From Halalkaliarchaeum desulfuricum (lineage in GTDB: Archaea; Halobacteriota; Halobacteria; Halobacteriales; Haloferacaceae), in the NCBI RefSeq assembly GCF_002952775.1, contig NZ_CP025066.1:1364001-1428000 (forward strand): a stretch of DNA of 64,000 nt, read 5' to 3'. A program made the translations under genes and the position numbers. Below are positions 1-64,000 of the stretch, one piece after another; positions within the stretch are counted from its first letter, which is position 1, and the number at the start of each line of letters is the position of its first letter. The notes beneath the pieces are model-generated. The model was not told where the DNA came from. It ran no database searches and saw only the letters and a list, made by a program, of their open reading frames with translations.

Positions 1-110
1 TCGACCTCGTCGACGAGGAGCCGCGTCCCGGCGCGTGGGGTCACGAGGTCGCCTTCCTGCATCCCGGCTCGACGGGCGGCGTTCTCGTCGAGTTCGCGGA
101 ACACGGCTGA
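1..110 (+). CDS. mce: methylmalonyl-CoA epimerase, C-terminal end (partial)
   Basis: Only the last 35 codons are inside the window, read from base 3 to the TGA at 108-110. They encode a tail with AFLHP followed by STGGVLVE, the typical end of methylmalonyl-CoA epimerase in the glyoxalase/VOC fold; the final Glu is expected to be a metal ligand. The enzyme interconverts the 2R and 2S epimers of methylmalonyl-CoA between propionyl-CoA carboxylase and methylmalonyl-CoA mutase. That fits the pccB-like genes near 20 kb. The 5' part lies outside the window, so the family call rests on this short tail. Confidence 0.75.
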   Translation, partial: DLVDEEPRPGAWGHEVAFLHPGSTGGVLVEFAEHG

Positions 111-131
111 ACGATCCGTCGGTCCGGCCCA

Positions 132-138
132 CTTATAA
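132..138 (+). promoter_or_regulatory. TATA box for the aldo/keto reductase gene
   Basis: CTTATAA is centred 29 bases before the ATG at 164, the spacing expected for a leaderless haloarchaeal transcript. Confidence 0.55.
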
Positions 139-163
139 GGTCGTCCGCAACCCAGCCCGAGAC

Positions 164-1132
164 ATGGAGTACACCACCCTGGGCGACACCGGGATGACCG
201 TCTCGAAGATCTGTCTCGGCTGTATGAGCTTCGGGAGCGGACACGACTGGATGCTCGACCGCGAGGAGAGCCGGGAGCTGATCGAGCGGGCGATCGACCT
301 CGGAGTGACCTTCTTCGACACCGCGAACGTCTACTCCACCGGCGAAAGCGAGGAGATCCTCGGGGATGTCCTCGCCGACTACGACCGCGACCGGATGGTC
401 GTCGCGACCAAGGTGTACGGCGAGATGGACGATTCGAACCCCAACTCCGGCGGGCTCTCGCGGAAGACGATCGAACAGGAGCTCGCCGCCTCGCTGGATC
501 GCCTGGGAATGGACACCGTCGATCTCTACCAGATCCACCGCTTTGACGACGAGACGCCCATCGAGGAGACGCTCCGGGCGCTCGACGACGCCGTCCGGCG
601 GGGACAGACCCGGTACGTCGGCGCCTCCTCGATGTGGGCCCACCAGTTCGCCGATGCGCTGTACACTAGCGATCGGCTGGGTCTCGAGCGGTTCGCGACG
701 ATGCAGAACCTCTACAACCTGGTCTACCGGGAGGAAGAACGCGAGATGCTGCCGTTATGCGAGAAGGAGGGCGTCGGGGTGATCCCGTGGAGCCCCGTGG
801 CGGCGGGGTACCTGGCGCGCCCGTACGAAGAGGACGACGCGACGACCCGGGGCGAACACGAGGCGTCGCTGGAGCGACCCTACCGCGAGGGTGGTGGCGA
901 GGAGATCAACCGCCGGGTCGCGGAACTGGCCGACGAGAACGGCGTGAAGATGGCCCAGATCGCGCTGGCCTGGCAGTTCCACAAAGACGTCGTCGACGCG
1001 CCGATCGTTGGCACATCGAGCATCGAACACCTGGAAGACGCCGTCGAGGCACTCGATATCGACCTGCGCGACAGCGATATTCAGTACCTGGAGGAGCCCT
1101 ACGAGCCGGTCCCGATCAGCGGTCACGAGTGA
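164..1132 (+). CDS. aldo/keto reductase
   Basis: This 322-residue protein is a cytosolic NAD(P)H-dependent oxidoreductase of the aldo/keto reductase superfamily, a TIM barrel. The catalytic tetrad is visible as Asp52 and Tyr57 (FFDTANVY), Lys83 (VVATKVYG) and His125 (YQIHR). The C-terminal part has the IVGTSS cofactor-binding loop. An in-frame start at 35 would add a basic stretch unlike the family and overlap the epimerase gene. ATG 164 places a TATA box correctly upstream and begins with the usual family N-terminus (MEYTTLG). It resembles the YajO/Tas-type group that acts on carbonyl compounds or sugars; the substrate cannot be read from the sequence. Confidence 0.9.
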   Translation: MEYTTLGDTGMTVSKICLGCMSFGSGHDWMLDREESRELIERAIDLGVTFFDTANVYSTGESEEILGDVLADYDRDRMVVATKVYGEMDDSNPNSGGLSRKTIEQELAASLDRLGMDTVDLYQIHRFDDETPIEETLRALDDAVRRGQTRYVGASSMWAHQFADALYTSDRLGLERFATMQNLYNLVYREEEREMLPLCEKEGVGVIPWSPVAAGYLARPYEEDDATTRGEHEASLERPYREGGGEEINRRVAELADENGVKMAQIALAWQFHKDVVDAPIVGTSSIEHLEDAVEALDIDLRDSDIQYLEEPYEPVPISGHE

Positions 1133-1212
1133 CGTCTCCGACTGCCTGTTGCGGTGGACAACTCGCTTCGTTCCCCCCAAGACACTTACTTTCCGATAGC
1201 GCATCGTCGCCT

Positions 1213-1848
1213 ATGAACCGACGGATGGTCCTCGCCGCTTCTGGAGCGGTTCTCGCCGGGGGTGCCGGATGTCTTGAGGACGAGGACCCGGATCAGGATC
1301 CAGATCCGGCAGAAAACGACGCATACGTTCGGCCGGACGACGATCCGGAGACGGTTCCGCCCGAACTCGTGTGTGACGATGACGAGTTCGAGCGTCGGAG
1401 TGGGTGGATCGACGAGGACGATCTCCAGTGGGGCGACCTGACTGACGAAGACGGGGAGGTGGTGTTCGAGCTTCGGACCGATTCCCTCGAGGTCTCTCGG
1501 GGAGAGGACGTGACGTTCACGCTGCGGAACGTGAGCGGCGCACAACAGGAAACCGGAAACATCCACAAGGCCAACTTCGACGTGTATACCGAGGCGGGGT
1601 GGCAGGATCCCCGAGGCTGGCCCGACGGGGTTCCGAAGCCGATCACCGACGAGCTGTGGACGTGGAGCCCCGGGGAGAGCCACGAGGTGACCTTCGAGAT
1701 GACCGAACAGGGAGTCGTCGACGGGGCCTACCACGCACACCACGACGATCTCGTTACGTGTCCCGATCTCCCGCCGGGGCGGTACCGGTTCGCCACCGCG
1801 GCGCCCGACCAGGGCGACGTGGCAGTCGCGTTCGATCTGGTCGAGTAA
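1213..1848 (+). CDS. predicted lipoprotein with immunoglobulin-like domain
   Basis: This 211-residue protein starts with RR, a hydrophobic stretch and a lipobox ending at Cys20 (GGAGC), so it is probably exported and lipid-anchored on the outer face of the membrane. A very acidic Asp/Pro/Glu linker follows. The rest looks like a beta-sandwich: LEVSRGEDVTFTLRN is a typical first strand pair, and the end DVAVAFDLVE a typical last strand. It resembles the bacterial immunoglobulin-like domains placed after lipoprotein linkers (Big_14-like), which is my inference. Two more cysteines (near residues 56 and 181) could form a disulfide. A CTTACTT box lies about 25 bases before the ATG. Function unknown. 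Confidence 0.75.
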   Translation: MNRRMVLAASGAVLAGGAGCLEDEDPDQDPDPAENDAYVRPDDDPETVPPELVCDDDEFERRSGWIDEDDLQWGDLTDEDGEVVFELRTDSLEVSRGEDVTFTLRNVSGAQQETGNIHKANFDVYTEAGWQDPRGWPDGVPKPITDELWTWSPGESHEVTFEMTEQGVVDGAYHAHHDDLVTCPDLPPGRYRFATAAPDQGDVAVAFDLVE

Positions 1849-1903
1849 ACCCGACCGGGCTGCGCCCCTCATTCCGGTATCGACGTCCGGGTCGGAACGG
1901 ACG

Positions 1904-2329
1904 CTACGCCTGGTCCGAATCGGGACCGTCGAGCCACGTCTCGTGGAGGTCACGCCAGACGACATCACCCGGCGCGTCGGGATCCTCCTCGAAAAGGACG
2001 GTACTCACCCGTCCCGTCGTTCCGTCCGGAGTTTCCTGCCATTCCTCGTACCGCAGGAGGCGACAGTCGTCGTTAGCGTACCGCGTTTCGACGTTCCGTA
2101 TCTCGATATCGAAGGTTCCGGGTTCGCGGTCGGCGTAACGGTTCCTGATGGCATCAACGACGGCTGCGTACTCCCGGCGTTCGCCGTCAGGTGTCACCAT
2201 CTCGAAGTCAGCTCCGAGAGCGCGTTCGACGCGGTCGTAGGCGTTCGCTGTGGCCTGTCCGGTATACCAGTCGACGAAGAACGCGTGGAGCGATTCGATC
2301 TCCCGACGACAGGTGGCGTGTGATGGCAT
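1904..2329 (-). CDS. NTF2-like / DUF4440-type protein
   Basis: This 141-residue acidic protein starts with a helix (FFVDWYTG), has a middle segment around DFEMVTPDGERREY, and ends with repeated strands closing in RDLHETWL. That pattern is typical of NTF2-like (SnoaL/DUF4440) alpha+beta cones, which bind small ligands or carry out varied chemistry. No catalytic residue pattern stands out. The TATA-like stretch ACTTTTGG (reverse strand, near 2354-2361) lies about 28 bases before the ATG. It is convergent with the lipoprotein gene. I cannot assign a reaction. Confidence 0.7.
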   Translation of the reverse strand: MPSHATCRREIESLHAFFVDWYTGQATANAYDRVERALGADFEMVTPDGERREYAAVVDAIRNRYADREPGTFDIEIRNVETRYANDDCRLLRYEEWQETPDGTTGRVSTVLFEEDPDAPGDVVWRDLHETWLDGPDSDQA

Positions 2330-2376
2330 ACGGAGTCGTTCGCCCGCCGTCCCAAAAGTAGCCCGCCGTTTCGAGG

Positions 2377-3270
2377 TCAGCTCCCGTCGATCGACTCGAG
2401 GAGCGACTCGCGAAGCGAGGAAAGGGATGGCGACTCGACGGGCGAAAGGGACGGCGAAAGCGGCGAGACGCTCACGGCCCCGTCGATGAGTGCCCGACGG
2501 TCGCTGGCTTCGGGGTAGCGATCCCGATACTGATCCGCCTCCCCGAGGGGGTTCTCGTATCCCTCGACGTGGGGCCAGGTTTTGTCGACGAGATCAACGT
2601 CGATTCCCTCCTGGTTGGATCGACTCACATCCCGGTCGGGAATCGACTCGTGGTGGCCGTCGGGAATCGACGCATCGCCCGGGTCGTAATTGACGCGCTG
2701 GTCGTAATCGATGACGTGGCGAGTGAGCCGAAACGGGGGCGACGCGATATCGACTGGAGCGTTGACATTCAAGACTCCGAGCTCCGACGGAATCCCCGGC
2801 GACGAAAGCTGTTCCAGAAGCTGTCGTGCGACGACGGCTGGACGATCGAACGCGTATTGTTCCGGCGGATAACAGTGATAGTCCTGCGAATGATACGCGG
2901 AGACGGCGATGCCAGGGATTCCGAGAAAGGCAGCCTCGATGCAGGCACCGACTGTCCCGGACCGTCCAACGACGTAGTTCCCGATGTTCGGGCCGTCGTT
3001 GACGCCCGCCACGACGAAGTCGAACTCGCGGTCGACGCCGCCGCCGAGCCCGAAGGCCACGCAGTCGGCTGGAGTTCCCGTTACCCGATACCCCCGGGGA
3101 TGGTCGGCGACCGTCACTGTGCCGTTGCGGATCCGGCCGACGCCGCTTTGGTTCTCCGCGGGAGCGACCACGGTGACGTCGGCGACTCCGGTCAGTTCCT
3201 CGTACAGCGAGGCGAGTCCCGGGGCGTCGATGCCGTCGTCGTTGGTGAGGAGTACGGTCGGTCGAGTCAC
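2377..3270 (-). CDS. surE: 5'/3'-nucleotidase SurE
   Basis: The 297-residue protein begins VTRPTVLLTNDDG, the SurE metal-binding N-terminus. It continues with APAENQSGVGR (phosphate and metal binding) and VAGVNDGPNIG, the other conserved family motif. SurE is a divalent-metal phosphatase that dephosphorylates nucleoside 5'- and 3'-monophosphates. I chose the GTG at 3270 because the family homology begins there; the frame stays open for about 96 more codons upstream but without family character. The C-terminal extension with many Ser/Pro residues (about 25 residues) is haloarchaeal in style. The gene is divergent from the alpha-glucosidase gene. Confidence 0.92.
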   Translation of the reverse strand: MTRPTVLLTNDDGIDAPGLASLYEELTGVADVTVVAPAENQSGVGRIRNGTVTVADHPRGYRVTGTPADCVAFGLGGGVDREFDFVVAGVNDGPNIGNYVVGRSGTVGACIEAAFLGIPGIAVSAYHSQDYHCYPPEQYAFDRPAVVARQLLEQLSSPGIPSELGVLNVNAPVDIASPPFRLTRHVIDYDQRVNYDPGDASIPDGHHESIPDRDVSRSNQEGIDVDLVDKTWPHVEGYENPLGEADQYRDRYPEASDRRALIDGAVSVSPLSPSLSPVESPSLSSLRESLLESIDGS

Positions 3271-3399
3271 TGAGCGAGGGAGACGATGGGGAGCTACATG
3301 AATCCAGCGGCCGGTGACGTTGGCAAAACTCAAATTGTTCTGATCGAGAGTTCCACTCTCGACCGGCCGTCTTTTGACGCAGGCAGCGTGACGACCGGT

Positions 3400-5118
3400 A
3401 TGACGCAAAAAGATACTGCAAACGGGGTACTCGAGCCTCGGGAGTGGTGGAAGGAGGCCGTGGTCTATCAGATTTATCCGCGGAGCTTCAACGACAGCGA
3501 CGGCGACGGGATCGGCGACATCCCGGGCATCAGGGAAAAGGTCGACTACCTCGACCATCTCGGCGTCGACTGCGTGTGGCTCAATCCCGTCTACGAGTCA
3601 CCGCAGGTCGACAACGGGTACGACGTCTCAGATTATCGGGCGATCAACCCGGAGTACGGGGACATGGACGACTGGGAACGGCTGCTCGAGGAACTCCACG
3701 ACCGGGACATCCGCCTCGTGATGGACCTCGTGTTGAATCACACGTCCGATCAGCACGTCTGGTTCCAGCGGTCCCGCGACGGCGACGAGGAGTATGCGGA
3801 CTACTACTTCTGGCGGGACGGCCGCGGAGGGGAAGGGGGTGGGAAGGAGAGCTATCCGAACAACTGGGAGTCCTTCTTCGACACCCCGGCCTGGAGCTAC
3901 GACGACGAACGGGAGCAGTACTACCTCCACCTGTTCGCGTCGGCACAGCCGGATCTCAACTGGGAGAACCCCACGGTCCGGGAGGAGCTGTACGAGACGG
4001 TGAACTGGTGGCTCGAAAAGGGCATCGACGGCTTCCGGCTCGACGTCATCAACCTGATCTCGAAGCCCGAGGGGCTCCCGAACGGGGATCCTCAGGCGGA
4101 CACCCAGGTGGGGATCGACCAGTACGTCGACGGCCCCCGGGTGCACGAATATCTGGACGAACTCGCCGAACACGGCTTCGGCGACTACCGGGAGGAGGTC
4201 ATGAGCGTCGGTGAATGCGTCGAGATCGACCCCGAGACTGCGCTGGACGTGACTGGCCGGAAGTCGAACGCGCTGGACATGACGATCTTCTTCGAGCACG
4301 TGGAACTCGATCGAGACGGCTGGAAATACAGCGAATGGAACCTGACCGACCTCAAGACAATCATGTCGAAGTGGCAAGACGCCGTCGAGGAGGGTGCGTG
4401 GGTGAGCCTCTATCACTCCAACCACGACCAGCCGCGGGGACTGTCCCGGTTCGGCGACCCAAACTACCGCTACGAGTCCGCCACGATGCTCGCGACGTGG
4501 CTCCACGGCCACAAGGGGACTCCGTTCGTGTACCAGGGCGAGGAGATCGGAATGACGAACGTCGATCTCGACTCGCCGGCGGAGCTGCGGGACGTGTGGG
4601 CCCAAAACTACTGGGACCGCAAGCGGAACGCCGGCGCGGAGTTCTCCGAGGTCGCAGACCGGATCGAGCGGTTCGGACGCGACAACGCCCGAACCCCGAT
4701 GCAGTGGACCGACGGGAAACACGCCGGCTTCACCGACGGCGAGCCCTGGATTCCGGTCGGGGACGACTACGAGGAGTGCAACGTCGAGCGCGAACGGGAG
4801 CGGGATCGCTCGATCCTCGAGTACTACAGGGAACTGATCGACCTCCGGCACGATGACGACGTCCTGGTGTACGGAGACTTCGAACTCCTCTCGCCCGACG
4901 ACGAGGCGATCTACGCGATCCGGCGGACGCTTCCGGCGGCGGACTACGAACTCCTGATCTGCTGCAACTTCACCGACGGGACTCCGACCTTCGAGACGCC
5001 CGCCGAGATCGACTTCGATCGCGCCGAGGTCGCGCTGTCGAACGAACTCGATCCCGACCGAAATCCCCGCGAGGTCGATCTGCGACCCTACGAGGCCGCG
5101 ATCTATCGGCTATACTGA
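3400..5118 (+). CDS. GH13 alpha-glucosidase (oligo-1,6-glucosidase type)
   Basis: This 572-residue protein lacks a signal peptide and is a full-length cytoplasmic GH13 enzyme of the oligo-1,6-glucosidase/alpha-glucosidase group. After a short N-terminus it has EAVVYQIYPRSF. Region II gives nucleophile Asp215 (GFRLDV), region III acid/base Glu272 (SVGECVE) and region IV Asp343 (HSNHDQPR). The DSDGDGIGD segment near residue 30 matches the calcium-binding loop of this group. A C-terminal beta-domain follows. The enzyme would release glucose from small alpha-glucans or isomaltose-type sugars. The ATG at 3400 gives the usual family start; an upstream in-frame ATG would add about 38 atypical residues. 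It may work downstream of the secreted amylase at 59.6-63.5 kb. Confidence 0.92.
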   Translation: MTQKDTANGVLEPREWWKEAVVYQIYPRSFNDSDGDGIGDIPGIREKVDYLDHLGVDCVWLNPVYESPQVDNGYDVSDYRAINPEYGDMDDWERLLEELHDRDIRLVMDLVLNHTSDQHVWFQRSRDGDEEYADYYFWRDGRGGEGGGKESYPNNWESFFDTPAWSYDDEREQYYLHLFASAQPDLNWENPTVREELYETVNWWLEKGIDGFRLDVINLISKPEGLPNGDPQADTQVGIDQYVDGPRVHEYLDELAEHGFGDYREEVMSVGECVEIDPETALDVTGRKSNALDMTIFFEHVELDRDGWKYSEWNLTDLKTIMSKWQDAVEEGAWVSLYHSNHDQPRGLSRFGDPNYRYESATMLATWLHGHKGTPFVYQGEEIGMTNVDLDSPAELRDVWAQNYWDRKRNAGAEFSEVADRIERFGRDNARTPMQWTDGKHAGFTDGEPWIPVGDDYEECNVERERERDRSILEYYRELIDLRHDDDVLVYGDFELLSPDDEAIYAIRRTLPAADYELLICCNFTDGTPTFETPAEIDFDRAEVALSNELDPDRNPREVDLRPYEAAIYRLY

Positions 5119-5178
5119 ACAGCGCGTGCCGAACCCCGAATTAGATGTTAATTTTACATTCTATTTCCGGATACTAAC

Positions 5179-5187
5179 ACTTAAATA
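5179..5187 (+). promoter_or_regulatory. TATA-like box of the pilus operon
   Basis: ACTTAAATA sits in an AT-rich gap about 45 bases before the ATG at 5230. This implies a short leader, which contains GGAG about 11 bases before the start. No other good promoter is visible before 12523, so the seven genes may be one transcript. Confidence 0.45.
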
Positions 5188-5229
5188 CCGAAACGAATCA
5201 ATCCGAAATATCCACGGAGCGGTCTGTCG

Positions 5230-7617
5230 ATGGATGGGACGCAAGCCCGATCTAAGGGCACAGCCGAGGGATCGTCGTCGAGCGCCGGACGGGACGCGAA
5301 CGGAAGCGGAACTGTGACCGTACCGCCGCCGGAGCCGCCGGACAGTCCAGACGCGTGGTACGCGCCGAACGTCCGCGCCCAGTACGAGGTTATCGAGGGC
5401 GTCGTCGCGACGATCCGGGAGACCGGCGGAAAGTTCCGGTACGACGTCCGCGAACCGGGGCTTGCGACCGCCGGCCGCGACGGCCTCCGGACCGCCCGGG
5501 AGTACTTCTCGGCGGGGAGTCACCGCCGACCGTTGACGCGGGAGGGTGCAATCGAGCGCGCCAGGAGGGGCTTTGCCCCCAAATACGAACGGGCGCTCGA
5601 TCGCCTGCTCGACGTCTCGCCTGCGGCCCGGCGACGGATCGACTATCACGCCCTCTCTGCGTTGCGGCTGTTCGACGATCTCACTCCGGTCGCGCTGGAC
5701 GGACGCGTCGAGGTCGCCGACGTCGGGGACGACGCAGAACTCGTCGTCCACACCGATCGGTTCGCGCCGGTTCATACGGGCTACGCCGGCGACGCCAGGT
5801 TCGCCGAACGCGTCGCAGGCGAGCGGCTCGGCACCTACAGCGTCGAGTTCGCGGGGTTCGAGGTCGACGTCGTGATCTACCGGGAGCATCTCCTCGGTTC
5901 CGACCAGTTCACGACGAAATACGCCGTCCTGGAGCCGGATCTGCTGCCGGGCGACGAACAACTCATTCGGGAGTGCAAGCAGCGCATCTGGGAGACGAAT
6001 GTCACCCGCGTGCTGGAGGATCGCGGATCGTTCGTCGAGGAACGGGCCAGACAGTTCCTCTCCCGGCGGCTCACCGCCCGAAACACCCGGGCGTGGCTCG
6101 ATGCCACCCGATACCGCCTCCGGTCGGCGCTTGCGGCGTACGACCTGGCGGTTCCGCCCGTCGATTCCCGGTTCGCGCCGGACCGTCTCGACGACCTGGT
6201 GTACTACGTGCTGCGGGATCTCGTCGGACAGGACATTCTCACCGTACCGATCCGGGATCCCCATCTCGAGGACGTCGAGGCCAATCGGATCGACGAACGG
6301 GTGAAGGTGATCCCGCGGACGGGAACGCTCCCGTCGGCCAGCGTCGGCGGCGACCGCGTGCCGACGAACCTCCGGTTCGACGAGGAGACCCGGTTCGTCA
6401 ACGTCGTTACCCAACTCGCGGCCCACGACGGCACCGAACTCAACGCCGCAACGCCAAGCGCGAAGGTGAACCTCGACCTCGACGGCGTCGAACAGACGGT
6501 CCGCTGTGCGGTCGCGCTGCCGGTCATCAGCGAGGACGGTCCACACGTTTCGATCCGAAAACAGGCGACTGACATCCTCACACCCGTCGATCTCGTGGAG
6601 AACGATACGCTCTCGACGGAGCTGGTTACGCTGCTGTGGCTGCTGTACGAACACCACGGAGTCGGGCTGTTCTGCGGTCCGACCGGGGCCGGCAAAACCA
6701 CACTCCTGAACGCGCACATGTCCTTCGTCGGGTTCGACGATCGACCGATCAGCATCGACGAGGGTTCCCGTGAGGTCGTGTTCCCCCACGAGACGGGCAT
6801 CTCGCTTTCGACCCGGGAACACGAAAACGAGTACAAGCGCGTCACGATGGCGGAGTTGATGACCGAGACGAACTACCTCACTCCCGACGTCGAGGTCATC
6901 GCGGAGATCAACACGCCGGCGTCGTTCGAAACGTTTGCTGAGACGCTGAACACGGGCCATGGGCTGTTGGGAACGCTGCACGCCGAAGACGTCGAGACGC
7001 TGGTCAACCGGCTGATCGAACAGGGAGTCCCGTCGTATCTGCTCTGCGAGATCGACCTCGTGGTGTTCCCCCGTCACGTCGACGGCGAGCGGTACGTCGG
7101 ACGGATCGTCGAGTTCCTCTCGGCGTCGGAGTTCGAGGAGCTTCCCGAAAGCGCACTGGAAACGACCCCGGACGATCGGGCCGGCACCGTCTCGAAGGGA
7201 CGAAGCGAAATCCACTGGAACACGGTCGCCTGGAGGACGACGGACGGGGAGTTCCGACTCGCCTACGACCACCCGGACCTCCGGACGGGAGACGAAACTG
7301 GAGAACCGACCGCCTCCGACCGCGGCCGACCGGAAAGCGGGACGACAGATCCAGGCGAGGAACGCGTCGGATTCCGGTTTTTCCACCGGTTGGCCGAACG
7401 AACTGACCGCCCGGTGTCGGCAGTCGAACGGGAGTTCCACCGGAAACACCGCTACGTCGAGTATCTGGTCCGGGAAGGGGTCACCGACGTCGACGAACTG
7501 TTCTCCTTCCTGGCCGACCTGACTGCCGACGAGGCGGCGACCGTCGAGCGCGTGAGCCGCGGACGTTCGGGGACAGAGTCAGCAACCGGTCGTTCCCGGC
7601 CGGGGGACGGCCGATGA
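5230..7617 (+). CDS. type IV pilus secretion ATPase (PilB/TadA-like)
   Basis: The 795-residue protein is the hexameric motor ATPase of an archaeal type IV pilus-like machine (T2SSE/VirB11 family). The long N-terminal region (1 to about 300) carries pilus-specific domains. The ATPase core has Walker A near residue 483 (GPTGAGKTT), an aspartate-box region, Walker B near 551-556 (VEVIAEIN) and a His box (GTLHAED). A C-terminal extension past residue 650 is rich in charged residues. ATP hydrolysis at the cytoplasmic face would drive pilin assembly. The next gene overlaps by 4 bases (ATGA), and the five genes after that encode pilin-like proteins, which supports an adhesion or surface-filament role. 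It is not the archaellum ATPase: no fla/arl accessory genes are nearby. Confidence 0.9.
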   Translation: MDGTQARSKGTAEGSSSSAGRDANGSGTVTVPPPEPPDSPDAWYAPNVRAQYEVIEGVVATIRETGGKFRYDVREPGLATAGRDGLRTAREYFSAGSHRRPLTREGAIERARRGFAPKYERALDRLLDVSPAARRRIDYHALSALRLFDDLTPVALDGRVEVADVGDDAELVVHTDRFAPVHTGYAGDARFAERVAGERLGTYSVEFAGFEVDVVIYREHLLGSDQFTTKYAVLEPDLLPGDEQLIRECKQRIWETNVTRVLEDRGSFVEERARQFLSRRLTARNTRAWLDATRYRLRSALAAYDLAVPPVDSRFAPDRLDDLVYYVLRDLVGQDILTVPIRDPHLEDVEANRIDERVKVIPRTGTLPSASVGGDRVPTNLRFDEETRFVNVVTQLAAHDGTELNAATPSAKVNLDLDGVEQTVRCAVALPVISEDGPHVSIRKQATDILTPVDLVENDTLSTELVTLLWLLYEHHGVGLFCGPTGAGKTTLLNAHMSFVGFDDRPISIDEGSREVVFPHETGISLSTREHENEYKRVTMAELMTETNYLTPDVEVIAEINTPASFETFAETLNTGHGLLGTLHAEDVETLVNRLIEQGVPSYLLCEIDLVVFPRHVDGERYVGRIVEFLSASEFEELPESALETTPDDRAGTVSKGRSEIHWNTVAWRTTDGEFRLAYDHPDLRTGDETGEPTASDRGRPESGTTDPGEERVGFRFFHRLAERTDRPVSAVEREFHRKHRYVEYLVREGVTDVDELFSFLADLTADEAATVERVSRGRSGTESATGRSRPGDGR

Positions 7618-9536
7618 GTGTCGATGCCGACGACAAGCGACTGTCGATTCTGGACCGCGCGCTGTACGCGCTGTTCGCCCGCCACGCGGACGGAACGAAA
7701 CACGCCACGGCCCGCCGTCGATATCGGGCAACCGATCTGCGAGTCAGTTTCGACGTGTTCCTGTCCCGGCTGTACGCCCTGTCGTGGCTGCTGGCATCGT
7801 TCGCCTGCGTTCTCGGCGTCGGGTTCCTCCTTGCTGTTCCGGACCGCACTCTCGCCGGCGTCGATGCGATCCTGCTCCGGATCGCCAGCGTACAGCCGTT
7901 CACCGCCGCCTCGCGGCTCTCTATCGCCGTCGGATTCGCCGCCGTCCTCGCGGTCGCGATCAAGGTGACGACGATCCGGGTCGGTGGGCTGTATCTCCGG
8001 TGGATGGCGACCGCCCGCCGAACCGACATCGAACGGACGCTCCCGGGTGCAGTTCGGTACCTCCACTCGCTTTCCTCCGGAAGCGACGACGCCCGCGAGA
8101 TGCTCCGACGGACCGCCCGAAACGACGCCTACGGCGAGACTGCAGTCGCCTTCAGGAAAACGCTCAACACCGCGGAACTCACCGGGAGCCTCGACGCCGG
8201 ATTGCGGCGGGTCGCACGTGACACGCCCTCCAGAGAGTTGCTCGCACCGTTTCTGCTCAAGTTCCGCGAACACGCGATGCAGGGCGAGGACGCACTCGAG
8301 AGCTACCTCCGCATGGAAAGCCGGATGTTGAGCCACCGTCAGGAACGGGCCCGCACTCGGGCCTCCGGCTACCTCGAACTGCTCGCCGAACTGTTCGTCG
8401 TGTTGCTCGTGTTGCCCGCCCTTTTCGTCATCGTTCTCACAGTGATGAGCGTGCTCGCGCCCGGGCTGGCCGAGCGGGTGTCGACGCCGGTCGGTCCCGT
8501 CAGCATGCGGGCGCTGGCCGTCTACGGGAGCGCCGGGTTCATCCTGCTCGTCGGCGTCGCGGCGGTGCTGGTCGTCGAGAGCGTCCGCCCGGACGACCAG
8601 CACACGAGCTACGTCCGTCCGAACGCCGCGATCGCGACGCTCAAAACTGCACGGCGGAACCCCGCAAGCGCGGCAGTCGTCTTCCTCCCGCTCGGGATGG
8701 CCGTCGGGATCGTCGCCGCGCAGTCTGGAACCGGGGCAGTAAACGCGTTCCTCGCGGGGTACGTCGGATACGGGCTACCCGTCGGGTTCGTCGCGCTGCG
8801 GCGGGCACGGCTCGACGACGCCAAAGACAGGGAGATCCGCGACTTCGTTCACGCCGTCTCGGGACACGTCTCGCTGGGACGACCGTTCCCCGAGGCGGTT
8901 CGGATCGTCTCGAAGGAGGTCGATCTCGGGCCGCTCGACGACGACGTCGCCGATCTGGGGTTCAACCTCGGACTCACCTCCGCTCCCGAGGGCGTTCGGG
9001 AGCGGGGCGTCACCACAGGCGGGACGCTTCAGGGCACCTCCGACAGGCGAACCGCCGCGCTGGACCGGTTCGTCGAACGGGTGGGAACACCGCTCGGGGA
9101 ACAGACTGTCGGGCTCGTCACCGGCGCACTCGAGGCCGGCAGCGACACCGAAACAGTGTTCGAGAACCTGCAATCCGAGATCGGTCGGCTGTACCACGAA
9201 AAGCAGTCGCTGCGGTCGGCGATGCTCGTGTACGCGGTGGTCGGCTGGACGACCGCGGTGCTCATCGTCGGCATCGTCGTCGCAGTCAACCAGTACATCG
9301 TCGACGGGTTCACACAGCTTTCGTCGACGCCGGGGACGGCCGGGTTCGCGCTCGATCCAGCGACGATCGACCCCGAGCGCGACGGCTTCCGGTTTTACGT
9401 CGTCACCCAGGCGACGATGCTCGCGTCCGGCTGGTTTGCCGGGATCGCCTCCCGCAACCGGTACGAGGCGCTGTTGCACTCGAGTGTGCTCGTCTGTATT
9501 TGCTATCTCGTCTTCGCGGGAGTGGGTGCGGTATGA
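7614..9536 (+). CDS. pilus membrane platform protein (PilC/TadC-like, two T2SSF domains)
   Basis: This 640-residue polytopic membrane protein has two T2SSF-type halves. The first has hydrophobic helices near residues 55-75 and 95-120, a cytoplasmic loop with conserved basic and acidic residues, and helices near 255-285 and 295-325. The second half repeats the plan, with helices near 350-400 and 525-550 and a final pair near 595-640. It is the inner-membrane platform on which the ATPase turns. It overlaps the ATPase gene by 4 bases and the next gene by 4 bases, indicating translational coupling. The tandem T2SSF duplication is usual for archaeal PilC/FlaJ-type proteins. Confidence 0.88.
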   Translation: MSVDADDKRLSILDRALYALFARHADGTKHATARRRYRATDLRVSFDVFLSRLYALSWLLASFACVLGVGFLLAVPDRTLAGVDAILLRIASVQPFTAASRLSIAVGFAAVLAVAIKVTTIRVGGLYLRWMATARRTDIERTLPGAVRYLHSLSSGSDDAREMLRRTARNDAYGETAVAFRKTLNTAELTGSLDAGLRRVARDTPSRELLAPFLLKFREHAMQGEDALESYLRMESRMLSHRQERARTRASGYLELLAELFVVLLVLPALFVIVLTVMSVLAPGLAERVSTPVGPVSMRALAVYGSAGFILLVGVAAVLVVESVRPDDQHTSYVRPNAAIATLKTARRNPASAAVVFLPLGMAVGIVAAQSGTGAVNAFLAGYVGYGLPVGFVALRRARLDDAKDREIRDFVHAVSGHVSLGRPFPEAVRIVSKEVDLGPLDDDVADLGFNLGLTSAPEGVRERGVTTGGTLQGTSDRRTAALDRFVERVGTPLGEQTVGLVTGALEAGSDTETVFENLQSEIGRLYHEKQSLRSAMLVYAVVGWTTAVLIVGIVVAVNQYIVDGFTQLSSTPGTAGFALDPATIDPERDGFRFYVVTQATMLASGWFAGIASRNRYEALLHSSVLVCICYLVFAGVGAV

Positions 9537-10276
9537 GCCGGCAACCGATAAGCGGTAACTCCTCCGTTCGGGCCCAGTCGGAGGTCGTCGGCGTGGCGCT
9601 GTTGCTCGGGATCGCCGTACTCAGCCTCGGTGCACTCACCCTCACCATCGGCGTCGCACTCGAGGAGAACGCCGCCGCCGCGGACGCGAACGCGGTCGCC
9701 ACCGATCTCGAGCAGGGGATCGAACCGGTCACGGCGACCGGCACCCGCGAATCGAGCCTGTCGTTTACCGATGGGACGCTTCGAACCACCGAACGGACGG
9801 TCCGCGTCATCGAGGACGACGAGGTGATCTCGACGTGGGACGTCGGCGCGATCGTGTACGAAACAGACGGCCACCGGGTGATCTCTCTCGGCGGTGCTGT
9901 CGTGGAGTCCCGAGGGGAATATTCGCGTGTCCACGAGGGGCCACCGGTGGCCGCATCCGAGGGGGCGTTCCTCGTCGGGGTCGTCGAGATCGACCCAGTC
10001 GAATCGGTGTCGCACGGCGGCACCGGAGCCTCGACGCTCACGCTCCGGACGACCGTCTCGCACGACCGCACCGAACTCGGCGACGGCGAGTACGCCGTCG
10101 CGGTCGAGACCACGACGCCCGACGCCTGGGGACGGGAGTTCGAACGACAGGGGGCGTCCACATCGGTCGAGACGTTCGAGGGAGACGACGAGCCCAGCGT
10201 CGTGGGACGGTTCGAGGGAGAGCGAACGGGCTACGTCGTGATTCACGACGTCGAACTCGAGGTGTTCCATGACTGA
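9533..10276 (+). CDS. pilin-like protein 1 (class III signal, R-A-Q site)
   Basis: The 247-residue protein has a short basic leader, then VRAQSEVVGVALLLG leading into a hydrophobic helix, then a mainly beta, Thr/Glu/Asp-rich extracellular part. R-A-Q before the helix matches the R-G-Q cleavage site of haloarchaeal archaellins, so processing by prepilin peptidase PibD is likely. The family is one of the DUF72xx groups of haloarchaeal pilins (DUF7289-like by memory, uncertain). Start ATG 9533 overlaps the upstream stop as ATGA. It is the largest of the five pilin-like proteins, so it could be a major or tip subunit; which one is not decidable here. Confidence 0.8.
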   Translation: MSRQPISGNSSVRAQSEVVGVALLLGIAVLSLGALTLTIGVALEENAAAADANAVATDLEQGIEPVTATGTRESSLSFTDGTLRTTERTVRVIEDDEVISTWDVGAIVYETDGHRVISLGGAVVESRGEYSRVHEGPPVAASEGAFLVGVVEIDPVESVSHGGTGASTLTLRTTVSHDRTELGDGEYAVAVETTTPDAWGREFERQGASTSVETFEGDDEPSVVGRFEGERTGYVVIHDVELEVFHD

Positions 10277-10805
10277 TCCGGCCCCGTCGAAAGGGTTGCA
10301 CCGACGGCGGGAGCGAACAGACCGGGCGACAACCGCGGTCGTCGGTAAGACCCTCGAGGCGGCCATCGTGGTGCTTTTCGTTGGCCTGCTCACGACGACG
10401 TTGCACGCCGGGATCGCCCCCACCTACGAGCGCGCCGCCGGCGAGGAGGTCGCCGACAGGGTTCTCGTGGCCGCAAGCGACGAGATCGAACGGGCGGCCC
10501 CGCCCGATCGACAGGGCACCGAACGTTACGGGCTGGAGATGGAACGGCGGGTGGATCTGCCCCCTCGGATCGCCTCCGGAAACTACAGAGTGACCGCCGA
10601 CGGGACCACGCTGCGGCTCGAGCATCCGGAAACGGAGATCGAGACGGCAGCGGAACTCGCGGTTCCGGCGTCGGTGACGGACGTCACCGGAACCTGGCGA
10701 AGCGGGGCGGAAACGATACTCGTGATCGAGGCCGAACGGGGCGAAGAGACCACCCACGGGGACGGAGAGACGATCGGCGTGACGATCCGGCTGGTGAACC
10801 GATGA
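10269..10805 (+). CDS. pilin-like protein 2 (no R-G-Q site)
   Basis: This 178-residue protein has an Arg-rich N-terminus (residues 10-20) followed by one hydrophobic helix from about residue 24 (AVVGKTLEAAIVVLFVG) and an acidic, beta-rich ectodomain. It overlaps the gene before it by 8 bases. Unlike its four sisters it lacks a clear R-(G/A)-Q processing site: the residues before the helix are DRATT. It may stay anchored or be cut at a variant site. It resembles haloarchaeal DUF7266-type proteins (by memory, uncertain). Role inferred from position between pilin-like genes. Confidence 0.7.
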   Translation: MTDPAPSKGLHRRRERTDRATTAVVGKTLEAAIVVLFVGLLTTTLHAGIAPTYERAAGEEVADRVLVAASDEIERAAPPDRQGTERYGLEMERRVDLPPRIASGNYRVTADGTTLRLEHPETEIETAAELAVPASVTDVTGTWRSGAETILVIEAERGEETTHGDGETIGVTIRLVNR

Positions 10806-11515
10806 CGCCCGGACCCGACGGCCGAGGGGGGTCGACTGAACCGGTCCGGGGGCAGGCCAACATGGTGAGCCTCGCTGTCGCGCTGCTCCTGCTCGTTGGG
10901 GCCGCCGGAACGGCGATCGCGATAGCGCACGGATCGCTTGCAGCCGCCGAGCGCGAGCCGGCAGAACGGAACGTAGCGACGGACCTCGCCGACCGTCTCG
11001 TCTCGTCGGATGCCCCCCACGTCCGTCGGGAGAACGTGCTCGATCGGAACGAAATCGAGGCGCTCTCGGTGACCGATGTCGAGTCGCTAGCACCCGGGAT
11101 CGAGGACCGCCCGTTCCGGATCCGGATCGACGATCGGACGCTGCTCGAGCGGGGTGAACCAACGGGCGGAACGAGGGTCGAACGCCTCGTCGTCCTCGCC
11201 GCGGACGACGAACGGACGTACCGACTCGATCTCGAGGAGGACGAAGCCGTGACGGTGCCTCGTCGGACGGACGAGCTCCAGGTGACCGTCGAGCCCGAAA
11301 ACGACACCAGCGTGTCGACGATCCGGGTCAACGACCGCGTCCTCCTGTACGATCCGGGCGGGCTCGAGGGAACCGCAACGGCGTCGGTCCCCTGGACTGC
11401 GACACTGCGGGTGACCGTCCAGGCGGAGGGCTCGGACGGCACTGTGGCGATAACCGCGACGCCGGAGACGACGGCGAAAGCGCATCTGGAGGTGACCGTC
11501 GGTGCCGAGAGGTGA
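10802..11515 (+). CDS. pilin-like protein 3 (R-G-Q site)
   Basis: The 237-residue protein has VRGQANMVSLAVALLLL near residues 16-32, the archaellin-type R-G-Q site followed directly by the assembly helix. The ectodomain is acidic, with repeated Asp/Arg-rich strands (EDRPFRIRIDDRTLLE and similar). It overlaps the upstream stop as ATGA. It is probably a minor pilin of this operon's filament; DUF7263-like by memory, uncertain. Confidence 0.75.
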   Translation: MTPGPDGRGGSTEPVRGQANMVSLAVALLLLVGAAGTAIAIAHGSLAAAEREPAERNVATDLADRLVSSDAPHVRRENVLDRNEIEALSVTDVESLAPGIEDRPFRIRIDDRTLLERGEPTGGTRVERLVVLAADDERTYRLDLEEDEAVTVPRRTDELQVTVEPENDTSVSTIRVNDRVLLYDPGGLEGTATASVPWTATLRVTVQAEGSDGTVAITATPETTAKAHLEVTVGAER

Positions 11516-11975
11516 GCGGCCCCGGATGGGACACGATCGACGGAGGGGATCCGGGTCACACCGGGGACAGCTGTCTATCACGCTGATCGAGGCGATCGTC
11601 GGGGTCGTATTCGTGTTCGGGGTCGCCGTCACTTTCGGGATCGGCGTGCCTGCGGCGGGAGCCGACACCGCACAGCTGGACCGGTACGCGACGGACACGG
11701 TGACCGTCCTGGAAAACGAACCACCGCGACACGTCGGCGAGACGCGGCTCACCGAACTCACCAGGTCGGCGTCCGGCTTCGATCGCGAACGGGACGCACT
11801 CGAGCGGCGTGTCGGCCTGATCCTTCCGGACAACGTGTTCTATCGAGTGAACGTGTCGGGGCCGGACGAAGCCTACGGCGCTGTCGGTCAGGAACGCCCT
11901 CGCGGCGTTCCCGTTGGATACGCGGCTGTGACGACCAGACACGGAGAAGTCGAGCTGTGGGTGTGGTACGGATGA
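11502..11975 (+). CDS. pilin-like protein 4 (R-G-Q site)
   Basis: This small protein (157 residues from GTG 11502, or 149 from ATG 11526) has a basic leader, then HRGQLSITLIEAIVG and a hydrophobic helix, then a short ectodomain ending in VELWVWYG. R-G-Q is the archaellin-type cleavage motif. Glu at mature position 8 (ITLIEA) resembles the conserved Glu5 of bacterial prepilins. The GTG start overlaps the previous gene by 14 bases; the ATG start follows its stop by 10 bases. I report the longer frame. The family is probably DUF7262-like (uncertain). Confidence 0.72.
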   Translation: MPRGERPRMGHDRRRGSGSHRGQLSITLIEAIVGVVFVFGVAVTFGIGVPAAGADTAQLDRYATDTVTVLENEPPRHVGETRLTELTRSASGFDRERDALERRVGLILPDNVFYRVNVSGPDEAYGAVGQERPRGVPVGYAAVTTRHGEVELWVWYG

Positions 11976-12523
11976 CAGACGAACACCGAGTCGGGGGGAT
12001 TTCCCCGGACGAACGCGGACAGTTGGTGCTCGTCGCGGCGGCCGTGATCGCGCTGGCGCTGGTTCCGATGGCGTTTGCGTACCTGCAGCTCGGCTATCAC
12101 GGCGACGTCGGCACCGACGTCGAACCGGCTACCGAGCTCGCCGACGCCGAACGATCGCTGGAGCGGGCGGTCGAACACGCCAGCGTGGAGATCGATGGCG
12201 AGTACGACTGGGATCGGCGGGAGGCCGGGGTCGACGCGTTCCAGGACGTGCTCGACGACGACATCGACACGATCGAACGGCTGGGACACGCCGAGGGCGT
12301 GGTGATCGAGATCGTCAACGGTGCGGAGCCGGCCGCGACGTGGCGGGAGGGGACCTGCCCGTCCGGCCCGATGCGCTCGTTCGGCCCCTGTGAGCTGATC
12401 GACAACGTCGTCGTTCAGGAGCGGGCCGGAGAGACCGCGGTGCTCGCGGCGGGGTTCGAACTGCGACTCGCTACACCGGACGACCAAGCGACGGTGGAGG
12501 TGGTCGTGGTCATCTTCGAGTGA
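11972..12523 (+). CDS. pilin-like protein 5 (R-G-Q site)
   Basis: The 183-residue protein begins at ATG 11972, overlapping the previous stop as ATGA. ERGQLVLVAAAVIALAL near residues 14-30 is the R-G-Q processing site plus assembly helix. The ectodomain has two Cys residues (near 128 and 137) that could form a disulfide and a long acidic helix (ATELADAERSLERAVEHAS). It is the last gene of the operon; the next gene is convergent, 10 bases beyond its stop. DUF7261-like by memory, uncertain. Confidence 0.75.
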   Translation: MTDEHRVGGISPDERGQLVLVAAAVIALALVPMAFAYLQLGYHGDVGTDVEPATELADAERSLERAVEHASVEIDGEYDWDRREAGVDAFQDVLDDDIDTIERLGHAEGVVIEIVNGAEPAATWREGTCPSGPMRSFGPCELIDNVVVQERAGETAVLAAGFELRLATPDDQATVEVVVVIFE

Positions 12524-12533
12524 GTCGACCGAA

Positions 12534-13118
12534 CTACCGGTCGTCTGCGAACTCCTCGGTGAACCCCCACTCGTCGGCTCGACGTTTCGCCTCCGCCCGC
12601 GCTTCCTCCTGGATCGCCGCCACGCGCTCCTCGTCGGCCAGAAACGACTCGAGCGGATCCGCTTTCCCGTCCGACTCCCCGACGTCGGGTGCCTGTCGTC
12701 GGGTCGCCCCAGCGAGGTCGGCGTCCCTGGCCAGCTGTTCCGCCGGGGCACCCGGCGGGACGCGGAAGGCGTCGGCGCCGTCGGCCCCGTGGAGCGAGCT
12801 GATCGCCTCCGGATCGGTCGCGTACCGTTCGACTCGGTAGGGTCCCGGATCAGCGAGCCGGGCGAGCGCCCGGGATCCCCGTTCGTCGGCGGCGACATCG
12901 TACACGAGCGTCGGGACGCCGTCCTCGAGCGTGAGCACGCCGTGGACGTCGCCGTCGAGCAACAGCGTCTCCTGCGGTTCCAGGAGGACGTATCCGGTGA
13001 GTGCTTCCTCGAGTGCTCGCCGGAGGGAGACACCGAGATCGGTGACGACCCGGGAGCTGAGCAGCTCACCCTGTGGAACGTGGAGCCCGCGTGATCTATC
13101 GAGCGTCGGGGGAGTCAT
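12534..13118 (-). CDS. conserved haloarchaeal protein of unknown function next to minD
   Basis: This 194-residue acidic protein has no signal peptide or membrane helix. The first 100 residues look like a compact alpha/beta domain: GYVLLEPQETLLLDGDVHG is a strand-turn-strand unit and LEDGVPTLVYDVA another. The last 60 residues are a charged helix rich in Glu, Ala and Arg, likely coiled coil. It lies 20 bases downstream of the MinD-like gene on the same strand and is convergent with the pilus operon, so it may be a partner of the MinD-like ATPase. I do not recognise a named family with confidence. Confidence 0.6.
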   Translation of the reverse strand: MTPPTLDRSRGLHVPQGELLSSRVVTDLGVSLRRALEEALTGYVLLEPQETLLLDGDVHGVLTLEDGVPTLVYDVAADERGSRALARLADPGPYRVERYATDPEAISSLHGADGADAFRVPPGAPAEQLARDADLAGATRRQAPDVGESDGKADPLESFLADEERVAAIQEEARAEAKRRADEWGFTEEFADDR

Positions 13119-13138
13119 GGCGATCGAGTCGGGTGCTG

Positions 13139-13906
13139 TCAGTGCGTCTCCGGGACGACGGCGCTCGTGAACCGGGCAGCGACGTCGTCAGCCCGCCCCG
13201 TCCGGGGTTCGAGCGCGTCCGCTGCCTCCCGATAGGCGTTTGCGGCGGCCGAACCGGGCGCGTGTGCGAGGAGGGGTTTCCCGGCACGGCGAGCCCCCCT
13301 GACCGCGTCGCTTTCGGGAATCGCCGAAAGCGTGGTGCCGCCGAAGTAGCGTTCGGCCTTCCCGGCGATGTCCCCGAGTTCTCCCCGAACCCTGTTGAAG
13401 AGGATCCCCGCCGTCTCCGTTCCGTACGAGCGGGCGTACTCTTGAGCCTTGAGCCCGTCCGACAGCGACGGAACCGTCGGCTGAAGGACGACGACGATCC
13501 GGTCGGCAAGCACCAGCGGAAGCACCGCGGATTTCGACCCCAGCGCCGCTGGCGAGTCCAGCAGGAGTACGTCGGTTTCGCCCCCGAGTTCGGCGACGAC
13601 GTCCCGAAGGCGGGCCGGATCGGCGCGCTCGAACGCCGCGAGGCTCGTCCCGCAGGGCACGACCCGCATCCCGAACCGGTCGTAGGTCGCCTCCCGCACG
13701 TCGGTCCCAGTTCCCTCGATCAGCAGGTCGTGGAGCGTCACCTCGACGTCGTCCAGCCCCGCGTGAAACAACAGGTTCGCCATCCCGGTGTCCGCGTCGA
13801 CGACCGTCACGTCGTAGTCGGCGGCGAGCGCCATCCCGAGCGCGAGAGTGCTCGTGGTCTTTCCGGTCCCCCCTTTCCCGCTCGCGACGGCGATGGCTTC
13901 GACCAT
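13139..13906 (-). CDS. MinD/ParA-family ATPase
   Basis: The 255-residue protein has the deviant Walker A motif with the signature lysine (SGKGGTGKTT, residues 9-18), VVDADTGMANL as switch I, and DVLLLDSPAALG as the Walker B region. These define the MinD/ParA/SIMIBI class. Such ATPases dimerise on ATP and position membrane or polar complexes. I see no strong C-terminal amphipathic membrane-targeting helix. ATG 13906 fits a TATA box 27 bases upstream; ATG 13915 would add three residues (MAS). Its place next to the pilus operon suggests, but does not prove, a role in placing that machine, since a MinD homologue (MinD4) acts on pilus and archaellum position in Haloferax. Confidence 0.85.
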   Translation of the reverse strand: MVEAIAVASGKGGTGKTTSTLALGMALAADYDVTVVDADTGMANLLFHAGLDDVEVTLHDLLIEGTGTDVREATYDRFGMRVVPCGTSLAAFERADPARLRDVVAELGGETDVLLLDSPAALGSKSAVLPLVLADRIVVVLQPTVPSLSDGLKAQEYARSYGTETAGILFNRVRGELGDIAGKAERYFGGTTLSAIPESDAVRGARRAGKPLLAHAPGSAAANAYREAADALEPRTGRADDVAARFTSAVVPETH

Positions 13907-13929
13907 ACTCGCCATCGCTCGTTCCAGGG

Positions 13930-13936
13930 ATTAAAA
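13930..13936 (-). promoter_or_regulatory. TATA box of the minD-like gene
   Basis: On the reverse strand this reads TTTTAAT, centred 27 bases upstream of ATG 13906 and only 18 upstream of ATG 13915. It therefore favours 13906 as the leaderless start. Confidence 0.5.
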
Positions 13937-14012
13937 CCACCGTTCTGTGTCTCGAATATATCCGCGTCGGACCCGCTCGATAGCCGATGACACGCTCCGG
14001 CCGACTCAACAA

Positions 14013-14020
14013 GTTTTTAC
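14013..14020 (+). promoter_or_regulatory. TATA-like box of the eL43-rpoP-pcc1 operon
   Basis: GTTTTTAC is centred about 28 bases before the ATG of the eL43 gene, suggesting a leaderless transcript. Confidence 0.5.
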
Positions 14021-14043
14021 GCGCGCTGCCGATATCGAACTGT

Positions 14044-14322
14044 ATGGCTAAACAGAAGGCCCGATCGGTCGGCAGCGCCGGGCGCTTCGGCGCGCGATAC
14101 GGGCGCGTCTCCCGCGTTCGCGTTCGCGACATCGAAGACGAGATGCGCTCTGCGACCGTCGACGGCAACGACGTAAAACGGATCGGTACAGGTATCTGGG
14201 TCGACGAGGAGACCGGCGAGACGTTCACCGGCGGGGCCTACCGCCCCGAGACGCCCGGCGGAACACAGGTCAAACGTTCGATCCGGGCCGCGCTGTCCAG
14301 CGACGAAGACGACGAGGAGTAA
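14044..14322 (+). CDS. rpl37ae: ribosomal protein eL43 (L37Ae), zinc-ribbon cysteines absent
   Basis: The 92-residue protein has the family N-terminus ([12 protein letters not shown]) and the family end ([12 protein letters not shown], then a basic helix KRSIRAAL). It is a large-subunit protein bound to 23S rRNA. In the Haloarcula 50S structure this protein holds zinc with two CxxC pairs. Here there is no cysteine at all: the first pair region reads [11 protein letters not shown] and the second VDEETGETF. The fold must be held without zinc. The gene starts a conserved archaeal operon (eL43, rpoP, pcc1), with rpoP two bases after its stop, so it is the native locus and not a stray copy. Confidence 0.9.
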
Positions 14323-14324
14323 CG

Positions 14325-14459
14325 ATGGCGTACAAGTGTTCCCGCTGCAAACGGGACGTCGAACTCGACGAATACGGCGGCGTCCGCTGTCCGTATTGTG
14401 GTCACCGCGTGCTGTTGAAGGAGCGCGGTGGCGGCATCCAGGAAGTCGACGTCGAGTAA
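14325..14459 (+). CDS. rpoP: DNA-directed RNA polymerase subunit P (Rpo12)
   Basis: This 44-residue protein starts two bases after the eL43 stop. It carries a zinc ribbon with Cys5-x2-Cys8 and Cys22-x2-Cys25 (YKCSRCKR and VRCPYCGHR), the hallmark of Rpo12/RpoP, the archaeal counterpart of eukaryotic Rpb12 that joins the Rpo3/Rpo10 assembly platform. The length is normal for the family. Position between eL43 and Pcc1 genes is the usual archaeal arrangement. Confidence 0.93.
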
Positions 14460-14487
14460 CCTCGAACACACCGCCGCAAACCGGGGG

Positions 14488-14769
14488 ATGAACCGCGTGA
14501 CCGACATTCATTCTGCGACGCTGTCGTTCGTCTACCCCGACGAGGAGGCCGCGAGACTCGTCGCCGACGCCGTGGTGGTCGAACAGGACGAACTCGACGA
14601 CGATCGGGCCGGCGCAACCGTCGCCCGGACGGATCGAACCGTCGAGGTGACCGTCGACGCGAGCGATCTGGTCGCGTTACGTGCCGGGATCAACAGCTGG
14701 GTCCGGCTGGTCGACGTCGCCGAACGCGCAGACGGGGTCGCAAAGGGAGCCGGCGACGCCGACCGGTGA
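14488..14769 (+). CDS. pcc1: KEOPS complex subunit Pcc1
   Basis: The 93-residue protein begins HSATLSFVYPDEEAARLVADAV and has a second half with VEVTVDASDLVALRAGINSW, the pattern of Pcc1: a small alpha/beta protein that dimerises and scaffolds Kae1 in the KEOPS complex for N6-threonylcarbamoyladenosine (t6A37) synthesis on tRNA. It follows rpoP by 28 bases. ATG 14488 is chosen because the homologous region starts directly after it; an in-frame ATG at 14428 would overlap rpoP. Confidence 0.88.
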   Translation: MNRVTDIHSATLSFVYPDEEAARLVADAVVVEQDELDDDRAGATVARTDRTVEVTVDASDLVALRAGINSWVRLVDVAERADGVAKGAGDADR

Positions 14770-14788
14770 GCGCTGCCCTCGAAATAGT

Positions 14789-16591
14789 TCAAAGGATTGT
14801 CCCGTGTTTCTTGTCGGGGACATCCTTCTCGATATCCGCGTAGAAGTCGAACCGAGCGACGAGTTCGTCCCTGAGCGCCGAGGGCGGCACGATCTCGTCG
14901 ATGACGACCTCGCTCGCCATTCGATGGACGTCGATATCCCGTCGGTACTCCTCTCTGAGTTCGCGTTCGCGGCGCTCGCGTTCCTCCGGATCGTCGATTT
15001 CGTCGAGTTTTCGGGCGTACACCGCGTTGATCGCCGCCTCGGGCCCCATGATGGCTATCTCGCCCGACGGGAGGCCGATCACGCTCTCGGGGTCGTACGC
15101 CGGCCCGCCCATCGCGTAGATCCCGGCGCCGTACGCTTTCCGAACGATCACGGTCTGCTGGGGAACCGACGCCGCGGCGGTGGCGTAGATGAACTTCTTG
15201 CCCTCTTCGAGGATCCCGTCCTTCTCCACCTGCGAGCCGGCCATGAATCCCGGCGTGTCACACAAATACAGCAGGGGGATCTCGTAGGCGTCGCAGGTCC
15301 AGATGAACTCCGCGGCCTTGCTCGCGGAGTCGGGAAAGATCGCCCCCGAGCGCTCGGTGGGCTGATTGGCGACGACGCCGACCGGGCGGCCGTCGATCCG
15401 GGCGAGGGCAGTGACGATCTCGCTGCCGTAGTCGGGCCGCAGCTCCAGAACGGATTCGGCGTCGACGATCCGCTCGATCAGGTCGTGGACGTCGTACGGC
15501 CGGTTGGGCTCTGCGGGCACCAGTTCGTCTATACCGTCGGGGCTGTACCGGGGCGGCGTCGGCTCCGATCGCGGCGGCTTCTCGCCGGCCTTATCCGGGA
15601 GATACGAGATCAGGTTCGCGACCAGTTCCCGGGCGTGCGCCTCGTCGCGGGCGACGAGATCCGCCGAGCCGGAGTGGCGGGCGTGGACCGCCGGGCCGCC
15701 CAGTTCCTCCAGGTCGATCTCCTCGCCGGTCACCATCTTCACCATCCGGGGGGAGGCGATCGCCATCGCGGACATCCCCTCGACCATGATCGTGAAGTCG
15801 GCGAACACCGGCGTGTAGGCGGCCCCCGCGATACAGGGGCCGTACAGCACGCAGATCTGGGGGACCCGGCCGGACAGCATCGAGTGGTTGTAGTAGTACT
15901 TCCCGATCCCCTCGCGGTTGGCGAAGAATCCGGTCTGCTGGTCGATCCGCCCGCCCGAGGAGTCCATCAGATACAGCACGGGTTTGCCGGTCTTGAGCGC
16001 CCGCTGTTGCATCCGGAGGAACTTCTCGACCCCGTGGGCCGCCATCGAGCCGGCCTTGACGGTGAAGTCGTTGGCCATGAAGTGGAGGTCCCGCTCCTCG
16101 AAGGTGGCTGCGCCGGTTATGAGCCCGTCCGCGGGGAGTCTGTTCCCCTCGTCGTGCTCCTCGACCTCCGGGCTGTTCGGATGCCACGCGTCGAAGTGTG
16201 CGAACTTGCCGTCCTCGAATCTGAGGCCGGTCGGCGCCTCGCCGTCACCTCCGTTGTCGGCCTCGGTTACGACCGGTCCGTCCTCCTCGCCGAACCACAG
16301 CTCCAGCCGGTCGCGGACGAACAGTTTGCCCTGTTCGGGGAGACGGTCCCGGTACTTCTCGGGCCCCCCTTCGAAGATATCTTCGATCTCCTCGCGCAGG
16401 GCGGCCTCCCGCTCCGTCGGACCGAGGTCGTCCTCGAGGGGATACTCCGTTTCCGGCGGGGTCGCCGTGGCCGTCGGCTCCTGTTCGTCACCGACATGGA
16501 CCTCGATCTCGACGGCGAGATGTTCCGCGAGGGCGGCGGCGATCGCTTCCGCCTCCTCGTCGGTCGCGCCCGCTCCGACGTGCACTTTCAT
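14789..16591 (-). CDS. acyl-CoA carboxylase carboxyltransferase with N-terminal PccX-like segment
   Basis: This 600-residue protein is a biotin-dependent carboxyltransferase (crotonase fold, two halves). The N-half carries LPADGLITGAATFEERD and the VLYLMDSSGGRIDQQ oxyanion region, and the C-half GVVANQPTERSG, DTPGFMAGSQVE and IVRKAYGAGIYAM. It would transfer CO2 from carboxybiotin to an acyl-CoA. Residues 1-30 (MKVHVG, then TDEEAEAIAAALAEHL) closely match the start of the separate PccX-like protein encoded at 19483-19737. An acidic linker and a helix follow before the enzyme core. ATG 16591 is chosen for this match. No biotin carboxylase gene is adjacent. The acyl-CoA used (acetyl, propionyl, methylcrotonyl) cannot be told. 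Confidence 0.85.
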   Translation of the reverse strand: MKVHVGAGATDEEAEAIAAALAEHLAVEIEVHVGDEQEPTATATPPETEYPLEDDLGPTEREAALREEIEDIFEGGPEKYRDRLPEQGKLFVRDRLELWFGEEDGPVVTEADNGGDGEAPTGLRFEDGKFAHFDAWHPNSPEVEEHDEGNRLPADGLITGAATFEERDLHFMANDFTVKAGSMAAHGVEKFLRMQQRALKTGKPVLYLMDSSGGRIDQQTGFFANREGIGKYYYNHSMLSGRVPQICVLYGPCIAGAAYTPVFADFTIMVEGMSAMAIASPRMVKMVTGEEIDLEELGGPAVHARHSGSADLVARDEAHARELVANLISYLPDKAGEKPPRSEPTPPRYSPDGIDELVPAEPNRPYDVHDLIERIVDAESVLELRPDYGSEIVTALARIDGRPVGVVANQPTERSGAIFPDSASKAAEFIWTCDAYEIPLLYLCDTPGFMAGSQVEKDGILEEGKKFIYATAAASVPQQTVIVRKAYGAGIYAMGGPAYDPESVIGLPSGEIAIMGPEAAINAVYARKLDEIDDPEERERRERELREEYRRDIDVHRMASEVVIDEIVPPSALRDELVARFDFYADIEKDVPDKKHGTIL

Positions 16592-16977
16592 GACGGTCAC
16601 TCCTTCCGGCGGTCGCAAATTCTTTTCCCTCGACCTTTTTTGGCGGGGGCCTCGCTCGCGCGCGGCAGAGCCGCGCGCTTCGCTCGACCCCCGCCAAAAA
16701 AGCTCGACCAAAAAAGCCGATAGCTCGGGCCTCCGGCCCTCGCTATCGGTATGACAACTTCTCTTTTTTACCTTGGCTCATCTCTCACTGGGTTCGCTCG
16801 GACTTCTCGCAAAACGTTCGATAACAGCGGTCTCCGCGGGGCAACCCCGCTCTTCGAACGCACACCGTGACAGAGTTGGATCGACGTCCGGACGCACGGG
16901 ATCCGTCACCAGCGAACACATTCGGAAAGGATCTGGCGTTCGAACTGAACGGCTCCAGTAGAAATCTGGCGTCGGCG
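16592..16977. repeat. gene-free stretch with three strong hairpins
   Basis: No convincing gene is present. The first hairpin has 15-base perfect arms at 16635-16649 and 16688-16702 (CTTTTTTGGCGGGGG and its complement), with an inner 9-base palindrome GCGCGCGGC/GCCGCGCGC split by AGA. The second, 16717-16749, has outer arms CCGATAGC/GCTATCGG and inner GGGCC/GGCCC. The third, 16815-16860, has outer CGTTCGA/TCGAACG and inner GCGGGG-CAA-CCCCGC. They lie just upstream of the carboxyltransferase gene and downstream of the DUF7282-like gene, so they could end that transcript, act in a leader, or be mobile palindromes. Confidence 0.6.
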
Positions 16978-17451
16978 CTATCGAGACCGATCTGCCTCAA
17001 TGAATCTAACATCGGCTTTCTGGCGGATCTCTGGTGGACAAATCTTGTCGTCGCCATTGTCCACCTCATGGATCATCGCTACCAGTTCCTCGGTACCTGC
17101 CTCATCAGGACTCTTATCCAGAGGTACCGTTATTCCTCCATAGTGGCCGGGATCGAGGATGTCGGTGTCGCCGTAGATTTCGTGCATGTCCGGACAGCCC
17201 GAATCCGACATGTTCCCCATGTCGTGATCGTGTGTTTCATGCACCATGACGAAGCCGCTCTCGGGGAGATGCGCGCTGGCGACGAGCACGCTCGGTTCTT
17301 CGACGTCCAGGCGGCGCGTTTGTTTGTTGAACTCGATACGGAATTCGTCCGGATCGTGACTGGCAGTTACTGTTCCGCTACTGAAGCCAGCAAGCGCAAT
17401 TCCGGTCACGCCGATACCCCGGAGCAATGATCGTCTAGTTTTTGGTTGCAT
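16978..17451 (-). CDS. Tat-exported DUF7282-like protein
   Basis: This 157-residue protein begins with a twin-arginine signal (TRRSLLRGIGVTGIALAGF), probably cut after TVTA. The mature part is one beta-rich domain with VLVASAHLPESGFVMVHE, then GHYGGITVPLD and ELVAMIHEV, the pattern of the haloarchaeal surface-protein domain DUF7282. A loop with several His, Asp and Met residues (HETHDHDMGNM) could bind metal, and two Cys (near residues 89 and 138) could pair. It acts outside the membrane; no catalytic motif is evident. Confidence 0.78.
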   Translation of the reverse strand: MQPKTRRSLLRGIGVTGIALAGFSSGTVTASHDPDEFRIEFNKQTRRLDVEEPSVLVASAHLPESGFVMVHETHDHDMGNMSDSGCPDMHEIYGDTDILDPGHYGGITVPLDKSPDEAGTEELVAMIHEVDNGDDKICPPEIRQKADVRFIEADRSR

Positions 17452-17476
17452 GTCATGCTGGGAAAGGGTTAATTCC

Positions 17477-17482
17477 TTATAA
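17477..17482 (-). promoter_or_regulatory. TATA box of the DUF7282-like gene
   Basis: TTATAA lies 26-31 bases upstream of ATG 17451, consistent with a leaderless transcript. Confidence 0.6.
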
Positions 17483-17620
17483 CGGTACCGTCGCCGGATG
17501 CTCTATTGACGTCCGAAAACGCGTGAGACTGTGGACCAATTCTGCTGTTTCGCCTCGCTTGGAAGATCCCATTCTTCGAGACAAACTATTATTGTTCACC
17601 AGGTAATATCACCGAGTGTT

Positions 17621-18547
17621 ATGAGCTCCGAGACCGAACAGTTCAGCGACGTCGGCGAGGCGGACGTAACACGCGCGATCGGCCAGGAATGGACCGAAGA
17701 GTTCATGAACTTCTCTGACAGCGACGTCATCGTCGTCGGGGGTGGTCCCTCCGGGCTGACCGCAGCGAAGGAACTCTCCGAACGCGGCGTGAAAACGATG
17801 GTCGTCGAGAAGAACAACTACCTCGGCGGCGGGTTCTGGCTGGGTGGGTTCCTGATGAACAAAGTCACCGTGCGAAGCCCCGCCCAGGAGGTCCTGGATG
17901 AACTGGATGTCGACTACAAACGCGCTCGGGACACCGAAGGGCTGTACGTCGCCAACGGGCCCGAAGCGTGCTCTGGACTCATCAAGGCCGCCTGCGACGC
18001 GGGAGCGAAGATCCAGAACATGACCGAGTTCACGGACATCGTGATCCGCGAGGACCACCGCGTCGGCGGGATCGTGATGAACTGGACGCCGGTGCACTCA
18101 CTCCCCCGTGAGATCACCTGCGTCGACCCGATCGCGGTGGAGGGCGACCTCGTGATCGACGCCACCGGACACGACGCCGTCGCGGTCAAGAAACTCCACG
18201 AACGGGGCGTCCTGGACGCGCCCGGTATCGACCACGCCAGCACCCACTCGACAGGGATGGACCGGACGGACGCCGACGAGTACGGTGCACCCGGTCACGA
18301 CTCGCCCGGTCACGATTCGATGTGGGTCGGCAAAAGCGAGGACGCCGTCGTCGAACACACGGGGCTCGCCCACGACGGGCTCGTGGTGACGGGAATGGCC
18401 GTGGCCACGACGTACGGCCTGCCACGCATGGGACCGACGTTCGGCGCGATGCTGCTTTCGGGCAAGCGCGCCGCCCAGTCCGCCATCGACGAACTCGGGA
18501 TCGACGCCGAGCCGGTCGAAATGACCCCCCAGGCGAGCGCCGACTAA
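17621..18547 (+). CDS. thi4: Thi4-type thiamine thiazole synthase
   Basis: This 308-residue protein makes the ADP-thiazole precursor of thiamine from NAD and glycine. The FAD/NAD dinucleotide fold is clear ([18 protein letters not shown], residues 35-52), followed by [12 protein letters not shown] and [10 protein letters not shown]. Cys167 in the segment ITCVDP takes the position where yeast Thi4 has its sulfur-donating cysteine and methanogen enzymes have histidine; it should therefore give its own sulfur and act once. Haloferax Thi4 has been reported as cysteine-dependent. ATG 17621 is the start matching family length. A late His/Gly/Asp-rich loop ([12 protein letters not shown]) is unusual. 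The next gene starts 17 bases downstream and is probably cotranscribed. Confidence 0.92.
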
Positions 18548-18564
18548 CCTCCAGGATCGTCGGT

Positions 18565-19350
18565 ATGGTCGACGACGTCTTCCTGTACCGTGCACCGACG
18601 ACGGTTGCAGATGCCGAGGAGATCGCCGACTGGCTGCGGGATCGGTTCGTCGCCGACGTCGAGGTCCGCGAGCACTTCCTCGACCGGTATCGCGACGCCG
18701 ATCTGGCTCGCGATTTCGCCGGCGCTCGCGTGCTGTCGCCGTACGACCGCGACACTGGCAACGAGATGCTCGGCGTCGTCCGCTACGAAAAGCGGGCCCT
18801 CGACGATCCGGACCGGGCGGGCGGCGTGCTCTACGACGGGTTCGCCGTCCGGAGGTTCCTCGAACGCCGCCTGCCCGAAGCGGAACGATCGCTCGATCGA
18901 CTCCACGTCGCCCTGCTCGATCGGGCTCTCGGGACCTGGGACGAGGACGGCCGCTGGCACAAACGCGTAACCGTTCTGGGCCCGCTGACGCTGATTTCCG
19001 TCCCGGGTCTCTACGAAGCGCCGGCCAAACCGGAGTCCTACTACCGGGCGAAACAGACCCACGCACTCCTTTCGGGAGACGCGCCACCCCGAGAAGTGCT
19101 GGAAACCGAAATCGACGGCGAGTTCCTCGTCGAGGACGACCCCCGGACGACTGACGCTTTAAAAGGATACGTGCTACAGGCGATACACCTGCTGGAAACC
19201 GGCGAGGCGTTCTGCGAGGAGCCACAGTGCCAGCTCTACAACGCCCATCATCAGGAAGAACTGGTCGACGCACAGCTACGCGATCCGGAGTTCTGTACCG
19301 ACCACGAGGAGCTGTACGGCCGACGTTCGACCACGGTTCAGACAAAATAA
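18565..19350 (+). CDS. conserved archaeal protein with Cys/His cluster, possible metalloprotein
   Basis: The 261-residue protein follows thi4 by 17 bases. The N-terminal two thirds form an acidic alpha/beta region with no motif I recognise. The end has a clear potential metal site: FCEEPQCQLYNAHHQEEL (C-x4-C, then HH), then FCTDHEELY (C-x2-H). I recall related archaeal proteins labelled as putative metallopeptidases of DUF6775/DUF7001 type, but this is uncertain. The neighbourhood would allow a thiamine-linked role, though the pair may simply be cotranscribed. ATG 18565 is the first start after the thi4 stop. Confidence 0.65.
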   Translation: MVDDVFLYRAPTTVADAEEIADWLRDRFVADVEVREHFLDRYRDADLARDFAGARVLSPYDRDTGNEMLGVVRYEKRALDDPDRAGGVLYDGFAVRRFLERRLPEAERSLDRLHVALLDRALGTWDEDGRWHKRVTVLGPLTLISVPGLYEAPAKPESYYRAKQTHALLSGDAPPREVLETEIDGEFLVEDDPRTTDALKGYVLQAIHLLETGEAFCEEPQCQLYNAHHQEELVDAQLRDPEFCTDHEELYGRRSTTVQTK

Positions 19351-19365
19351 CGAGGACCCCCACCG

Positions 19366-19480
19366 CGAGCGACCGCAGGGAGCGAGCGGGCCAAGAGCCG
19401 ACCAACGGGAGGCTCGCAGCGCTTTTGGTCGAGCTTTTGCCAGGGAGCGACCGAAGGGAGCGACCGCAGCAAAAGGTCGT
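19366..19480. repeat. GC-rich hairpin repeats between convergent genes
   Basis: Three imperfect copies of GAGCGACCG(C/A)AGGGAGCGA lie between the stops of the 18565 gene and pccX. The last two are enclosed by inverted arms CTTTTGC (19434-19440) and GCAAAAG (19469-19475). The site lies at the 3' ends of two converging genes, so a bidirectional terminator or RNA-stability element is plausible. Confidence 0.5.
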
Positions 19481-19482
19481 TG

Positions 19483-19737
19483 TTAGAACCGATCCCGGCG
19501 CCCGCTGGCGGTCCAGGGATCCGTCGGCGTCCCCTCCCGGAGTCGGAAATCGCGCGCGCCGCGGGTGCCGAGACCCTCGATGCGACCCGCGAACGCCCAT
19601 CGCTTGTCGTCCCAGGTCGGCTCCGAGTCGGCGGCGGCTGCCGCGGCGGCCGCCCGATCCCGGAGATGGGCGCCGATCGCCGCGGCGATCGCCGCCGCCT
19701 CCTCGTCGGACGCGTCCTCGGGAATGTGGAGTTGCAT
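19483..19737 (-). CDS. pccX: PccX-like small subunit of propionyl-CoA carboxylase
   Basis: This 84-residue protein starts [20 protein letters not shown] and ends with [15 protein letters not shown]. The arrangement matches PccX of Haloferax and the epsilon subunits of actinobacterial acyl-CoA carboxylases: a helix that packs on the carboxyltransferase, then a Trp-containing tail ending in an ASG-R segment. It lies 9 bases after pccB. In Haloferax mediterranei PccX is needed for carboxylase function. The Ala-rich stretch near residues 29-36 is a linker. Function by homology and position. Confidence 0.82.
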
Positions 19738-19746
19738 CGTCGATGC

Positions 19747-21297
19747 TTAAATCGGGATGTTGCCGTGTTTCTTTTCGGGGAGGCTCTTCCGCTTTGAGAG
19801 CAGCATCTCCAGGTCGTCGATGAGCCGTTTGCGCGTGTCCGGCGGCTCGATTACGTCGTCGACGAACCCCCGATCCGCAGCCGTATAGGGATTGGCGAAC
19901 TCTTCGCGGTACTCGTCGATGAGCTCCTGCCGACGGGCCTCGGTGTCGCTTGCGGCCTCGAGCTCCTCGTCGTAGAGGATGTTGACAGCCCCCTTCGGCC
20001 CCATGACCGCGATCTCGGCGGTGGGCCACGCGTAGTTGACGTCGCCACCGATGTGTTTCGAAGACATCACGCAGTAGGCGCCGCCGTACGCCTTCCGAGT
20101 GATGACGGTCAACAGCGGCACCGTCGCCTCCGAGAAGGCGTACAGCAACTTCGCGCCGTGGCGGATGATCCCGTTGTGCTCCTGGTCGGTGCCGGGCATG
20201 AAGCCGGGGACGTCCTCGAAGGTGAGGATCGGGATGTTGAACGCGTCACAAAAGCGGACGAACCGCGCGCCCTTCTGTGAGGCCTCGATGTCGAGCGTGC
20301 CGGCGTTGACCCGGGGCTGGTTGGCGACGACGCCGACGCTGTAGCCGTCGAGGCGGACGAACCCGACGACGATGTTCTGTGCGAAGTTCTCGTGCACCTC
20401 GAAGAACGACCCCTCGTCGACGACCGCCTCGATCACCTCGACCATGTCGTACGGCTTCCGGGGTTCGTTGGGCACCAGCTCCGAAAGCTCATCGGGGGTG
20501 CGTTCGGGATCGTCCCACGGCTCCACGCGGGGCGGGTCCTCGACGTTGTTCGCCGGGAGGTACGACAGCAGCCGGGCGATGTCGTCGAGCGCACCCTCCT
20601 CCGAGTCGGCCGCAAAGTGGGCGACACCCGACGTCGAGGAGTGAGTGACCGCGCCGCCGAGCTCCTCGAAAGAGACCTGCTCGCCGGTCACCGTCTCGAT
20701 CACGTCGGGGCCGGTGATGAACATGTGGCTGGTGTCTTTCACCATGAACGTGAAGTCCGTGATCGCCGGGGAGTACACCGCCCCGCCGGCACACGGCCCC
20801 ATAATTGCCGAGATCTGGGGGACGACCCCCGACGCCTCGGTGTTGCGCCGGAAGATTTCGGCGTAGCCCGCAAGCGAGGCGACGCCCTCCTGAATACGCG
20901 CGCCGGCGGAGTCGTTGAGCCCGACCACCGGCGCACCCACGTCCATCGCCTTGTCCATCACCTTGCAGACCTTCTCGGCGAACACTTCGCCCAGGGAACC
21001 GCCGAAGACGGTGAAGTCGTGGGCGAACACGAACACCGTCCGCCCGTTCACCTCGCCGTAGCCGGTGACGACGCCGTCGCCCGGGATCTGCTTTTCCTCC
21101 ATCCCGAACTTGTGGGTCCGGTGAGTCCGGAACTGGTCGAACTCGTGGAACGTCCCGTCGTCGAGGAAGTAATCGATCCGCTCCCTGGCGGTCATCTTCC
21201 CCCGCTCGTGCTGGGCCTCGATCCGCGCTTCGCCGCCGCCTTTCTCCGCGTTTTCGCGTCGGCGACGGAGCTCCTCGATACGGTCGTCGGTCGTCAT
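19747..21297 (-). CDS. pccB: propionyl-CoA carboxylase beta chain (carboxyltransferase)
   Basis: This 516-residue protein is a standard PccB/AccD5-type carboxyltransferase. The N-terminal part has [23 protein letters not shown] and the [13 protein letters not shown] oxyanion loop, then [12 protein letters not shown]. The second half has [29 protein letters not shown] and [15 protein letters not shown]. It carboxylates propionyl-CoA (or acetyl-CoA) using carboxybiotin brought by the biotin carboxylase/BCCP subunit PccA, not encoded in this window. With methylmalonyl-CoA epimerase at the window start it suggests a propionyl-CoA to succinyl-CoA route. Confidence 0.92.
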
Positions 21298-21444
21298 CCG
21301 GGATCACTCCGCCTCATTGCCCCAACGGTCTGTGAGGCGGGGGATAAGAATTCCGGGACCGAACGAACGGACGGGCCGACGAGCGATCCGGGCCAGCGCC
21401 GAGAGCCCACAAGCTATTCATCCCCTGCTGGCGACCGATCGGAC

Positions 21445-22302
21445 ATGATCGACGAGACGGTCGCCGAGATCGAGGAGATGCGCACGCACAGCTCCTCGAC
21501 GGTCGCGATCAAAGCGACCCGGGCGTTCGAGGAGCTGCTCGATCGGGAGTACACGTCGCGAACCGCCTTCGAACGAGATCTCGAACAGAACGCCGGGGTG
21601 CTCCGCCGGGCGAACCCCTCACACGCCACCCTCCATAACGCCGTCCGAGAGCTCGAGGATGCAGTCGTCGGGAACGCCGACGACGTGGCGTCGGCGAAGG
21701 AACTGCTCCGGGAGACCATCGACCGCGTGATCGACGACGTCGAATCCGGGAAAGGAACCGCCGCCGAAAACGCTGCGGAAACGTTCGTGGACGGCGAGAC
21801 GATCCTCACACACGACTTCTCGACGACCGTCCTGGCAGCAGTCGAAGACGCGGCAACGTCGGGGTGCAACCTCGCTGTTTACGTCACGGAAGCACGCCCC
21901 AGGTATCTCGGCCGGAAAACGGCCCGAACGCTCGCCGGAATCGACCGCGTGGAGCCGACGCTCACGGTCGATTCGGCAATGGGACACGCCCTCCGGAACT
22001 GCGACCGCGTGGTGCTGGGCATGACCTGCATCGTCGAGGAAACCTACTACAATCGCGTGGGAACGTTCCCGATCGCGGCGACCGCACGCCGGCTCGACGT
22101 TCCGGTAGTCGTCGTCGGCTCCGGCGCCAAGGTGGTCGGCGAGGAATTCGTCTTCGAAAACGAGTTCCGGTCCGGAAGCGAGGTGATGCTCGAACCCGTC
22201 GAGGGCGTGACGATCGAAAACCCAACCTACGACGCCATTCCGCTGTCACTCGTCGATCGAGTGATCACCGACGAAGGGAGCTTCGAACCCTCCGACCTGT
22301 AG
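21445..22302 (+). CDS. eIF2B-alpha/beta/delta-like protein
   Basis: This 285-residue protein has the two-domain eIF2B/MtnA/R15P-isomerase-like layout: a helical N-domain (residues 1-110) and a Rossmann-like C-domain (GCNLAVYVTEARPRYLGRKTA; VDSAMGHALRNCDRVVLGM; YYNRVGTFPIAATAR). The MtnA/R15P signature (a conserved Cys and Asp) is only partly present: it has CIVEETYYNRVGT instead of the usual Asp-Gly-Asn run. It may be a nucleotide- or sugar-phosphate-binding regulator rather than an isomerase. The divergent neighbour is pccB. ATG 21445 is the first start in frame after an intergenic gap. Confidence 0.75.
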   Translation: MIDETVAEIEEMRTHSSSTVAIKATRAFEELLDREYTSRTAFERDLEQNAGVLRRANPSHATLHNAVRELEDAVVGNADDVASAKELLRETIDRVIDDVESGKGTAAENAAETFVDGETILTHDFSTTVLAAVEDAATSGCNLAVYVTEARPRYLGRKTARTLAGIDRVEPTLTVDSAMGHALRNCDRVVLGMTCIVEETYYNRVGTFPIAATARRLDVPVVVVGSGAKVVGEEFVFENEFRSGSEVMLEPVEGVTIENPTYDAIPLSLVDRVITDEGSFEPSDL

Positions 22303-22410
22303 GTCGACGGCCGGATCCTCCCGTGAACATCCATGTCGAACAAGGAAGAACAATGACCTTATATTCCCTAATGTGTGGGTTAGTGCCCCTATCCCATTTA
22401 TGAGAGACCC

Positions 22411-22417
22411 TTTATAC
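22411..22417 (+). promoter_or_regulatory. TATA box of the glutamate synthase gene
   Basis: TTTATAC is centred about 24 bases before ATG 22438, giving a leaderless transcript. Confidence 0.6.
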
Positions 22418-22437
22418 GACGGTTCCGGAAACCGGGT

Positions 22438-25400
22438 ATGACCGAGCCACGTAGTGACACACCCGACTCGCGGGCGGGGCTCGCCGCGCCCGACGACGAC
22501 CGGTCGAACTGCGGCGTCGGCGTGATCGTCGACCTCGACGGCGACGTCGACCACGACAACGTCTCCGACGCGCTGGAACTGCTCGCGAACCTCGAACACC
22601 GCGGAACCACCGGAGCGGAGCCGAACACCGGCGACGGCGCCGGGATCATGCTCCAGCGGCCGGACCGGTTTTTCAGGGCGAAGGTGAACGCCGACCTGCC
22701 CGACGAGTACGCCGTCGGCAGCTTTTTCATGCCGCAGGATCCGACGGTGCGCCGGCAGCTCCAGGAACTCGTCGAGGACGCGCTGTCGGAGCACGACCTC
22801 GAGGTGCTCACCTGGCGGGACGTACCGACCGACAGTGCGGAGCTGGGCGCCACAGCCCGCGATCAGGAGCCGGACGTCTGGCAGGCGTTCTGTGCGCCGG
22901 AAGACGACGATCTCGGGATCAGCGCCTTCGACCGATCGCTGTACGTGGCCCGGAATGCGATCGAATCGCGAGCGATCGACGTCGACGGCGCCGAACGGTT
23001 CCACGTGCCGTCGCTCGATCGCCGGCGGGTGATTTATAAGGGATTGCTGAAAGGGACGCAGCTTTCGAGCTACTACCCCGATCTGACGGACGAACGCGTC
23101 GAAAGCGGCGTCGTCCTCGTCCACGCGCGGTTCTCGACGAACACGCTCGGGGCGTGGCATCTCGCGCACCCGTACCGGACGATCATTCACAACGGCGAGT
23201 TCAACACCATCCAGGGGAACATAAACTGGATGCGGGCGCGGGAGACCGACCTGTCCCATCCGGAACTGGACGAGCACCTCGACACGATCCGGCCGGTCAT
23301 CGACGACCCCGAACAGTCCGACACCGCCTCGGTCGACAACGCACTGGAGCTGCTGTTGCAGGGCGGCCGCGAACTCCCGCACGCGTTGCGGATGCTGGTC
23401 CCCGAGGCGTTCCGCGGCGACTCACTGATGGACGAGGACCGCAAGGACTGGTACGACTTCCACGCCTCGCTGGTGGAGCCGTGGGACGGGCCGGCGCTGG
23501 TGGTCGGATTCGACGGCGAGCGGGTGGCGGGCGTACTCGACCGCAACGGCCTCCGGCCCTGCCGGTACGACGTCACGACCGACAACCGGCTCGTGATGGC
23601 CAGCGAGGCCGGCGCCCTCGAGACGGATCCTGCCGAGATCGAAACCCGTGGACGGCTCCAGCCCGGCCAGCTGTTCGTCGCCGATCCCGACGAGGGTCGG
23701 GTGATCCCCGACGACGAGGTGTTCGAGGAGCTCGTCGACGAGAAGTACGGCGAGTGGGTAGACGAAGAACAGCGGGCCCTCGAAGAGGTTGTCGCCGGGA
23801 TCGAAACGGAGACGGACGACGACGCCCCCATCGAATCGCTTCGCGCCCACCAGACGGCGTTCGGCTACACCACCGACCAGCTCGATCACCTGCTCGAGCC
23901 GATGGCCCGCGACGGAAAGGATCCGGTCGGGTCGATGGGGGACGACACCCCGCTTTCGGTGTTGTCGGAGTTCGACCGGCCGCTTTTCACCTACTTCAAG
24001 CAGCTGTTCGCGCAGGTGTCGAACCCGCCGATCGACTACATCAGAGAGGAGCTCGTCACCTCCCTGGAGTCGCGGCTCGGCCACCAGCGGAACCTCCTTG
24101 CAGAGTCACGGGACCACGCCCGGCAGCTCGTCTGCGAGACGCCGGTGCTCACCGACGCCGAAACCGCGGCGATAAAGCGGCTCGGCGAGGGGGACGACGA
24201 CCGGTTCGAGTCGGCTGTGATCGACGTCACGTTCGGCCCGGAGGAGGCCCTCGAGGACGCGATCGAACGGATCCGGGCGGACGCACGCGAGGCGATCGAG
24301 GCCGGCGCCGACCTGCTGGTGCTGTCCGACCGGGAGGTCGGTCCCGAGCGGCTCCCGATCCCGAGCCTGCTGGCAACGGGTGCGATCCATCACGACCTCG
24401 TCCGTGAAGGGCTCCGCAACCACGCCGGGCTGGTCGTCGAGTCCGGGGATCCACGCGAGGTTCACCACCTCGCGACGCTGGTCGGCTACGGCGCCGGCGC
24501 TGTCAACCCCTACCTCGCGTACCGCTCGATCGAGGATCTCGTCGCGGGCCCCGACGGTGCCGACACAACGGAGGCGGTCGCCGCCTACCGGACGGCGCTG
24601 GAGGACGGCCTGCTGAAGACCATGGCCAAGATGGGGATATCGACGGTCGAATCCTACCAGGGGGCCCAGATCTTCGAGGCGGTCGGGCTCGACTCCGGGC
24701 TCGTCGCAGAGTACTTCGAGGGAACGGAGATCCGGACCGAGGGGATCGACCTCGCACGGATCGAACTCGACGTCCGCAAGCGGCACGCCGTCGGCTTCGG
24801 GAGCGACCCGAAACTCGAAACCCACGGAGAGTACGAGAACCGCTCGTCGGGGCTCCACCACAGCTGGAACCCACAGACCGTCGGCACGCTCCAGCAGGCG
24901 GTCCGATCGGGCGACTACGAGACCTACCAGGAGTTCGCAGAGCTCGTCAACGACGAGTCCGAGACCCTCCACACGCTGCGGGGCTTGCTTTCGTTCGACT
25001 CCGATCGCTCGCCGGTTCCGATCGAGGAGGTCGAGCCGGTCGAAGAGATCGTCCAGCGCTTCTCGACGGCCGCGATGAGCCTCGGGAGCCTCTCGCCGGA
25101 AGCCCACGAGAACAACTCGATCGCGATGAACCGGATCGGCGGGAAATCCAACACCGGAGAGGGCGGGGAGCCCCCCGAACGGTTCGACACCGAAAGAGAG
25201 TGCAACGTAAAGCAGGTGGCCTCGGGGCGGTTCGGCGTCACCAGCCGGTATCTCCAGTCGGCCGACGAGTTGCAGATCAAGATGGCCCAGGGGTCGAAGC
25301 CGGGGGAAGGAGGCCACCTCCCCGGGAAGAAAGTAAACGAGATGATCGCTCACGTCCGCCATTCGACCCCCGGTGTCGGGCTCATCTCCCCGCCGCCCCA

Positions 25401-26997
25401 GCACGACATCTACTCGATCGAGGACCTCAAACAGCTGATCCACGACCTGAAAGCCGCGAATCCCGAGGCGGATATCAACGTGAAACTCGTCGCGGAGGCG
25501 GGGATCGGAACGATCGCCGCCGGCGTTGCGAAGGCGAACGCCGACGTCGTCCACGTGTCCGGCCACTCGGGCGGCACCGGCGCCTCGCCGAAGACGAGCA
25601 TCAAAAACGCCGGCGTTCCCTGGGAACTCGGTCTCGCGGAGACCACCCAAATGTTGCGGGCGACTGGGCTCCGCGACCGGATCAGGGTCTCGACCGACGG
25701 CGGCCTCCAGACGGGACGCGACGTGGCCGTGGCGGCACTTCTGGGCGCCGAGGAGTACGTCTTCGGAACCGCCTCGCTGGTCACCTCCGGCTGCGTGATG
25801 GCCCGCCAGTGCCACGAGAACACCTGTCCGGTCGGCGTCGCGACCCAGCGGGAGGAGCTGCGCCAGCGCTTCCCGGGACAGCCCGATCACGTCATCAACT
25901 ACATGACGTTCATCGCCCGTGAGCTGCGGGAGATCATGGCCGAGCTCGGCTTCCGGTCGCTGGAGGGGATGATCGGCCGGCCGTCGCTGCTCGTCCAGCG
26001 CGAGACGGACCACCCGCGGGCGAAGGCGCTGGACCTCTCTTCGGTCGTGGCCGAACAGGCCGGCGACAGGCGCACCAAGACCCGGCCACAGTCCCACGTC
26101 GACGTCGACGACCAACTCGACTGGGAACTCATCGACGCCACCGATGCGGCAATCAGCGACGAGGAGGCAGTGTCGCTCTCGACGGAGATCTCTAACGTCG
26201 ATCGGGCTGTGGGTGCGACCCTGTCGAACCGGGTGTCGGCCGAACACGGGGCGTCCGGGCTCCCGCCGGAGACGATCTCCGTCGACTTTTCGGGGATCGC
26301 CGGACAGAGTTTCGGGGCCTTCCTGGCCCCCGGCGTCGCCTTCGAACTCGAGGGAGCGGCGAACGACTACCTCGGAAAGGGGCTCTCGGGCGGGCGGGTC
26401 GTCGTTCGGACGCCGAGCGAGGCCGCATACGATCCCGCCGAAAACGTCGTCGTCGGCAACGTGGCCCTCTACGGCGGGACGGACGGCGAATGTTACGTCA
26501 ACGGTGCCGCAGGCGAACGGTTCGGCGTGCGCAACTCCGGAGTGAAAGCGGTCGTGGAGGGGCTGGGCGATCACGGCTGCGAGTACATGACTGGCGGCGT
26601 CGTGGTCGTGCTCGGGGAGACGGGGCGGAACTTCGCCGCCGGGATGTCCGGCGGCGTCGCGTACGTGTACGATCCCGACGCGACGTTCGAACAGACGGCC
26701 AATACCGGGATGGTGAGTCTCTCGCAAGAGCTTACAGACCGCGACGAACGGATGATCCGGCGGCTGGTCGAAAACCACCGGGCGCTTACAGGCTCGTCCA
26801 GAGCGGAGGAACTGCTCGACGCATGGTCGGGTGTTCTCGACGACTTCGTTCGCGTCTTCCCCGACGCCTACGCCAGGGTAATCGAGGAGGAGGGCCGGGA
26901 CGATGTCCGAAAAGAACTCCCAGCGAGTGCGGTCGCCGCCGCCAGCGCCGAGTCAGACTCCGTTCACGCCTCCGACGACGCGACGACCGTCCGGTAG
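22438..26997 (+). CDS. gltB: glutamate synthase, large subunit
   Basis: This 1519-residue protein is the full large subunit. The class II glutaminase nucleophile is Cys25 (NCGVGV), preceded by a 24-residue propeptide. HARFSTNTLGAWHLAHP and IHNGEFNTIQGN follow in the glutaminase domain. The central and FMN-binding domains span about residues 480-1230, with ISPPPQHDIYSIEDL and ASPKTSIKNAG. The 3Fe-4S site is Cys1119, Cys1125 and Cys1130 (GCVMARQCHENTCPVG). The C-terminal beta-helix (GXGXG-type strands, near 1270-1480) closes the protein. It makes two glutamates from glutamine and 2-oxoglutarate, with ferredoxin as likely donor because no small subunit is next to it. Confidence 0.96.
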   Translation: MTEPRSDTPDSRAGLAAPDDDRSNCGVGVIVDLDGDVDHDNVSDALELLANLEHRGTTGAEPNTGDGAGIMLQRPDRFFRAKVNADLPDEYAVGSFFMPQDPTVRRQLQELVEDALSEHDLEVLTWRDVPTDSAELGATARDQEPDVWQAFCAPEDDDLGISAFDRSLYVARNAIESRAIDVDGAERFHVPSLDRRRVIYKGLLKGTQLSSYYPDLTDERVESGVVLVHARFSTNTLGAWHLAHPYRTIIHNGEFNTIQGNINWMRARETDLSHPELDEHLDTIRPVIDDPEQSDTASVDNALELLLQGGRELPHALRMLVPEAFRGDSLMDEDRKDWYDFHASLVEPWDGPALVVGFDGERVAGVLDRNGLRPCRYDVTTDNRLVMASEAGALETDPAEIETRGRLQPGQLFVADPDEGRVIPDDEVFEELVDEKYGEWVDEEQRALEEVVAGIETETDDDAPIESLRAHQTAFGYTTDQLDHLLEPMARDGKDPVGSMGDDTPLSVLSEFDRPLFTYFKQLFAQVSNPPIDYIREELVTSLESRLGHQRNLLAESRDHARQLVCETPVLTDAETAAIKRLGEGDDDRFESAVIDVTFGPEEALEDAIERIRADAREAIEAGADLLVLSDREVGPERLPIPSLLATGAIHHDLVREGLRNHAGLVVESGDPREVHHLATLVGYGAGAVNPYLAYRSIEDLVAGPDGADTTEAVAAYRTALEDGLLKTMAKMGISTVESYQGAQIFEAVGLDSGLVAEYFEGTEIRTEGIDLARIELDVRKRHAVGFGSDPKLETHGEYENRSSGLHHSWNPQTVGTLQQAVRSGDYETYQEFAELVNDESETLHTLRGLLSFDSDRSPVPIEEVEPVEEIVQRFSTAAMSLGSLSPEAHENNSIAMNRIGGKSNTGEGGEPPERFDTERECNVKQVASGRFGVTSRYLQSADELQIKMAQGSKPGEGGHLPGKKVNEMIAHVRHSTPGVGLISPPPQHDIYSIEDLKQLIHDLKAANPEADINVKLVAEAGIGTIAAGVAKANADVVHVSGHSGGTGASPKTSIKNAGVPWELGLAETTQMLRATGLRDRIRVSTDGGLQTGRDVAVAALLGAEEYVFGTASLVTSGCVMARQCHENTCPVGVATQREELRQRFPGQPDHVINYMTFIARELREIMAELGFRSLEGMIGRPSLLVQRETDHPRAKALDLSSVVAEQAGDRRTKTRPQSHVDVDDQLDWELIDATDAAISDEEAVSLSTEISNVDRAVGATLSNRVSAEHGASGLPPETISVDFSGIAGQSFGAFLAPGVAFELEGAANDYLGKGLSGGRVVVRTPSEAAYDPAENVVVGNVALYGGTDGECYVNGAAGERFGVRNSGVKAVVEGLGDHGCEYMTGGVVVVLGETGRNFAAGMSGGVAYVYDPDATFEQTANTGMVSLSQELTDRDERMIRRLVENHRALTGSSRAEELLDAWSGVLDDFVRVFPDAYARVIEEEGRDDVRKELPASAVAAASAESDSVHASDDATTVR

Positions 26998-27017
26998 CGA
27001 CTCGGCTCCCCTGGACG

Positions 27018-27818
27018 CTATTCGTCGGCGTTCGTGCCACTCTGTTCGTCGGCGTCGGTATCCTCCGTGTCGTCGGTATTGCCATCCCCGATCGCGTCCG
27101 GATCCCGGTTTTCGCCGTCGTCGAGTTCGCGCTTTATCGATTCGAGCTCCGCGTCGACGTCCACTTCCGGTTCCTCGTCCGGTTCGGCTTCGTCGTCTGC
27201 GTTCGGTTCCTCGTCTGCGTTCGGATCGTCCCCGGCCTCGGCTTCATCGTCGGGTGACTCCCCGGTCACGTCGATCGTCACTGCCCCCGACGGGGCCCTG
27301 TCGTTCCTGCCGAGATCGCTCGAACCAGCGTCCCGTCCCGGGCCTGTACCCTCGCGGTCTTCCTCGAGTTTCCGTTCGATCTCGCGGCTCAACTCCCTGG
27401 CGTCCTCGATCACCGACCGCGCCTCCGGCTCCTCGGGCAGGTTCTCGTTGGCCTCCGAGAGCGCGGTTCGCAGCTGGGAAAGCGCCGAGGAGAGCTGGTT
27501 CGACGCTTCGGTTCGGGCGCCCGACAGCCGATTCCGTGTTTCGCGGCCGGCCCCGCCGGCGTCGATTCCGGACCGGTTCGGATCTGCGAGTCTGAGTACC
27601 GCCTGCAACAGCTCCAGCGATCGGATCGTCGCCTCGAGCATCGCGATCACTGTCGGGATCGTGTACCGGTCGGTGAACCGCAGGAGCTCACCCGGGGTCG
27701 GCGGCCGCGGCAACCCGCGACTCCGCCCCTCGGCTCGCAGCTCGGTTCCGAGTTCGTCCAAGGTCGACTCCAGCTCCCCGAGTAGCTCGCGGAGTTCCTC
27801 GTCGTCGCGGGCGGACAT
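27018..27818 (-). CDS. acidic coiled protein of unknown function
   Basis: This 266-residue protein has no signal peptide. The first half is helical with leucine-rich repeats of a coiled-coil type (LGELESTLDELGTEL; MLEATIRSLELLQAVLRLAD), including a conserved-looking TPGELLRFTDRY segment. The second half is low-complexity and strongly acidic, with repeated DPNADEE/NADDEAEPDEEPEVDVD tracts. It is convergent with glutamate synthase, whose stop lies 21 bases away. It resembles haloarchaeal proteins I recall as DUF7547, but I am not certain. No enzymatic motif. Confidence 0.65.
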   Translation of the reverse strand: MSARDDEELRELLGELESTLDELGTELRAEGRSRGLPRPPTPGELLRFTDRYTIPTVIAMLEATIRSLELLQAVLRLADPNRSGIDAGGAGRETRNRLSGARTEASNQLSSALSQLRTALSEANENLPEEPEARSVIEDARELSREIERKLEEDREGTGPGRDAGSSDLGRNDRAPSGAVTIDVTGESPDDEAEAGDDPNADEEPNADDEAEPDEEPEVDVDAELESIKRELDDGENRDPDAIGDGNTDDTEDTDADEQSGTNADE

Positions 27819-27979
27819 ATCCCCTCGTTGGTGCCGAGGGCTGAAAAGCCCCGCTCCCGTGGGTCGTGACAGCCGCGTCGCACACGCTCGAGACGACAAA
27901 CTTCGGGGCGGTCGTAAACTCTAAATTTGTTTACTGATGTTTGGAAACGTGTATCATACCGCGGTGTGGATACTCGAAC

Positions 27980-29134
27980 ATGGAGTTCGAACTCACCGAC
28001 GAGCAGAAGGCGCTCCGCGAGGAAGTCCGGCGGTTCGCGGAAAACGAGATCCGGCCGGTCGCAAGCGAGTACGACGTAAACGAGGAGTATCCCCACGAGG
28101 TAATGGACAAGGCTGCCGAGATGGGGCTGCTCGCCCCGCACATACCGATCGACTACGGCGGGGTGGGGTACTCGTCGATGGAAATGTGCATTCTGACCGA
28201 GGAGCTGTTCGCAGTGGATCCGGGGATCGGACTGTGTATCACGAGTGCCGGGTTCGGCGCCGAGGCGATCATGGAGTTCGGCAGCGAGGAAATGAAAGAG
28301 GAGTACCTCCCGCCGCTCGCGGAGGGCGAGACCGTGATGGGCTCGGCGATCAGCGAACCGCAGGCTGGATCGGACGTCACGTCTATCAGCACCCGAGCGG
28401 AGAAGGACGGCGACGAGTGGGTGATAAACGGGAACAAGATGTGGATCACCAACGGGACCGTCGCCGACTACTTCGTCGTGGTGTGCGAGACGGACCCGGA
28501 GGTGGAAGACCGCTATTCGGGCTACTCACAGATACTCGTCGAGGCGGATCGAGACGGCTTCTCGGCCGACAAGATCACCGGGAAGCTCGGAATCCGCGCA
28601 AGCGACACCGCCGAGTTGATCTTCGACGACGTACGGGTCCCCGAAGAGAACCTCATCGGGACCCGCGGAATGGGATTCCTGCAGCTGATGCAGTTCTTCG
28701 ACGAGACGCGGACCGCCGTCGCCGCCCAGGGTGTCGGGATCGCGAAGGGTGCCGCCGAGCGCTCCCTGGAGTACGCCCAGGAGCGCGAGCAGTTCGGCCG
28801 GTCGATCAGCGAGTTCCAGTCGATTCAACACAAGCTCGCGGACATGCACACCCGCACGGAGGCCGCCCGACAGCTGACGTACAAGTCCGCCTGGAGCGTC
28901 GATAACCGCGGCGACGATCTCACGATGCTGGCTTCGATGGCCAAGGAGTTCGCCTCGAGGGTCGCCCGCGACGTCACCGACGAGGCGGTGCAGATCCACG
29001 GCGGCGCGGGCTACGTCAACGACCACGACGTAGAGCGGCTCTTCCGCGACGCGAAGATCACCCAGATCTACGAGGGGACCAGCGAGATCCAGAAGAACAT
29101 CATCGCGCGGGAGCTGCTCGGCAAGGGCTTTTAA
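27980..29134 (+). CDS. acyl-CoA dehydrogenase
   Basis: This 384-residue flavoprotein has all landmarks of a short- to medium-chain acyl-CoA dehydrogenase: [32 protein letters not shown], then [21 protein letters not shown] and the C-terminal [18 protein letters not shown]. Glu365 in YEGTSEI is the expected catalytic base. It oxidises acyl-CoA to trans-2-enoyl-CoA and passes electrons to ETF. The chosen ATG gives [14 protein letters not shown], the usual start. The substrate could be fatty, branched-chain or glutaryl-CoA; no neighbour decides it. Confidence 0.92.
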
Positions 29135-29260
29135 GAAAGGAAGATCGCATCCCGCGGCGCTCGACCCCGCCTCCTCGGACGAGATAAGTAGAGTTTTGAG
29201 CGGGTAGCCGGACCTTGTGGGTGATGAGACTCGCGGACGAACCCGACAGGAGGTGGTTCG

Positions 29261-30418
29261 GTGCCGGCTGAAAACGGACGGCTGCTGGTACCGGTAAAGA
29301 ACACGGCTACCGTTCGCAAAACGGTCGCAAACGCAGTAGCGCGGATCACCACCGCGGAACGCGACCCCGAGCTCCACTTCGTCTATCTCGCAACGTGGCG
29401 GGACGACGATCCCGGATCGACCGATAGATACGCGGAGGCGACAGCATTGCTCGATCGGATCGAGGTGTGGTGTAGATACGACTTCGAGGAGACCGGATAC
29501 GACGAAACGATCTCGTCGGCGGACGTCGTTCACACGACGGTTCTGGGACGCGGGGAGTACCTCTTCGGTGCGGACGACTACGCCGAGTTGCTCTTCGAAT
29601 ACGCCGAGGAACGCGGGATCGAGACGGTCCTGATGGATCCCGAATACAGCCTCGTCGGGCGGTCGACGCTGCATCAACCGCTGGATTTCGAACTCGAAGC
29701 TCGTGGATTGACCGTCGAGGAGGCGCCCGTCGATCGGCCCTCCAGGCGACAGCGGTTCGCCCAGGAGCTGTCTGCGGGACGGTTCCTGTTCGTGTTCGGC
29801 GTTTCCTATCTGTTTTACCTCGTTCTGGGCGGGTTTTCGGGGCTGTTCGACGTCATTACCGGCGCGGTCAGCGCCGCGATCGTCGCGGGAGTGCTCTCGA
29901 CGATCACGGTCGATCGGGATCCCTCGTTTCCGGAAACTCCGCTCCGAATCCTCCGACTGGCCGTGTACGTCCCGTACCTGTTCATCGAGATCGTGAAGTC
30001 GAACCTCGTCATCGCGTCGGTGATCCTTCGACCGTCGATGCCGATCAAACCACGGCTCACTCGCGTTCGGGTGTACGTCGGCCCCGGCGTTCAGCTCACG
30101 ACGCTTGCGAACAGCATCACGCTGACCCCCGGAACGCTCACCGTCCGGGCGAGAGACCAGAACCTCTACGTCCACTCGCTGGTCCCGTCGGCGCGAGACG
30201 GGCTGTTCGCCGGCTCGCTGGAACGGTGGGTCCGGTTTATCTTCTACGGCCGGGAAGCCGCCCGGATCGCAAGTCCCGAAGAGCGGGGAGACACAGAGAT
30301 ACTTCAGGGACCTGAAGCCGACGCGGTCGCCGACGGCGGCGTCTCCGATGGCGACAGCAACGACCACAACAGCTCCGACCGCGGCACCGCAGACGACCGG
30401 GAGGTGAGCGACGAATGA
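29261..30418 (+). CDS. mnhE: Mrp/Mnh antiporter subunit E with N-terminal Usp-like domain
   Basis: This 385-residue protein starts at GTG 29261, with AGGAGGTG just upstream as a ribosome-binding site. Residues 1-150 look like a universal-stress/nucleotide-binding alpha/beta domain (LLVPVKNTATVRKTV; LHFVYLATW; ETVLMDPEY). Residues about 160-330 are MrpE: helices around FLFVFGVSYLFYLVLGG and DVITGAVSAAIVAGV, then PYLFIEIVKSNLVIAS and LTTLANSITLTPGTLTV. An acidic tail of some 40 residues ends the protein. MrpE supports the multisubunit Na+(Li+,K+)/H+ antiporter. A Usp-like extension is absent from bacterial MrpE. It is first in a nine-gene operon. Confidence 0.88.
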   Translation: MPAENGRLLVPVKNTATVRKTVANAVARITTAERDPELHFVYLATWRDDDPGSTDRYAEATALLDRIEVWCRYDFEETGYDETISSADVVHTTVLGRGEYLFGADDYAELLFEYAEERGIETVLMDPEYSLVGRSTLHQPLDFELEARGLTVEEAPVDRPSRRQRFAQELSAGRFLFVFGVSYLFYLVLGGFSGLFDVITGAVSAAIVAGVLSTITVDRDPSFPETPLRILRLAVYVPYLFIEIVKSNLVIASVILRPSMPIKPRLTRVRVYVGPGVQLTTLANSITLTPGTLTVRARDQNLYVHSLVPSARDGLFAGSLERWVRFIFYGREAARIASPEERGDTEILQGPEADAVADGGVSDGDSNDHNSSDRGTADDREVSDE

Positions 30419-30720
30419 GTTTCGTCGAGACGACCGTCGTGGCCGGCTTCTCGCTCGGGGAGATACTGATCGCCATCGCAGCACTGTTCGTCGCGCTCGC
30501 GATCGCAATGCTGTACCGTGCGGTCGACGGTCCGACCATCCAGGACCGGGTGCTGGCGGTGAACGTCCTCGGAACCAACACCGTCGTCATTCTCGCACTG
30601 TTGGGCGCCGCACTCAACGAGCCGTGGTTCCTGGACATCGCGCTAGTGTACGCGCTGTTGAACTTCCTGATGTCGGTTGCGATCTCGAAGTTCACCGTCG
30701 AACAGGGGGGCGTCATATGA
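30415..30720 (+). CDS. mnhF: Mrp/Mnh antiporter subunit F
   Basis: This 101-residue protein has three hydrophobic helices and the MrpF core RAVDGPTIQDRVLAVNVLGT, typical of the small F subunit in the Mrp complex. It overlaps mnhE by 4 bases and has GGAGGTG 8 bases before its ATG, inside the end of mnhE. Confidence 0.9.
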   Translation: MSFVETTVVAGFSLGEILIAIAALFVALAIAMLYRAVDGPTIQDRVLAVNVLGTNTVVILALLGAALNEPWFLDIALVYALLNFLMSVAISKFTVEQGGVI

Positions 30721-31055
30721 CCGACCTGGAGTTCGTCCGCGTTGCGCTGGTACTCCTGCTCGCACTCACGGGGCTGTTTTTCACCCTCGTGTCCGCGACC
30801 GGCGTGATCCGCCTGCCGGACGTGTACGCCCGCGCCCACACCGCCTCGCAGGCCGACACGCTCGGGGCGGGCTTTGCGCTCGCAGCCGTCGCGTTCACGC
30901 TCGGCTGGGAGCCAACCACGGTGAAAACCGTGTTCCTCCTGTTTTTCATCTTCCTGACCAACCCGACTGCGGCTCACGCGATCGCCCGGGCCGCCTTCGA
31001 GGAGGGGATCGAGCCGTGGACCGAACTCGACGAGGAGGGAGGTGAACGGCGGTGA
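30717..31055 (+). CDS. mnhG: Mrp/Mnh antiporter subunit G
   Basis: The 112-residue protein carries the MrpG signature GVIRLPDVYARAHTASQADTLG after a first membrane helix, followed by VKTVFLLFFIFLTNPTAAHAIARAA. It overlaps mnhF as ATGA. MrpG is a small membrane subunit of the cation/proton antiporter. The in-frame start at 30624 was rejected because it lies inside mnhF. Confidence 0.9.
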   Translation: MTDLEFVRVALVLLLALTGLFFTLVSATGVIRLPDVYARAHTASQADTLGAGFALAAVAFTLGWEPTTVKTVFLLFFIFLTNPTAAHAIARAAFEEGIEPWTELDEEGGERR

Positions 31056-31588
31056 CGCCGATCGAAGCCACCCTGATCGTGTTCGTGATCGCGGCAGCGA
31101 CTGCGACGGCGCTGTTCCGCGACGTGCTGGCGTCGATCGTCGTGTTCGGCGCCTACAGCCTCGGGATGGCGGTGCTGTACACGTTCTACCGTGCTCCCGA
31201 TGTCGCACTCACCGAGGCGGCCATCGGCGCGGGCGTGACGACGATCCTGCTTCTGTTGACGATCGCGAAGACGGTCCGACTGGACCACGACCGCACCTTC
31301 GAGCCGGTCTCGTGGCCGGCGGTCGGCGTCGTTGGCGTTCTCGGCGTGCTCATGCTCGCGACAGTGCCGTCGATCTATCCCGTGGGTGATCCCGACGCGC
31401 CGGCGTGGGCCAACCCGGAGGTAACGGGCTACTACATCCAGCACGCCTATCCCGAGACCGGGGTCGAAAACGCCGTGATGGCCGTCCTCGCCGGCTACCG
31501 CGCGTTCGACACCTTCGGCGAGGCTGTCGTCGTGTTCGCTGCCGGGATCGCCGTGCTGATCGCCCTCGATCGGGAGGTGTTCACATGA
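31052..31588 (+). CDS. DUF4040-containing Mrp subunit (MrpA C-terminal / MbhD-like)
   Basis: This 178-residue protein starts at GTG 31052, overlapping mnhG by 4 bases. The first 85 residues form helices with FYRAPDVALTEAAIGAGVTTILLLL, the DUF4040/MbhD domain that in bacteria is fused to MrpA. Further helices follow near residues 90-110 and 150-172, close to MrpA-C or MbhE. The operon therefore carries a split MrpA. The domain helps form the ion path between the D-like subunits and the rest of the complex. Confidence 0.85.
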   Translation: MTPIEATLIVFVIAAATATALFRDVLASIVVFGAYSLGMAVLYTFYRAPDVALTEAAIGAGVTTILLLLTIAKTVRLDHDRTFEPVSWPAVGVVGVLGVLMLATVPSIYPVGDPDAPAWANPEVTGYYIQHAYPETGVENAVMAVLAGYRAFDTFGEAVVVFAAGIAVLIALDREVFT

Positions 31589-32127
31589 CCGACCTCGACG
31601 AGGTCCGTCAGCAGCCGTACACCGAAAGCCAGGTGATCATGTCGACCGTGCGCGTGGTCGCACTGTTCGTGTTCACCTACGGGCTGTTCGTGACGTTCCA
31701 CGGCGCCGGCTCCCCCGGCGGCGGGTTCCAGGGCGGCGCGATCATGGCGGCGGTCGTGTACATGATCGCGTTCGCGTTCGGCATCGAGGCGACGCGACGG
31801 TGGCTCGAAAACGCGGTCATCGTCGGGCTCGCGGCGGTCGGCGTCGTGATCTTCGGCGGCGTCGGCGTCCTCACGATCGCACTCGGGGGCAACTTCCTCG
31901 ATTACCCGATGCTCGCCCCGGTCCTCGATCCATTCGTGGTACTTCCGCCAAACGAACTGACCAAGTGGGGGATGGAGACCGTCGAGATCGGCGGGATCGC
32001 GCTGATCGTCGCGTCGGTGCTCGTCGGCCTCTTTTTTGCCCTCGCTGCTGGCTTTTCGGCGGTCGCGCTCGACGCGGGACGACTCCCGGACGACGAAACT
32101 GACGACACCGAGGAGGTGCCGGAATGA
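31585..32127 (+). CDS. mnhB: Mrp/Mnh antiporter subunit B
   Basis: This 180-residue protein has the MrpB signature FHGAGSPGGGFQGGAIMAA after the first helix and four predicted helices. GGAGGTG is 5 bases before ATG 31585, within the end of the gene before it. It overlaps its neighbours on both sides by 4 bases. An in-frame start at 31405 lies inside the DUF4040 gene and was rejected. Confidence 0.9.
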   Translation: MTDLDEVRQQPYTESQVIMSTVRVVALFVFTYGLFVTFHGAGSPGGGFQGGAIMAAVVYMIAFAFGIEATRRWLENAVIVGLAAVGVVIFGGVGVLTIALGGNFLDYPMLAPVLDPFVVLPPNELTKWGMETVEIGGIALIVASVLVGLFFALAAGFSAVALDAGRLPDDETDDTEEVPE

Positions 32128-32504
32128 TCGAACTGCTGACGACGAGACACGCCTACATCGCGTTCGTCCTGTTGGTCTGTATCGGGCTCTACATGATGAT
32201 CGCGAGCCCGAACATCGTCAAGAAGCTGATCGGGCTGAACCTGTTCCAGACGGCGGTGTTCCTGCTTTTCGTCGTCGCGGCGTACGTCCAGGGCGGTACC
32301 TCGCCGGTGATCCCCGCCGGCGCACCCGAGACGTACGTCAGTCCACTGCCGCACGTGATCGTGCTCACCGCCATCGTGGTGGGCGTGAGCCTCACCGCGG
32401 TCGGGCTCGCGCTCAGCATCCGGGTGTACTCGGAGTTCGGCACGCTCCGGATGGACGTGCTCAGAGAGATCGTCCGTGAAAACAGGGAGGTGAACGATGA
32501 CTGA
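32124..32504 (+). CDS. mnhC: Mrp/Mnh antiporter subunit C
   Basis: This 126-residue three-helix protein is homologous to complex I subunit NuoK. It has IGLYMMIASPNIVKKLIGLNLFQTAVFL and a segment VIVLTAIVVGVSLTAVGLALSIRVY with the conserved small residues. AGGAGGTG is 5 bases before its ATG. It ends with an acidic/basic tail and overlaps mnhD by 8 bases. Confidence 0.92.
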   Translation: MIELLTTRHAYIAFVLLVCIGLYMMIASPNIVKKLIGLNLFQTAVFLLFVVAAYVQGGTSPVIPAGAPETYVSPLPHVIVLTAIVVGVSLTAVGLALSIRVYSEFGTLRMDVLREIVRENREVNDD

Positions 32505-34083
32505 CGTCCTGCTCCCGCTTCTGGTCGCAGTCCCGATCCTGGCTGCGGTGCTCCCGCTCGCGTTCGGCCTCCGGTTCGAGAACGTCGGCTGGCCGGTTGC
32601 GGCGGCGACCACGTTCGGAATGCTCGTGGTCGCAGCCGGTGCCGCGTGGGAAGTGTTCACCGAGGGTCCACTGTACCACGAACTCGGCGGGTTCCCCCGC
32701 CCAGTGGGAATCGAACTCGTCGGCGACGAACTGTCGACGCTCGTCGTCCTTCTGGTCGCGGTGGTGTCGTTCACCGTCGTGCTGTACGCCCGGACCGCCG
32801 GCCCGCGGGGCAACCCGTTTTACAGCGGCTACCTCCTTTTGATCGGCGGCCTGATGGGCGTCTCGCTGACAGGCGACCTGTTCAACATGTTCGTCTTCCT
32901 GGAGATCGTCGGGCTGACGACGTACGCGCTGGTCGCGGCCGACAGATCCGGGGAGGCCGCCTACGCCGCACTCAAGTACCTGTTCATCGGGACGGTCGGC
33001 GCGTCACTGTACCTCATCGGGGTCGGCTACGCGTTCCTCGCGACCGGCACGCTCAACATGATCGACCTGCAGACGGCGCTCGCCGACGCCGGGTACACCA
33101 ACACGCTGGTGCGGGCTGCGTTCGGCTTCATCGTCGCCGGCTTCGCCATCAAGATCGCGCTGTTCCCGGTCCACACCTGGCAGCCGGACGCCTATCAGCA
33201 GGCGCCCGACAGCGTGAGTGCGCTGATCTCCGCGCTGGTGTCGACGGTCGCCGCGTACGCGCTGATTCGGGTGGTGTATACGGTCTTCACGATCGACTTC
33301 CTCGCGGCCAACCCCGCGATCACCGACGGCGTGCTGCTGCTTGCGACGGTGAGCATCCTCGCCGGCTCCGCCCTCGCGGTCACCCAGTCGGAGATCAAGC
33401 GGATGCTCGCATACTCCTCTGTCGCGCAGTTCGGGATGATCGCCGCCGCGGTGCTGATCGCGAACGACACCGCCCTCACGGGTGCGATCATTCACCTGAT
33501 CGGTCACGGGCTGATGAAGGGGGCGCTGTTCATGGGTGCCGGCGTGCTCGCGGCGGCGTACGGCGTCCGCACCCTGCACGAGTACGCCGGCCTCTCCGCG
33601 AAGGCGCCCTACACCGCGGGCGCGATCTCCGTGCTGGGGCTCGCGCTCGTCGGGATCCCGCCGTCGATCGGCTTCCTCGGCAAGTGGTACATCGCGCTGG
33701 GGGCGATAGAGGGCGGCCACTGGGTCGTCGCCGGCGTCGTCTTCCTGTCGACGCTTTTGACCCTGGCGTACGTCGCCCGGCTGCTCGAGAAGTTCTACTT
33801 CACGCCGTCGGGGGTGGAACACCTCGGCGGCGTCGAGCCGGTCGAGCCGGGGGCGCCGGCGACCGACGGCGGTTCGACTCCCGAGCACGACGGTGAGAAC
33901 GACGACGGACACGGCAGCGAGCACGTCCCGCCGGCGGTACCAGTTCCGGTGAACCGGCGTCCGGGCGTCTCCGCCGTGATGGTCCTTTTGGTCGTCCTGG
34001 CCGCGGTCGGGGTTGTCGCGCTGGGCTTCGGTGGTAGCGTCTTCGAGTCGCTGATCGATCCGTTCGTCGGGAGGGTTCTGTAA
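32497..34083 (+). CDS. mnhD: Mrp/Mnh antiporter D-like subunit (1 of 3)
   Basis: This 528-residue protein is a proton-conducting transporter of the NuoL/M/N family, with about 14 helices. Landmarks are FNMFVFLEIVGLTTYALVA, the GTVGASLYLIGVGYAF region, FAIKIALFPVHTWQPDAYQQAPD (ion-path Lys and His) and RMLAYSSVAQFGMI. The C-terminal region has an acidic linker rich in Glu, Asp, His and Gly before the last helices. GGAGGTG lies 4 bases before ATG 32497. It moves protons or Na+ as part of the antiporter. Confidence 0.9.
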   Translation: MTDVLLPLLVAVPILAAVLPLAFGLRFENVGWPVAAATTFGMLVVAAGAAWEVFTEGPLYHELGGFPRPVGIELVGDELSTLVVLLVAVVSFTVVLYARTAGPRGNPFYSGYLLLIGGLMGVSLTGDLFNMFVFLEIVGLTTYALVAADRSGEAAYAALKYLFIGTVGASLYLIGVGYAFLATGTLNMIDLQTALADAGYTNTLVRAAFGFIVAGFAIKIALFPVHTWQPDAYQQAPDSVSALISALVSTVAAYALIRVVYTVFTIDFLAANPAITDGVLLLATVSILAGSALAVTQSEIKRMLAYSSVAQFGMIAAAVLIANDTALTGAIIHLIGHGLMKGALFMGAGVLAAAYGVRTLHEYAGLSAKAPYTAGAISVLGLALVGIPPSIGFLGKWYIALGAIEGGHWVVAGVVFLSTLLTLAYVARLLEKFYFTPSGVEHLGGVEPVEPGAPATDGGSTPEHDGENDDGHGSEHVPPAVPVPVNRRPGVSAVMVLLVVLAAVGVVALGFGGSVFESLIDPFVGRVL

Positions 34084-36023
34084 TGGAGGTATTCGACTAC
34101 CGACCACTGGCTGCGGTTCTGGTCTCGCTGGTCGGCACGGCCGCCATCGTGGCGCTGCACCGCCGACCGAACTACCGAGAGGCGGCGACGATGCTCACGG
34201 CGCTTGCGAAGTTCGGCATCGTCGCGAGCATGCTGCCGGCCGTCCTCGCGGGCACGACGTTCGTCTGGTCGTTCGGGACGTTCGTCCCCGGCGTCGAGTT
34301 CGCGCTCCGTGCGGATCCGCTGGGGATGCTGTTCGCGTTCCTCGCCAGCGGCCTGTGGATCATCACCTCGCTGTACAGCATCGGCTACATGCGCGGGCTC
34401 GACGAACACGGCCAGACGCGATACTTCGCCTCCTTTGCCGTCTCGCTGTCGGCGACCATGGGGATCGCGTTCGCGTCGAACCTCGTGACGATCTTCGTCT
34501 TCTACGAGCTGCTGTCGGTGGCGACGTATCCACTCGTCGCCCACGACGAGGACGACCGCGCGCGGTCGGCCGGCCGGAAGTACATCGCCTACACCTTCTT
34601 CGGCGGGGGCGTACTCGTCCTCGCCGGGACGGTGTTGACGTTCTGGCTGACCGGCACTACTGACTTCACTGCCGGCGGGATCCCGATGCTCGCGGACGTG
34701 GCTGCCGCCGACCCGTGGCTCGCGAAGCTGACGTTCGTACTGCTCGCGGTCGGGTTCGGCGTGAAGGCCGGCCTGATGCCGCTGCACCAGTGGCTTCCCG
34801 AGGCGATGGTCGCGCCGACCCCGGTTTCGGGGCTGTTGCACGCGGTTGCGGTCGTCAAGTCCGGCGCGTTCGGCGTCGCCCGGGTGACCCTCGACGTCTT
34901 CGGACCGCAGGTCGCGTTCGACCTGGGAATGGGGCTGGCGCTGTCGGTGCTGGCGGCGTTTACCCTGACTGCGGCGTCGCTGATCGCGATCCGGAAGGAC
35001 CACCTCAAACAGCGGCTCGCCTACTCGACGGTGTCACAGCTGTCGTACATCGTGCTCGGGCTGGGGCTGTTCGGCTGGTACGGGCTGATCGGCGCGCTGT
35101 TGCACATCCCCGCCCACGCGTTCATGAAGCTCACCCTGTTCTTCTGTGCGGGCGCGATCCACGTCGAAACCCACACCGACTACATCTCGAAAATGGCCGG
35201 CATCGGCAAGCGGATGCCCGTGACGATGGGCGCGTTCGCGATAACGGCCGCCGGCATGGCGGGGATGCCGCTTCTGGCCGGCTTCGTCTCGAAGTACTAC
35301 ATGCTCATCGGCGCGGCGGAACTGGGCGGGGTGTTCCTGTATCTGGCGGGCGCCCTGCTCGTCTCCGGCGTGCTCAACGTCGTCTACTTCTGGCCGGTGG
35401 TGTACACCGCCTTCTTCGAGGCGGAGGACGACCACGATGCCAAGCCGCTGGTCGACGGCCCCATGGGCGGCGAGCGTCGCTCGCTGCTGGCGGCGACCGA
35501 CGGCGGTCGGCCCCCGGAGGACGACACCGTCGAAGCGACCGGCGAAGAGACTGACGGCGAGTCTCCCCGGATTCCCGACGCCGAAGGCGAGGAAGACGAC
35601 GACGTGATCCAGCCGGACTTCTCGCCGGGGGAGCGGGACTTCTCGGAGCCCGCACCCACCGTCGACACCGGCGACTACGCCGTCGACCAGTATCCGAGCG
35701 ACCACCTCGATGACGATCACGAGGACAGGACAGCAGATCGGGATGACCGTGACGAACCACACGAAGGCCGCGACGAAACACACGAAGGCCACGACGAAAC
35801 ACACGAAGGCCACGACGAACACCACCACGGCGGCCCGCCGTCGGGCGGCTGGCGGCGACTTTCCGCCCGGGAGGCGCTTTCGGGCCGTGAAACGACCTGG
35901 TTCATGCTCGGGCCGATCCTGGCCGCCGCGCTGGGCGCGGTGCTGCTCGGGATCGTCCCTTACCGGATGGTGTTCCTCGGACTCATCGAGCTGATCGTCG
36001 AGAACGCGGGGGTGCTGCCATGA
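34083..36023 (+). CDS. Mrp/Mnh antiporter D-like subunit (2 of 3) with His-rich repeats
   Basis: This 646-residue NuoL/M/N-family protein has the usual core: VFYELLSVATYPLVAHDED, VGFGVKAGLMPLHQWLPEAMVAPTPVSGLLHAVAV split over two helices, and RLAYSTVSQLSYIVLG. Between the last helices is a 160-residue acidic loop. It contains three direct heptads HEG(R/H)DE(T/H) at residues 560-580 followed by a His-rich stretch, which may bind divalent metal. It shares one base with mnhD (stop TAA, start ATG). It could replace MrpA-N. Confidence 0.88.
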   Translation: MEVFDYRPLAAVLVSLVGTAAIVALHRRPNYREAATMLTALAKFGIVASMLPAVLAGTTFVWSFGTFVPGVEFALRADPLGMLFAFLASGLWIITSLYSIGYMRGLDEHGQTRYFASFAVSLSATMGIAFASNLVTIFVFYELLSVATYPLVAHDEDDRARSAGRKYIAYTFFGGGVLVLAGTVLTFWLTGTTDFTAGGIPMLADVAAADPWLAKLTFVLLAVGFGVKAGLMPLHQWLPEAMVAPTPVSGLLHAVAVVKSGAFGVARVTLDVFGPQVAFDLGMGLALSVLAAFTLTAASLIAIRKDHLKQRLAYSTVSQLSYIVLGLGLFGWYGLIGALLHIPAHAFMKLTLFFCAGAIHVETHTDYISKMAGIGKRMPVTMGAFAITAAGMAGMPLLAGFVSKYYMLIGAAELGGVFLYLAGALLVSGVLNVVYFWPVVYTAFFEAEDDHDAKPLVDGPMGGERRSLLAATDGGRPPEDDTVEATGEETDGESPRIPDAEGEEDDDVIQPDFSPGERDFSEPAPTVDTGDYAVDQYPSDHLDDDHEDRTADRDDRDEPHEGRDETHEGHDETHEGHDEHHHGGPPSGGWRRLSAREALSGRETTWFMLGPILAAALGAVLLGIVPYRMVFLGLIELIVENAGVLP

Positions 36024-37813
36024 ACGAACTGCTCGCCACGATCCCGCCGTTCCTCCCCGTCGCGGTCGCCGCGCTACTTGCGGTCTTGTTGCCGCGACAC
36101 GCCGGCCACGCGGTCGGGATGCTGGCCGCGCTGTTCGTGCTCGGCCAGTCGCTCGTGATGCCGGCGACGACCCCCGCGACCGTGCAGTTCCTCGGCTTCG
36201 AAACGGTGCCGATCTTCGTCGATCAGTTCACCCGGCTGTACGGCGTCGTGATCGGCTTCCTCGCGGCCGCCGCCGTCGCGTACTCGTGGGGCAGCGACGC
36301 CCCGCGAGTACAGACCGGCTTCGCGCTCGCGTACGTCTCCAGCACGCTGGGGATGGTGTTCGCCGGCGACTGGCTCACGCTGATCTTCTTCTGGGAGCTG
36401 ATGGCCGTCACCTCGACGCTTCTGGTGTGGCACTACGGCGGCGAGGCGGTCCGGGCGGGCTACCGCTACGCCATCGCCCACGGGATCGGCGGGACGCTCC
36501 TTCTGGGGGCGGTGACGCTACACTACGCCCGGGTGGGGTCGTTCCTCTTCGAAGCCAGCACCGGGATCGCAGGGAGCCTGGGGACGCTGCCGTCGGTCGA
36601 GGCGCTGCCGGCGCTGCTCGCGGCGCTGGGGATCGGCGTCAACTGTGCGTTCATCGGCCTGCACACCTGGCTGCCGGACACCTACCCGCGTCCCCACGTC
36701 GCGGCGTCGGTGTTCCTGTCGGTGTTCACCACCAAAACTGCGGTCTACGCAATGTACCGCGCGTTCCCGGAAGGTGGCCTGTGGCTGGCGTATCTCGGCG
36801 GCGCGATGGCCGTCTACGGCGTCTTCTTCGCCCTGCTGCAGTACGATCCGCGGCGGCTGCTCTCGTATCACATCCAGGCCCAGGTGGGGTACATGCTCGC
36901 GGGGATCGGGCTCGCGTCGCTGGGTGGCGATCTCGGCAACTTCGCGGTCGCCGGCGGGGTGGCTCACGCCTTCAACAACGTGCTGTACAAGAGCCTGCTG
37001 TTCATGGCCGTCGGGGTCGTGATCTACCGGACCGGAATAAACGACATCCGGAAGCTCGGCGGGCTCTGGAAGGTGATGCCCGTCACCTTCGTCGTCTACG
37101 TGATCGGGGCCGCGTCGATTACCGCCGTCCCCGGATTCACGGGATTCATCTCGAAAGGGATGGTGATCGACGCCGCCCACGAGGTGAGCAACGTGCCGCT
37201 CCTTTTGGGTGAAGACCTGCTGTGGTGGCTGTTGATCATCGGCGGCGTCGGGACGTTCATGTCCTTCATCAAGCTCGGCTGGTACATCTTCTTCCACAAC
37301 GCGCCGGAGATCCGACCCAAGGACTCGACGGTGGGACAGACCGTCGGGATGGTCGCGGTTGCCGGGCTGTGTGTGTACTTCGGGATCTTCTACGGCTCGC
37401 TGTTCGAGCTGCTGCCGTTCGCGGAGACCTGGGAAACCTCGCCGTACAGCACGGGTCACCTGATCGAAGGGTTCGCCCTGCTGGTGGCCGGCTTCGTCGG
37501 CTTCTTCACGCTGAAGGGGCCGCTCGCCCGGATCTCCCACCTGCCGGACATGGAGCGGGTGATCAACCCGGCGGTCTTTTACACCGGTCGGGGCTTCGTC
37601 TGGGGTGTCACCGAGTTGTGGGCGGCCGTCGACCGGGTCGTCATGCAAACTGCGGCGACGCTGAAGCAGATCGGCACGCATCCCGAGCAGGCCGTGCGGC
37701 GCGTCGCCGGAATCTCCGAGGACGCCGACGTCTACCTGCGTGCCGACATCGGTCGGAGCGTGATCTTCCTCACGTTACTCACGGCGGCGGCGCTGGCGGC
37801 GCTGTTGCTGTAG
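36020..37813 (+). CDS. Mrp/Mnh antiporter D-like subunit (3 of 3)
   Basis: This 597-residue third NuoL/M/N-like protein overlaps the previous gene as ATGA. It has FFWELMAVTSTLLVWHYGGEA, GIGVNCAFIGLHTWLPDTYPRPHVAAS, then a NVLYKSLLFMAVGV segment, the NuoL-like pattern, and ends with hydrophobic helices and a short tail. Having three D-like subunits plus split A parts is a pattern seen in haloarchaeal Mrp loci. It ends the operon; the next gene is convergent. Confidence 0.88.
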   Translation: MNELLATIPPFLPVAVAALLAVLLPRHAGHAVGMLAALFVLGQSLVMPATTPATVQFLGFETVPIFVDQFTRLYGVVIGFLAAAAVAYSWGSDAPRVQTGFALAYVSSTLGMVFAGDWLTLIFFWELMAVTSTLLVWHYGGEAVRAGYRYAIAHGIGGTLLLGAVTLHYARVGSFLFEASTGIAGSLGTLPSVEALPALLAALGIGVNCAFIGLHTWLPDTYPRPHVAASVFLSVFTTKTAVYAMYRAFPEGGLWLAYLGGAMAVYGVFFALLQYDPRRLLSYHIQAQVGYMLAGIGLASLGGDLGNFAVAGGVAHAFNNVLYKSLLFMAVGVVIYRTGINDIRKLGGLWKVMPVTFVVYVIGAASITAVPGFTGFISKGMVIDAAHEVSNVPLLLGEDLLWWLLIIGGVGTFMSFIKLGWYIFFHNAPEIRPKDSTVGQTVGMVAVAGLCVYFGIFYGSLFELLPFAETWETSPYSTGHLIEGFALLVAGFVGFFTLKGPLARISHLPDMERVINPAVFYTGRGFVWGVTELWAAVDRVVMQTAATLKQIGTHPEQAVRRVAGISEDADVYLRADIGRSVIFLTLLTAAALAALLL

Positions 37814-37877
37814 CGCTGACACGCTGTCGCGCGCGACGTCGGTCGAAATCGGCCGACCGCTGAAAGCGGCCTCGGTG

Positions 37878-40100
37878 TCAGCCCATCGGTTCCGCGACCG
37901 GCTCGGCGGACAGGTCGCCGTCGACGTCGGCCTCGACGCTCACGAGCGCGCGGTCGAAGTGATCCATCGTCAGGACGATTTCTGCTGGATCGGGTTCCTC
38001 CCCGGCAGCATCGGCATCGACGTACTCGCGGACGGCGATCTGTGCGGCCTCCCGACAGATTGCCGCGATGTCTGCACCAGTCCGCCCGTCGGTCCGGTCG
38101 GCGAGTTCGTCGAGGTCGACGTCGTCGGCCAGCGGCCGATCCCGGGTGTGGATCGCGAAGATCTCCCGGCGGGCCCGTTCGTCGGGTTCGCCCACCTCGA
38201 CGTGTCGATCGAGACGCCCGGGGCGGAGCAGCGCCGAGTCGATCAGGTCGGGCCGGTTGGTCGCCGCGATCACCACGACGTCCTCGAGCGCTTCCATGCC
38301 GTCCAGTTCGGTGAGCAGCTGGGAGACCACCCGTTCGCCGACGTTGGAGTCGCCGACGCCACGGCCACGCTCGGCAGCGATCGCGTCGATCTCGTCGAAG
38401 AAGACGACTGTGGGCGCGTTCGCCCGGGCCTTCTCGAAGATCTCCCGGACCGCCTTCTCGGATTCACCGACGAACTTGTCGAACAGCTCCGGACCCTTGA
38501 TCGAGATGAAGTTCGCCTCCGACTCGTTTGCGACCGCCTTCGCGAGCAGCGTCTTGCCCGTTCCGGGGGGGCCGTACAGCAACACGCCCTTCGCGGGCTC
38601 GAGGGCGACCCGCTGGTAGGCGTCGGCGTACTCGAGGGGCCACTGGATGGTTTCCTTGAGGCTCCGTTGCGCCTCCTCGAGGCCACCGACGTCCGCCCAG
38701 GTGACGTCGGGCACCTCGACGAACACCTCACGGAGCGCCGACGGCTCGATGCTCCGCATGGCCGCCCGGAAGTCGTCGTCGGTGACTTCGATCGAATCGA
38801 GTACCTCGGTAGGGATCTCGTCGTCCTCGAGGTCGATCTCCGGACGGACGCGACGGAGCGCACGCATCGCCGCTTCCTTCGCCAGGCTCTCGATGTCCGC
38901 GCCGACGAAGCCGTGGGTGTTTTCGGCGTACGCCTCGCGGTCGACATCGTCGGCGAGAGGCATTCCCCGGGTGTGGATCGAGAGGATCTCCTCCCGGTCG
39001 TCGCGATCGGGGACGCCGATCTCGATCTCGCGGTCGAACCGGCCGCCGCGGCGCAACGCGGGGTCGATCGCGTCCACGCGGTTGGTGGTGCCGATCACCG
39101 TGATCCGGCCGCGCTCCTCGAGCCCGTCCATCAGACTGAGCAGTTGGGCGACCACCCGGCGCTCGACGTCGCCGGACACCTCCTCGCGTTTGGGGGCGAT
39201 GGAGTCGAGTTCGTCGATGAAGACGATCGCCGGCGCGTTCTCCTCGGCTTCCTCGAACACCTCCCGGAGTTGCTCTTCGCTCTCGCCGTAGTACTTCGAC
39301 ATGATCTCCGGGCCACTGATCGTCTGGAAGTGGGCGTCGATCTCGTTGGCGACGGCCTTCGCGATCAGCGTCTTGCCGGTGCCCGGCGGGCCGTACAGCA
39401 ACACCCCCTTCGGCGGCTCGATTCCGAGGGTGCTGAACAGTTCGGGATGCCGCATCGGCAGTTCGATCATCTCCCGGACCTGCTCGAGCTCCTCGTCGAG
39501 ACCCCCGATGTCCTCGTAGGTGACGCTGGGTCCTTCGGGAACCGGGGTGGCCTCGCCACCGGCGACGTCGATGACGTCTTCGTCAGTGCCAGCTCTCGCG
39601 GTTTTGATCTCTGTGTCGGGCTGTACGACGACGGTGTCGGCCGGGGCGGCGTCGACGATGCGAAGCGGGAGACGTCGTCCGGATCGCCGGGAGAGCAGAC
39701 CGAATCCAAGCTGCAGCGAGATCGTCTCGCCGACGGTGAGGGCTCTGTCTGTGAGTTCCTCGCGGAGATACGGCCCGAGATCGCCGCGCACACGTACCTC
39801 GTCGGGAAGCGCAACCGTCACGTGGTCGGCCGGTTCGATGTCCGTTGGTTCGACGGTCACCCGGTCGTCGATGCCGACGTTTGCCTGCGTCCGGAGTTCG
39901 CCGTCGATGCGGATGACTCCGGTTCCGGCGTCGCCGGCGTCGCTCGGCCACACGCGGGCAATCGTTCGATTCCCGCCCCGCCCCTCGATCGTCACGAAGT
40001 CGCCACCGGAGACGCCAATCTGTGAGAGCGCTTCCCTATCGATGACAGCCATACCGCTTCCCGGATCGCGGTTCTTGAGCTGTTTGACCGTGAGTCGCAT
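37878..40100 (-). CDS. CDC48/VCP-family AAA ATPase
   Basis: This 740-residue AAA+ unfoldase has an N-domain (residues 1-180, double-psi barrel and CDC48 domain 2). Two ATPase domains follow, with P-loops near residues 234 and 508 (GPPGTGKT) and Walker B motifs [10 protein letters not shown] and [10 protein letters not shown]. Arginine fingers are in each D-domain (RRGGRFDRE and RPGRLDRH). It would form a hexamer that remodels proteins, often with the proteasome and SAMP pathway. ATG 40100 (MRLTVKQLK) is chosen; GTG 40109 adds MIP. An Hsp20 gene on the same strand lies upstream. Confidence 0.93.
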
Positions 40101-40199
40101 GGGTATCACCGGTTTCTCGTACCGAAAAACGCGAAGTCCGTGGTTCGATCGACAGTCGATACGTCGGCACCCATCGACGACGGAAACGGCCGAGGGGCG

Positions 40200-40571
40200 T
40201 CAGCCCTCGATCTCGATCTCCCGGCCCTGGACCGTCGCACCGGTTTCGACCGGGAGACGCACCTCGAGGATGCCGTTGTTGTACTGGGCGGAGATCGCCT
40301 CGTCGTCGATGGTCTTCGGGAACCGGAACCGTCGGTGGTACGTCTTCCGACGGTCGCGATCCTCGTCCTCGTGCTCGGCGGAGATGTTCAACATTCCGTC
40401 GTCCCACGAGGCGGTGATCTCCTCGGGGTCGAAACCGGGCATCTCGACGGTCAACACGAACTCGCCGTCCTCCTCGTACAGTTCGTAGTCGTCGGTACCG
40501 CTTTCGAAGAGTCTACTCGGAAAGTCGGTGCCTTGCAGCCAGGAACTGGGAGTGTTGGTCGGAAGTGCCAT
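40200..40571 (-). CDS. hsp20: small heat-shock protein Hsp20
   Basis: This 123-residue protein is an alpha-crystallin domain protein: FVLTVEMPGFDPEEI, DGMLNISAEHEDEDRDR, then RRFRFPKTIDDEAI and the NGILEVRLP segment with the anchoring beta-strand. The N-terminus is short and the end lacks an I-x-I/V motif apart from REIEIEG. It should hold unfolded proteins for refolding. GGAGGTG lies about 9 bases before ATG 40571, a good ribosome-binding site. Position upstream of the CDC48 gene is consistent with protein quality control. Confidence 0.92.
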   Translation of the reverse strand: MALPTNTPSSWLQGTDFPSRLFESGTDDYELYEEDGEFVLTVEMPGFDPEEITASWDDGMLNISAEHEDEDRDRRKTYHRRFRFPKTIDDEAISAQYNNGILEVRLPVETGATVQGREIEIEG

Positions 40572-40655
40572 GTTTCAGTCACCTCCGTGCTCGGTCGGAA
40601 TTATGTTGGCGCTTCGTAAAAAATCTTTTGGAAGCGTGGCGGTTGTGTCTGGCGA

Positions 40656-41630
40656 TTACATCTCGAAGGCGGCGGCGACGAGAAGCGGGAACACCAGCGT
40701 CGCCTCGGCTTCGATCTGGGTGTAGTTGGTCTCGTTTTCCTTGATCTTTCCCCAGGAAACCGCCTCCTCGGGGGTCGCACCCGAAAGCGAGCCGTCGCCC
40801 TCCATTCCCGTCGAGATGTAAACGACGTAGTCGGCGCCGCCCCGGAACAGGTTGGTCATGATCGCGTGGTGTTTCGGGACGCCGCCCCCGACCGCGATCA
40901 GTCCGGTGGTGTCGGCGAGCATGCCGTCCTCGATCAGGTCCTCGTAGTCGTCCATGGTCGCGATGTCGACGTCGTCCTCGTGGCCCTGCCGGTAGTAGTA
41001 CAGGAAGTTGCCGATCTCGGAGTCGGTGAGCGCCGGGCAGTACACCGGCACGTCGTTGTCGGCGGCCTGCTTGAGCACCGAGTCCTCGTCCTCGAGCGTC
41101 TCGCCGAGCTCGCGGGCGAACGCCGTCGGCGTTCTGATCGGTTTCTCGGCGAAGAAGTCGTCGAAGAAGTCGTAGAGATACTCCTCGAGCCAGACGTACC
41201 GATCCGAGGGAACGTAGATGTTGCCGAGCCGGTTGATTCCCCGCTCCCGAAGGGCGGCCTCGTCTGCGTCCCACTGGCCCATCTTGAACGGTTTCGCGGT
41301 CTTGATGACGTCCTCGGCCAGCGATCCGGACGTGGTGATGATCACGTCGACGTACCCCTCGCGGACCAGCGCCGCCACCGTCTCCCGAAGCCCGGAGGAG
41401 ACGATGTTGGAGGTAAACGTGAGGTAGACGGTCGCGTCCGCTTCCTGCATCCGTTTGGCGATGTCGACCGCCTCCGCGAGGTGTGTCGCCTGGAAGCCGG
41501 TCGTTGCGTAGGCGTCGAGCAGTGCTCCGAGGTCGAACTCGCCGCGGAAGTCGTAGCCGCGAACGTCCGGCGTGTCGGGCTCCTCGTCGGACCCGGGTAC
41601 GACGTGTTCGCGGGATTCGTCGTCGTCCAT
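40656..41630 (-). CDS. dys: deoxyhypusine synthase
   Basis: This 324-residue protein has the family landmarks TSNIVSSGLRE, VDVIITTSGSLAEDV, GGGVPKHHAIM and GATPEEAVSWGKIK, where Lys of SWGKIK is the residue that takes the aminobutyl group from spermidine. It modifies a lysine of initiation factor aIF5A. An acidic 20-residue N-terminus is haloarchaeal. The stop is 84 bases upstream of the Hsp20 start. The enzyme is normally essential in archaea. Confidence 0.93.
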   Translation of the reverse strand: MDDDESREHVVPGSDEEPDTPDVRGYDFRGEFDLGALLDAYATTGFQATHLAEAVDIAKRMQEADATVYLTFTSNIVSSGLRETVAALVREGYVDVIITTSGSLAEDVIKTAKPFKMGQWDADEAALRERGINRLGNIYVPSDRYVWLEEYLYDFFDDFFAEKPIRTPTAFARELGETLEDEDSVLKQAADNDVPVYCPALTDSEIGNFLYYYRQGHEDDVDIATMDDYEDLIEDGMLADTTGLIAVGGGVPKHHAIMTNLFRGGADYVVYISTGMEGDGSLSGATPEEAVSWGKIKENETNYTQIEAEATLVFPLLVAAAFEM

Positions 41631-41729
41631 ACGCTCCGTTGGCCGACGGTGGGTTTCAATCGCTCGGGATCGATCTCGACGGCCGATCCCGACGAGACGC
41701 AGGCAGCGACGCGGTCGCTTTGTCCCCGA

Positions 41730-43535
41730 TCAGGGGTTTCGCGACCGCGTCGATCGGGTCCGTCCGGTCGTCGAGGAGCCGAGAGTCGACCGCGTCGAGA
41801 CGAAACTGGACGCAGCCGACCCCTCCAGCGCGTCCGTCGGAATCCGGGCCCACGGATCGGCCGACTCCGGCGACGGTTCGACGGGGACCTCGACGGTCAC
41901 GATCGCTCCGGTCGGGTCGTTCTCCGCGAACTCGACGGTACCGCCGGCCATCTCCGCTCCCCATTTGACCAGCCACAGTCCCAGGCCGCTGCCGTGCTCC
42001 AGTTGGGTTTCGGTTCCGCTTTCCAGCACCTCCCGCTCGTACTCGTCGATTCCGGGCCCGTTGTCCGCGACCGTAATCGTGACCCGATCGCCGTCGGACT
42101 CCGCGGTGACCCTCATCCACGGATCGTCGTCGAGGTTGTGCTCGGCGGCGTTCTCGACGAGGTTCTCACACACCACCTCCAGTACACCCGCCACGTGGAC
42201 GTCTTCTCCGGTCGGCTCCACGTCGACGTCGACGTGCGGATACGCCGATCTCACGTCGGCGACACAGGCCTCGAGAAGTCCGTCGACCGGAATCGGCTCC
42301 TCGCTGGGTCCAGTCTCGAACAGTTCGAGGATCTCCCTGCCCTTCTCGCCGATCTCCTCGAGACGGTCCGCACGCCGCTTTATGACGCGGGCCTCCTTCG
42401 AGTCGTATTCGTCGGTCAACAGTCCGGCGTAGCCGGCGATCACGTTCGTCTCCGTCCGGATGTTGTGGCGCAACACCCGGTTGAGCACCTCGAGCCGCTG
42501 TTGCTGCTGGAGGTAATCGGTGATGTCGTGCAGCGAGATCACCCGTCCGATGACCCGGTCGTAAGCGTTAGTGATTTCGGTGACGGTGACGTCGTACTTC
42601 CCGGTCCGGCCGTCGGTTTCGATGGTCAGATGTCCGGACATCGCTCCGTCCGCAGGCAGTTCGTTGTACTCCGGAACGATCTCGCTACCGGGCTCTCCGA
42701 GCGCCGCCGGTCGCTCCACGCCGAGACTCCGTACGGCCTCCCCGTTGAGTTCCACGACGTAGTCGTTGCTGTCGACGACGATGGCCCCCTGGTTCATCTC
42801 CTCGAACAACAACTCCGGCGCGTGACGGTTCGGGGATGGGTTGGTTCCGAACAGCCGGAATCGGGTGAGCGCGCCGAGATACGCCACACCGGAGACGGCG
42901 AAGGCGATCGGCGTGGGATCGATCCCGCCGGTCGGGAGAACGCCAGTCACGTACAGCACGCTGGTCAGCCAGGGGGCAACGGTCCCGATCAGCACCGCGC
43001 TACTCTGTCCGCGGAACTCGGTTGCCTCACTCCAGACGAGTTCGAGGAGAGGGATGCTCCCGAGTATGCCGAGGAAGTACGTGTAGCCCGCAATTATCCA
43101 GTACCAGGGGCCGGCGACGTAGTTGAGCCTCACCACTCCCGCCGTTTCGACGAGGGTCGTCTCCAGATACAGGAGATCGTGGAACTGACTGGTCATGGCC
43201 AGCCAGACAGTTGCGAGCGGTACGACCGACACCAGTCCGACGTAGCGTGTCTGAACGTACTGATCCCGCCCGGTGTATTCGAGGGCGAAAAACAGCCACG
43301 CGACCGGAATCGCGACGACACCGATCCACGACATGTTCATCCAGAACACTTTCGCCGACAGTGTCGCCGCCTCCAACTGGAAGAGAAGTGAGATGGACCA
43401 CCAGATCTGGCCGACGAGCAGCACGAACAGCGGAATCGATCCCGGCTCGTACCGCTCACGCCAGGCCAAAAGCGCCGCGGTCATTCCGACGATGACCGCA
43501 GCGAACAACAGTGGTGTGATGGAGAGGTCAAACAC
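41730..43535 (-). CDS. sensor histidine kinase with 7TM N-terminal domain and PAS domain
   Basis: This 601-residue membrane kinase starts at GTG 43535. Residues 1-230 hold seven helices, the N-terminal 7TM domain of histidine kinases (hydrophobic runs from FAAVIVGMTAALLAW on). Residues 240-345 look like a PAS domain (EEMNQGAIVVDSNDYVVELN; RVISLHDITDYL). The HisKA box has His357 (VLRHNIRTE), and the ATPase has VCENLVENAAEHN, ITVADNGPGID and GSGLGLWLVK. Past residue 565 the tail turns Ser/Thr/Arg-rich; the alternative frame there looks more protein-like, so a frameshift is possible. The signal is unknown and no response regulator is next to it. Confidence 0.9.
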   Translation of the reverse strand: MFDLSITPLLFAAVIVGMTAALLAWRERYEPGSIPLFVLLVGQIWWSISLLFQLEAATLSAKVFWMNMSWIGVVAIPVAWLFFALEYTGRDQYVQTRYVGLVSVVPLATVWLAMTSQFHDLLYLETTLVETAGVVRLNYVAGPWYWIIAGYTYFLGILGSIPLLELVWSEATEFRGQSSAVLIGTVAPWLTSVLYVTGVLPTGGIDPTPIAFAVSGVAYLGALTRFRLFGTNPSPNRHAPELLFEEMNQGAIVVDSNDYVVELNGEAVRSLGVERPAALGEPGSEIVPEYNELPADGAMSGHLTIETDGRTGKYDVTVTEITNAYDRVIGRVISLHDITDYLQQQQRLEVLNRVLRHNIRTETNVIAGYAGLLTDEYDSKEARVIKRRADRLEEIGEKGREILELFETGPSEEPIPVDGLLEACVADVRSAYPHVDVDVEPTGEDVHVAGVLEVVCENLVENAAEHNLDDDPWMRVTAESDGDRVTITVADNGPGIDEYEREVLESGTETQLEHGSGLGLWLVKWGAEMAGGTVEFAENDPTGAIVTVEVPVEPSPESADPWARIPTDALEGSAASSFVSTRSTLGSSTTGRTRSTRSRNP

Positions 43536-43645
43536 TACTACGTGAAGGGTTGTCGTGACTGCCTAATTAAAGCATAGGTCTCGTAATCACTATTGATAAC
43601 TAGCAGGTGACAAAATATATGAAGACAGATAGGAGTTACAAAAAA

Positions 43646-43705
43646 CTAGTTAGCCATCCAATAAGAACAGTCGGCCCTAGTTAGCCATCCAATAAGAACA
43701 GTCGG
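43646..43705. repeat. tandem pair of a 29-base direct repeat
   Basis: Two identical copies of a 29-base sequence starting CTAGTTAGCCATCC and ending AACAGTCGG lie at 43646-43674 and 43677-43705, set 31 bases apart. They are in the AT-rich gap between the 3' end of the UbiA gene and the start of the kinase gene. They could be a duplicated operator, slippage, or the scar of a mobile element. Confidence 0.75.
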
Positions 43706-43740
43706 TCTCCGCAAACTGCCTCGACTCGACGGAGGGGTAG

Positions 43741-44727
43741 TCACACGAGGGATGTAACGGCGACGACGACGATGAAGGCGAGGACGTACTGCGATTCGAC
43801 GGCGACAGTGAGTTCGTCGTATCGATCGGTGCGTCCGACGAACCCGGACAACACGAGAGAGTACGCCGTACCCACGGCGAGACCGATCCCTAGCGGCACG
43901 CCGACGAAACCGTAGTGTACCGCGAGGCCGACGAGCAAAAGCAGGACGACACCCACCCCATAGAGGAGATGTCGGGTCCGACGTACCCCGAAGACGACGG
44001 GAACTGTCGACACGCCGATCGCCTCGTCCTCCTCCACGTCGCGGACGTTTGGAATCTCCGTGGCGAGTGTCACACCCAGGAAGAAGTACGCGAAGACGAA
44101 CCCGGCCGCCGGGGAGAACTGCGCGTTCGCGAACGCGAGCGGAAGGAACGTGAGCGTAAACGCCCACGCGAACGCCACGACCGCCGTGTTAACCAACAGG
44201 ACGTCCTTCAGGCGTCTGAACCCGGTTGTGGACTCGGGAATCCAGTCGGACGCGTACAGGAGCCAGAACATGCCCGGCAGCAGCGTGATTATCAGTGCCA
44301 GCGGACCGCCGAGGATCGACAGCGCGACGGCGACGCTGTAGGCCAGAGAAGCCGTGAGATACAGCACGTTTGCGTGACGCTGTGCGAATTCGGCCTGCCG
44401 TGGTTTCGCAACGGCGTCGGTGTCGGCATCGGCGATCCTGTCGCTCGAGTAAACGGCGAACGTAACTAGCCCGATCACGATCGGCGCGAGATTGAGCGGA
44501 ACGGACAGTATCCAGATCGCAAGCAGAGCCTGCAGCGAGGCGATGATGGCCAGGTACAGCGAACTGTACCGTACCGTCGCGAGGATTGTTGCCCCGAGCG
44601 TCACGCTGGTGGACTCCCTGCGCTCCGTGGCGTGCGTGGACTCGTGATTTTCCGACCACTTCCCGTGGCTGCCCGACCGCATCTCGTGTTCGTCCGCTCC
44701 TTCAACGATCTGCTCTTTTTGGGCCAT
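43741..44727 (-). CDS. UbiA-family prenyltransferase
   Basis: This 328-residue membrane protein has eight or nine hydrophobic helices and two Asp-rich motifs. The first is YSSDRIADADTDAVAKP (the usual form has N-D-x2-D-x3-D) and the second EIPNVRDVEEDEAIGVSTVP. These bind prenyl diphosphate through Mg2+. ATG 44727 (MAQKEQI) is chosen; the frame extends 13 codons to a TTG. The N-terminal 40 residues are polar and His/Ser-rich. The acceptor cannot be read: lipid, quinone and carotenoid routes remain possible. It lies between two AT-rich gaps. Confidence 0.82.
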   Translation of the reverse strand: MAQKEQIVEGADEHEMRSGSHGKWSENHESTHATERRESTSVTLGATILATVRYSSLYLAIIASLQALLAIWILSVPLNLAPIVIGLVTFAVYSSDRIADADTDAVAKPRQAEFAQRHANVLYLTASLAYSVAVALSILGGPLALIITLLPGMFWLLYASDWIPESTTGFRRLKDVLLVNTAVVAFAWAFTLTFLPLAFANAQFSPAAGFVFAYFFLGVTLATEIPNVRDVEEDEAIGVSTVPVVFGVRRTRHLLYGVGVVLLLLVGLAVHYGFVGVPLGIGLAVGTAYSLVLSGFVGRTDRYDELTVAVESQYVLAFIVVVAVTSLV

Positions 44728-45247
44728 TAGTTCGTGTGGGTGGCGTCGGTGATAGTGCGGATACAACCATTTGCAAAGCCTACCCTAATAGCCGTTTTGT
44801 TTGATTACATACCAGTCTATGAAATGATGAGATACTGATAAGATGACAATAAGAACGCTACTGTACCGTACTTTACAGATTTATTTATTATAGAAATATT
44901 AACTATCGTGGGATCCGATGGATGACATATAAGAAATTTGTAATTTGTATTATCATGGATTGAATTGCCGAACCCTGGTGCACCATACAAGAGACATCCG
45001 TCAGCAGCCAACCAACTCCTCCAGGATGGTTCCACCACACCGAAGCGTCATACCGCCCCGAACTCGACGGGCGAGCGGGCACCGCGGACTGAGAACCAGG
45101 TGTGAACCGCCTCGGGGTCAAGTCGTTCGAGAATCGAAGAGTCTCGTGATCCCGAAAACCTTCGATTTTCGGACGACCCCGGGGCACTCGGCCTGCTCCG
45201 CCTGTAGACGTTTTTTCGGCCGACCGATTACAGCCCCATTCACAGGC
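44728..45247. other. AT-rich intergenic region without a clear gene
   Basis: This 520-base gap separates the start of the UbiA gene from the end of the DUF373 gene. Its core (about 44810-44960) is far richer in A and T than the neighbours, with runs such as TTATTTATTATAGAAATATT. The only frames open here, reverse strand 44817-45038 and 44903-45187 (73 and 94 residues), lack acidic character and any family likeness. I see no inverted terminal repeats. Confidence 0.6.
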
Positions 45248-46381
45248 TCATCGCGACTCCCCCTCCTCGCTTTCCGGCTCGAGCACCTCGTCGAACGCGT
45301 CGGAGCCGACGTCTGCGGCGACTTTGACGCCGACCAGACTCACGATCAGTCCGGCGACGATGAACGCCGCGAGCCGCTGGAGCGCCGGGATCGTCACGCC
45401 GAACAGTTCGAAGGAACCGAGGATCGCCTCCTGCTCGAGAACGTATCCCGCAAACCCCCGGACGACGAGCCCCAGCGCGACCACCACGAACGGGAGGTTG
45501 AGGTACGGCGTCCGGATCCCTTCCTCGCGGATCGCCTCGTCGAGGAGTCGGCCGGTACTCGCGGTCAACGCGGCGGTCGCGAGCCACGGGACGCTGCTGT
45601 AGACGAACTGCATCACCGGGACGACCGTCCTGGCCTCCCCCGAAAGCTCCGAGGCCGACAGTACACCGAAAAAGACGCCCACGAGTGCGAGCCCGACGGC
45701 GACGACGTAGGTGACGATCGACACCTGGCCGGCATACAGCGCCTCGCGGGCGCGTTCCGGGACGTTGGAGACGTACTCGTCGATCGCCATCCCCTTGTAC
45801 AAAAGCGCCGCCCCGAGCAACCCAGCGAGTCCCGCAAGCGCGACCGCCGGCGAAAACTGCAACAGCAACACCGGCAACAGAAGCAGCGCGATCCCCAGCG
45901 GCACGAGCACGGTCGATCGGAGCTCCTCGTCGCCGAGGAACTGTTTGAGGAGGTAGTAGGTCGACTCGATGTCCCGGCTCTGCCTGACGACGACCCGCGA
46001 GACGCCGTCGACCGGGATCCGGCTCTCGACGATCGGGATGATCCGTTCGTCCTGCGCGCTGTCGACGACGACGATCGCGGCGTCGGGATCGTATCGTTCG
46101 ATAAGCTCCTCCAGCTGTGCGGCGATCGACCGGTCGGCGGTTACCATCGAGTCCCCGCCGCCCGAGACGACCGCGACGACGGCGTCCTCCTGCTCGTCCC
46201 GGAGGTCGCGAGCGATGCGCAACCCCTCGAGCAGGCAGTTGACCGTCGAGTCCTCGGGATCCACGAGGCCGATTTCGGTCACGAGCGATCGAACCGCCTC
46301 CCATCCGGACACCGGCATTCGGACGCCGGTGTTTCGACCGATGTCGTTGGACCGATCCACACAGCACACGAGCGTCGTCAC
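45248..46381 (-). CDS. DUF373 family membrane protein
   Basis: This 377-residue protein starts at GTG 46381 with a TATA-like GTTTTTATC about 27 bases before. The N-terminal 130 residues are a soluble alpha/beta domain (TTLVCCVDRSNDIGR; AVVAVVSGGGDSM; AAIVVVDSAQDERIIP). Residues 150-355 hold about eight helices (STVLVPLGIALLLLPVLLL onward). This is the archaeal DUF373 arrangement. The soluble domain has the look of a nucleotide- or metal-binding fold. Function unknown; it is widely conserved in archaea. Confidence 0.85.
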   Translation of the reverse strand: MTTLVCCVDRSNDIGRNTGVRMPVSGWEAVRSLVTEIGLVDPEDSTVNCLLEGLRIARDLRDEQEDAVVAVVSGGGDSMVTADRSIAAQLEELIERYDPDAAIVVVDSAQDERIIPIVESRIPVDGVSRVVVRQSRDIESTYYLLKQFLGDEELRSTVLVPLGIALLLLPVLLLQFSPAVALAGLAGLLGAALLYKGMAIDEYVSNVPERAREALYAGQVSIVTYVVAVGLALVGVFFGVLSASELSGEARTVVPVMQFVYSSVPWLATAALTASTGRLLDEAIREEGIRTPYLNLPFVVVALGLVVRGFAGYVLEQEAILGSFELFGVTIPALQRLAAFIVAGLIVSLVGVKVAADVGSDAFDEVLEPESEEGESR

Positions 46382-46456
46382 GTGCGAACCGAACGCCCCC
46401 GGCGATAAAAACTCTCCCCCACAACCTGCTCGTCGTCACCCATCCGTTGGGGAATC

Positions 46457-46498
46457 GACCGGTTCACTCCGACCGATTCGCTCCGACCGGTTCACTCC
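46457..46498. repeat. three 14-base tandem repeats
   Basis: GACCGGTTCACTCC appears at 46457-46470 and 46485-46498, with the variant GACCGATTCGCTCC between them at 46471-46484. The last copy overlaps the stop codon of the membrane-protein gene. Probably replication slippage or a spacer element; no link to CRISPR. Confidence 0.7.
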
Positions 46499-47250
46499 GG
46501 CCGGGGCCGGATGAGATCCGCGAGCGCGGCCAACAGCCCGAGCAGCCACCCGGTCGGGACCGCGATCGCGAACCACATCAGCGCGAACCCCTCCCCCTCG
46601 ACGAAGAGGTACTGCGCACGCAGCGAGAACGTCGCCCGGAGCCACTCCGAGAACCCGCCCACCACGAGCACGGAGTCGAGGATCCAGATCGCGAGCGCCT
46701 CGCTGGGATCGAAGATCAGCGCCTGGAGCGCCGGGACGAAAAGCGCCGCCACGACAGGCGGCAGGAAGATGGCGGTGAGCGCGAACGGATACGCGAAGAC
46801 GACGCTCGTTCCCCGGCCGCCGATCCGAGAGAAGAAGACGGCGGCGCCCGCCGAGACGACGGCGACGACGCTGGCGGCGACGACCGCGAGGAACTCCTCC
46901 CAGGGGAGCTGGAAGTGAGCCGCCACCGAAAGCGCGCCCCAGACGACGGCCGCGAGCAACACGGCACCGACGATTCCGAGCCTCGTAGCCGCGCTGTCGA
47001 GTTTGGTCGCGTTGTACCGCACCGCGACCCCCACGAGCAACAGCGGATAGCCGATCGCAACGAGCGGGACGCCGATCGTCGCCCACCCGTAGTAGGCGAT
47101 TTCCTGCAGAGTGGTCTCTGGTTTCCACTTTCCGAGGACGCTCCCGGGGTCGAGCTGCCGCGGAAACGCGAGCTCCATCCACGTCTCGTGGAGCCGCACG
47201 AGGTCGATACGTATTGCGTCCCCCAGTCCGGACGAACGACGTGCCTCCAT
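46492..47250 (-). CDS. multi-pass membrane protein of unknown function
   Basis: This 252-residue protein has about five or six hydrophobic segments: near residues 48-75 (WATIGVPLVAIGYPLLLVGV), 88-105, 115-135, 150-175, 187-200 and 225-245. A conserved-looking soluble start (DLVRLHETWMELAFP) precedes them. ATG 47250 is chosen; GTG 47271 would add seven residues. It lies upstream of the DUF373 gene on the same strand with 110 bases between, so the two membrane proteins may act together. I recognise no family. Confidence 0.7.
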   Translation of the reverse strand: MEARRSSGLGDAIRIDLVRLHETWMELAFPRQLDPGSVLGKWKPETTLQEIAYYGWATIGVPLVAIGYPLLLVGVAVRYNATKLDSAATRLGIVGAVLLAAVVWGALSVAAHFQLPWEEFLAVVAASVVAVVSAGAAVFFSRIGGRGTSVVFAYPFALTAIFLPPVVAALFVPALQALIFDPSEALAIWILDSVLVVGGFSEWLRATFSLRAQYLFVEGEGFALMWFAIAVPTGWLLGLLAALADLIRPRPE

Positions 47251-47325
47251 CGACTGTGAGTGTATGCTCACTCTACCTCAAGCTTGCGCTCGACGGGGAG
47301 TTCCCGACGGCTGTGCTCCGGGAGC

Positions 47326-47333
47326 GTTTTACT
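47326..47333 (+). promoter_or_regulatory. TATA-like box of the JAMM desampylase gene
   Basis: GTTTTACT is centred about 27 bases before ATG 47356, matching a leaderless start. Confidence 0.5.
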
Positions 47334-47355
47334 CGACGGGTCCGAACCCCCGGTA

Positions 47356-47787
47356 ATGCCGGCGTTCACGCGAAGTGCGTACGACGAGATCGTCTCCCGC
47401 GCCCGGCGGGGCGGCGCCCGGGAGATCTGTGGGGTGCTCGCAGGGACGACGAAAGCGGGGGAGCCGGAACCGATCGTCGACTCGGTGTATCCGGTCGACA
47501 ACGTCGCCGACGCGCCACGGAGCCGATACGAACTGGATCCGGAAGGGCAGCTCCGGGCGATCGAAACGCTGGAGGAGCGCGGCGAGACGCTCGTCGGGTT
47601 CTATCACTCCCACCCGCGGGGACCGCCGACACCGAGCGAAACGGACGTCGACTCGGCGACCTGGCCCGGCGCGTCGTACGTGATCGTCGCGCTCGACGGG
47701 GAACCGTACGTCGGCTCCTGGCTGTGGGATGACGACACCTTCGAACAGCAACTTGTGCGTGTTGTTCCCGACGGGCGGAACCGGTAG
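47356..47787 (+). CDS. JAMM/MPN+ metalloprotease, SAMP desampylase type
   Basis: This 143-residue protein is a complete stand-alone JAMM domain. Glu23 (REICGVLAG) is the expected catalytic glutamate. His84, His86 and Asp97 form the HxH-x10-D zinc site (FYHSHPRGPPTPSETDVD). The length and motifs match HvJAMM1 of Haloferax, which removes ubiquitin-like SAMP proteins from targets and from linear fusions. ATG 47356 is chosen because a TATA box fits and the family starts there; an in-frame ATG at 47260 would add 32 non-homologous residues. A rhodanese gene follows 77 bases downstream. Confidence 0.9.
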   Translation: MPAFTRSAYDEIVSRARRGGAREICGVLAGTTKAGEPEPIVDSVYPVDNVADAPRSRYELDPEGQLRAIETLEERGETLVGFYHSHPRGPPTPSETDVDSATWPGASYVIVALDGEPYVGSWLWDDDTFEQQLVRVVPDGRNR

Positions 47788-47864
47788 CCCGCACGTCACC
47801 GGGGCCACGAGACGTTCGACTCCGGACAGAACGATTCAAAAGTCCCGGCCCCGAACGGACGGAC

Positions 47865-48230
47865 ATGGTCGAGGAACTCACGCCCGAAGAAGTGAAAGAA
47901 AAGGTTGACACGGGCGAGATACAGGTGATCGACATCCGCGACGAACGGGCGTTCGAAGAGGGGCACGTACCGGGGGCGGTGAACGTCCCGATGAGCGAAC
48001 TCCCGCGGGCGGTCGATCAGGTCGACTGGGAAGACGAGATCGTCTGCGTCTGCCCGATCGGGCAGTCGTCGATCCAGGCTGCGAAGCTGGTCTCGAGCTT
48101 CGAGGGCGTCGACGACGACGCGAGAGTGACCAGCATGAAAGGCGGCTACCGTGCGTGGGAGTACGAACTCGAATCCGGCGCCGAAAGCGGCGACGCGGAT
48201 ACCGAAACCGAGTCCAGCACTCCGCATTGA
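47865..48230 (+). CDS. rhodanese-like domain protein
   Basis: This 121-residue protein is a single rhodanese domain: VIDIRDERAFEEGHVPGAVNVP, then the active loop CVCPIGQSS with Cys63 as the persulfide-carrying residue, and GGYRAWEYEL at the end. An acidic tail of about 20 residues follows. It could carry sulfur to the SAMP/tRNA thiolation system or act as a thiosulfate sulfurtransferase. TTCAAAAG about 27 bases before the ATG suggests its own promoter. It is the neighbour of the desampylase gene. Confidence 0.88.
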   Translation: MVEELTPEEVKEKVDTGEIQVIDIRDERAFEEGHVPGAVNVPMSELPRAVDQVDWEDEIVCVCPIGQSSIQAAKLVSSFEGVDDDARVTSMKGGYRAWEYELESGAESGDADTETESSTPH

Positions 48231-48239
48231 CCTCCTCCC

Positions 48240-48253
48240 ACGACTGAAGTCGT
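48240..48253. repeat. short palindrome like an IS200/IS605-type end
   Basis: ACGACTGAAGTCGT is a 6-base inverted repeat with a 2-base loop, preceded by CCTCCTCCC. Haloarchaeal IS605-type elements often end with a similar palindrome. No transposase is near, so it may be only a remnant or a chance match between convergent genes. Confidence 0.3.
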
Positions 48254-48270
48254 AGCCGGCGAACGCGAGG

Positions 48271-49635
48271 CTAGTATTTCGGCTCTGCGCCACAGATTTC
48301 GTAGACGTCCTGGAGGATCTCGTCCCGGCGGCGCTGCCAGGCCGGGAAGTTGGCGGGGTCGCTGGGATACACCTCGTACTGTTCGACCAGCGCGTCCGCC
48401 CGGTTCCTGATCCGATACAGCTCCAGAAGGGTACTCCAGTGGCCGACGGTATCCAGAAGCGTCCTGACCGCAGTCGCCGGGCCGAGCGACAGGGTCCCGC
48501 CCGAGAGCGCGTCCACGAGCTGCTGTCCCGGAACCGACGAGACGATGTCGGTGAGCTCGCCGACGTCGTGTGAGGTGCCCCAGATGTTGTACAGGTCGGC
48601 GGCGGCAAACCGCTTGCCGAAGCCCGTCATCACCTCGCGGTTGTATCCCCACAGCGACGCCTCGCTCACGTCGCCCGCCGAGATCGCCCGGACCGCCTCC
48701 CGGGCGGCCCAGTGGCCCGCCCTCGCCGCGCCGGGGATCCCGCCCCCCGTCGTGGGGTTGACGTGGCCGGCAGCGTCGCCGGCCGCCATGAACCCGGGAG
48801 CGACCGCCGAGTCGTACGGACGACGGGTCGGCAACGCGGCGCCGAGCTTGTCGACGACGGTCGCATTCCGGAGCTCCGGATCGCTCCCGACGTGTCGGGC
48901 CAGCGCGTCGGCGAGCTTCATTGGCTCCTCGCTCATCTGGAATCCAACGCCGGCGTTGATACGGGTATCCGACCGCGGGAAGTACCACAGGTAGCCGAGC
49001 TGGTCGGTCGGCGCGAACACGATGGCGTCGTCCCACTCGACCGGCTCGGGGAGGTCGAGAATCTCCCGGTAGGCGGAACAGAACTGGGTGTACGAGACGT
49101 TCGTGTCGAACGTCGCCCCCGAGAGGTCGGCGGCGTCCTGAAGGATCGACAGCGCGCCGGCGGCGTCGATTACCACGTCGGCTTCGTACGTTTCGACGTC
49201 GCCGTCCCGGACGGCCCTGACCCCGGTCACCCGACCGTGGTCGTCCTGACGGACACCCTTCACGACGGTCCCGTACCGGATTTCCGCGCCGAGACGCTCG
49301 GCCTCCTCGAGGATCACCTCGCCGTACCGTTTCCGGTCGAGGACGACCCCGGACTCGTCGAACTCGATCTCGACGTCCTCGCCGGTCTTCGGGTTTCGAA
49401 AAATTCCCCGGCGAATCCCCTGGTTGGTGAACGACTCACGCTCCAGATACGACAGATCGATTACGTCCGGGAACGCCGTCGCCCCCTTTATCGCGTCGCC
49501 GCAGGCGATTCGGCCGGCCTCCTCCGCCGGCTTCCGCTCGAGAACGGCCACGGATACCCCTTCTCGGGCGGCGGTCGCGGCGGCGAACGCGCCGGCCGTC
49601 CCCCCGCCGACGACGACGATTTCGTGGCTCGGCAT
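48271..49635 (-). CDS. geranylgeranyl reductase-family flavoprotein
   Basis: This 454-residue protein has an N-terminal FAD fold (EIVVVGGGTAGAFAAATAA), a middle AGRIACGDAIKG segment typical of the digeranylgeranylglycerophospholipid reductase family, VIDAAGALS, and a GFMAAGDAAGHVNPTTGGGIPGAARAG box for FAD. It probably saturates double bonds of isoprenoid chains in archaeal lipids or quinones. Haloarchaea have several paralogues, so the exact substrate is open. The ATG is the first start before the dinucleotide fold. Confidence 0.87.
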   Translation of the reverse strand: MPSHEIVVVGGGTAGAFAAATAAREGVSVAVLERKPAEEAGRIACGDAIKGATAFPDVIDLSYLERESFTNQGIRRGIFRNPKTGEDVEIEFDESGVVLDRKRYGEVILEEAERLGAEIRYGTVVKGVRQDDHGRVTGVRAVRDGDVETYEADVVIDAAGALSILQDAADLSGATFDTNVSYTQFCSAYREILDLPEPVEWDDAIVFAPTDQLGYLWYFPRSDTRINAGVGFQMSEEPMKLADALARHVGSDPELRNATVVDKLGAALPTRRPYDSAVAPGFMAAGDAAGHVNPTTGGGIPGAARAGHWAAREAVRAISAGDVSEASLWGYNREVMTGFGKRFAAADLYNIWGTSHDVGELTDIVSSVPGQQLVDALSGGTLSLGPATAVRTLLDTVGHWSTLLELYRIRNRADALVEQYEVYPSDPANFPAWQRRRDEILQDVYEICGAEPKY

Positions 49636-49797
49636 ATCCGAAGTTACCCCGGCGTTGACAAAAGTCTTCGCTCACCGGATCGTGTTCCGTCCGTGATTTT
49701 CCGTTCCGCATCGAACGGAATTGGTCACGACAGAACACTACGACGGTGCCACATTTCACACCTGCCCGAAAGATAGAAACCCGTCGGCCGGCTCGGA

Positions 49798-50433
49798 ATG
49801 GGCATGGACACAGGCGCGATACCGGGGGATACGTCCCTCGGCCGGCTGCTCGTCGCGGTGGCGCTCGTGGTCGTGCTGGCCGGCTGTGCGGGGGGATCGT
49901 ACTCGTACGCCGCCGAACCGGCCTCGATCGACGGGGACGTGCTGTCGGACGCCGGCTACGAACACGCCGAACCGGAGGCGAACGAGATCGACGAACAGTT
50001 CGAGATCGGCGGCGAGGGCGTCGAAATCGAGCTCCGTTCGTGGGTCGCCGGCTACGAGCGATCGGCGGGCGACGGGCTGTTGCTCGTGGTGAGCACGCCC
50101 GACGCGACGGTCGCGGGACAGTCCGTGAACCCCCTGGCCCGACTGTCGGGAAGCGAACTGATCACCCGGGCACTCGAGGCGAGCGGCGAAGGCGACGGGG
50201 AGGTTCGCGACGTCGAGGAGGTCGCCGTCGAGGAGCGGACGATCCTCGGCCAGGAGACAACGGTCAGGAGTTACGAGGGCGTCCTGGAAACCGACGAGGG
50301 CGACGTGCCGATCGCGTTCCACCTTGCAACCCTCGAACACGACGAGGACGTGATCGTACTACTGGGCGTGCATCCGCAGCAGTTCGACGAACGGGAGACG
50401 CAACTCGGACTGATGGAAGCCGTCGAACACTGA
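49798..50433 (+). CDS. DUF6517-like lipoprotein
   Basis: This 211-residue protein has a hydrophobic leader ending in LAGCAGG, with the lipid-bearing Cys near residue 33. The mature part has a short acidic linker and one beta-rich domain (VEIELRSWVAGYERS; GLLLVVSTPDATVAGQSVNPLARLS; FHLATLEHDEDVIVLLGVHP). I recall this as the haloarchaeal DUF6517 family; no activity is known to me. ATG 49798 or ATG 49804 could be the start. Its stop codon touches the palindrome at 50433. Confidence 0.78.
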   Translation: MGMDTGAIPGDTSLGRLLVAVALVVVLAGCAGGSYSYAAEPASIDGDVLSDAGYEHAEPEANEIDEQFEIGGEGVEIELRSWVAGYERSAGDGLLLVVSTPDATVAGQSVNPLARLSGSELITRALEASGEGDGEVRDVEEVAVEERTILGQETTVRSYEGVLETDEGDVPIAFHLATLEHDEDVIVLLGVHPQQFDERETQLGLMEAVEH

Positions 50434-50514
50434 TACTGATTATTGTAGTGAGTTACCGGTCGATCGGCCCACCGGGTGGCCGATCGTCCGATTACGGCCG
50501 AGAATAATCAGTAT
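50433..50514. mobile_element. 82-base nested palindrome, MITE-like
   Basis: Perfect 12-base terminal inverted repeats ATACTGATTATT (50433-50444) and AATAATCAGTAT (50503-50514) enclose a second palindrome CGATCGGCC/GGCCGATCG (50461-50469 and 50478-50486). It sits between the 3' ends of a lipoprotein gene and the TFS gene. No transposase is inside, so it would be non-autonomous. A dispersed repeat or a bidirectional terminator are both possible. Confidence 0.6.
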
Positions 50515-50549
50515 GAAGCAGGCAAACCGACGGCAGAACCGCCGTCAGG

Positions 50550-50876
50550 TCAGTGGTCGTCCTCGCGCCACTTGTGCTCACATTCCGTACAGATGAAAAA
50601 CCGCGTCTCGGACTCGTCGGCCGAGCGGATCTGCTGCATGTACCAGTGAGCCCGGTCGTTGCCACACTCCGGGCAGCGGGCACTGGTCGTCGGGAGCCCC
50701 TGATCTTCGGCGTCGCTCACGTCGACGATCTCGGACTTCTGCTGTCCCTGGGTGGTCGTCATCTCGGCGTCCTCGACAGCGTCGCGGCCCTCGACGTAGC
50801 CACAGGAGGTACACTCCCAGACGTCGCTCTCCTCGCCGGCTCGCATCATCGATCCGCATTCGTCGCAGAATTTCAT
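50550..50876 (-). CDS. tfs: transcription factor S (TFS, TFIIS-like)
   Basis: The 108-residue protein has two zinc ribbons: Cys4, Cys7, Cys22, Cys25 and Cys68, Cys71, Cys96, Cys99. The second carries Asp87 and Glu88 (RSADESET), the acidic pair that reaches into RNA polymerase and makes it cut back-tracked RNA. The middle linker is acidic. ATG 50876 has a TATA box 28 bases before it, so the transcript is leaderless. Archaea often hold more than one TFS copy; the intact acidic pair argues for an active factor. Confidence 0.92.
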   Translation of the reverse strand: MKFCDECGSMMRAGEESDVWECTSCGYVEGRDAVEDAEMTTTQGQQKSEIVDVSDAEDQGLPTTSARCPECGNDRAHWYMQQIRSADESETRFFICTECEHKWREDDH

Positions 50877-50900
50877 GCCCGGCACAAGCGCCGTCGTACA

Positions 50901-50908
50901 CTTAAATA
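50901..50908 (-). promoter_or_regulatory. TATA box of the tfs gene
   Basis: Reverse strand TATTTAAG is centred 28 bases upstream of ATG 50876. It lies just after the stop of the ABC permease gene, so tfs has its own promoter. Confidence 0.6.
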
Positions 50909-50926
50909 GACGGAAATCCGTCCGTC

Positions 50927-51739
50927 TCAGGCGGAACGTCCGGCCTCGGAGTCCAGCCACGGCAGCAGGTATCGGTCGAGACGGCCCACCGCCGCCGTGG
51001 AGGCCACCCCGAGCGCGCCGATCGAAAGCATCCCGACGACAATGTACGGGTACGAACCGCCGGTGTACGCCGACCAGGTCAGGTACCCCAGACCGCTCCC
51101 CCCGGCGAGCATCTCCGCGGCCACGAGGTTGAGCCACGCCAGCCCCATCCCGACGGACAGCCCGGTGGTGATCGACGGCAGCGCGCCCGGCAGCCCGACG
51201 TGCCGCAGGGTCCCGACCGCGTCTGCACCCAGCGACCGCGCGGCCTTCGCGTACTCCCGATCGACGCTTCGCCCGCCCTCGACAGCGTTGAGAAGGATCG
51301 GGTAGAACGCGCCGAGGAAGGTGATGAACATGATTCCCGGCTCGGTACCGGGGATCAGGAGAATCACCGCGGGGATCCACGCGATCGGCGGGATCGGCCG
51401 GACGAGCTCCAGCGCCGGCAGCGTCAGGTCGGCGAAGGGGTCGTGCCACCCCGCAAGCAGCCCGATCGGCACCGCGATCGCGGCCGCCAACAGGAACGGG
51501 ACGTACACCCGGACCGCGCTCGTGAGCGCCGAGGAGTGAAACGACGGATCCACGATGGCGGCCGCGAAGGCGCCCGCGACGACCGGGGGCGTCGGGAGCC
51601 CCGGGGCGACCGTCGACCCCACCGCCCACCAGACGAACACGAGTCCCGAAAGCGAGACGATCGGCGCGAGTCGCTCGATCGGGAAGCCCGGAAGAGCTCC
51701 GTCGGTTGACCGGAGCGACGGGAACCGTTCGAGCGTCAT
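50927..51739 (-). CDS. ABC transporter permease (SsuC/TauC-like), second of two
   Basis: This 270-residue permease has six or seven helices. LRPIPPIAWIPAVILLIPG and the coupling segment EYAKAARSLGADAVGTLRHVGLPGALP (EAA-type loop) place it with nitrate/sulfonate/taurine importers. It overlaps the ATPase gene by 4 bases and is last in an SBP-permease-ATPase-permease operon. With the first permease it would form a heterodimer. Confidence 0.9.
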   Translation of the reverse strand: MTLERFPSLRSTDGALPGFPIERLAPIVSLSGLVFVWWAVGSTVAPGLPTPPVVAGAFAAAIVDPSFHSSALTSAVRVYVPFLLAAAIAVPIGLLAGWHDPFADLTLPALELVRPIPPIAWIPAVILLIPGTEPGIMFITFLGAFYPILLNAVEGGRSVDREYAKAARSLGADAVGTLRHVGLPGALPSITTGLSVGMGLAWLNLVAAEMLAGGSGLGYLTWSAYTGGSYPYIVVGMLSIGALGVASTAAVGRLDRYLLPWLDSEAGRSA

Positions 51740-52605
51740 CTCGACGTCCCTCCGGCGCTCCCGTCGGATTCGGCGGTTCTGTCCCCCGTAACTGTGCGGT
51801 CCTCCCCCTCGACCGCGGTCTCGAACTCCGCATCGAACTCCGCGCCAGCCTCGCCGTGGATCGACGCGAGCAGTTCCCGCTTCAGTTCGGTGAACGTCTC
51901 CGACGTCCGGGAGTCGTGATCCCTGGGGCGGGACAGCGGCACGTCGACGACCGTCTTGACGGTTCCCGGGCGGGCGGTCATCACGACCACGCGGTCGGCA
52001 AGCAGGATCGCCTCCTCGACGTCGTGGGTGACGAAAAGCGCCGTCGCGTCCGTCTCCCGCCAGGCCGAGAGCAACTCGAGCTGCATCCGGCCTTTGGTCA
52101 TGGCGTCCAGCGCGCTGAACGGCTCGTCCATCAACATGATCGACGGCTCGTTTGCGAGCAACCGCGCCAGTTCGGCACGCTGGGCCATGCCACCGGAAAG
52201 CTGGTTGGGATAGGAGTCGGCGAACGTCGACAGTCCCATCCGGTCGAGGAGGTCTGCGACGTGATCCGTCGGTCGATCGCACATCTCCGGCCCGAACGCC
52301 ACGTTTTCGCGGACGGTCTTCCAGGGGAACAGCCGGTTCTCCTGGAAGACCACGCCGCGCTCGGGGCCGGGTCCCGATACGGGTTCGCCGTCGGCCAGAA
52401 CCCGTCCGGACGTCGGTTCGACGTGGCCGGCGACGCAGTCCAGGAGCGTGCTCTTCCCGCAGCCGGATGGGCCGAGCACGGTGAGGAACTCGCCGGGGTC
52501 GATCTCGAGGTCCAGCCCATCGACGGCGACAACGCGCTCTTCCTCGCCGCCGTACACCTTGGACAGGCTCTCGATATCGACGCGGCCGCCGAAATCGGTC
52601 GTCAC
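51736..52605 (-). CDS. ABC transporter ATPase (SsuB/TauB-like)
   Basis: This 289-residue ATPase starts at GTG 52605, overlapping the permease stop. Motifs are Walker A GPSGCGKST, Q-loop FQENRLFPWKTV, signature LSGGMAQRAELAR, Walker B IMLMDEPFSALD and the H-loop FVTHDVEEA. This set belongs to the nitrate/sulfonate/taurine (CUT-unrelated) importer class. A 50-residue acidic C-terminal tail follows. It drives the two permeases. Confidence 0.92.
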   Translation of the reverse strand: MTTDFGGRVDIESLSKVYGGEEERVVAVDGLDLEIDPGEFLTVLGPSGCGKSTLLDCVAGHVEPTSGRVLADGEPVSGPGPERGVVFQENRLFPWKTVRENVAFGPEMCDRPTDHVADLLDRMGLSTFADSYPNQLSGGMAQRAELARLLANEPSIMLMDEPFSALDAMTKGRMQLELLSAWRETDATALFVTHDVEEAILLADRVVVMTARPGTVKTVVDVPLSRPRDHDSRTSETFTELKRELLASIHGEAGAEFDAEFETAVEGEDRTVTGDRTAESDGSAGGTSR

Positions 52606-53507
52606 TGTGCCACCCCCGAGGGAGTGTCCTCGAGCCACGGGCCGAGGTTCGTCGCCGCACGCGAGACGATCGCCGTCGAGACCGCCCCGAGGAACCCGAC
52701 CGCGATCATGCCGACGACGACCGACTGGACATCGACGAGCCGGTACGCCTGGAACACGACGTGACCCAGGCCGTACTCCCCGGTGATCATCTCGGCAGCG
52801 ACGACCGTGATCCAGCCGAGGCCGACGCCGATCGTCACCCCGGTGAGGATCGACGGCAGCGCCGCCGGCAATACGACGTGTCGAAGCGTCTGGCGCTCGC
52901 TCGCCCCGAGGCTCTCGGCCGCGCGGCTGTACTCGTCGTCGACCGACTCGACCCCACGGACGGTGTTGACGAGCGTGGGGAAGAACGCGCCGAGAAACAC
53001 CACGAACAGCACCCCGCTCCGGACGGTCGGGAAAATTACGAGCACCAGCGGCACCCACGCGATCGGCGGGATCGGACGGAGGAACTCCAGTGAGGGAAAC
53101 AGGTAGCGTTCGAAGCGGCGACGGGTCCCGATCAACAGCCCGAGCGGGACGGCGACCGCGACCGCGAGCGCGACGCCGCCGACAACCCGTCCCGCAGTAT
53201 ACGCTGCATGGACGTAGATGGTTGCGCCGTCGGCGACCGGTTCCCCGGCGAGATGCGAGCCGACCGCGGCGGCAGTTTCTGCCGGCGAGACGAACACCCC
53301 GAACCCGAGTACGCCGAGTCGGACGAACGCCCACCACACCGCAAGCAGCGCGAACACGGACAGGCCCCGTCGGACGGGTCGTGGAACCGCTTCGATTCGC
53401 GTGGCGCCAGTTTCGGCTGCCGACGCCAGCCGGCTCCGTCCATCCCCCAGTTTCAGGACGTGCGATCGGCGTCCGAGTCGACGCCACCGATCGAAGTCGA
53501 CGCTCAC
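52602..53507 (-). CDS. ABC transporter permease (SsuC/TauC-like), first of two
   Basis: This 301-residue permease has an Arg-rich soluble start (about 45 residues) and six helices. It includes LRPIPPIAWVPLVLVIFP and the EAA-like loop EYSRAAESLGASERQTLRHVVLP. It overlaps the binding-protein gene and the ATPase gene by 4 bases each. It shares the region of LRPIPPIAW with the second permease, indicating an ancestral duplication. Confidence 0.9.
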   Translation of the reverse strand: MSVDFDRWRRLGRRSHVLKLGDGRSRLASAAETGATRIEAVPRPVRRGLSVFALLAVWWAFVRLGVLGFGVFVSPAETAAAVGSHLAGEPVADGATIYVHAAYTAGRVVGGVALAVAVAVPLGLLIGTRRRFERYLFPSLEFLRPIPPIAWVPLVLVIFPTVRSGVLFVVFLGAFFPTLVNTVRGVESVDDEYSRAAESLGASERQTLRHVVLPAALPSILTGVTIGVGLGWITVVAAEMITGEYGLGHVVFQAYRLVDVQSVVVGMIAVGFLGAVSTAIVSRAATNLGPWLEDTPSGVAQ

Positions 53508-54661
53508 GGACGCTCACCCGCGCGGTGTGGGTCCCAGTCCACCTCGCCGTCCAGTTCGTCGATCGCTTCGGCCAGCAGATCGGTGTCGTACCGGTCGGCG
53601 TCCGGTACGCTGTCGATCACCCCGGACTCCTCGCGCAGGAACTCGGGCCCCGTTTCGGTCAGCAGTTCCCGGGCGGGATCGACCGACGAGAAGTCGGTGT
53701 AAAACAGCTGACGTTCGATGTCGGGGTTGACCTCGAGGTTCTCGTACAGCGTCGATCTGACGGTGTCACGGTCCAGATCCCGGCTCAGTTCCGCCTCTTC
53801 GAGTCCGAGATCCAGCGCACGCTCCGGATCCGTCGCGAGCAGGTGTTTCGCCTCGAGTTCGGCTTTGAGCCATCCCCTGGCGACCTCCCGGTTCTCCTCG
53901 ATCAGCGAGTCGGGCATCACGAGCGCCCCCAGGTCGGGCTCGTCGTACTTCGCGCCGGTAAACAGGTACCGGGCGGCGTCGGCCTGCCGGACCACCCGGG
54001 CCATCGAGGGCTCCCATCCGAAGGCCACGTCGATAGCTCCCTCCCGCAGGTTCGTCACCACGCTGTTGATGTCCTGATCCCGGATCGTGACGTCGATGTC
54101 TTCGGCCGCGAGAACGGTGAGCAGGAACCGGTGAGACAGCGTCCCCTGCGTGACGTTCACTTCTCGACCGTCCAGGTCGTCGACGCCGTCGATATCCACG
54201 CCGTTCCGGACGACACAGAGGTTCCCCTGCTGGCCGAGCGAGTAGCCGCTGAGTCCGACGACCCGGATCGGCGTGTCGTCGTTGGCCGCCGCGATGATCG
54301 CGGGGTTGTCGCCCATGTAGCCGAGGTCCGTCTGTTCGGAGATGAGCCGGTTTACCGTCGGCGCACCCTGCAGGACGGCGTGCCAGTCGACCTCGTATCC
54401 GTCCGGGAGGTGCTCCCGCCACAGTTCGCCGTGGCGGATCACCAGCGCCGAGAACGCCTCGCTGTAGTAGGGGTGGTAGTCGACTGTTATCGTCTCCGAT
54501 CCGCCGAACGCACCGCCGAGACAGCCCGCAAGCGCCGGCAGTCCCACCCCGGCCGCAACTGCTCCGCCGATCCCTTTCAAACTGCGTCGTCGAGAGACGT
54601 CGTCGGGGACTCCGGGTGCTCGCTCGCGGTGTCTGGTTCGTTCCGATTCGTGGTGTTCCAT
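53504..54661 (-). CDS. ABC importer substrate-binding lipoprotein (SsuA/TauA/NrtA-like)
   Basis: This 385-residue protein has a twin-arginine motif (SRRRSLKGIG) and a lipobox ending at Cys47 (PALAGC). The mature domain is a periplasmic-binding-type fold with GYMGDNPAIIAA, GREVNVTQGTLSHRFLL and FGWEPSMARVV, typical of the NMT1/SsuA group that binds sulfonates, taurine, nitrate or thiamine precursors. The ligand is unknown. It is first in the operon. Confidence 0.9.
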   Translation of the reverse strand: MEHHESERTRHRERAPGVPDDVSRRRSLKGIGGAVAAGVGLPALAGCLGGAFGGSETITVDYHPYYSEAFSALVIRHGELWREHLPDGYEVDWHAVLQGAPTVNRLISEQTDLGYMGDNPAIIAAANDDTPIRVVGLSGYSLGQQGNLCVVRNGVDIDGVDDLDGREVNVTQGTLSHRFLLTVLAAEDIDVTIRDQDINSVVTNLREGAIDVAFGWEPSMARVVRQADAARYLFTGAKYDEPDLGALVMPDSLIEENREVARGWLKAELEAKHLLATDPERALDLGLEEAELSRDLDRDTVRSTLYENLEVNPDIERQLFYTDFSSVDPARELLTETGPEFLREESGVIDSVPDADRYDTDLLAEAIDELDGEVDWDPHRAGERP

Positions 54662-54791
54662 ACGTTCCCGTACGGCTACCGCTTCAAAGCCGACACGTTG
54701 CTGGTGACGCTCGCCACCGCTCCCGGATCGAGTCGAAAGTTACCGCTATCTGCAGCCCTCGACCGTCGCCGGCGAACGGTTCCGGAATTCC

Positions 54792-54798
54792 CTTATAA
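54792..54798 (+). promoter_or_regulatory. TATA box of the DUF5797-like gene
   Basis: CTTATAA is centred about 25 bases before ATG 54820, giving a leaderless transcript. Confidence 0.6.
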
Positions 54799-54819
54799 GC
54801 GTCCCTCCAACGACGGCGC

Positions 54820-55365
54820 ATGCCCCTCACCGAGGAGGAACGAACGCGACTGGCCGACGTCGTGGCGCTGCAGCCGACGAAGAACAGCGAACTCGGCGAT
54901 CGGTGGGGACTCGAGTCGGGAAGTGACGTGCACCGATATCTGGAAGACCACCTGAAAGAGTACTACTACCGCGACGAGGACAGCCTGATCCGGGCGACCG
55001 AGGAGGCCGCCGAACTGGTCGACGTCGAACCCGGCGTCGAGTCGGGAACCGACCGGAGTCCCGGGAACGACAACGGAGACGACGGCGGCGAAAAACGAGG
55101 CACCGTTCCGGACGTGATCCGAGTCCCGGAGCTCCAAGCGCAGATCTTCGCCGTCGTCGCCGGTCACGAAGAACGCTCCGAGAGCGTGGTGAGCGTGCTC
55201 CAGAAGCTCAGAGCGGAGTTCGACGTCGATCCCGACGCCGCAGACGTCAGAAAGGGACTGCGGAGCCTCGAACGGAAAGGCGTGGTCGAGGTCGTCTACC
55301 GGACCGTGCCGACGTTCAAACTCGCCGTCGAGCGCGGCGCAGTCACCGTCGAGACGGCCGAGTGA
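54820..55365 (+). CDS. DUF5797-like protein with two winged-helix-like regions
   Basis: This 181-residue protein has a first helical domain (LTEEERTRLADVVALQPTKN with ELGDRWGLESGSDVHRYLED) that looks like a helix-turn-helix with a tail, a 40-residue acidic linker, and a second domain with DPDAADVRKGLRSLERKGVVEVVY that resembles a winged helix. I believe this is the haloarchaeal DUF5797 family. A DNA-binding role is inferred from shape only. It is convergent with the next gene, 10 bases beyond its stop. Confidence 0.75.
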   Translation: MPLTEEERTRLADVVALQPTKNSELGDRWGLESGSDVHRYLEDHLKEYYYRDEDSLIRATEEAAELVDVEPGVESGTDRSPGNDNGDDGGEKRGTVPDVIRVPELQAQIFAVVAGHEERSESVVSVLQKLRAEFDVDPDAADVRKGLRSLERKGVVEVVYRTVPTFKLAVERGAVTVETAE

Positions 55366-55375
55366 CCGCGGTCGA

Positions 55376-56413
55376 TCACGCGCCGTCGCGTTCCCGCGTC
55401 CTGACTCGCCTGCGACGCCGCCGGAGCAGCCGCTTGATTCCCTTCCCGGGGCCGCCTTCGATCGGCCATCCGCGGGTGCGCCAGGCCGGCGGTTCCGGCG
55501 AGAACGCGGGACAGTCGCCCGAACACTCCGCAGCCGTCTGTTTTCTCACCTTCGCCGTACACCACGGCGACAACAGCCGACCGTCCCGCCGGAGTTCGAA
55601 CGAGCGGCAGTCGGGACGCATCGTTCGGTGGTACGAACGCCAGCCGCGGCCGTAGGCCCGTTCGGCGAGTTCGAGCCGTCTGCGCCGGCGGTCCGCCGAT
55701 CGGTCGCCGCCCTCGGAGGGATCGCCCGCGTCGAGCCGGCTCGGAAGCCACTCCACGCTGGCGGCTTCCGGGCGGACGCCCGCCGAGAAGTCGAACGCCA
55801 GCACGCCCGCCTCGACCGGGAAGTCCGCGAGGAGTGCCCGCTCGACCCGCCCCCCGGTCGAGGCGGTCGCGAGCCACACCTCGTCGGCCAGGCCCCGATC
55901 GACATCGTGTTGGAGCTGGTCTGCAAGCGCCCGGGCGGCGGAGGCGTCCAGGTCCGGCTTGTTCTCGATCGCGACGATCCGCCGAACCCAGTCGGGATAC
56001 GGAGCGATCCGCCTGATCTGGATCCGGTTCCCGTTCCGCCGGGTTTCAAGGAGGTCCCGGGCCGCAGCTCGGTGGATCGTCTCCCGGACGTATCGCCACG
56101 GATAGCCGGGGTCCGGAAGGGCGTCGCGATACCACTCCCAGCCGGCGGGGGCGTTCCGGACGACGAACAGGAGATCCGAGTCGAGTTCGCGGGCACCGAA
56201 CGCGGCCCGCTCGCGCAACCCGGCGGGGTCGGCCTCGACGATCACGGTGTCCCACCGGCGTTTTCGGGTGCCGAGCTGCCGGGCGACGACGGTGGCACTG
56301 GAGGGGGTACCCGAAGAGGAGGTCGGTACGTTCGACCCCGCCGGTGGCCACGCGAGTTCCGCCCAGCGGGACACCCGGAGTTCGAACGAGAACTCGCCGC
56401 CGGAGGAGCTCAT
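55376..56413 (-). CDS. DUF5787-like protein, possible PD-(D/E)xK nuclease with Cys4 cluster
   Basis: This 345-residue protein has a possible nuclease core: Asp55 in RRWDTVIVEAD and the E-x-K motif Glu150-Asn-Lys152 (RIVAIENKPDL). Four C-terminal cysteines (269, 285, 297, 301; PDCRS, SPWCTAK, ECSGDCPAF) could hold an Fe-S cluster or zinc, as in Cas4/AddB-type nucleases. The last 25 residues are very Arg-rich. I recall the family as DUF5787. The catalytic reading is inference; the spacing between Asp and E-x-K is longer than usual. ATG 56413 is chosen as the family begins there. Confidence 0.7.
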   Translation of the reverse strand: MSSSGGEFSFELRVSRWAELAWPPAGSNVPTSSSGTPSSATVVARQLGTRKRRWDTVIVEADPAGLRERAAFGARELDSDLLFVVRNAPAGWEWYRDALPDPGYPWRYVRETIHRAAARDLLETRRNGNRIQIRRIAPYPDWVRRIVAIENKPDLDASAARALADQLQHDVDRGLADEVWLATASTGGRVERALLADFPVEAGVLAFDFSAGVRPEAASVEWLPSRLDAGDPSEGGDRSADRRRRRLELAERAYGRGWRSYHRTMRPDCRSFELRRDGRLLSPWCTAKVRKQTAAECSGDCPAFSPEPPAWRTRGWPIEGGPGKGIKRLLRRRRRRVRTRERDGA

Positions 56414-56438
56414 CGGCGCCCGGTGTGTCGCTTCCGGG

Positions 56439-57419
56439 TCATCCGGTCCACTCCTCGAAGCTGCCGTACAGGCCCTTCGAGAGGTAGCGTTCACTGGAGT
56501 CGGGGAACACGGTGACGACAGCGTCGTGGGGGGCCTCGAGCTCCCCGTCGCGGATCGCCCGGGCGACCCGCCGTGCAGCGACGCTGTTTGCGGCCGCAGA
56601 AGAGGCGACCAGCTGTCCCTCCTCGGCGGCGAGCCGCTGCATCTCCTGGTGGACGTCCCGGTCGGAGATCGCGTACACGTCGTCGACCAGTTCCGGATCG
56701 AACAGCTCGTTGGTCGAGGTGTCGTGTGTGCCGATCCCCTCTGTCTTGTACTCCCCCTCCTCGATGTCCCGATCGAGGAACTCCCGGAAGATCGACCCCT
56801 CGGGCTCGACCGCGATAACGAGCGTGTCGGGGTGCTGCTCGCGGGCGTACTGCCCCATCCCCATCAGCGTCCCGCCGGTGCCACAGCCGACCACGACGGC
56901 GCCGACCCGGCCCTCGAGCGCCTCGTAACACTCCGGGCCGGTGGTCTCGTAGTGAGCCTCGACGTTCAACGGGTTGGCGAACTGCTGGGGGACCGCGGCG
57001 TTGTCGAGTTCGTCGGCGAGTTCGTGGGCCCGCTGGATGGCAAAACCCATCCCCTCCGCGGTTGGGGTGTTGATCACCTCGGCGCCGAGCGCGCGCATGA
57101 GCCGCTGTTTCTCGACGGAGAAGCCCTCGGGGACGACGAAGACGGCCTCCAGATCGAGCTGTCCGGCCGCGACCGCCAGCCCGATTCCGGTGTTTCCGGC
57201 GGTGGGCTCGATCACCGTTCCGCCGGGATCCAGCTCCCCGCGTTCGAGCATACGCTCGAGCATGTACTTCCCGATGCGGTCCTTGACCGACGCGCCGGGG
57301 TTGAACGACTCCAGCTTCGCGTACACTGGCACCTCCTCGGGCGATGCCTGGACGCGAACCAGCGGCGTCTCGCCGACCGTCTCCAGCACGGAACCGAGGG
57401 GTTCCCGGTGGGTCGTCAT
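56439..57419 (-). CDS. cysK: cysteine synthase family protein (CysK/CBS-type)
   Basis: This 326-residue PLP enzyme has Lys46 in GASVKDRIG as the Schiff-base lysine, PTAGNTGIGLA as substrate-binding loop and GCGTGGTLMG as phosphate-binding loop. The final Ser-rich FPDSSERYLSKGLY is also typical. It makes cysteine from O-acetylserine (or O-phosphoserine) and sulfide, or cystathionine from serine and homocysteine. The last choice cannot be decided; no CBS domain is attached. A TATA-like box lies about 30 bases upstream. Confidence 0.93.
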   Translation of the reverse strand: MTTHREPLGSVLETVGETPLVRVQASPEEVPVYAKLESFNPGASVKDRIGKYMLERMLERGELDPGGTVIEPTAGNTGIGLAVAAGQLDLEAVFVVPEGFSVEKQRLMRALGAEVINTPTAEGMGFAIQRAHELADELDNAAVPQQFANPLNVEAHYETTGPECYEALEGRVGAVVVGCGTGGTLMGMGQYAREQHPDTLVIAVEPEGSIFREFLDRDIEEGEYKTEGIGTHDTSTNELFDPELVDDVYAISDRDVHQEMQRLAAEEGQLVASSAAANSVAARRVARAIRDGELEAPHDAVVTVFPDSSERYLSKGLYGSFEEWTG

Positions 57420-57503
57420 GGCCGGAAAAACGACAGCCCGGCTTGAGTAAGTTGCTATCCGGGCGAAGTGACCGTCTCCGAGCGGTTCCCGAACGGGACC
57501 CCG

Positions 57504-58403
57504 TCACTCGTGTGTGTATCCGCGGTCCGGCAACGGCCGACCAGTTGAATCGTCCGGACCGCCGACGACCGTCACCCCCTCCCCCGGGTCGGTGACACGA
57601 CCGACCAGGGTGAGCGGGACCGGACAGTCCTCCCTCGCGGCAGCGAGTGCGGATTTCGGCAGCGTACAGACGAGTTCGAAATCCTCGCCGACGTGGACGG
57701 CCCGTTCGAACAGCACTTCGGGGTCGTCGAACAGCTCCTCGAGCTCCGAGTGAACCGGGAGCGCGTCGGCATCGACCCGAAATCCGCAGCCGCTCGCCTC
57801 CGCAAGCTGGTGGAGCGACCGGGCGAGCCCGTCGCTGGAGTCCATCATCGCCGTCGCCTCGGGGGCGAGTGCCCGCCCAGCCTCGATCCGAGGGTCGAAC
57901 CGGAACAGGTCGTTGGCCCGCTCGATGTCGCCGGCGTCGAACAGTTCGAGGGCGGCCGCCGTCCGCCCCCATTCGCCGGTCACGCAGACGACCTCCCCCG
58001 GTGAGGCGCCCGATCGCGGGACCGGATCGTCGGCCCGACCGACAGCGGTCGTCGTCACCGTGAGCTCCCGGTGGGTGTCGAGGTCGCCGCCGACGTAGTC
58101 GGTCCCGACGCGTTCACAGACGTCACGGGCTCCCTCGACGAAGGCGGTGAGCGGCTCCTCCTCCAGTGCCGTGGGGGCGTAGGCGGCCACCGCCCCGATC
58201 GGTTCCGCACCCATGGCGGCGACGTCGGACAGCGAGACGCCGACCGAGCGCCAGCCCACCGTGTAGGCAGTGGTCCCCTCGGGGAAGTCCGTCGACGCGT
58301 GAAGCATGTCGATCGTGAGGACGAGCCCGTCGACGACGGCGCAGTCGTCGCCCGCGTGCGGGAGGTCGGCGGCGAGCAGCCGGAGCGCGTCGCGTTCGTT
58401 CAC
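57504..58403 (-). CDS. thiL: thiamine-monophosphate kinase
   Basis: This 299-residue protein has the ThiL landmarks AGDDCAVVDG (ATP and Mg2+), LTIDMLHASTDFP, VSLSDVAAMGAEPIG, GGDLDTHRE and MMDSSDGLARSL. It phosphorylates thiamine phosphate to thiamine diphosphate. The start is GTG 58403: the family begins there, and CCTTTTACT lies about 27 bases upstream. An in-frame ATG at 58508 lies across a Cys-rich stretch without homology. Together with Thi4 it shows thiamine synthesis. Confidence 0.92.
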   Translation of the reverse strand: MNERDALRLLAADLPHAGDDCAVVDGLVLTIDMLHASTDFPEGTTAYTVGWRSVGVSLSDVAAMGAEPIGAVAAYAPTALEEEPLTAFVEGARDVCERVGTDYVGGDLDTHRELTVTTTAVGRADDPVPRSGASPGEVVCVTGEWGRTAAALELFDAGDIERANDLFRFDPRIEAGRALAPEATAMMDSSDGLARSLHQLAEASGCGFRVDADALPVHSELEELFDDPEVLFERAVHVGEDFELVCTLPKSALAAAREDCPVPLTLVGRVTDPGEGVTVVGGPDDSTGRPLPDRGYTHE

Positions 58404-58487
58404 GTCCGTGTGTCGGCAGGACCAGTAAAAGGGGTTTGCACACGGCAGGCAGGAGTTTATAAGACAGACGGGAGGCAGTCGACGATT

Positions 58488-58495
58488 GTTTAAAA
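58488..58495 (+). promoter_or_regulatory. TATA-like box of the flippase-like gene
   Basis: GTTTAAAA is centred about 26 bases before ATG 58517, consistent with a leaderless transcript. Confidence 0.55.
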
Positions 58496-58516
58496 GCGAC
58501 GGACGCAACGTCCCGT

Positions 58517-59548
58517 ATGTCGCTTCGCGAGCGCCTCCGGACGCTGTTTGGCTTCGCTGCAGCGCTCGGGATCGTGGTGGCGCTTGCGGCCCTCGTCGGC
58601 GTCGAGGAGTTTGTCGAGACGCTCGTCGCTGCCGACCTCGCGCTCGTGGGTGCCGCCGGCGTCGTCGCGCTCGGGTGGTTCCTCTCGTGGGGGATGGCGC
58701 TACGGTCGGTGCTTTCGAGCCTGGGGGTTCCGGTCTCGCGGTTCCGCGGGTTCCTGCTGTACGGCGTCGCCGCCTTCGCCAACAACGTCACGCCGTTCGG
58801 CCAGGCGGGCGGAGAGCCGGTGACAGCGCTGTATCTCTCGCGGGCGACGGATCTCGAGTACGAACGCGGACTCGCGGCGATCGCGAGCGTCGACACCGTA
58901 AACCTCCTGCCGTCGACGGGGTTCGCCCTGGTGGCGTTGCTCTGGCTCGCCGCGACTGCGACCGTCGGCGACGACGTTCTGCTTGCGGCGGGCGCCGCCG
59001 CCGGCGTCGGAGTGACGCTCGCGATCGCTGCCGGGTTCGCCTGGCGGTTCCGGATCCGCCTCGCCGACGCGGTCGCCCCACGGATCGCCGGGATCATCTC
59101 GCGGGTTGCGACGGTCGTCCCCCGGCTGTCCGGGCCGACGGCCGCCGGGATCCGCCGCCGGATCGACGGCTTCTTCGGGGCGATCCGGCGCGTGGGAACC
59201 GACCGCCGGCGGCTCGCGGTCACGCTCTCGTGGTCGGCCATCGGGTGGGCGTGTCAGGTGCTCGCACTGTGGCTCGCCCTGGCTGCTGTCGGTTCGCCGA
59301 TCCCGATCTCGGTGGCGGCGCTGGTAGTGCCGCTCGGGGCGGTTGCCGGCGGGCTCCCGCTTCCGGGCGGGGCCGGCGGGATCGAGGGGGCGCTGGTGGC
59401 GCTGCTCGTTGCCGCCCCCGTCGAGGTGACCGCGGCGGCGGCGCTGGCGGGCGTGATCGTCTTCCGTGGGTTCGTCTACTGGCTCCCCGTCGTCGTCGGC
59501 GGCAGCGTCGTCGGGCTAACCACCGTCCGGGAAGCCGGCCGGAGCTGA
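58517..59548 (+). CDS. flippase-like membrane protein (lysylphosphatidylglycerol synthase TM family)
   Basis: This 343-residue protein has about eight helices and the family segments VGVEEFVETLVAADLALVG, FAGVAAFANNVTPFGQAGGEP-like pattern (seen as FANNVTPFGQAGGEPVTA) and GGLPLPGGAGGIEGALVA. It belongs to the UPF0104/AglD-C-like family; members are linked to lipid or sugar-lipid flipping, so a role in glycosylation or lipid transport is plausible. Its stop is 2 bases from the stop of the amylase gene, which is convergent. Confidence 0.88.
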   Translation: MSLRERLRTLFGFAAALGIVVALAALVGVEEFVETLVAADLALVGAAGVVALGWFLSWGMALRSVLSSLGVPVSRFRGFLLYGVAAFANNVTPFGQAGGEPVTALYLSRATDLEYERGLAAIASVDTVNLLPSTGFALVALLWLAATATVGDDVLLAAGAAAGVGVTLAIAAGFAWRFRIRLADAVAPRIAGIISRVATVVPRLSGPTAAGIRRRIDGFFGAIRRVGTDRRRLAVTLSWSAIGWACQVLALWLALAAVGSPIPISVAALVVPLGAVAGGLPLPGGAGGIEGALVALLVAAPVEVTAAAALAGVIVFRGFVYWLPVVVGGSVVGLTTVREAGRS

Positions 59549-59550
59549 TT

Positions 59551-62500
59551 TCACTCCCGATCGTCCTCGTCGCCGGCGCGTCGCTCCGCGAGCGACTTCG
59601 CTGCCCATCCCGCCGCGCCGACTGCCGCCGCACCCGCGCCGATCCCGAATCCGGGCGTCTCGGTGTCGGTCTCCGCCGGTTCCGTCGGCGTCTCGGGATC
59701 CGTCTCCGTTTCGTCGTCCGTCTCGTCGCCCTCCTCGTCTGTTTCCCCCTCGGTTTCTCCTGCGGCGTCCTCGTCGTCAGGCTCGCCGGCCGCCTCGAGC
59801 AGTTCCTCCCGCGTCAGGTCGCCGAGGGTGACGTACGGCAAAACCGGCGGCGAGTCGGCGTCGTACTCGCCGAACGCCCCGGATCGATCGACCTCCTCGG
59901 GCGTGATCAGATCCATCACCTTCGGGTTCGGGACGCCGTCCTCGCCCCCGCCGATGACGTGGGTGTCGGCCTCCGCGGCGATCGCCCGGAGGCCGCCCTC
60001 GCCGAAGCCGTCGAACGGACAGACGACCGCGGCGATCGCCACCCCCGTCTCGCGGTCCCACCCGATCGCGGCCTTCGGAACGTCGAACCGGATCGTGTGC
60101 TGGTCGGCGTCGACGGATACGTCCCGGGTGACGCCCTCGCCGGCGGCGTCCTCGACACCTGCGCCCGCCTCGGGATTGACGTTCACCCGGTAGTTGTACG
60201 GCGCCTCGAAGGCGACATTGGTCGCGGTTCTCCCCTGGGTCGTGGCGGGATCGTCCGTTTCGGGATCGAACACGTACACCTGCGGGAGCTGGTGGCTGAA
60301 TCCGACGTCGAACTCCCAGGGGTTCTCGAGGGGTTCCGTAAATCGGTAGTCGAACCGGACCCTGTCCCGCGATTCGTGGACCTCCAGCCGGTCGATGTCC
60401 CACGCTCCCTCGTAGTAGTCATCGCCGGTCGGTATCTCGTAGGTTCCGGGCCCGTTGCCGGTTCCAGTCTCGACATCGAAGGTCGCCACCTCCTCGAACG
60501 GAGTGACCAGGGGAACGTACCCGATCTCAGCCGGCGAGTCGGAATCGTACGAAAGGGCCGTCTCGCGGTCGATGTCGACGTCGACGACCAGGTCGATCAC
60601 GTTCGGGTTGGCGTCGTCGTCCCGGCCGCCGCCGAAGACGTCCGGGCCCGCTTCGGCCTCGACGGGGCGGACATCGCCGGGCGCGTCGGAGTCGTATCCC
60701 AGAAGGAGCGGCGCGACCGAGAGGTCCTCGACGTCGGCGTCGAATGCCCACTTCGGGACCTCGGCGACGATCGCGCCCGTGACCTCGTTCGTCTTCACCT
60801 CTCCCGCTGCAAGCAGCTCTCCATCCGGCGATTCGACCCGGCTACCGTGCTCGCCGTCGGCGACGACACGGTACTGGTACGGCGCCGCGAGTTCGGCGTT
60901 GACGCCCTCGCGGGCGACCGTCGTGCCGTCGTCGCGCTCCGGGTCCCGGACGTACACCTGCAGGTGCTGCAGCGAGAACCCGCCCGGAAGCTCCCACGGG
61001 TTCGTCAGGTCGCCGTCGATCTCCGCCCGGAACTGGTAGGCGTCGGGCGTCTCGTGGACGCCGAAGGCCGCGAGGTCGAACGCCCCGTCGACGTACTCCT
61101 CGCCCGTCGGGTAGACGTACTCGTCGGCGCCGTAGTCGGTTCCCGACTCGACGTCGGGTTCGGAGATCGGGCTGCCGATCTCGAGCAGATCCGGCGTCTC
61201 GAGTACGGCGATCGTTTCGACCTCCACAGCGCGGGCGTCGCTGAGCGTCTCCACGCTTATATCCTCGCCGGAGACGTGATCGACCCCGCCGACGCTGGGG
61301 CGGAGGAACACCTGTGCGGGTCCGGCCTCGAAGTTGACGACGACCACGACCCGTTCTGGACCGTCGACGTCGTCGATATCGCCCGCGTCCCGGCCGAACA
61401 CGAGGACGTCGCTCGCGGAGTTGTACCACGCGCCCGACAGCGTCGCATCCGGTTTCAGGACGTCCAGTTCCTGGTACGCGGCCACGAGGGACTGATAAAA
61501 GTCGAGATGCCCCTCGTCGTACTCCGACCAGTTCATGAACGCGCGCTGCTTGCCGCCGGGATGGACGTCACCGTCGCGATGGTCGGCTTCGCCCATGTGA
61601 CGGCCCTCCCCGTTGACGGAGATCGCCCGCTCCATCCCGTAGTAGATGTGCGGCACCCCGGGGAGGGTGACGCCGGCTGCCCACACCGCCCGCTGGGCCT
61701 TTTTGGGGTCGTCACGGGAACCGTCCAGCGCTTCGTTGAGGACACGGTACTCGTCGTGGTTCTCGACGGCGTTCAAGATAAGCGAGTAATCGGGGAAGCC
61801 CTGACGCCTGCGGTCCCTGACTCGGTCGAACAGGTCGGCGCCGGCTGCCTCGCCGCGGGCGACCGCGTGGGCCGGGACGGTGAACCCGTCGGTGTCGAAG
61901 TGCATGTCGAACTCGTTTTCCGAGAACGCCGGGTCGTTCGGGATCGCCTCGTCGAGCAGCAGGAACGCCGAGTTGTTCGCACGAACGACCTCCCGGAGGT
62001 CCTTCCAGAAGCTGTGGGGGACGCCCCACGCGATGTCACACCGGAAGCCGTCGACGCCGACCTCCCCCGACCAGAACTCGGCGACTGCGAGCATGTACTC
62101 CCGGAGCGCGACGTTGTCGAAGTTGAAGTTCGGGTGGAGCTGGAGGTTCCAGAACCCGGTGGCAAACGGGGCGGGCTCGAGCTGCCGTCCCTCGTACTCC
62201 CGGGGCGTGTCGATGCGGTCGAACCAGTCGAAGTACGGGGAGTCGCGGTCCCACTCCTCGACGATCGGCCAGTACTCGGGCTCCTCGGTCTGGCTGGCGA
62301 TCGTGTCCTGGAACTCCGGAAGCGTGCGGCCGCCGTGGTTGACGACGAGATCGAGCACCACCCTGATGTCCCGATCGTGGCAAGCGTCGACGAACTCGCG
62401 GTACGCCGACAGCGGGTCGGTTCCCGCCGGCGCGAGGTCGTCTGCGACACCGAAGTAGTCGGTGATGTCGTAGCCGTGCGGTCCGCCGCCGGGCAAGTCG

Positions 62501-63546
62501 CGCTCGGCGCTGACGGCGGGATGGATCGGCGTGAGCCAGACGGCATCGATCCCGAGTTCCTCGAGGTAGTCGACACCGCGGGCGACGTCGTCGCCGTCGA
62601 TCAGGCTGTCGAAGGTGGTCGCGCCGCGCTCGCCGGCCCACGACCGGGTGAAGATCTGATACATTACCCCGTCGTGCATCCACTCCGGCGCGCGGTTCGG
62701 CAGGTGGACGTCGCCGTCCGGGTGGAGTTCGACGCTGTCGGTGACGCTCGTCCGGTCGCCGTCGTGGACGACCGCGTACACCCGGCCCGACTCGCCGCCG
62801 AGCGCGTCAGCTGGAACGGTCGCCGTCACCCCGTCGACCGAGATGGCATCAGTCGACAGCCCGTCCCGGTCGTCGGCGAGGAAGAACGCCTCGAGGTCGT
62901 CGGAATCCGCCCGGCTGTCCGGTGCGAGCGCGGCGTTCGTGTCGATCTCGAAGGCGTCGGCGTCCGGATCGTACGCGGCATCGAGTTCCAGCCGGGGCGA
63001 CCCGGCTGGCGCGTCCTCGTCGTCCGGCAGCGCACGGATCGTCAGTTCGTGGGTGCCGTCCGGCGCGTCGAGTTCGAGCGTGTACGTCCCAGCCACATCG
63101 GCCTCGAACTCGGCGGTGTTATCCCGACCCTCGTCGTATCGGGGACGGTCTTCGAACAGCGATGAGGCGTATGTGAGTTCGGCGTCGCTGCCGGCTGGCC
63201 GGTCGACGACCGACCAGGAGAAGTCATCGGCCGCGTAGTTGTCTGGGTCGGCCGACGGCTGCGGCGACCCGGGCGCGAGGTTGTCGCGGTCGCCGATGTA
63301 CTCGGGACCGACCCACGCCGTGTTCCAGAGCTTCTCGCCGACGGCGACGAACAGTGGTTCGCCCGGGTGATACGAACCCGTGCCGGTGGGATCGTCGAGG
63401 TCGACGTCGGACGCCGGAAAACGGTTCGTCGCCGCCCCCGCGCCGGCGACCGTCGACAGGAGGCCGAGGCCGGCGAGGCCGCCGAGGACTGTTCGTCGAT
63501 GAGTACTGTGCGTGTAGTTTTCACGTGTCGTGTCGTCGTCAGTCAT
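59551..63546 (-). CDS. secreted multidomain GH13 alpha-amylase with PGF-CTERM-like anchor
   Basis: This 1331-residue protein starts with a Tat signal (HRRTVLGGLAGLGLL). Residues about 50-250 are beta-sandwich domains. The GH13 core (about 290-740) has Asp504 (GFRCDIAWG), Glu533 (LLLDEAIPN) and Asp598 (ENHDEYR). Two C-terminal repeats like the glucodextranase C-domain follow (YVYPTGEEYVDGAFDL and YEIPTGDDYYEGAWDI, each with a NPWE and a QVYV segment). The tail is Glu/Thr-rich, then PGFGIG, a hydrophobic helix and Arg residues, a PGF-CTERM sorting signal. It should cut starch or glycogen at the cell surface. ATG 63546 is chosen for the Tat signal. Confidence 0.92.
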   Translation of the reverse strand: MTDDDTTRENYTHSTHRRTVLGGLAGLGLLSTVAGAGAATNRFPASDVDLDDPTGTGSYHPGEPLFVAVGEKLWNTAWVGPEYIGDRDNLAPGSPQPSADPDNYAADDFSWSVVDRPAGSDAELTYASSLFEDRPRYDEGRDNTAEFEADVAGTYTLELDAPDGTHELTIRALPDDEDAPAGSPRLELDAAYDPDADAFEIDTNAALAPDSRADSDDLEAFFLADDRDGLSTDAISVDGVTATVPADALGGESGRVYAVVHDGDRTSVTDSVELHPDGDVHLPNRAPEWMHDGVMYQIFTRSWAGERGATTFDSLIDGDDVARGVDYLEELGIDAVWLTPIHPAVSAERDLPGGGPHGYDITDYFGVADDLAPAGTDPLSAYREFVDACHDRDIRVVLDLVVNHGGRTLPEFQDTIASQTEEPEYWPIVEEWDRDSPYFDWFDRIDTPREYEGRQLEPAPFATGFWNLQLHPNFNFDNVALREYMLAVAEFWSGEVGVDGFRCDIAWGVPHSFWKDLREVVRANNSAFLLLDEAIPNDPAFSENEFDMHFDTDGFTVPAHAVARGEAAGADLFDRVRDRRRQGFPDYSLILNAVENHDEYRVLNEALDGSRDDPKKAQRAVWAAGVTLPGVPHIYYGMERAISVNGEGRHMGEADHRDGDVHPGGKQRAFMNWSEYDEGHLDFYQSLVAAYQELDVLKPDATLSGAWYNSASDVLVFGRDAGDIDDVDGPERVVVVVNFEAGPAQVFLRPSVGGVDHVSGEDISVETLSDARAVEVETIAVLETPDLLEIGSPISEPDVESGTDYGADEYVYPTGEEYVDGAFDLAAFGVHETPDAYQFRAEIDGDLTNPWELPGGFSLQHLQVYVRDPERDDGTTVAREGVNAELAAPYQYRVVADGEHGSRVESPDGELLAAGEVKTNEVTGAIVAEVPKWAFDADVEDLSVAPLLLGYDSDAPGDVRPVEAEAGPDVFGGGRDDDANPNVIDLVVDVDIDRETALSYDSDSPAEIGYVPLVTPFEEVATFDVETGTGNGPGTYEIPTGDDYYEGAWDIDRLEVHESRDRVRFDYRFTEPLENPWEFDVGFSHQLPQVYVFDPETDDPATTQGRTATNVAFEAPYNYRVNVNPEAGAGVEDAAGEGVTRDVSVDADQHTIRFDVPKAAIGWDRETGVAIAAVVCPFDGFGEGGLRAIAAEADTHVIGGGEDGVPNPKVMDLITPEEVDRSGAFGEYDADSPPVLPYVTLGDLTREELLEAAGEPDDEDAAGETEGETDEEGDETDDETETDPETPTEPAETDTETPGFGIGAGAAAVGAAGWAAKSLAERRAGDEDDRE

Positions 63547-63652
63547 GGTTTGAGTCGGGGATCCTGCAGTCGGAACCGTTCGACACCGATCCGTTCGGTG
63601 CCTGGAGTCGAAACCGTTCGATGTAGCGGGGGAACGAGGCGGCCGGTGAGTG

Positions 63653-64000
63653 TTATCCCTCCATGCCGCCGAAGGAGAGGCCGCTCTCGACGGATCGCTG
63701 TGCCATGAAGTAGACGATCGCAACCGGGAGCGCGAACAGGTTCGCGAACGCCGCAAAGCGCGTCCACGGCGTCTGGAACCGACCCTCGGTCGCGAGGTTG
63801 TACAGCTCGACGGAGAGCGGATAGTTCTCCGGGGAGAGAAGCGTCTGAGCGATGATGAACTCGTTCCACCCGGCGAGCCAGATGAAGATCAGGATGACGG
63901 CGAGCCCCGGCTTCGTCAGCGGGATGATAACCTCCCGGATCGTCTGCAGGAAGCTCGCACCGTCGACCATCGCCGCCTCCTCGTAGGAGACGGGGATGTT
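63653..64000 (-). CDS. carbohydrate ABC transporter permease (MalG-like), C-terminal part
   Basis: The frame is open to the window edge, so the gene is partial at its 5' end. The visible 115 residues show the MalG coupling loop EEAAMVDGASFLQTIREVIIP, two helices (LAVILIFIWLAGWNEFIIA and FANLFALPVAIVYFMAQ) and the usual end SVESGLSFGGMEG. It is a permease of a sugar importer, likely for maltose or maltodextrin given the amylase gene 106 bases downstream on the same strand. Confidence 0.9.
   Translation of the reverse strand, partial: NIPVSYEEAAMVDGASFLQTIREVIIPLTKPGLAVILIFIWLAGWNEFIIAQTLLSPENYPLSVELYNLATEGRFQTPWTRFAAFANLFALPVAIVYFMAQRSVESGLSFGGMEG

Follow-up and report, generated by a model that had tools for sequence, protein, structure and literature searches.

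A zinc-free form of ribosomal protein eL43 in Halalkaliarchaeum desulfuricum and its mixed distribution across the haloarchaea

Results

The eL43 gene and its neighbors

The window analyzed here is a stretch of 64,000 nucleotides from the genome of Halalkaliarchaeum desulfuricum. Its forward strand carries rpl43e (14044..14322), the gene for ribosomal protein eL43 (L37Ae). Directly downstream on the same strand, domain matches identify rpoP (14325..14459), encoding RNA polymerase subunit P, and then pcc1 (14488..14769), encoding a KEOPS subunit. For comparison, we collected 99 haloarchaeal eL43 loci from 11 GTDB families, and the linked genes recur at most of them. The gene is therefore the resident one in its native cluster, as originally predicted. 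A conserved protein of about 200 amino acids with an N-terminal CxxC...CxxC motif (MDCRQCATPLDRPGDYCLVC...) is linked to the eL43-rpoP-pcc1-prefoldin genes in most haloarchaea; it flanks eL43 at 81/99 of the related loci (e.g. L130).

Translation of rpl43e yields 92 residues, none of which is Cys or His, in agreement with the claim that the protein is devoid of Cys. The C2-C2 zinc ribbon typical of the eL43 family, though not obligatory for it, is thus absent. The Pfam model Ribosomal_L37ae (PF01780) matches the protein with an E-value of 5.5e-21 over profile positions 2–83 of 85, and the score of 74.9 bits is above the model's cut-off (21.9). In the alignment, the ligand cysteines are replaced and the rest of the protein is conserved relative to zinc-binding (C-plus) homologues, which fits the definition of a zinc-free (C-minus) ribosomal protein. 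As expected for a form of eL43 without the knuckles, it scores under the cut-offs of both NCBIfam equivalog models (82.9 vs 87; 74.4 vs 95.8). These cut-offs are curated but miss C-minus eL43, and automatic annotation may consequently misname the protein or fail to name it. An AlphaFold model of the protein has a low overall confidence (pLDDT 64.7) and superposes poorly on known eL43 (TM ~0.28).

Alignment places both zinc knuckles in remodeled form on the forward strand. The first (14146..14172; R35–D43, RSATVDGND) contains an Asp-Gly turn and lacks four residues relative to the CPxC knuckle of homologues that bind zinc. In the second (14200..14226; V53–F61, VDEETGETF), CxxC has become N/D-x-x-T followed by G-E, at equal length. 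The replaced positions had been described as acidic residues or Gly/Asp turns. This description holds for Asp54 at the second pair and for the Asp-Gly turn in knuckle 1, but not for Thr57 at the second pair, and the first knuckle has been shortened as well as substituted.

Single copy and sequence reliability

The original prediction named a second eL43 copy with full Cys and sequencing error as alternative accounts of the sequence. The genome is a single contig of 3.31 Mb with 99.99% completeness, in which a family profile search finds exactly one PF01780 match, the gene described above; no zinc-binding second copy was found by this search. The second species of the genus, the only other one sampled, has an identical eL43 core and differs by five synonymous and no non-synonymous changes. 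Since there is a single match, and the congener's core differs only synonymously, both accounts are excluded, to the extent that the assembly can show it; the occurrence of the Cys-less form throughout the family likewise rules out sequencing error as the cause.

Two PF01780 matches occur in eight genomes of the class. In one case these are copies of identical score, which have the appearance of overlapping contig ends in the assembly. The remaining seven second matches are weak (at most 26.7 bits), and the strongest reads as a TFS-like zinc ribbon. The weak second match at locus L155 (G119:C2:420093-420317) is a TFS-like zinc-ribbon protein and hence a false eL43 copy.

Sequence features of the zinc-free form

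The Cys content of eL43 is all-or-none across the 99 loci, with zero Cys in 61, four in 37, and five in one; intermediates with one to three Cys were not found among them. The knuckle 1 segment is 17 residues long in 61/61 Cys-less proteins, compared to 21 in 38/38 zinc-binding ones. The second knuckle is unchanged in length, and throughout the Cys-less group its Cys pair is replaced by Asn or Asp and by an invariant Thr. Also invariant in all 61 Cys-less proteins are the Gly of the Asp-Gly turn, a Val, and an Arg in knuckle 1, as well as the Gly, Glu, and Phe that accompany the Thr in knuckle 2. In both of the large C-minus families, pN/pS of the C-minus core ranges from 0.12 to 0.46 by segment, indicating purifying selection comparable to that on the zinc form. 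As this is true of the knuckle segments themselves, the C-minus core is a constrained alternative rather than a product of decay.

Distribution of the two forms

Family scores over 389 genomes of the class are bimodal, with values of either about 106–124 bits or about 86 bits and below, and none in between among the matches listed. C-minus eL43 is the form present in nearly all of the window's own family and of the large family f4, in each of which one zinc-binding genus was sampled. Part of the Haloarcula-containing GTDB family and three smaller families have it as well, making six GTDB families altogether. Within three genera (g41, g47, g65), C-plus and C-minus proteins are mixed. Outside the class, no C-minus-like score is among the matches listed for 393 genomes of the phylum, though the score is blind to other kinds of Cys loss.

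A tree built from four linked genes is weakly supported (23/82 branches starred); on it, the eL43 type changes at least 13 times. In genus g47, the DNA encoding the N-terminus is 68–92% identical between zinc and zinc-free species, mostly at least 84%, and yet the type of core differs. The closest pair of C-minus cores from different families (G226 and G250) is 94% identical, against a between-family mean of 76%. When the part of eL43 outside the core was subjected to an AU test, a single C-minus clade was not rejected (p 0.153).

Zinc ligands of other proteins

The rpoP product beside the Cys-less eL43 keeps its CxxC...CxxC zinc ribbon, as had been noted from the sequence, and the original prediction went on to propose an eL43-specific loss. 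This proposal was wrong. In the same genome, eL37, eL42, eS27, uS14, and eL40 each keep four cysteines, and of the four zinc cysteines of eL24 only one is left. The eL24 gene lies outside the window at G000:C1:1014694-1014873 on the reverse strand (locus L269), and its product reads MVEKRTCDYTGEEIEPG...HFKDSKAEKN with a long Glu/Ala repeat tail.

Among the 78 genomes in which both proteins were read, degenerate eL24 with one or two Cys occurs in 35/47 with C-minus eL43, compared to 5/31 with C-plus eL43. The degenerate form is widespread across the haloarchaea, and Cys loss from eL24 is graded (four, two, or one). Because two-Cys intermediates occur, this loss looks stepwise, unlike that from eL43. 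When counted by genus, the association between the two losses is strong (Fisher p 6e-7), a value that ignores relatedness. In a phylogenetic pair test with eight independent pairs on supported branches, 3.5 were concordant and none discordant, which is not significant in so small a sample. The eS31 model (PF01599) has no match in the genome of H. desulfuricum or in the Haloferax volcanii control, and the protein has likely diverged in both. Lowered cysteine levels have been described in haloarchaeal proteomes.

Discussion

On the basis of these results, the protein in the window is very probably a normal, functional eL43 in its C-minus form, in which metal-free turns stand in place of the zinc knuckles, with most likely one origin in the haloarchaea, subsequent spread, and parallel decay of eL24. 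The two zinc-clamping CxxC knuckles of the ancestral protein would have been replaced by a shortened Asp-Gly turn and a turn containing TGE, and these turns may substitute for the zinc clamp. As the surrounding conserved residues are kept, C-minus eL43 should join the 50S subunit in the usual way, with no zinc bound.

Solved ribosomes point in the same direction. A PDB sequence search finds Cys-less eL43 in entry 9L94 and seven sister entries, with a best match to the window protein of 5e-37. Chain R of 9L94 is an eL43 that is Cys-less like the window protein and aligns over residues 1–87, although its sequence differs. The presence of this chain indirectly supports incorporation of such an eL43 into the 50S subunit, presumably without zinc. 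Chain M of the same ribosome is an eL24 that is Cys-poor, like that of H. desulfuricum. Similarity to sampled Haloferacaceae suggests that the 9L94 ribosome is from Haloferax; no paper naming the entry was found in the literature searched.

The common deletion and motif of all C-minus cores make a single origin followed by exchange the simplest reading of the distribution. The comparisons between families and within genera suggest that the core arose once in the haloarchaea and would then have spread between lineages through exchange of the gene or of its core. Given the AU test and the weakness of the linked-gene tree, the exchange of the core is a step that we infer. Alternatively, the knuckles may have been lost many times independently, with lineages converging on the same metal-free solution. 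The 13 or more changes of type on the linked-gene tree are compatible with such a history, and zinc-ribbon decay does recur in haloarchaea, as seen from the graded loss in eL24 and the decayed ribbon of TFE-alpha in Haloferax and relatives. However, repeated loss would have had to produce the same four-residue shortening and the same invariant Gly, Val, Arg, TGE, and Phe in all 61 C-minus proteins, and to leave no locus with one to three Cys among the 99. We therefore consider independent losses unlikely relative to a single origin with exchange.

Two further explanations concern the function of the protein. The remodeled knuckles might still bind metal through their Asp, Glu, Asn, or Thr side chains, a notion prompted by the TFE-alpha of Haloferax, which binds zinc weakly with one remaining Cys. 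This is improbable for a protein with no Cys or His at all, in which the second-pair positions hold poor zinc ligands (Asn/Asp and Thr) and the first pair falls within the shortened segment. Less probable still is that the protein serves as a C-minus paralogue brought in by regulation when zinc is scarce, in place of a zinc-binding eL43, as with bacterial L31, L33, or S14: despite the analogy at the sequence level, this idea is refuted for H. desulfuricum by the single copy in its complete genome, and the place of the gene in the eL43-rpoP-pcc1 cluster and the nature of the second matches in the eight class genomes (one likely assembly overlap, seven weak hits) also speak against it.

The occurrence of C-minus eL43 shows that the zinc ribbon of this protein is dispensable across a large archaeal group. 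In yeast, by comparison, the zinc ribbon of eL43 has been reported in the cited literature to be important. Several selective reasons are possible, namely a high KCl concentration inside the cell, a saving of zinc, and a tendency to avoid cysteine; in a salt-in cell, concentrated KCl may lessen the need for stabilization by zinc. That eL24 has lost cysteines in parallel suggests that haloarchaeal ribosomes are moving away from structural zinc more broadly. It is conceivable, although we hold this with somewhat less than even confidence, that the haloarchaea draw on a common stock of variants, with and without zinc, for no fewer than two proteins of the 50S subunit (eL43 and eL24). In this view, the eL43 core without zinc would have a single origin and would have passed from family to family and between species of one genus, often in genomes where eL24 is zinc-free too, and the lineage as a whole would be giving up structural zinc in its salt-in cytoplasm. 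Sister species with C-plus and C-minus eL43 provide natural allele pairs for testing why ribosomes keep zinc ribbons.

Comparison with known systems

The likeness to bacterial C-minus ribosomal proteins drawn in the original prediction is supported as an analogy. C-plus and C-minus forms are described for bacterial uS4 and seven other ribosomal proteins (Chen et al. 2009, PMC3087516). There, too, zinc and zinc-free forms usually occur one per genome, and the C-minus form is horizontally transferred, as shown for uS4. Those cases involve bacterial families, with both forms in some bacteria and zinc regulation of some, whereas eL43 is an archaeal/eukaryotic-type protein without a paralogue. A second, zinc-regulated copy beside a C-plus copy, which some of the bacterial cases have but which is not obligatory, is absent here.

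A second parallel comes from transcription. In Haloferax volcanii and Haloquadratum, TFE-alpha has a degenerate zinc ribbon, whereas that of Halobacterium salinarum keeps its four Cys (PMC5861453). As with eL43, zinc-ribbon Cys have been lost from an information-processing protein, in the same family as the host of the window protein. In contrast to the Cys-less eL43, TFE-alpha is a transcription factor in which one Cys is left and weak zinc binding persists.

The closest precedent is eL43 itself, in view of which the novelty implied by the original prediction was not borne out: the loss was published in 2021, Cys-less eL43 is present in solved ribosomes, and single-copy resident C-minus ribosomal proteins are common in bacteria. 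In their treatment of L43e, Pfeiffer and Dyall-Smith (2021, PMC8305020) describe the C2-C2 zinc finger as a feature of Halobacteriales and of non-haloarchaeal euryarchaea that Haloferacales lack and that is found very rarely in Natrialbales. They list this as an open issue, with HVO_0654 of Haloferax volcanii as an example of L43e without the zinc finger. The window protein represents the same loss in the same protein and taxonomic group, and Cys-less eL43 is hence real, ordinary for its group, and previously described. The passages on L43e in that paper describe the zinc finger as kept in all Halobacteriales, whereas we find C-minus eL43 also in the family of Haloarcula and in three smaller families, and mixed within genera; its main text does not mention eL24. 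The mixed distribution of C-minus eL43 and the parallel in eL24 are the only parts that go beyond the literature found, and constitute a modest evolutionary extension of it.
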